From a virus, in the IMG/VR virus record IMGVR_UViG_3300050010_000252, positions 1-21,030 of that record: a stretch of 21,030 nucleotides of DNA. One strand, written 5' to 3'. Each line of letters starts with the position of its first letter. The stretch's first letter is position 1. Made by a program: the position numbers and the translations under genes. Of the stretch, positions 1-21,030 are shown one piece after another. The notes below the pieces were generated by a model. It had not been told where the DNA came from. It did no database searches and saw only the letters and a program-made list of their open reading frames with translations.

Positions 1-57
1 CAAGAAATTGTTAATGTAATTTTGGTGATTGCCCCGCTATTAGCAACCAAGCAATGA
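1..57 (+). CDS. 3' end of an upstream gene, unknown product
   Basis: The window opens inside a reading frame that ends with TGA at 55-57. The visible residues are QEIVNVILVIAPLLATKQ, a short hydrophobic tail that could be the end of a membrane segment. Its stop overlaps the start of the next gene (ATGA), which suggests translational coupling and supports it being a real gene end. The rest lies outside the window, so no function can be given. Confidence 0.5.
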   Translation, partial: QEIVNVILVIAPLLATKQ

Positions 58-350
58 AATTTATATTGTTATTCTTGCTCCTGTGGTGTAGCTATGTAAT
101 AGCTGAGGACTTAATTCCTGTTCCACCAAGAGGAGAAATAATAACAATATACACAGCGACGTGGTGCTCTGTTTGTCAAAGATTGCACGAAGCAGTAAAG
201 AATTACCATAAACACCCAATTAAATATATAGATATCGGAAATACTCGAATGACTATTCCTAGAACCGTGTATAAAGGCAAGGAATATATTGGCTTCGATA
301 CATTTGAGAATTGGAATAAGTTCATAGAGGATATAGATAGTGGAAATTAA
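54..350 (+). CDS. Exported glutaredoxin/thioredoxin-like protein
   Basis: A 98-residue protein with a likely signal peptide or N-terminal anchor (residues 1-18, hydrophobic, then AED) followed by a compact thioredoxin-fold domain. The redox motif is WCSVC at residues 37-41 (CxxC), preceded by the beta strand IITIYTAT. TIPRTV at 67-72 supplies the expected cis-proline (P69). Length and the IPRTV pattern favour a glutaredoxin-like fold. It would be expected to act outside the cytoplasmic membrane on disulfides. The start overlaps the preceding stop, there is no clear ribosome binding site, and the 3' end overlaps the next gene. The following two genes are small membrane proteins, so an envelope or lysis role is possible but is inference only. 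Confidence 0.75.
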   Translation: MKFILLFLLLWCSYVIAEDLIPVPPRGEIITIYTATWCSVCQRLHEAVKNYHKHPIKYIDIGNTRMTIPRTVYKGKEYIGFDTFENWNKFIEDIDSGN

Positions 351-654
351 AGACATATTATATGTACTAGGTATGGTATTTACTGCATGCTTCTCAGTAG
401 GGGGCTCCGCCGTATTATTGGCGGAGTGGAAGGGATCAATTACAACTTCCGTAGATAACTTAACTAAGCAATCGTCCAAACTAGAAGCCGCTCTGGAGAA
501 ACTTGCTGACAAGTTCGAGATATTTATACAAGCTCCCAAGCAGCATGTCTGCATCAAGGAAGGCTTATTAGGGGAGATTGGTGTCGGTTTAAGTATGCAT
601 AAGGAACGATTCGTGCGTCTAGAAAATAGAATTCACGATTTAGAGTCCAAATGA
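340..654 (+). CDS. Small membrane protein with N-terminal TM helix and coiled coil
   Basis: This 104-residue protein starts at GTG 340, overlapping the previous gene by 11 bases. Residues about 5-28 form one transmembrane helix, followed by a heptad-like amphipathic stretch (about 33-65, rich in L, E and K) and a second short coiled-coil stretch at the C-terminus (RFVRLENRIHDLES). One membrane anchor plus a coiled coil is the architecture of inner-membrane spanins and some phage envelope proteins, but no family signature is visible. Its position between an exported redox protein and a two-TM protein fits a lysis or envelope cluster. Function is unproven. Confidence 0.7.
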   Translation: MEIKDILYVLGMVFTACFSVGGSAVLLAEWKGSITTSVDNLTKQSSKLEAALEKLADKFEIFIQAPKQHVCIKEGLLGEIGVGLSMHKERFVRLENRIHDLESK

Positions 655-860
655 CGTTTTATCATACATCTATATTGTTGATTTGGTTCGTTGTAATTCT
701 AGCACTGGGTTGGGATGTAGCTATGATGGTGTTGGGAGTGACTGACGCTAGTTTTTCCAATGCTGCGAAAGATATGAATGTAAGAAGTAACGGGCTGTTC
801 GCCCTTTTTACGCTCGCTGTTTGGCTCCATATTTTTGTATTCTGGAATGTTTGGAAATAA
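651..860 (+). CDS. Two-TM small membrane protein, holin candidate
   Basis: A 69-residue protein starting at ATG 651 in an ATGA overlap with the previous stop. It has two hydrophobic segments (about residues 5-29 and 47-67) joined by a polar loop containing charged residues (KDMNVRSN). Small size and two membrane spans match class II holins, which make membrane lesions during lysis. No endolysin is seen in this window, so the assignment rests only on topology and neighbours. It could equally be another small phage membrane protein. Confidence 0.65.
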   Translation: MTFYHTSILLIWFVVILALGWDVAMMVLGVTDASFSNAAKDMNVRSNGLFALFTLAVWLHIFVFWNVWK

Positions 861-2048
861 ATGACGTTAAATAGATCGCAATTATACGCAGGGTTACTGA
901 ACAACACAGCATGGAAAATACTTCCGAGCAATATTCGTGACATTGTTAATAATGCAGTGTTACCAGAAGACTTAATTGCTGGCACAAACGTAACTCTTGA
1001 TAAATCTAGCCTGCCTACCATCATTATTAACGCAACGGGCGGCGGTGGAGGGCTAACTAATCCTCTCTCATCTGATTTATCTGCCGGTGGACATAATATA
1101 ACCGATATTGGATTAATTCCGCTATCTCTTACCAGTTTCAACGAACCTGTATTTGGCGATTTGGTTGCTCAAATAACCACCGGATCGTCCGCTGATAATG
1201 CTTTGGAATTATATTCAGGCAGTTTCTTTTTATCTTGCCCCGCTACATCAAATGGAGTTTATCTTAATTTTGTTGATAATCGAGATAATACAACTTGGGG
1301 TGCGATGTATTATTCAGAGGCGGGACAATACTTCTCTCTGAATAGTTTTAATAGCGGCGGCAGTTTAGGTGATATTAGATTTGGTAATGATGGGGGAGTA
1401 AATTTAGGTTTCAATATGCCGTATGTAGGAGGCTATGCCTACAACACATATGGTTTAGGTGATAATGGCTATGCGTTGGTAATTGACACCACTTCCAATA
1501 TATGGACAGGCAGCACAGGAACCTCATATGGGGCTATTTTTATGCCCGTCCATTATGACGATGCTGTGAACACCGATCTAGGCGGCTCTACTATTTGGGC
1601 ATCACCCGGATTTGGTAGTGTTATTAAAATTAGTTATGATGGTTCGTATTGGCATTTTGGTGACGAGTATGTCCAAATCATGATGGATGGAGCGTTCTAT
1701 TTTGATTATATTTCTTTAAGAGGCGTGTCCACCGGCACCATAACTGTAACCAGCGGTTACGCCGTTCAGCCTTATGATGACATAATTTTAGTAACACAAG
1801 CCTCCGGCAGTCCTATAAACATTTATTTGCCCAATCCTACATCCATACCGTGCGGCAAGACATATACGATAAAAAACATATATTCAACAATGCTTTTTGC
1901 CACTACAATTTTCGGTGGCGGGGGCAGTATTGATAATGCCTCATCTGTGGTTTTGGGTAGCGTTAATCAGTTTGATTTTTTAACAGTAGTGGGCGATGGA
2001 AGTAATTACTGGATCGTGGCATCCAGCGGTGATTTAGGTATAATATAA
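861..2048 (+). CDS. Tail fibre/appendage-like structural protein
   Basis: A 395-residue protein starting immediately after the stop of the previous gene. Residues 1-38 (NRSQL ... IRDIVNNAVLPEDL) form a helical N-terminal module shared with the protein starting at 2263. A Gly-rich hinge (residues 59-65) follows. The rest is rich in G, S, N, T and aromatic residues, typical of beta-rich phage fibre shafts and heads. The C-terminal part (about 290-395), with SGYAVQPYDDIILV and YTIKNI motifs, resembles the small beta domains at the end of many phage appendage proteins. Likely a virion surface or host-contact protein; the receptor is unknown. Confidence 0.7.
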   Translation: MTLNRSQLYAGLLNNTAWKILPSNIRDIVNNAVLPEDLIAGTNVTLDKSSLPTIIINATGGGGGLTNPLSSDLSAGGHNITDIGLIPLSLTSFNEPVFGDLVAQITTGSSADNALELYSGSFFLSCPATSNGVYLNFVDNRDNTTWGAMYYSEAGQYFSLNSFNSGGSLGDIRFGNDGGVNLGFNMPYVGGYAYNTYGLGDNGYALVIDTTSNIWTGSTGTSYGAIFMPVHYDDAVNTDLGGSTIWASPGFGSVIKISYDGSYWHFGDEYVQIMMDGAFYFDYISLRGVSTGTITVTSGYAVQPYDDIILVTQASGSPINIYLPNPTSIPCGKTYTIKNIYSTMLFATTIFGGGGSIDNASSVVLGSVNQFDFLTVVGDGSNYWIVASSGDLGII

Positions 2049-2057
2049 CAAGACTAA

Positions 2058-2071
2058 TAGGCTAAAGCCTA
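2058..2071 (+). other. Small inverted repeat upstream of 2087 gene
   Basis: TAGGCT-AA-AGCCTA is a perfect 6-bp inverted repeat with a 2-base centre, lying between the fibre-like gene and the SD (AGGAGA) of the next small gene. It has no T-tract and is short, so a terminator role is doubtful. Confidence 0.25.
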
Positions 2072-2086
2072 ACAGGAGAAAAGAAA

Positions 2087-2260
2087 ATGAAACAAGAACT
2101 TATTGATGCGATTAAAAAAGAACAAGAAGAAACCATTGCTATTTGTAGTAAAGAGATTGCGGCTGTGTTGGAAAAACATAAGTGTGTTTTCGACGTTTCC
2201 ATGTTGATTACTACAAAAGGTGCAATGCCTATGTTGAAGATTGTTCCAAAAGTGGAGTAA
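2087..2260 (+). CDS. Small 57-residue protein, unknown
   Basis: The start is supported by a good Shine-Dalgarno sequence (AGGAGA at about 2074-2079) before ATG 2087, and the frame ends at TAA 2258-2260, two bases before the next start. The product begins MKQELIDAIKKEQEETIAIC and ends KIVPKVE. The first half is a charged amphipathic helix and the second a short strand-like segment; it has two cysteines (C20 and C33). I do not recognise the family. Its tight placement between two fibre-like genes with strong SD sites suggests it is translated, perhaps as an accessory or chaperone for the fibre proteins. Confidence 0.65.
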   Translation: MKQELIDAIKKEQEETIAICSKEIAAVLEKHKCVFDVSMLITTKGAMPMLKIVPKVE

Positions 2261-2262
2261 AT

Positions 2263-2997
2263 ATGACAAAAAATAGAAGCCAATTACTAGTCGAGTTTGC
2301 GGACAACAACACCGGAAATATATCTGCCGGTGATATGCGTGATTTTGTAAATTCGGCAGTATTGCCCCAGGATTTGTTTGATACTAATGGCAGTTTGATT
2401 CTTGGATACGGCATACGAGATACTTCGCACGATTCATTAAGCGTGGACACAAATAACCGCCTATTGATTGATAGCAGTGGCAACTTGCCGTTAATAGATT
2501 GGACGAATACGCCCAACACCATCGCCAGTATTTCATTTTACGAACAATCACCGATATTCAATGAGCAGATATTAGACAACAGTAATAACAACTGGGTGTC
2601 CATTGATACAAACGCCCGCCAGTTGATTGATAGCAGTGGCAACTTGCCGTTAATAGATTGGACGAATACGCCCAACACCAGCGCCAGTATTTCATTTTAC
2701 GAACAATCACCGATATTCAATGAGCAGATATTAGACAACAGTAATAACAACTGGGTGTCCATTGATACAAACGCCCGCCTATTGCACGCCTACTCGGGCG
2801 AACCCGAAGAAACACAGCCACTTGGTTGGAGCGGCACAATAGGATACGGCCAGCCAGCACTAGCATGGAACGAAAGTACACACACATGGAACGTGGCCGC
2901 TATGCCGCACGGCACAACAGGCAGCCCACCCAGCGGACTAACCACAGGTGATTTGTGGGTGTCCACAGATACAGGCATTTTAATGGTATCAACATAA
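2263..2997 (+). CDS. Fibre-like protein with 53-residue tandem repeat
   Basis: The start at ATG 2263 (244 residues) is preferred over an upstream in-frame ATG at 2182 because GGAG lies just before it and the upstream part overlaps the well-supported 2087 gene. Residues 1-38 match the N-terminus of the 861 protein without gaps at 19 of 38 positions (NRSQL, MRDFVNSAVLPQDL). The middle holds two almost identical 53-residue units (DNSNNNWVSIDTNAR ... DSSGNLPLIDWTN). The C-terminus, PPSGLTTGDLWVSTDTG, is a pattern common at the ends of phage tail proteins. Probably a virion appendage component; the repeat may extend a shaft. Confidence 0.7.
   Translation: MTKNRSQLLVEFADNNTGNISAGDMRDFVNSAVLPQDLFDTNGSLILGYGIRDTSHDSLSVDTNNRLLIDSSGNLPLIDWTNTPNTIASISFYEQSPIFNEQILDNSNNNWVSIDTNARQLIDSSGNLPLIDWTNTPNTSASISFYEQSPIFNEQILDNSNNNWVSIDTNARLLHAYSGEPEETQPLGWSGTIGYGQPALAWNESTHTWNVAAMPHGTTGSPPSGLTTGDLWVSTDTGILMVST
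2464..2781 (+). repeat. 159-bp tandem direct repeat, two copies in frame
   Basis: Unit 1 is 2464-2622 and unit 2 is 2623-2781, each beginning TTGATTGATAGCAGTGGC. The period of 159 bases is exactly 53 codons, so the frame is kept. I see few base differences (for example ACCATCGCC versus ACCAGCGCC, giving I to S, and a CTA/CAG change). A diverged half-unit (DTNNR and DTNAR) flanks the copies on both sides, suggesting an older periodicity. This is a recent in-frame duplication. Confidence 0.9.
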
Positions 2998-3011
2998 AAC
3001 GATAGGAGAAA

Positions 3012-3107
3012 ATGAATAGTCCATTTACAACACCAACACCACCAGCACCCGACGCACTAGCAGCACTGCAAGTGCAACAACTCGGCAATCAACTTTATGG
3101 TGTATAA
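3012..3107 (+). CDS. Possible 31-residue peptide, truncated paralogue?
   Basis: ATG 3012 follows a good SD (AGGAGAA at 3004-3010) and the frame ends at TAA 3105-3107. The product starts MNSPFTTPTPPAPDAL and ends GNQLYGV. Its spacing of prolines, the D..AA pattern and NQL echo residues 6-27 of the next gene (PQPTADVVAATR ... ANQL), so it may be a truncated copy of that gene's N-terminus. It could also be a short leader peptide. The SD supports translation; the function is unknown. Confidence 0.45.
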   Translation: MNSPFTTPTPPAPDALAALQVQQLGNQLYGV

Positions 3108-3154
3108 TCGCCCTAAATAATATATAAACAATCTACAAGAGGTAAGGTAAAATT

Positions 3155-3484
3155 ATGAGTAATTTGTTTCCAGTTCCGCAACCAACAGCAGACGTAGTGG
3201 CGGCAACAAGAATCGTTAGTTCTGCAAATCAGTTGAACAAGGCTATGACGGCTAATTATGTTAGTTCATATAACGCTGTGTGGCATAATCCGACTGCGAC
3301 TCCCGAACAGGTTGTGGCTGCATTAGGCACAAACGCCGCAAAGGTGTTTCAGCTTTCGGTAGCCCTATGTACATTGTTAGTGCAAGCCGGGGCAACTGAT
3401 ATTCCGACTAGTGTTCCGACTGGTTGGACTTATGTTGTTAATGCTGATGGGACAGTTGTTTTGACGGCTCCTGCAACAACCTAA
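3155..3484 (+). CDS. Small phage protein, appendage-associated, unknown
   Basis: A 109-residue protein with an SD-like AGAGGTAAGG upstream of ATG 3155. A Pro-rich N-terminus is followed by a helical domain (about 15-80) containing YNAVWHNPTATPEQVVAALG and NAAKVFQL, a pattern I loosely associate with small phage proteins encoded beside tail fibres. The C-terminus (WTYVVNADGTVVLTA) is beta-like. No enzymatic motif is visible. Probably a structural or accessory virion protein; confidence in the gene is higher than in the role. Confidence 0.7.
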   Translation: MSNLFPVPQPTADVVAATRIVSSANQLNKAMTANYVSSYNAVWHNPTATPEQVVAALGTNAAKVFQLSVALCTLLVQAGATDIPTSVPTGWTYVVNADGTVVLTAPATT

Positions 3485-3486
3485 TT

Positions 3487-3885
3487 ATGTTTGAATTCCA
3501 AACCAATAACGTTATATTCGGTAGCCGGTTCGTAATGGCGGCTAAAGACGGCTCGATTTCAATGTGTGATGGTACGATACCAGCATGTGGAATAAGCCCT
3601 AGCACCGACGCATGTAATTATCAGGCACCGGTAGCCCCTCCTAATAGTTTTCTTAATTGTTACATAAACAGGGACGAGGCTACTATACAGATATCGGAAG
3701 ATGTCCCTTATGGTTATTATATCATATCTGATGATAATGGTTATGGTATTCCGTCTTGCCATCTAAATGCACCGGCAAGGGCGTTAGAAAGCGGTAACGC
3801 TGGCGATATTATTAGGTGTCTGATAGTATTGGGTGACGGTAATTTTAATTCATATGATCCTTCATTCGACTGTAGTTTTTCGTGA
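3487..3885 (+). CDS. Decoration-protein-like Cys-rich protein
   Basis: A 132-residue protein starting two bases after the previous stop. Residues 99-116 (ALESGNAGDIIRCLIVLG) match residues 121-138 of the capsid decoration protein encoded at 11059 at 13 of 18 positions, and the upstream DG.IPACGIS stretch echoes its GVPIGIS. It is therefore probably a DUF2190-type beta domain like capsid cement proteins. Unlike the 11059 protein it has seven cysteines (27, 34, 43, 58, 91, 111, 129). It lies outside the head module, between fibre-like genes and terminase. It may be a second decoration protein or a domain reused elsewhere on the virion. Confidence 0.65.
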   Translation: MFEFQTNNVIFGSRFVMAAKDGSISMCDGTIPACGISPSTDACNYQAPVAPPNSFLNCYINRDEATIQISEDVPYGYYIISDDNGYGIPSCHLNAPARALESGNAGDIIRCLIVLGDGNFNSYDPSFDCSFS

Positions 3886-4175
3886 AACGTCCATTTGCAG
3901 ATTTTACTAAGTTTGTTAAGAAAGAGCTTGATACTAGAACGTTTCATGTCCATTGCATCAATATGCAAGACGACGGGCAAATATACAGGAAAAACGACGA
4001 GTGGTATATTGAGATTTCAAGAGGTATATCAGAGCAAGCCAAGATCGACGCCCTAGTACATGAGTTAGGGCATTTATTATCATTATCAATGCATCACGGC
4101 AAGATGTGGGGGCAAGGATATGTAAGGGCGTTTAGATTATATTTGAAGTGGCTACGAAAAAAAAAAGATGGATAA
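3882..4175 (+). CDS. Small zincin metallopeptidase-like protein (SprT-like?)
   Basis: The 97-residue frame begins at GTG 3882, overlapping the previous TGA stop. It carries the zinc metallopeptidase motif HELGH at residues 60-64 (E61 catalytic, H60 and H64 zinc ligands), followed by HHGKMW at 71-76, which can supply a third histidine and resembles the HG..W of SprT-like zincins. No signal peptide is present, so it should be cytoplasmic. Length is close to the minimum for a catalytic domain. The gene ends in a run of ten A (4157-4166) and overlaps the terminase start. The substrate is unknown; head maturation or host-protein cleavage are guesses. It sits where a small terminase gene is often found but does not look like one. 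Confidence 0.7.
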   Translation: MKRPFADFTKFVKKELDTRTFHVHCINMQDDGQIYRKNDEWYIEISRGISEQAKIDALVHELGHLLSLSMHHGKMWGQGYVRAFRLYLKWLRKKKDG

Positions 4176-7062
4176 GAGGACACTGCAAAAGATTGATTTA
4201 TTGTTATCGACAGGAAACGAACAAGATTTATTCCTAGCCCAACAACTTGCTAATTCCCCCTACCTGCAATTCGAGCCCCGAGAAGACGATCCCGATAATG
4301 GGGATGAAATGTCTTCATTCTTCTACGACGATTGGAATGGGGCTAAGTGTATTATCGCCGGGAATGCCTGTCATGCCAAAGGCACTTTGGTTCTAATGTA
4401 CGATGGCACTATAAAAAAGGTAGAGGACATCTCTCTCGGCGACACCGTAATGGGCAATGACGGCACTCCCAGAACAGTATTACAATTACATAGTGGTATA
4501 GATAAATTATTCAAGATAACGCCCAAGGGTAACAAAGGTAATAAGGTATCTCCGTATAACGATGAAGTAATTGTTAATGGCAATCATACATTACATTTAA
4601 AAAGAACCAGCGATATTGTGGATCATAAGAGTCGATGTAAGAATGCTAGATTTAACAACCACTTCTCTCATAACGGCGACGGGAGTTTTGATATCTCTGT
4701 AAATGACTTTATCAACCAATCTGATAAATTCAAGAATAGTATGGTGCAAACTTATTGTGAGGGGGTAGAGTTTTGCAAAAAAGACTTAAAGATTGATCCT
4801 TACTTTCTTGGTGTCTGGCTAGGAGATGGATCGAAGCACAGAATAGCTATTACAACGGTTGATGAAGAAATTATTGATTATTGCAAGTCGATAGCTATTC
4901 AATATGATCTAAATTTTAATAAAGATGAGATTACCTATCACTTAACGAAGGGTAATGTTGGACATAAGGGAGAGAATGTCAATCATCTGCTGCGGGAGTT
5001 TAAAAAATGTAATTTAATCAATAATAAGCACATACCATTTGATTATTTAACTAGCTCTAAGGAAGATAGATATAAGTTGCTAGCAGGACTGATTGACACA
5101 GATGGGACATTGGATAGTAAATCATTTAATTTTACAAACAAGAATAAACAATTATCACTGGACGTTGTCTACCTCTGCCGTAGTCTTGGGCTGAAAGCCA
5201 CGATCCAACCTATTAATAAATACTGTTTTTATAAAGGCATTAAGAAAGAAGGTTTGTATTACAGTATTTACATAAGTGGCGAAATACATAAGGTACCAAC
5301 TAAAACCAAGAGAAAACAGGCTCCGATCCATAAGCCCCATAATAGGTTCAGATTTAATATAGAAGAATTTGGTGAGGGAGAGTATTATGGATTTACCCTC
5401 GACGGTAACCATTTATTCTGTTTGGGTAATTTCTGGGAGCAATCAAATTCAGGGAAGACTTACTGCTCCGCTATGTTGTTGTGTAGGGAACTGGAAGCGA
5501 GAGAACCCCCACTCCCGAATACGCCTGTCTGGATTATCAGCCAGACATTAGAAATGTGCGGCTCCATCTACTCACAGGCTATCTCCCAATTTATACCAGC
5601 CGATAGGATCGAGAATATACGTTGGCGGAAGATGGGTTTATATCCTGAGACTGTTATTCTTAAGAAGAACAAAAAAGGCAATAACTATATTATACAATTC
5701 TTCTCATACGAAATGGGGAGGCAAGCATTACAAAGCTCAAACGTCTATATGGCATGGTTGGACGAGCAAGCCCCACAAGCCGTCATTGAGGAGGTTATGA
5801 CGAGGCTCCGAACTTGGTGGCATCCTAACTGTTTTATTTACTCCCTTACTCCATTATCCCCTGATCCGCACTTGCAAGAATTGTACGAGCGTCGAGAAGA
5901 TGACGATGTTAAGAATCTATGGAGATTCTATAGACTTAATACGATGAAGAATGAATTCGTAGATAAGACATGGAAATCAGCTTTCTTGGAAAGTTTAAGT
6001 CCGGAGCAACGACAGACTAGGCAGTTCGGACAGTTCTCTAATTATTCAGGTGCTATATATAAAGAGTTCGGAGATCACCATGTAATAAATCCATTTGATA
6101 TAACTGGAGCCAGCAAATGGCTGCTCGGCGTAGACTTTGGGTTTCGATTCAATGCTGCCAGTTGGATCGCAGAATTAAATGGCAAGTATTATGTATTTGA
6201 CGAATTGTTAATGCAAGAAACTATGACAGAGGATTTCTGCGAAGCGATATTAAAGAAGGGATTCGACTATCGTTACAGGGCATATTGCGACTGGGCTGAT
6301 CCAATGGCTATTAGGAGGATGGATATAGGCGGTATATATGCTCAGAATGCCCTTAAAAATGTATATGACGGTATAGAAACATTGAGAAGTTTATTCTATC
6401 AAGATAGGCTATTCATATTCAAAACATGTAAAAGAACAATAATGCAAATGAGAAATTATTGTTGGGAAGAAATTAAGGAAGGTAAAGAAGTCAAGCAACA
6501 GCCGAAAAAGGTTAATGATCACTTGTGCCTCCCCGCAGGAGAATTGATTGACACTCCAAATGGTAGGGTTCCGATAGAATACGTTAAATCAGGTGATTAT
6601 GTGTATTCTCATTTAGGTATAGCTAAGGTGGAAGCGGCAGCAGTAACAGGAATTAAACAGGTATTCAAAGTTGTATTCGATGATGGACGATATATATTAT
6701 GCACCGGCGAGCATCCATTACGAGTTTGTGATGGCGGTTGGGTAGAGGCTGAGAACTCGAAAGATTGTATGATAGAAGAACTAAACGGAAACGGTATTCG
6801 AGTCAGAGATATTGTACCTCTTGAAGAAGAAGTTGTATATGCCCTTAAAACTTCTGATGGGACATTCTTTTGCAATGGTATATTACTGAAAAATTGTGAT
6901 TCACTGAGGTATTGTGTATATTCATCAATTAAGCAGGAACTCAAAGGATGGAGTCAACCCGATAGCGGTAGTATTAAATTAACAGGAGCAACAGAGATGC
7001 CTAAACATCTACGTGCGGCTTTACCCAAAGTAGTTCCGGGAATGAGAGGAATATATAAATAA
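4168..7062 (+). CDS. terL: Terminase large subunit interrupted by two inteins
   Basis: A 964-residue precursor that would give a 481-residue terminase after removal of two inteins (residues 68-427 and 787-909), the normal size for the family. TerL is the packaging motor: an ATPase pumps DNA into the prohead through the portal and a nuclease cuts the genome. Joining the exteins gives IIAGNA-SGKTYCSA (Walker A). Walker B is MAWLDEQAP with D532 and E533; SLTPLSPD looks like the coupling motif. The RNase H-like nuclease has D656 (LLGVDFGF), D708 and D711 (YCDWADP), and the third acid in NDHL-CDSLRY (D911). It overlaps the zincin gene by 8 bases and precedes the portal gene. No small terminase was recognised in the window. 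Confidence 0.95.
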   Translation: MDKRTLQKIDLLLSTGNEQDLFLAQQLANSPYLQFEPREDDPDNGDEMSSFFYDDWNGAKCIIAGNACHAKGTLVLMYDGTIKKVEDISLGDTVMGNDGTPRTVLQLHSGIDKLFKITPKGNKGNKVSPYNDEVIVNGNHTLHLKRTSDIVDHKSRCKNARFNNHFSHNGDGSFDISVNDFINQSDKFKNSMVQTYCEGVEFCKKDLKIDPYFLGVWLGDGSKHRIAITTVDEEIIDYCKSIAIQYDLNFNKDEITYHLTKGNVGHKGENVNHLLREFKKCNLINNKHIPFDYLTSSKEDRYKLLAGLIDTDGTLDSKSFNFTNKNKQLSLDVVYLCRSLGLKATIQPINKYCFYKGIKKEGLYYSIYISGEIHKVPTKTKRKQAPIHKPHNRFRFNIEEFGEGEYYGFTLDGNHLFCLGNFWEQSNSGKTYCSAMLLCRELEAREPPLPNTPVWIISQTLEMCGSIYSQAISQFIPADRIENIRWRKMGLYPETVILKKNKKGNNYIIQFFSYEMGRQALQSSNVYMAWLDEQAPQAVIEEVMTRLRTWWHPNCFIYSLTPLSPDPHLQELYERREDDDVKNLWRFYRLNTMKNEFVDKTWKSAFLESLSPEQRQTRQFGQFSNYSGAIYKEFGDHHVINPFDITGASKWLLGVDFGFRFNAASWIAELNGKYYVFDELLMQETMTEDFCEAILKKGFDYRYRAYCDWADPMAIRRMDIGGIYAQNALKNVYDGIETLRSLFYQDRLFIFKTCKRTIMQMRNYCWEEIKEGKEVKQQPKKVNDHLCLPAGELIDTPNGRVPIEYVKSGDYVYSHLGIAKVEAAAVTGIKQVFKVVFDDGRYILCTGEHPLRVCDGGWVEAENSKDCMIEELNGNGIRVRDIVPLEEEVVYALKTSDGTFFCNGILLKNCDSLRYCVYSSIKQELKGWSQPDSGSIKLTGATEMPKHLRAALPKVVPGMRGIYK
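4369..5448 (+). mobile_element. Intein 1 in TerL P-loop, LAGLIDADG type
   Basis: This encodes a 360-residue intein (TerL residues 68-427). It starts at C68 with block A (CHAKGTLVLMYDG ... EDISLGDTVMG), has a block-B-like GNHTLHL (H140, H143), and ends with the block F/G segment FTLDGNHLFCLGNFWEQSN, followed by Ser as the +1 residue. The central part is a LAGLIDADG homing endonuclease: FLGVWLGDG at 213-221 and the classic LAGLIDTDG at 305-313, with acidic D220 and D312-region residues present. The insertion lies inside the Walker A motif (GNA/SGKT), a highly conserved site of the kind homing elements favour. The penultimate residue is S426 instead of the usual His. All key endonuclease residues appear intact. 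Confidence 0.93.
6526..6894 (+). mobile_element. Intein 2 in TerL nuclease motif, 123-residue mini-intein
   Basis: This encodes residues 787-909 of the precursor. Block A begins at C787 (CLPAGELIDTPNG ... VKSGDYVYS), block B is LCTGEHPLRV with the canonical T..H (T846, H849), and the end is FFCNGILLKN (N909) followed by Cys as the +1 residue. Removing it restores NDHL-CDSLRY, the conserved third nuclease motif of large terminases (usually DHxxDALRY). There is no room for an endonuclease, so it is a mini-intein near the lower size limit known for the family and cannot home on its own. The residue before the terminal Asn is K908 instead of His. Confidence 0.93.
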
Positions 7063-7096
7063 TTCCCCACATATTACCATAACTTTTCCACAAACG

Positions 7097-7111
7097 CCCC
7101 TACTTGTATAT
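7097..7111 (+). promoter_or_regulatory. Shared leader element upstream of portal
   Basis: CCCCTACTTGTATAT matches CACCTATTTGTATAT at 13857-13871 in 13 of 15 positions, and each lies about 20 bases before a start codon in a non-coding gap. The AT-rich core could be a phage promoter element or part of a translational leader. The short distance to the ATG argues against a simple -10 box. Confidence 0.3.
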
Positions 7112-7124
7112 TAGAGATTAAAAT

Positions 7125-8729
7125 ATGAGAAAACCTAGCGAAAAAAAATCTGAGATTGCCAAGAACAAGCCGAGAACTCCCAACGGTAGGTTTGTTAAGA
7201 AGAATCAGATGTATGTAGGTAGCTCTGACAATAGCAGTCTGTTCAAAACCCACATAGAAGGGAACCCTTGGCTGTCTTCCCCCGCCGACGAGTTCCAACG
7301 ATCTGTTCCGCCTGGTATCACGCCGATGGCTCCTGGCGTTTACCACGCCAATATTTTTCGTATGATTTCTCAGAGTCCATCGCAAATTTACAGAAACCTT
7401 GATGAGGCGTTAAGAGCTTGTAAGCAGTCCGCAAAAGTTATGATGAATGATGGGGCTATTACTGCTCCTTTGTTTCAGCGTATTTTACATTTGGTTTCTT
7501 GCAACGACGGCTTAGTTCCCGAAGACGAAAATGACATCGAACAGGTGGAGATGTGCGAGAAACTGTGGGATATAGTGCAAAAAACTCCTGATTGGAACGA
7601 ATTTAAACGAACTCTTGCAATGGCCCTCTGGTACGGGAAATGTGCCAACGTATCAAACTTCCGTTGGGAATATGATAACGGCGAGCGGCAAATGGTAGTC
7701 CATGATTGGACTAATATCATCGGTGACAAACTTATATTTAGAACAAACGGACGTATGGGATTTATTTGCCATGTGCCAAGCGGGTTCAGGGATTGCGTGG
7801 TTACTGATATTGGGCGAGCAGAACTATTCAATACCGATGATTACGAATGTATTACTCATCATAAGTATTTCATAGTAGATGAGCCATACGACGAGGGCAT
7901 GTTAGCCATCGGAAATGAAGGTTATGGGTATCGCAATTATCTGTATTGGATTTGGTGGCTCAAACAAATGGTGCTGGAATGGGCGATGCTCGGGCTTCAG
8001 TTGTACGGGAATGGTGGGCTCCGCATCGGCTACTTCGAAGAATCAAATCCGGAATCCGCCGAAGCCGTCGCCAAAGCATTAGCCGAAGCTAATGGGCAGA
8101 ACATAATACTTTTCCCCCGCCCGATCGGTACTGGAACGGGCTCTGAACGTCAGGGTGCTGGACTGGAAATTATTAGTCCTAGTGGGTTGGGCTTGGAGTG
8201 GTTCCAAAACTTCCTTGATGGTTATTTTGGTGCTCAGATTAATCAATTAATACTTGGGACTGATTGGAGCACGCAGCGTAGGGACTTCCACTCTTATCTC
8301 AAATATGATGCCCGTAAATTAGAAGACACTATTACAAGAGACTTCGTGAGTGTGTTACAGAAATATAACTTCCCTGGATACCCGCACAAAATTAAATACC
8401 AGATTCAAGTCCCACATTATAATCCTGAGCAAATTATGACAGCGGCACAAAGGCTCTATGAAATGGGCGGAGAAGTTGGATTGAGCGAAGTGGCTTCGTT
8501 GGTTGGATTAACCTTGCCAGGGACTAAGAAAAAGAAGTTAGTAAAGATGGAGTTGGCGAACCAATCTATAAAGAGCCCAAGAATTAATTTACAAGGTTTT
8601 GAAGGAGCTATGTCAGGTGGAACAGGACAAGAAGAAACGATCCATCAGGAGGCAGCAGGAGAAGCGAATGAAGGAATACAGGAAACTCCTGCGGAAGGTA
8701 CGCAGGGCCCGCAAGCAACGACAATGTAA
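7125..8729 (+). CDS. Portal protein (Mu gp29/DUF935-like)
   Basis: A 534-residue protein directly after terL, the expected place and length for the portal, the dodecameric ring through which TerL pumps DNA. I base the family call on order, length and the C-terminal half: WAMLGLQLYGNGGLRIGYFEE, ALAEANGQNIILFP, LEWFQNFLDGYFGAQINQLILGTD (around residues 355-380) and KLEDTITRDFV, which follow the pattern of DUF935/Mu gp29-type portals. The N-terminus is basic and disordered-looking (KPSEKKSEIAKNKPRTPNG), and the C-terminus (about 490-534) is a low-complexity tail rich in E, G, Q and T. The start is preceded by AGAGATT. Confidence 0.8.
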   Translation: MRKPSEKKSEIAKNKPRTPNGRFVKKNQMYVGSSDNSSLFKTHIEGNPWLSSPADEFQRSVPPGITPMAPGVYHANIFRMISQSPSQIYRNLDEALRACKQSAKVMMNDGAITAPLFQRILHLVSCNDGLVPEDENDIEQVEMCEKLWDIVQKTPDWNEFKRTLAMALWYGKCANVSNFRWEYDNGERQMVVHDWTNIIGDKLIFRTNGRMGFICHVPSGFRDCVVTDIGRAELFNTDDYECITHHKYFIVDEPYDEGMLAIGNEGYGYRNYLYWIWWLKQMVLEWAMLGLQLYGNGGLRIGYFEESNPESAEAVAKALAEANGQNIILFPRPIGTGTGSERQGAGLEIISPSGLGLEWFQNFLDGYFGAQINQLILGTDWSTQRRDFHSYLKYDARKLEDTITRDFVSVLQKYNFPGYPHKIKYQIQVPHYNPEQIMTAAQRLYEMGGEVGLSEVASLVGLTLPGTKKKKLVKMELANQSIKSPRINLQGFEGAMSGGTGQEETIHQEAAGEANEGIQETPAEGTQGPQATTM

Positions 8730-8747
8730 TTGTAAGAGGAAATAAGA

Positions 8748-8951
8748 ATGCCGAAATCAAAGTGTGAACGCTTGTATAAGAAATTATTAGGGAAAGGCTA
8801 TTCTGAGGCTAGTGCTGCGAAAATAAGCCAAAAGGCTACGGGACTAGCATTAAAAACCGGTGAGCCACCCAAGAACCCTGAAAAAGAATGTGAAAAGAAC
8901 GTAGCGTGCCAGAAATGTCTTAAAACGCCCTGTGAATGTGTCGATAAGTAG
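8748..8951 (+). CDS. Small Cys-rich protein, unknown
   Basis: A 67-residue protein with a clear SD (AGAGGA) before ATG 8748. Residues 5-32 (KCERLYKKLLGKGYSEASAAKIS) look like a short helical motif seen in small phage proteins next to portal or protease genes. The C-terminal part has five cysteines in CEKNVACQKCLKTPCEC, which could bind zinc. The gene lies between portal and a homing endonuclease gene and would adjoin the protease gene if that insertion were removed. The role is unknown. Confidence 0.7.
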   Translation: MPKSKCERLYKKLLGKGYSEASAAKISQKATGLALKTGEPPKNPEKECEKNVACQKCLKTPCECVDK

Positions 8952-8954
8952 TAT

Positions 8955-9518
8955 ATGGCATGCGGTATTTATAGAATTTTATGTTTGGGTAATCAAGAGT
9001 TTTATTATGGCTCTGCTGTTAATTTTGCTAGGAGACAACAAGAACATCTCTATAGGTTAAGGAAACAAAATCATAAAAACCATCATTTACAAAACGCATA
9101 TAATAAATATGGCAAAGATTGTTTTGTATTCGAGTTCATCGAAGAGGTGGAACCTGAAAAATTATTTGAGCGAGAGCAATTTTACTTAGATAAGATGTTC
9201 GATAGGAGTGGTAATCGTCTTGGGTTCAATATCGCTATGAAAGCCGAAGGAACAATGTCAGGTAGGAAAATATCCGAAAAACAAAAAAGGCAAATAAGCG
9301 AAGCCCAAAAAGGAAACAAGAATTGTGTGGGTAGAGTTATATCTAATAAAACAAAATTGAATATAAGTTTATCAAAAGGCAGAGGGTATACTATTTCATT
9401 AAATAGAAAAAAGAAATATCGAGTTCATTGTTTAGGAATATGGGAGTCTTTCTATACTGAACAAGAAGCAATAAATAAGGTAAACAAAATCAGGAGTTAT
9501 TATGTTAATCCGGCATGA
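8955..9518 (+). CDS. Free-standing GIY-YIG homing endonuclease
   Basis: A 187-residue protein with GIY at residues 4-6, YYG (the YIG equivalent) at 17-19, R26-R27, H31 and the catalytic-Glu region LFEREQFYLDK (E74). Downstream, SGRKISEKQKRQISEAQKG (102-120) is a NUMOD3-type DNA-binding motif, with a second, weaker copy (GRVISNKTKLNISLSKGRG). The C-terminus (KYRVHCLGIWESFYTEQEA) may be a further DNA-contact motif. Such enzymes cut an intron- or gene-less allele and spread themselves by repair. It starts three bases after the previous stop with no good SD and its 3' end overlaps the next gene by 17 bases. All catalytic landmarks are present, so it is probably active. Confidence 0.9.
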   Translation: MACGIYRILCLGNQEFYYGSAVNFARRQQEHLYRLRKQNHKNHHLQNAYNKYGKDCFVFEFIEEVEPEKLFEREQFYLDKMFDRSGNRLGFNIAMKAEGTMSGRKISEKQKRQISEAQKGNKNCVGRVISNKTKLNISLSKGRGYTISLNRKKKYRVHCLGIWESFYTEQEAINKVNKIRSYYVNPA

Positions 9519-10878
9519 AAAAATCTATCGTAAGAATCCCGAGGCTGATTCTGAACGATTAAAAAATATTGTTAAGGTAAATAAAGAGGCGTTAGCTAGA
9601 AACGAAAGAGTTCCCGTAATTCTTGGACATACACCTGGCAGCGGGCATACAGAGTTCCTCACACTTGATTGCGGAGATATCATTGATTTAGAGTGCGACG
9701 ACGAGTTCATTTATGCCGATTTGGAATTAGATGATGCCCTAGAGGATGCTATTAAAAGGCATAGGGGTAAATCTATCGAGCTTTATAACGATGATCGCAT
9801 TTTCCCTTTGAGTCTTCTGAGCCATAACCGCCCGGCTCTTGAATTAGAGGGTTTAAAAGTGGGTAAATTCGAAAGAGAGGGTGACAAACAAACATTTATA
9901 TTAGAGGAAGAAATCATGCCAGAAGAAACAAAAGAAGTTGTTAAGAACGAATCCAACTTAGGATCGACGCAGGATTGGGGACACCCTGAACTTAGCCAGC
10001 AATCAATGGAAAATCTTTTTGCTGAGGTTTTGCTGCACAGTGATCTAGCTGCCGCTGTTAAGTCTCTGTTGGAAGAGGTATCCGCCATTAAACAAAAAAG
10101 CGAGCAACTAGATTGGCTCTTTGAGGAAGATGAATCAGAAGAGGAAATGGTTGCCGAAGATGCAGAAGTCGAAGCCGAAGAACATCCTGAACTTCCCAAA
10201 GATGAGATTGAGCAGATCGCAGAAGATCATGTCGCTGAGGGTAAGGGCGAGGAAATTGAAAAGAATGAAGGGGAAGTCGGCGAGAAAGCCCTACAGCCCC
10301 AGCCCGCAGAAAACAAGGCACCCGAACAGCCTAAAGAAGAGTTCGAGCGTGTTGCCGTACGTGAGCGTAAGCGTCTTGGCGAAAAGGACAAAGAAGGTAA
10401 CGAGCCGGAAAAGGAATCTATGGCGATGGCTAGTGGGACTAATACGTTCATCGCTAATACTAAGGTAAAGAAACACGAGTATTCGGAACTAGAAGATGAG
10501 GTAGAGACTCAAAAAGGGCTGGTGCAGAAATACGCTCTTATCATAGAGAGTGAGTCTAAAGAAAAGAACGAGCTATTGAAGAAATATCAAATGCTTGAAA
10601 GGAAGAATAGTCTTCTAGAACTTAATAAAAAATATGAGTTCGACGTGGATGAGGAAATGTACCTAGTATCGGCTATGGATGATGTGCAATTTGATACACA
10701 CAAGAAGATTATTGTAACTAGATATTCGTGTCCCCCCGTTAATAAGGCCGCCGTTAATGTCGCCGTTATCAATGACGATGCTGACGTAATTCCAGCCAGG
10801 GAAGTTGAACGCATTGCAAAATATGCGTTGGCTAACAAATGCTCATGGAACGAGGCGAAAGAGAGAATGAAGGGATAA
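9502..10878 (+). CDS. Capsid maturation protease/scaffold (Mu gpI-like)
   Basis: A 458-residue protein. The N-terminal domain (about 1-135) has VPVILGHTPGSGHTE, DIIDLECDDEFIYADLEL, KRHRGKSIELYND and LLSHNRPALELEGLK, the pattern of Mu gpI-type phage proteases; H43 and S92 (KSIEL) are plausible catalytic residues, inferred by comparison. Residues about 139-400 are strongly acidic and coiled-coil-like (many E, K and Q), as in internal scaffolds. The C-terminus is a mixed small domain (FDVDEEMYLVSAMDDV). A protease/scaffold fusion immediately before decoration and capsid genes is a familiar layout. An internal SD plus ATG at 9916 may also yield the scaffold alone. Confidence 0.75.
   Translation: MLIRHEKIYRKNPEADSERLKNIVKVNKEALARNERVPVILGHTPGSGHTEFLTLDCGDIIDLECDDEFIYADLELDDALEDAIKRHRGKSIELYNDDRIFPLSLLSHNRPALELEGLKVGKFEREGDKQTFILEEEIMPEETKEVVKNESNLGSTQDWGHPELSQQSMENLFAEVLLHSDLAAAVKSLLEEVSAIKQKSEQLDWLFEEDESEEEMVAEDAEVEAEEHPELPKDEIEQIAEDHVAEGKGEEIEKNEGEVGEKALQPQPAENKAPEQPKEEFERVAVRERKRLGEKDKEGNEPEKESMAMASGTNTFIANTKVKKHEYSELEDEVETQKGLVQKYALIIESESKEKNELLKKYQMLERKNSLLELNKKYEFDVDEEMYLVSAMDDVQFDTHKKIIVTRYSCPPVNKAAVNVAVINDDADVIPAREVERIAKYALANKCSWNEAKERMKG
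9916..10878 (+). CDS. Possible nested scaffold from internal start
   Basis: In frame with the protease/scaffold gene, ATG 9916 follows AGAGGAAG (9903-9910) with suitable spacing and begins MPEETKEVVK, exactly at the boundary between the protease-like domain and the acidic region. A 320-residue scaffold sharing the C-terminus of the protease would parallel the lambda C/Nu3 arrangement. This is inferred from sequence position and SD only. Confidence 0.45.
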   Translation: MPEETKEVVKNESNLGSTQDWGHPELSQQSMENLFAEVLLHSDLAAAVKSLLEEVSAIKQKSEQLDWLFEEDESEEEMVAEDAEVEAEEHPELPKDEIEQIAEDHVAEGKGEEIEKNEGEVGEKALQPQPAENKAPEQPKEEFERVAVRERKRLGEKDKEGNEPEKESMAMASGTNTFIANTKVKKHEYSELEDEVETQKGLVQKYALIIESESKEKNELLKKYQMLERKNSLLELNKKYEFDVDEEMYLVSAMDDVQFDTHKKIIVTRYSCPPVNKAAVNVAVINDDADVIPAREVERIAKYALANKCSWNEAKERMKG

Positions 10879-10916
10879 CCCGCCTAGATTATAGTTTTGG
10901 AAGTCTATAACCTAAT

Positions 10917-10947
10917 AAAAGCCGTATGGGAAACTATACGGCTTTTT
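10917..10947 (+). terminator. Rho-independent terminator after protease/scaffold
   Basis: The stem AAAAGCCGTATGG / CTATACGGCTTTT (one G-T pair) closes on a GAAA tetraloop and ends in a run of five T. It lies 38 bases after the scaffold stop and separates it from the decoration/capsid operon, so a new promoter is expected in 10948-11058. Confidence 0.88.
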
Positions 10948-10997
10948 CTATTCCCTTAAATCTTTAAATTTTATCCCAACTTTTTCGGAGTTAGGTA

Positions 10998-11008
10998 TAT
11001 TTGTATGT
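10998..11008 (+). promoter_or_regulatory. Leader element upstream of decoration/capsid genes
   Basis: TATTTGTAT-type sequence (TATATTTGTATGTATATG region) in the largest gene-free gap (10879-11058), shortly after the terminator. It shares the TA[CT]TTGTAT core with the elements at 7097 and 13857, but lies about 58 bases before its start codon. A promoter for the head operon must lie somewhere in this gap. Confidence 0.25.
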
Positions 11009-11058
11009 ATATGAATTATATGTTTAATTCAATAACAATATACAATTAAGAGGTTATT

Positions 11059-11484
11059 ATGGTTTTCAATAGAGGAATCTCGTTTATCGTTGGTTCCAGT
11101 ACCGTAGCCCCCTCTGTATTTGTTACACAGGTTGGCGTTAGTGCCTATTCAGTGCAGCAATGCGGAGCTAATGGAGTGCCGATTGGTATCTCTCAAGAGG
11201 GCACACGTTCGGCTCCTGACGATGAGAATGCTGGTAGCACGTATGCTGGCGCATACACAGGAACCGCTGGATATACCGGCGATCCGATTCAATGTTACAC
11301 ATTGGGAGATGTTTGCCTACTGACGCTCGGCACTACCGTTACTGTCGGAGCACAATTAGCTAGTGACGCCAATGGAAAGGGCGTTCTTGGAACAACTGGA
11401 CAAAATCTTGGTGCAGAGGCTTTGGAAGCCGGTAATGCAGGGGATTTGATTCGGGTACAAGTTGTGCTTGGCAAAGTAACATAA
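11059..11484 (+). CDS. Head decoration (capsid cement) protein, DUF2190-like
   Basis: A 141-residue protein with an AGAGGT SD. Its motifs follow the DUF2190 pattern: QCGANGVPIGISQEGT (34-49), YTLGDVCLLTLGTTV (80-94), GAQLASDANGKGV (97-109) and ALEAGNAGDLIRVQVVLG (121-138). Members are small beta-rich proteins that bind the outside of the expanded capsid and stabilise it. The gene directly precedes the major capsid gene in the same operon, 12 bases apart. A paralogous protein with the same C-terminal motif is encoded at 3487-3885. Confidence 0.88.
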   Translation: MVFNRGISFIVGSSTVAPSVFVTQVGVSAYSVQQCGANGVPIGISQEGTRSAPDDENAGSTYAGAYTGTAGYTGDPIQCYTLGDVCLLTLGTTVTVGAQLASDANGKGVLGTTGQNLGAEALEAGNAGDLIRVQVVLGKVT

Positions 11485-11496
11485 GGGGTAAATATT

Positions 11497-12588
11497 ATGG
11501 CTCTTAATTATTCTTATTCTGGTGGCTACAACACATTTATTCCAACGACTGACGCTACCGCAACAGGTGGTTTGATCGTTGAGTTTAGTCGTTCTCCTGA
11601 TAAGTTCCATCTTAATAAATATACTCAACTCCAACAGGTTGAGGTGGAAGCTGGAAAATATTGGAGATTTGATGCAAACGCTATGGCCCGCACTTACACA
11701 AGTGATGGCAGCCAATTTATATGGGCCGATTCTGCTGATCGTCCAGCTCAAAATATGTGGGCTGGTTTTGAGCTTCCGGCTTATGTAACTCAGCGTCTTA
11801 ACTTCGGCTTCTTGCTCGGCGATCTCGCAACTTACCATGCCAAAAAGGCTGGTGGAGTTGATTTGGTAGCTGTTAATAGCAAGGTGGTAGCTGGCGGGGC
11901 CATGCTCCAACGCACCCGCAAGGCTATTGCTAGACTAACTGACAGTAATGTCATTAGCACCGTCAGCGTCGCCGCTGGTGGAACTATCGGCAACTACACG
12001 GTTACCGCAGGACAGTACTGGGATCAGGGTTTCGACTCCACTGGTGCCGCTACCACAGCCGCTTATCTGCGGACTGGTATCACAGCCGTCTGTCGGAACA
12101 TCGTTCAGCTAACTAACGCCATGATCCAGCCGAAAGATATCTGCATGATCTTAGGCCCCGATACCGCTTCGCAACTTGGTGCAAGTAATGAAATTACTGA
12201 TCTAGTTAAGCAGAGCCCGTTCGCTATGGCTAACCTTGAGCGGGATCAGCAATTCGCTGCTTATGGATTACCCTCTCAGTTGTTCGGTGTCCAAGTCATC
12301 GTCGAAGACAGTTCGTATGTCTCCACTAAGCCAGGCAGCAATGCCCAGACTCGTGCCAACGTTGTTCCTTACGGAACAATTATTTTCGCAAGCCGTCCAG
12401 GTAGCATCGAAGGTTCTATTATGAGCTTCTCGACTTGCATGGGCTTCTTCCTTGAGGAAATGAGCGTCGAAGTATTTGACGAGCCACAGCACCGCAGGAC
12501 TTCTGGCAACGTTGTCGATAATTATGACTACCAGATAACGGCACCGATTAGTGGTTTCCAAATTACGCACGCCGTAAGCGGAAGCTAA
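11497..12588 (+). CDS. Major capsid protein (HK97-fold)
   Basis: A 363-residue protein with a strong SD (AAGGGG) directly after the decoration gene. Length, position after protease/scaffold and decoration genes, and the C-terminal segments (FGVQVIVEDSSYV, VVPYGTIIFASRPGSIEGS, GFFLEEMSVEVFDEP, NYDYQITAPISGFQIT) fit the HK97-fold capsid proteins of long-genome siphoviruses. The family match is by pattern, not a database search. The codon choice is smoother and richer in C-ending codons than its neighbours, as expected for a highly expressed gene. A perfect hairpin follows the stop at 12608-12640. Confidence 0.88.
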   Translation: MALNYSYSGGYNTFIPTTDATATGGLIVEFSRSPDKFHLNKYTQLQQVEVEAGKYWRFDANAMARTYTSDGSQFIWADSADRPAQNMWAGFELPAYVTQRLNFGFLLGDLATYHAKKAGGVDLVAVNSKVVAGGAMLQRTRKAIARLTDSNVISTVSVAAGGTIGNYTVTAGQYWDQGFDSTGAATTAAYLRTGITAVCRNIVQLTNAMIQPKDICMILGPDTASQLGASNEITDLVKQSPFAMANLERDQQFAAYGLPSQLFGVQVIVEDSSYVSTKPGSNAQTRANVVPYGTIIFASRPGSIEGSIMSFSTCMGFFLEEMSVEVFDEPQHRRTSGNVVDNYDYQITAPISGFQITHAVSGS

Positions 12589-12607
12589 TTAGTAATTAGA
12601 GGTTATT

Positions 12608-12640
12608 CAATCCCCCATAGCATAATGCTATGGGGGATTG
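12608..12640 (+). promoter_or_regulatory. Perfect hairpin between capsid and connector genes
   Basis: Positions 12608-12623 and 12625-12640 are exact inverted repeats of 16 bases around a single A, including a run of five C paired to five G. There is no T-tract; the SD (GGGAG) of the next gene begins at its 3' foot. It therefore looks more like an RNA stabiliser, processing site or attenuator than a standard terminator. Confidence 0.8.
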
Positions 12641-12651
12641 GGAGTATATAA

Positions 12652-13152
12652 ATGTCTTATGCATCTCCGTCCGACTTGTTGTTAAGGTTTGATAATAATT
12701 TACTAGGGATGCTCGTTAATGATAACTCAGTACAGCAAACCCCAACTCAATTATTAACTAACGCCCCCCTTCAAGCCGCACTAGATGACGCAAGTGGGGC
12801 TATCGAGAGTGCCTTATACACGGCATACAAGTACACAGCAAACGATTTACAAAATCTAACACATAATTCAGCTTCCTTACTGAAACGGATTACGTGTGAT
12901 ATTGCAATAGTATATTTGTGCCAACGTCGTGGGTATGACTATAAAGATAAATTTCCGATGTCGGAAACCAGTTTTGAAATATTACAAAAGCTTCGTTATG
13001 GCGAAAGAGTATTAGATTTCGCCGACAATGAGCAAGCCGGGCTGAGTGCCACAGATTATATTAGTACAGTCCAACTCGAACATGATGGTTTTGTAACGAC
13101 TAATGCCAATTATTTTCCATCCTGCGGTTGCGGCTATGGTTTAACATATTAA
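12652..13152 (+). CDS. Head-tail connector, Mu gp36/DUF1320-like
   Basis: A 166-residue protein beginning MSYASPSDLLLRFDNNLLGML, followed by LQAALDDASGAIESAL (about 43-59) and LLKRITCDIAIVYLCQRRG (about 77-96). This arrangement is characteristic of the DUF1320/Mu gp36 family, adaptors that sit under the portal. The C-terminus ends in a Cys/Gly/Tyr-rich stretch (SCGCGYGLTY). The start has an SD (GGGAG) at the base of the upstream hairpin, so access to it may depend on RNA folding. Confidence 0.82.
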   Translation: MSYASPSDLLLRFDNNLLGMLVNDNSVQQTPTQLLTNAPLQAALDDASGAIESALYTAYKYTANDLQNLTHNSASLLKRITCDIAIVYLCQRRGYDYKDKFPMSETSFEILQKLRYGERVLDFADNEQAGLSATDYISTVQLEHDGFVTTNANYFPSCGCGYGLTY

Positions 13153-13164
13153 AGAGAATAAATT

Positions 13165-13755
13165 ATGACATCAACAGTAGAATTCCACACAAATGGACTG
13201 GCCCGCCTTCAGGTATTTAATCCCAAGCAATATCTTGGGTATAGTACCGACGGGGTTACTATCGAGCTCGATTTTAAAAGCACTGAAATCTTGACGGATG
13301 CCTGGGGGGATCAAATTCCAGAAGACGTCCAGAACATGGGACAAGAGGCAAGAGTGACTTGCGAACTTGTTAAATATGATACTAATGTGCTTGAGGCAGT
13401 AGAGAACAGGGTGCAGGGGGCATATGCGGAGTCAGAGGCAGTATTTGGCAAGTTCCCGAACGTGGCATCTGACGGTTCTAATCAAATAGGTTCGTTTATG
13501 AAACAGTGCGGAAGCGTCTATCCACTAGCTGTTGAGCGAGCCAACGACGACTGCGAAACATGGGAAGAAGGCCCCTTTTATTTCTATAATGCTTATTTAA
13601 CTGGTGTGGATACTTTTAAAGTCGGCACCAGAGCGACGAGGCATACCTTGACTTGGCGGTGTTTGCCAAATTGTAGTGGTGTATTATTCACTACTAACAG
13701 TGGTGATGTATATGATCTGTTCGATACCTGTGCAGATCAGTTACCAGCTAGTTAA
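13165..13755 (+). CDS. Probable major tail tube protein
   Basis: A 196-residue protein with AAAGAGA as SD. It contains GYSTDGVTIELDFKST, DAWGDQIPEDVQNMGQEARVTCELVKYD and a C-terminal TLTWRCLPNCSG, fitting the beta-rich tail tube or tail-structural proteins usually encoded between connectors and the chaperone genes. A terminator follows, as expected after an abundant structural gene. It could be another virion protein; the assignment rests mostly on synteny. Confidence 0.6.
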   Translation: MTSTVEFHTNGLARLQVFNPKQYLGYSTDGVTIELDFKSTEILTDAWGDQIPEDVQNMGQEARVTCELVKYDTNVLEAVENRVQGAYAESEAVFGKFPNVASDGSNQIGSFMKQCGSVYPLAVERANDDCETWEEGPFYFYNAYLTGVDTFKVGTRATRHTLTWRCLPNCSGVLFTTNSGDVYDLFDTCADQLPAS

Positions 13756-13780
13756 TAAGACATAATAATGTTTTAGTTTC

Positions 13781-13816
13781 AAAGGGAATCATACGAAAGT
13801 GTGGCTCCCTTTTTTT
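13781..13816 (+). terminator. Rho-independent terminator after tail tube gene
   Basis: The stem AAAGGGAATCATAC / GTGTGGCTCCCTTT (one mismatch, two G-T pairs) with a GAAA loop (13795-13798) is followed by a T-run to 13816. It ends the connector/tail tube unit, so transcription of the chaperone/tape genes must read through or start within 13817-13883. Confidence 0.85.
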
Positions 13817-13856
13817 ATAATTATTCAAAGAATTACTAATATTAAGCAATCCCCTG

Positions 13857-13871
13857 CACCTATTTGTATAT
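13857..13871 (+). promoter_or_regulatory. Shared leader element upstream of tail chaperone
   Basis: CACCTATTTGTATAT matches the 7097-7111 element in 13 of 15 positions and lies 20 bases before its start (13884), directly followed by the SD AGGAGA. Because it comes right after a terminator, it may contain a promoter, but a start site would fall very near the ATG. Confidence 0.3.
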
Positions 13872-13883
13872 AGGAGAATAATT

Positions 13884-14270
13884 ATGATCTGGAAACCAAG
13901 AGAACGCAAAATCTTCCGTTATTGGAATGGTGAGAGAAATATAGGTGTAGACCCCATAGAAGCGGATATGGCCCTGAAATCCGTTGATCTTGATTGGAAA
14001 GAAAGAATGTTAAGTCTTCAACTGGGCGAAAGTGACGCCATGACTGACATTGTGGAGGCGTGCAAAAAGGTATTTAAACTTAAAGAATATGATATTGACG
14101 CAGAGGGAAATGAGACTGGCTTAACTCCTGTAGATATTTTTGATCTACTCGCCGAGTTTATTAAGTGGAGGGAAGAGGTAGCAAATTTTTTCGAATCTTC
14201 TCCGACTTCTGTGCCTGCTACGGACTACCCTCAGGCAGAAACATTGACTACCGCACCTACTGCGGTTTAG
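13884..14270 (+). CDS. Tail assembly chaperone (gpG analogue)
   Basis: A 128-residue mostly helical, acidic protein with a strong SD (AGGAGA). It sits just upstream of the tape measure gene, the usual place of the lambda G/GT pair that coats the tape measure during tail assembly. Residues about 60-105 (VEACKKVFKLKEYDID ... DLLAEFIKWREEVANFF) look like the core; beyond residue 102 the sequence becomes a loose tail rich in S, T, A and P, as expected where a frameshift would replace it. A slippery A-AAT-TTT occurs at 14183-14189 within this frame. Confidence 0.72.
   Translation: MIWKPRERKIFRYWNGERNIGVDPIEADMALKSVDLDWKERMLSLQLGESDAMTDIVEACKKVFKLKEYDIDAEGNETGLTPVDIFDLLAEFIKWREEVANFFESSPTSVPATDYPQAETLTTAPTAV
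14183..14189 (+). other. -1 frameshift slippery heptamer (A AAT TTT)
   Basis: In the chaperone frame the codons read GCA AAT TTT TTC, so A-AAT-TTT is in the X-XXY-YYZ phase for -1 slippage. The -1 frame is open from before this point to 14491 and gives FRIFSDFCACYGLPSG..., a plausible protein domain. A small hairpin (ACCGCA / TGCGGT, 14250-14266) and an inverted repeat (TGCCTG / CAGGCA, 14212-14237) lie downstream, rather far for standard stimulators. Confidence 0.65.
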
Positions 14271-14491
14271 TTTTGAATATGGATCGGCAAATCAAGAGGC
14301 AAGCCGTAGCTGTTATGGAGGGGGCGGGCAGTTTGTTTGAGAAGGATAAAACGAGTATTTTATTGTCATTATGTAAAAATAAGACAGAGGAAGAACGTTT
14401 GTTAAAAACTAATGATGAACGTATGGCGTCGGAGTTTCATAAAGCATCGATGAAACAAGGTAAAACGTTTGAGAAACAAATACCAAGATGA
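14183..14491 (+). CDS. Frameshift extension of tail chaperone (gpT-like part)
   Basis: Reading shifts -1 at 14183-14189, adding about 100 residues to the first 102 of the chaperone (total about 202). The extension begins FRIFSDFCACYGLPSG and continues through MDRQIKRQ to FEKQIPR. An independent start at ATG 14279 would give only 70 residues and has no SD, while the frame is open well upstream inside the first gene, so the fusion model is preferred. In lambda-like phages the longer GT form binds the tube protein. It ends in an ATGA overlap with the tape measure gene. Confidence 0.6.
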   Translation, partial: KFFRIFSDFCACYGLPSGRNIDYRTYCGLVLNMDRQIKRQAVAVMEGAGSLFEKDKTSILLSLCKNKTEEERLLKTNDERMASEFHKASMKQGKTFEKQIPR

Positions 14492-16071
14492 CAAATTTAA
14501 GTGATCTAGAACGGGTATTAGAAAGAATCCACGAAAAACTCGGCGGCAATGCTCCGGAGAGGGCTGCTGCGTCGATGACACCCATCGCCAACAGGACTGC
14601 CTCTGATTCCGCCCCTACCGCAGGGAAGAAAGAAAAGGAATTAACTGCTGATGATTTAGCGAACGCCTTTGGCAAAGTTTTTAATAATATACCTGTATTA
14701 AAAGATATTGCTAAGCAGATTAGTTTTGTTAGAGAGGTTTTCAAGACATCGGGTGCCGCAGCAGCTACAAGGATGTCGCTTGATGGTGGGCTGAAATATG
14801 CACAGCGGCTAATTGCTGGGGAAACAGTCGTCCGGAAGGTTTCTGCTGTATCTAAATACACTAGCAAATTAAAGTCTCTTGATTATAAGACAATATTAGA
14901 GGCATTTCCAGGGCTTAATAAAGGAGTATTAAAAAACAGATTAGAAGACGCACACCATGAGACTGGGGAATCTATTGACGGTTCTAGATGGAATATATTT
15001 AAAGTACTTAGAGATAAAAAATCATTAGAAAGACTTTTCTGGCCAAGATTCTATGAAAAAGTTAATGAAGCGAAATACGATCCAGAGAGTAATAGGTGGC
15101 GGAACATACATACAGGAAAATTTCTACCCACCGCAACACCAGAAAACATTTCTAAATTAGCGAGAGCGGGCGGGCTGCCCCCAGAGCTATCTAAATTATT
15201 AGATGGGGCAATGAAGGGAGTGATGTTACGATATGGATTAGTCATCGGCGGTTTCGTGACAGGGGCAATCGCCGTCACCACCGCATTATTAAAATTAGGT
15301 AAAGCAGCCGTTGATGCCAATAGGGGGATTGCTGGATTTAGTGGTATGATGGCAATGTCATTTGCTATGAGCGATGTTCGGGATACCTTCCGTAATATAG
15401 CCAGTGCCAACGCTAGAGCAAGATCAACAGCAGGCTTTCTAAATGAGTTTAGTAATTTAAAAGACGCTTGGCGGCCTATTGCCGATGATATTAATAATAT
15501 GATGGCGGAGGCTGGTGGTGCGGTATCTAAGTTTGCTACAAATCTAATTAAAGGTTTTGATAATTTACGTAAATATGGACATGTAGCAGAGCCAACAACG
15601 AAGGAAATTAAAGATTTAAACGAACTGATAATGTATCGTGACACTGGCGTTTATGATAAGGCAAGAGAGTTATACGAGACGCCTCCTAAGAGCTTATTTG
15701 ATTTTTGGCGTCCGACACTTACTCAACTTCGGAAAGCTGACAAGATAATGAAGTCTGATCGTGCCGCTGCCGCAGCCTATCAGGATTTAGATTTGACTTT
15801 CGATGCACATGGTATTCCATTGCCATCAAGTAAAAATCAAGGAATAACCGCTAGTTTTAACGGCATTAATGACTTGACGGAAGCCGTCAGGGCAGCAACC
15901 GAAACTATTAAGGATTGGTATAATAAATATTCAGGCCCAGAAGGTACAGTTGCTATGGATGCAGGCGGGTTTATGGCTGGCGTAGTGGCTAGTAGCTCTT
16001 GGGGGCAAAAAAGTCCTGATTGGGCTCACATAAGAGCAGTATCGGATACTTACAAAAGGTTAGGTGAATGA
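14488..16071 (+). CDS. Tape measure protein (short)
   Basis: A 527-residue, mainly helical protein right after the chaperone gene, the conserved location of the tape measure that sets tail length and is expelled on infection. It has a hydrophobic segment at about residues 248-270 (YGLVIGGFVTGAIAVTTALL) followed by an Ala/Met/Gly-rich stretch, as many tape measures have. A length of 527 is short; at about 0.15 nm per residue this would imply a tail of about 80 nm. The start overlaps the chaperone stop and the end overlaps the next start (ATGA). Assignment rests on position and composition. Confidence 0.7.
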   Translation: MTNLSDLERVLERIHEKLGGNAPERAAASMTPIANRTASDSAPTAGKKEKELTADDLANAFGKVFNNIPVLKDIAKQISFVREVFKTSGAAAATRMSLDGGLKYAQRLIAGETVVRKVSAVSKYTSKLKSLDYKTILEAFPGLNKGVLKNRLEDAHHETGESIDGSRWNIFKVLRDKKSLERLFWPRFYEKVNEAKYDPESNRWRNIHTGKFLPTATPENISKLARAGGLPPELSKLLDGAMKGVMLRYGLVIGGFVTGAIAVTTALLKLGKAAVDANRGIAGFSGMMAMSFAMSDVRDTFRNIASANARARSTAGFLNEFSNLKDAWRPIADDINNMMAEAGGAVSKFATNLIKGFDNLRKYGHVAEPTTKEIKDLNELIMYRDTGVYDKARELYETPPKSLFDFWRPTLTQLRKADKIMKSDRAAAAAYQDLDLTFDAHGIPLPSSKNQGITASFNGINDLTEAVRAATETIKDWYNKYSGPEGTVAMDAGGFMAGVVASSSWGQKSPDWAHIRAVSDTYKRLGE

Positions 16072-18074
16072 GTTCAATTCTGCAATATAACGGTATTCAA
16101 ATACCGTTTATTAAGACTGAAAAGTTTTCTCAGGAGTCTGTATGGAGTACAGATGGCGTTGATCTGTTATACACCCATATCACTATTGGTATCAGTGGGG
16201 TGTTACATAAATGTTTTCTGGGTATTGAACCAGGGGATTGGGTGGAACAAAACCGCCCTGCTCTTTTACAAAGGGGCGGACAACTTTACTTTATATTAAA
16301 TGGGCAGCAAGTGTTCCCTCCGCCTAATATATGCTCTCCCAACACGTCTGAGCCTACGGGTAATGAGTTAGTGGCTAGTCCCAATTACGAAAACCCATCC
16401 AAAATTGCGACATCGTGCGGAAGCCATACGCCTCAATACTCATCCTACGACTCTAAGCTTGGCCCTAAGCCCGTTCTGTTAGACATCCGACAGATTCAGG
16501 GCGGATCATTAACTATCTATTACGAGATAGAGACATGGCTGCCATACTGCTGTGCTAATTGCGGAGCGCAATCAGAGATAGTTCCATTAGTATTATCTAA
16601 TAGATGGGAATCTACCATCGAGATTGATAAGGATTATTTCTACACCAGAACAACGAATGGAGTATTGGTAATTAATGGGCAATATAGTGATAAGGAGGCA
16701 TTGGTATTATCTACGTTAAGTGCCGGAACGCAAATCATACTTCCTCAAATTCCCAATAACTGGAAACGAGAGTCGGTAAGGTTTGTCCGTTCTTCTGATG
16801 GATTAACTGTTAATTGGACTATTGTTGATAGGCAACAATACGTAGCAATGCCTCGTCCCTGTGCTGTTATTGATGCGTCCTACACAGAAATATCACCAGC
16901 TAATATGGGAGAAAATACTCCAGGACTTGCATTATTAAATATGCAACAATTAAATATGCAGGTGACGGTGGCTGGAGAACCAAGCTATGACTATTTAGGC
17001 GATCCTGATTTTAAAACGCCAATGCCTATCGTCAAGGGTGTAGATGGGCTGAAGATGTATCTAATGCAAGTAATGTTTTCGATAGTATTTTCTAGGATAC
17101 AGTTTCCATTTATTCAAACTAACAATGGTAATGGAACACCAAATGAATGGGCAGATAATTGTTTCATAACAAAGTTCGAACTTAAAGAAGATGTTATGAA
17201 GCCTATCGTTGGCTGCAACGTAACGGCGTTTCGTTCTCGTCCATTAAGTAGCAATAGTTTGGCTCCTGTTAAATGGAAGGATAATGTTTTCGCCTTAACT
17301 AGTGTAGGGCAACCTATCAAGCTTCCTGACATTATAAATCAAGTATCAAGACAGCCGACGACTTTATCTAATTACGCTCAATACTTATTAATACAGACTA
17401 TCGCCTCTTCTTATCCTTGCTACAACGCAGAACTGATTGCTGTAGAGGGCGGGGAACCAAACATTATTCCATATAATACTAATGTTTATTCAACAATGTT
17501 AACCACCGCTACCCTGGATAGTGCTGGTTCCAACACAGGACAAAATAATTATTCCGTTAATTTTAGTCAAGCCAACTATCAATTCCCATTCACCGAGTAT
17601 AGTGGGGATGTAAATTATGTAACCGACAACCACTACATAGTGTCGCCTATTATGTATGATATAAATCAAGCAACTGATAATAGTGTTGAGTTCTCGCAGT
17701 CCGCCCCACCAACTTCTCGGAAGCTTGTGCATTGGAAAGCCAGCAGGATGGGTTCTTGGCCAAAGGCTCCGTCGCCAACATCACTTGATCTGTATGGTGA
17801 TAGTAGCTCCCGAGACAAAGTACTAAATTATCAAATTGGGCTAGCGGAAACTGAATTATTACATGATGGGTTGAGTTATCACTATGTAATAAATGGTGTA
17901 ACTGAAATTGGGCTTGCACGAAGATTGCAGTGGGATGTCCCCACTGGGACAATCTCTACTATCGTCAACCCAGTTATTGCGTCAAGTGTTTGGGGTGATC
18001 AATACTCTACTTATCCTTGTAGCTTGTTTGTTGATGGTATCCTCGATGCAGGGCCTTCACCTGGGAATTCTTAA
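16068..18074 (+). CDS. Large tail/baseplate structural protein
   Basis: A 668-residue protein starting in an ATGA overlap with the tape measure gene. It begins LQYNGIQIPFIKTEKFSQESVW and is beta-rich throughout, with a cysteine cluster PYCCANCG around residue 160 and many N, S, T, Q and P residues. Its place immediately downstream of the tape measure suggests a distal tail or baseplate component. I do not recognise a specific family. No enzymatic motif is evident. Confidence 0.6.
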   Translation: MSSILQYNGIQIPFIKTEKFSQESVWSTDGVDLLYTHITIGISGVLHKCFLGIEPGDWVEQNRPALLQRGGQLYFILNGQQVFPPPNICSPNTSEPTGNELVASPNYENPSKIATSCGSHTPQYSSYDSKLGPKPVLLDIRQIQGGSLTIYYEIETWLPYCCANCGAQSEIVPLVLSNRWESTIEIDKDYFYTRTTNGVLVINGQYSDKEALVLSTLSAGTQIILPQIPNNWKRESVRFVRSSDGLTVNWTIVDRQQYVAMPRPCAVIDASYTEISPANMGENTPGLALLNMQQLNMQVTVAGEPSYDYLGDPDFKTPMPIVKGVDGLKMYLMQVMFSIVFSRIQFPFIQTNNGNGTPNEWADNCFITKFELKEDVMKPIVGCNVTAFRSRPLSSNSLAPVKWKDNVFALTSVGQPIKLPDIINQVSRQPTTLSNYAQYLLIQTIASSYPCYNAELIAVEGGEPNIIPYNTNVYSTMLTTATLDSAGSNTGQNNYSVNFSQANYQFPFTEYSGDVNYVTDNHYIVSPIMYDINQATDNSVEFSQSAPPTSRKLVHWKASRMGSWPKAPSPTSLDLYGDSSSRDKVLNYQIGLAETELLHDGLSYHYVINGVTEIGLARRLQWDVPTGTISTIVNPVIASSVWGDQYSTYPCSLFVDGILDAGPSPGNS

Positions 18075-18077
18075 CAT

Positions 18078-18290
18078 ATGAATGAATCAGATCGTAACGA
18101 GATAAATCAAATTCTTAGGAAATATGCCTGTCAAAAAGAGGCACAGGTGATCGTCGATCACACGTTCTCGACAGGCAGAATTAATAAAAGAGAATTGAAG
18201 AATGATGGATATAGCGATAATAGAATTCGCATGGTAGTCGATCATTTATCCATCCTCCTCAAAGACTTCGATCCGAAAGAGAATAAATAA
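18078..18290 (+). CDS. Small helical protein, unknown
   Basis: A 70-residue, charged, helical protein (NESDRNEINQILRKYACQKE ... FSTGRINKRELKNDGYSDNRIRMVVDHL). The layout resembles a small winged-helix or helix-turn-helix-like fold, but this is not certain. Its stop overlaps the next start (TAATG). It lies within the tail gene cluster, so it could be an assembly factor rather than a regulator. Confidence 0.6.
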   Translation: MNESDRNEINQILRKYACQKEAQVIVDHTFSTGRINKRELKNDGYSDNRIRMVVDHLSILLKDFDPKENK

Positions 18291-18811
18291 TGCCGAACAC
18301 AAGCGGTAGCCTAACAGGTTTCTTTCTTGCATTAAGAGAGTCTATTATCAATGCTGGCGTATTACCAGAGCTAGCCGTGCAAATCACGGAAGTCGAGAAC
18401 TATTTGCAATACTCGACTGGGCAATATGCTATTATAGTGATGCCTGGAGCCCTAGTACCAATATGGCAAGATGGGTGTGCGGAGCCGGAAACGGTGTTTA
18501 GCGGCGATATGACATTTAGAATAGTAGCCCAAACAGCATTGGACTCGCCTTTTACGGACGTAATAGCCCTGGCTGATGGCACGACAAGTTTGCCGGGTAC
18601 GACTATTGGGCTCTATATGCTGTTGGAGTCTTTGTTGGATGTAGTAAGATTTTGGCAGGCTTGCGATGAAGCAGGAAATAATTTCTTGATAGAGCCGATG
18701 CACGTATTATCAGGCGTGCCACGCCCCGCAAGAGATGAGAAGCATCCTCAGTATATGTACTTAGATTTAGCTTGCGAGTATAAGATTTGTATAACTCAGA
18801 GTATTAAATGA
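18290..18811 (+). CDS. Putative tail terminator/completion-like protein
   Basis: A 173-residue protein with LRESIINAGVLPELAVQITEVENYL at the N-terminus (helix), then YAIIVMPGALVPIW and FSGDMTFRIVAQTALD (strands), and a late helical LYMLLESLLDVVRFW. The alternation and size are reminiscent of tail terminator or neck proteins, yet those usually sit before the tape measure; here it follows two tail proteins. Function is therefore tentative. Its TGA stop overlaps the start of the GIY-YIG remnant. Confidence 0.55.
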   Translation: MPNTSGSLTGFFLALRESIINAGVLPELAVQITEVENYLQYSTGQYAIIVMPGALVPIWQDGCAEPETVFSGDMTFRIVAQTALDSPFTDVIALADGTTSLPGTTIGLYMLLESLLDVVRFWQACDEAGNNFLIEPMHVLSGVPRPARDEKHPQYMYLDLACEYKICITQSIK

Positions 18812-18945
18812 ATAGCGGCGTTTATCAAATACGAAATTTAACCAACAACAAGAAATACTATGGGAGTACTGTAAATATATATAGAAGGAAAAACGAACAC
18901 TTCAATCGTTTAAGAAGAGAGAGAATTCAAAATGACATCTCCTAA
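18808..18945 (+). pseudogene. Truncated GIY-YIG homing endonuclease remnant
   Basis: ATG 18808 opens a 45-residue frame: MNSGVYQIRNLTNNKKYYG then STVNIYRRKNEHFNRLRRE and a stop at 18943-18945. Over its first 38 residues it aligns without gaps to the endonuclease at 8955 with 19 identities, including the GIY (GVY), YYG, RR and EH positions. The remaining domain with the catalytic Glu and all DNA-binding motifs is missing. The tail gene start at 18932 lies inside it, so the 3' part of the endonuclease gene was evidently lost at the boundary with that gene. Confidence 0.85.
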
Positions 18946-20572
18946 TTTTCAATTAACGTTCAACGGATACCCTTCTCTCTTACCCACTCCCGAGTTGCAA
19001 AGTTGGATCGAGAAGAACGATTCGTTAAAAGATTTTCAAATCCAACTTCCTGCAAGGAATCGTCCAGGTGCCGCCACCGATTTAACTAGCAATCTATTTG
19101 TTCGTGATCTACCGCCTATAGAGTTGAATAAGTTGTATTACCCTAGTTCGGGCGTGATGCAGTGGAGTTATGTTTTTTTGCTTTATAATGGTTCTGATTT
19201 AGAATCTATTAAATTAAATCCAACAGGGGACTTAATACTACAATCTACCAATTCCAACGCATTGACTTTTTCTAGTTTCACTTTGGCGGCGTCTATTCCC
19301 CTCATGCAATTCGGAACAGGGGCAAGTGGAGGCAATACGGGCGAAACGACATCGGTTACGGATGATGACACCACCCTACATTTGCTATGGTTTTGCGACG
19401 ATAGATATTGGCTAGCCAATTTTACAGGGAGGGCGACTGACGGATTATCAGATGACGATACTTGGGACGATGTAATAAATTATTGCTTAGACACATTAGG
19501 TATTACAGCGACGATTCCCGACATAGACGATAGGTTTGGAGTTCCTAGCCAATACAGTGATGTGCAAGAAATAGGTGAATACAATGCTGCGGTGATGTTA
19601 GATGCCGCTCTTAATAATTGTGGGTTGTTAATAGTTCGTGATGAGGATGGTTCTTACAATATAATAACGAGAATAGACGCCAACACAATAGAGACTGCCA
19701 CCACCAACGAGGGATATACATTACGTGCGGGTGGAAACTGGTTCAGAAATAATATATCAGGCACCACATCTTATTTAGGTACAATTCCAAATTACGTAAC
19801 GTGTTATTATCCTGTATGGGATGAGCAGAGCAACGAAGATGATGGCGGGGGCTCCGGGTTTGGCCCTCCACCTACGGGGTGGTTTTCGGAAGCATATTGG
19901 GCTTACCAATATGATGATCCTGGATTCAATCATATCAGGAGTCCTCTTAACAGCGTTGATTATTATCTGGTTCAGGTGGCAAAATCGCAAGTATTTACTG
20001 ATTTGGACTTAACGGCCCCGTCGGGCGGCAACGGGCAGAAAATGTTCAGGTGCTCAGCAAGAGCCTATGGTGATCCGCCTTGCAATTCCGATGCTCTGGC
20101 TAAATTGACATTAGCTATCGCTGGTGATTATTATTTGAAAAAGATATGGAGTTTAACCCAAGAGGTATGGAATAATTTCGTACCCACTAGTGGTTCAGGA
20201 CTTTATACATATATATATTATTATGCGAATGATTGCTGGACGAAGATAGTCGGCGATCCGAGTAATCTTGAAAACGAACAACAGATGCAGGATGTGGGTG
20301 GGTGCAGCAGTTCAGGATCGTCTAGCGGAAGTTCGGGATCATCAGGATCATCCGGATCGTCGGGACAATCTAGTAAGAGTTCCGGATCGTCGGGGGCATC
20401 CTCAGGCAGTAGTGGCACCAGTAGCACCAGTAGCGGCAGCAGTTCTTCCGGTTGTCCTTATAATAATTTACCTATATGTGATTTTCCGCCATACATTGTC
20501 GGAGTCGATGAATATGGGTGCCTGTGCCGAGTCCCAGCATCTAGTGCGTCGGGCGTGGAGATTTTGCTCTAA
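18932..20572 (+). CDS. Tail hub/baseplate-like protein with Ser/Gly linker
   Basis: A 546-residue protein. The N-terminal half is beta-rich; the middle has DTWDDVINYCLDTLGIT, YNAAVMLDAALNNCGLLIVRDEDGSYNI, a pattern like domains of phage tail hub proteins. Residues 459-507 are almost entirely Ser and Gly (with a few Q, K, A and T), bounded by C458 and C508, and followed by a compact Cys-rich end (CPYNNLPICDFPPY, YGCLCRVP). The start is chosen at 18932 because the N-terminus looks complete; its SD (AGAGAGAG) lies within the GIY-YIG remnant. The stop overlaps the next start (TAATG). A tail tip role is inferred. Confidence 0.65.
   Translation: MTSPNFQLTFNGYPSLLPTPELQSWIEKNDSLKDFQIQLPARNRPGAATDLTSNLFVRDLPPIELNKLYYPSSGVMQWSYVFLLYNGSDLESIKLNPTGDLILQSTNSNALTFSSFTLAASIPLMQFGTGASGGNTGETTSVTDDDTTLHLLWFCDDRYWLANFTGRATDGLSDDDTWDDVINYCLDTLGITATIPDIDDRFGVPSQYSDVQEIGEYNAAVMLDAALNNCGLLIVRDEDGSYNIITRIDANTIETATTNEGYTLRAGGNWFRNNISGTTSYLGTIPNYVTCYYPVWDEQSNEDDGGGSGFGPPPTGWFSEAYWAYQYDDPGFNHIRSPLNSVDYYLVQVAKSQVFTDLDLTAPSGGNGQKMFRCSARAYGDPPCNSDALAKLTLAIAGDYYLKKIWSLTQEVWNNFVPTSGSGLYTYIYYYANDCWTKIVGDPSNLENEQQMQDVGGCSSSGSSSGSSGSSGSSGSSGQSSKSSGSSGASSGSSGTSSTSSGSSSSGCPYNNLPICDFPPYIVGVDEYGCLCRVPASSASGVEILL
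20306..20452 (+). repeat. Ser/Gly codon low-complexity repeat
   Basis: A run of AGC/TCG/TCA/GGA-type codons, built from short degenerate units such as TCATCAGGA and TCGTCGGGA, encodes the 49-residue Ser/Gly linker. Mixed synonymous codons show that the amino acid composition, rather than the DNA repeat itself, has been kept. Confidence 0.85.
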
Positions 20573-20814
20573 TGCCAATTATGTTAAAGAACGGCAAGGT
20601 AATAATCGGCAAAAGGGGAGTTGTGAATAAGGAAGAACCAGCTACAAAAGAATTGTCTTTTCGGGACGTAAGAAACAAATTAAAAGATAACGAGTTCGTG
20701 AGTAAGCTTCCGGCAGAATTACAAGAGAGAGTTAAGTCATTATTCTTGGGTTGTAACTGTAATATTACAACTCGTATTAAAGAATTATTACCAGAATTGA
20801 AGGGGTACTTATAA
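20572..20814 (+). CDS. Small helical protein, unknown
   Basis: An 80-residue protein starting in a TAATG overlap with the tail hub-like gene. The first 20 residues form a basic strand-like segment (MLKNGKVIIGKRGVVNK); the rest is helical (LSFRDVRNKLKDNEFVSKL, ELQERVKSLFLGCNCN, TTRIKELLPELKGYL). A CNC pair occurs near residue 62. No family is recognised. Its stop overlaps the following start. Confidence 0.6.
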   Translation: MPIMLKNGKVIIGKRGVVNKEEPATKELSFRDVRNKLKDNEFVSKLPAELQERVKSLFLGCNCNITTRIKELLPELKGYL

Positions 20815-21030
20815 TGTCATCAATCGGGCATGGCACCGTAGAATCGTGGCTAAATATAACAGATAATTTAGGTTGGGTGCCAGATCACTCTTGGCCGAAG
20901 GGTTGCCGTACGCACAGCAATCACGAAAGCTCGGACGTGCAGAGAATCGGACTCGTGACGATGGAGGAAGGCGAGTTAGGGCTGTGGATCAAATTCTGGG
21001 ATGGCAAAACTATTGTCTATCACTTTGAGG
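20814..21030 (+). CDS. Start of a further gene, unknown (cut by window end)
   Basis: ATG 20814 overlaps the previous TAA (TAATG), and the frame stays open to the window end (72 codons). It begins MSSIGHGTVESWLNITDNLG and contains WVPDHSWPKGCRTHSN and LGLWIKFWDGKTIVYHF. Several Trp and His residues are visible but no known motif. Overlapping start and open frame support a real gene; the product cannot be named. Confidence 0.55.
   Translation, partial: MSSIGHGTVESWLNITDNLGWVPDHSWPKGCRTHSNHESSDVQRIGLVTMEEGELGLWIKFWDGKTIVYHFE

Follow-up and report, generated by a model that had tools for sequence, protein, structure and literature searches.

A viral large terminase interrupted by inteins in its Walker A loop and its third nuclease motif

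The terminase gene and its surroundings

The window analysed here, a stretch of 21,030 nucleotides from IMG/VR record IMGVR_UViG_3300050010_000252, carries on its plus strand an open reading frame (ORF; 4168-7062) that stays open for 964 codons, with no stops or frameshifts. Judged by its sequence, the product is a large terminase (TerL) of the Terminase_6N type, made as a 964-aa precursor in which three extein segments alternate with two inteins, all on the plus strand. The N-extein (residues 1-67; 4168..4368) carries the opening half of the Walker A loop at its end (IIAGNA) and is followed by intein 1 (residues 68-427, 360 aa; 4369..5448). The middle extein (5449..6525), delimited by the Terminase_6N match and by alignments, starts with the SGKT of the Walker A loop and ends with NDHL. 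It contains the Walker B motif (WLDEQ, 5755-5769), nuclease motif I (GVDFGF, 6127-6144) and a candidate nuclease motif II (YCDWAD, 6283-6300), whose Asp is assigned less surely. Intein 2 (residues 787-909, 123 aa; 6526..6894) separates it from the C-extein (6895..7062), which begins with CDSLRY, the second residue being the third catalytic Asp, and runs to the stop codon. Once both inteins are removed, the joined exteins measure 481 aa. A sequence-only reading of this DNA had placed the ORF, both boundaries and the lengths of 360, 123 and 481 aa exactly to the residue; its description of a TerL with one intein in the Walker A loop and another in nuclease motif III agrees with the profiles and alignments reported here.

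The spliced sequence behaves as a terminase in every comparison that follows. Its residues 61-273 match Terminase_6N (Pfam PF03237, 4.9e-16), and its AGNASGKT, WLDEQ, GVDFGF and NDHLCDSLRY motifs align to intein-free TerLs. The blastp match to one of these, ctEqG8, improves from 1.5e-20 for the precursor to 6.7e-28 for the spliced form. Aligning the joined exteins to intein-free TerLs had been proposed as a check on the two-intein reading: across 77 sequences both junctions are gapless, no sequence (0/77) has inserted residues at either, and the two segments are absent from the homologues. This rules out ordinary TerL domain extensions as an account of the insertions. With the insertion point marked by a slash, the P-loop reads GGNR/SGKT in the family and AGNA/SGKT in the window TerL, and the nuclease motif reads [ND]DHx/xD[AS]LRY in the family and NDHL/CDSLRY in the window TerL. 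The intein 2 junction lies one residue before a fully conserved Asp, which, by what is established for TerL nucleases, is the third metal-binding residue. At the P-loop junction, the last N-extein residue is an Ala (4366-4368), replacing an Arg that is near-invariant in intein-free TerLs (72 of 77).

Among TerL relatives of the extein, the closest reaches about 28% identity, so the arrival of each intein is not dated by any close intein-free sister. Used as a single query in a scan of viral contigs, the spliced TerL retrieved one distant relative and intein 2 none, and it took alignments to reach further relatives. A tblastn search of 50,697 annotated phage records with the portal protein (7125-8729; Portal_Mu, 4e-24) gave no match, and family matches were lacking for most of the other late genes tested, which marks this phage lineage as poorly sampled. 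A GIY-YIG/NUMOD3 endonuclease gene (8955..9518, plus strand), whose product resembles group I intron endonucleases, separates the portal gene from the gene that follows. An intron covering this gene was considered and rejected: Rfam gave no intron match, and the gene is therefore probably free-standing. In principle, it is conceivable that this endonuclease could act in trans.

Two class 1 inteins of different type

Intein 1 combines a PI-SceI-type Hint domain with a LAGLIDADG endonuclease. It matches Pfam Hom_end_hint (2.5e-26), Hom_end (1.7e-9) and LAGLIDADG_3 (1.2e-8), and aligns to PI-SceI (1.5e-20) across both LAGLIDADG motifs, FLGVWLGDG (4804..4830) and LLAGLIDTDG (5077..5106), each on the plus strand and each keeping its Asp. 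With both acidic residues in place, the predicted endonuclease may still support homing. The class 1 features present are the Hint domain, C1, block B (NGNH), N360 and a +1 Ser; the C-terminus is Ser-Asn, lacking the penultimate His that is common but not obligatory. The GC content of intein 1 is 36%, compared with 40-44% in the extein parts, and intein 2 is not AT-richer. A PI-SceI-like LAGLIDADG intein occupies the identical P-loop position (GGRG/SGKT) in the TerL of Vibrio phage pYD38-A and Aeromonas phage pIS4-A, and the pYD38 intein is 35.6% identical to intein 1 (tblastn). In contrast to intein 1, it ends in HN rather than SN, and these phages have no nuclease-site intein.

Intein 2 is a mini-intein without an endonuclease. 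Its match to the Pfam Intein_splicing profile is weak (5.5e-5, below the curated cutoff), and, searched on its own, intein 2 aligns with the gp41-1 intein (3.4e-5). An AlphaFold2 model built with 11 relatives has the full Hint fold at a mean pLDDT of 97.5, and its best solved match in Foldseek is again the gp41-1 intein (TM 0.89). The invariant residues C1, T60, H63 and N123 are kept; together with the Hint fold, the TxxH of block B (TGEH) and a +1 Cys, these are the features of a class 1 intein. The C-terminus is Lys-Asn, so here too the common but not obligatory penultimate His is absent, and the block F His is also missing. The insertion site is identical to those in the TerLs of cyanophage Mic1 (QDHL/CDALRY) and Tetrasphaera phage TJE1 (PDHI/CDAGEY), and the site in vir335 lies one residue off. 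The TJE1 intein differs from intein 2 in its length of 318 aa and in an HNH endonuclease encoded in the +2 frame, and its TerL differs from the window TerL in having no ATPase-domain intein. An HNH profile found no match anywhere in the window, and intein 2 has no HNH in its +2 frame.

An HNH endonuclease frame overlapping motif III inteins

Scanning viral contigs with relatives of intein 2 gave 26 loci, and then at least 80 with a second scan, whose pattern AN[GN][IV]L[VS][SH]N[CT] selects canonical intein C-termini. With near-duplicates removed, the matches listed include 67 inteins placed at TerL nuclease motif III by their C-extein pattern. Among these listed matches, 63 of the 67 non-redundant inteins are overlapped by an ORF that encodes an HNH endonuclease, always in the +2 frame. 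Examples, in addition to others, are the loci L015:4001-4891, L016:4001-5035, L018:4001-4903, L021:4001-4954 (the cultured phage TJE1), L022:4001-4900, L023:4001-4861, L024:2739-3680 and L036:4001-4975. Sampled HNH ORFs (n = 5) match Pfam HNH_3 at 3e-11 to 3e-20. Of the two frames, the HNH frame is the better conserved in every one of the 40 closest pairs (mean identity 0.69 versus 0.44 for the intein frame). When the HNH frame was shuffled among synonymous codons, a mean of 1.8 stops was expected in the intein frame, which is open in all observed cases. Among 60 HNH ORFs with an ATG, 24 have a Shine-Dalgarno-like motif before this internal start, where random positions within these inteins would give 6.9. 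We rejected chance open frames as an account of the HNH ORFs, on the grounds of the HNH_3 matches, the frame conservation and the exclusive +2 placement. A +2-frame HNH also accompanies two inteins around nuclease motif I, in L061 (PEFG/CDVARFGDD) and L114 (DFGFT/CDPASLT).

These inteins show that an intein can carry an endonuclease without fusing it in frame. Because the HNH lies in a separate frame, mini-inteins like intein 2 could arise by simple deletion. A comparison of L016 and vir335 gives a direct view of HNH loss: the two share the site and its flanks, and the L016 intein has 345 aa and an HNH, whereas the corresponding vir335 region has 142 aa and none. Identity between intein 2 and its relatives is only 22-36%, and at this distance the descent of intein 2 from an HNH-bearing ancestor is something we infer. 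We think it rather probable that intein 2 is an endonuclease-free remnant of a widespread and apparently undescribed group of TerL motif III inteins, in which one frame would encode a self-splicing intein and the +2 frame an internally initiated HNH homing endonuclease. A literature search, with most subscription papers and bioRxiv preprints outside its scope, found no intein with an overlapping-frame HNH. The nearest likeness is the ShiLan insertion in a phage methylase, which hides an HNH and which, by its authors' analysis, lacks the features of an intein or intron (PMC11855218). It resembles the TerL nuclease-site inteins in being an in-frame insertion with an HNH endonuclease in another reading frame; in contrast to it, the TerL insertions are recognizable inteins. 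Of all the results, the overlapping-frame HNH inteins most deserve following.

Terminases with two inteins: separate invasion or control of packaging

A TerL split by inteins in both its ATPase and its nuclease domain is already known from cyanophage Mic1, whose authors proposed in 2020 that the inteins provide fine, biosensor-like control of packaging (PMC7156551). A control hypothesis for the window TerL is therefore not new. Like the window, Microcystis phage Mic1 (MN013189) combines a large, endonuclease-bearing ATPase-domain intein with a mini-intein at the identical nuclease site. Its ATPase-domain intein differs in lying at a later site, TG/TPKGYG, rather than in the P-loop, and in having a +1 Thr instead of Ser. 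Among the matches listed, our survey found inteins of the ATPase domain and of the nuclease site together in six IMG/VR contigs, hence in seven TerLs with Mic1, a bare count that carries no chance expectation. L041 (IMGVR_UViG_3300043399_001031), found in this survey, has both inteins at the exact sites of the window (GGSR/SGKT and GDHI/CDALRY); its nuclease-site intein has an out-of-frame HNH, unlike intein 2. Beside a nuclease-site intein, L015 has an ATPase-domain intein at the P-loop, L018 has one at the P-loop (GPGK/T), L036 in the P-loop region and L043 between the P-loop and Walker B. L095 also has inteins at both places, its contig beginning inside the first. The window TerL is thus another clear case beside Mic1, and the survey shows that the layout recurs. 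A single TerL ORF interrupted by two inteins was also described in the crAss-like phage OBYQ01000140 (PMC7886860); the likeness is in intein number, and unlike the window its inteins are described as being of the Hint-Hop type and its ORF has a recoded stop codon. In a mycobacteriophage survey, TerL inteins were confined to the ATPase domain (PMC5050341).

The explanation we regard as highly probable overall is that the 964-residue precursor holds two class 1 inteins that invaded the gene separately, intein 2 being a shrunken member of the HNH-associated family. Because C1, block B, the terminal Asn and the +1 nucleophile are present in both, the inteins are expected to splice: they would excise post-translationally, leaving a packaging enzyme of 481 residues made from the three joined exteins. 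As long as intein 1 stayed in place, the ATP-binding loop would be split, and as long as intein 2 did, the nuclease would have its third catalytic Asp displaced. The intein positions thus favour the earlier prediction that the unspliced protein would have neither ATPase nor nuclease activity. Without a penultimate His in either intein, or a block F His in intein 2, splicing could be slow or partial. Gly, Lys or Ser often stands in for the penultimate His in phage inteins, and precursor accumulation was influenced by one residue of this kind (PMC5050341); given this variation, the Ser and Lys found here make slow or tuned splicing possible. Each intein would have been a mobile element that entered the TerL gene at a site ranking with its most conserved, intein 2 belonging to a large same-site family whose full members carry the overlapping HNH. 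Among the matches listed, most of the TerLs with the 67 nuclease-site inteins have no ATPase-domain intein; across phages the two sites are occupied independently of each other, and the pairings recur with inteins of different types. This independent occupancy, the endonuclease of intein 1 and the difference in intein type favour two separate homing events, which the sequence-only reading had offered as its alternative, over a purpose-built double lock, the potential two-key control of that reading.

The double lock supposes that both inteins are kept because conditional splicing, responding to timing, redox state or a DNA signal, withholds the ATPase and the nuclease until packaging. Both active centres are indeed split, Mic1 and the six contigs show the combination again, the Mic1 authors made a similar proposal, and both inteins lack the penultimate His, a position where replacement affected precursor accumulation in phage inteins (PMC5050341). 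However, inteins favour conserved active-site residues in any case, such sites being conserved across phages; a single unspliced intein would already suffice as a lock; and most TerLs have one intein or none at either site. Non-His ends are common even in single-intein TerLs at the nuclease site (25 of 67 among the matches listed), and no close relatives show conserved retention. We consider such control improbable. Even less credible, to the point of being very unlikely, is that one or both inteins have decayed and splice poorly or never, leaving TerL mostly inactive. The penultimate Ser and Lys, the missing block F His and the Ala at the P-loop junction would fit decay, but the nucleophiles and block B residues are all intact in both inteins, the ORF is uninterrupted, confidence in the intein 2 model is very high and the gene sits within a head-gene cluster of open reading frames. 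In addition, splicing without a penultimate His has been documented (Chen et al. 2000, as cited in PMC4031507 and PMC5050341). Since the double-intein layout recurs, the control hypothesis can be tested by comparing TerLs that have one intein with those that have two. Another double occupancy was seen at L033:2026-5736, where both inteins lie in the ATPase domain of TerL, one at the P-loop (GHGK/T) and one at a later site (T/RWHSDD).
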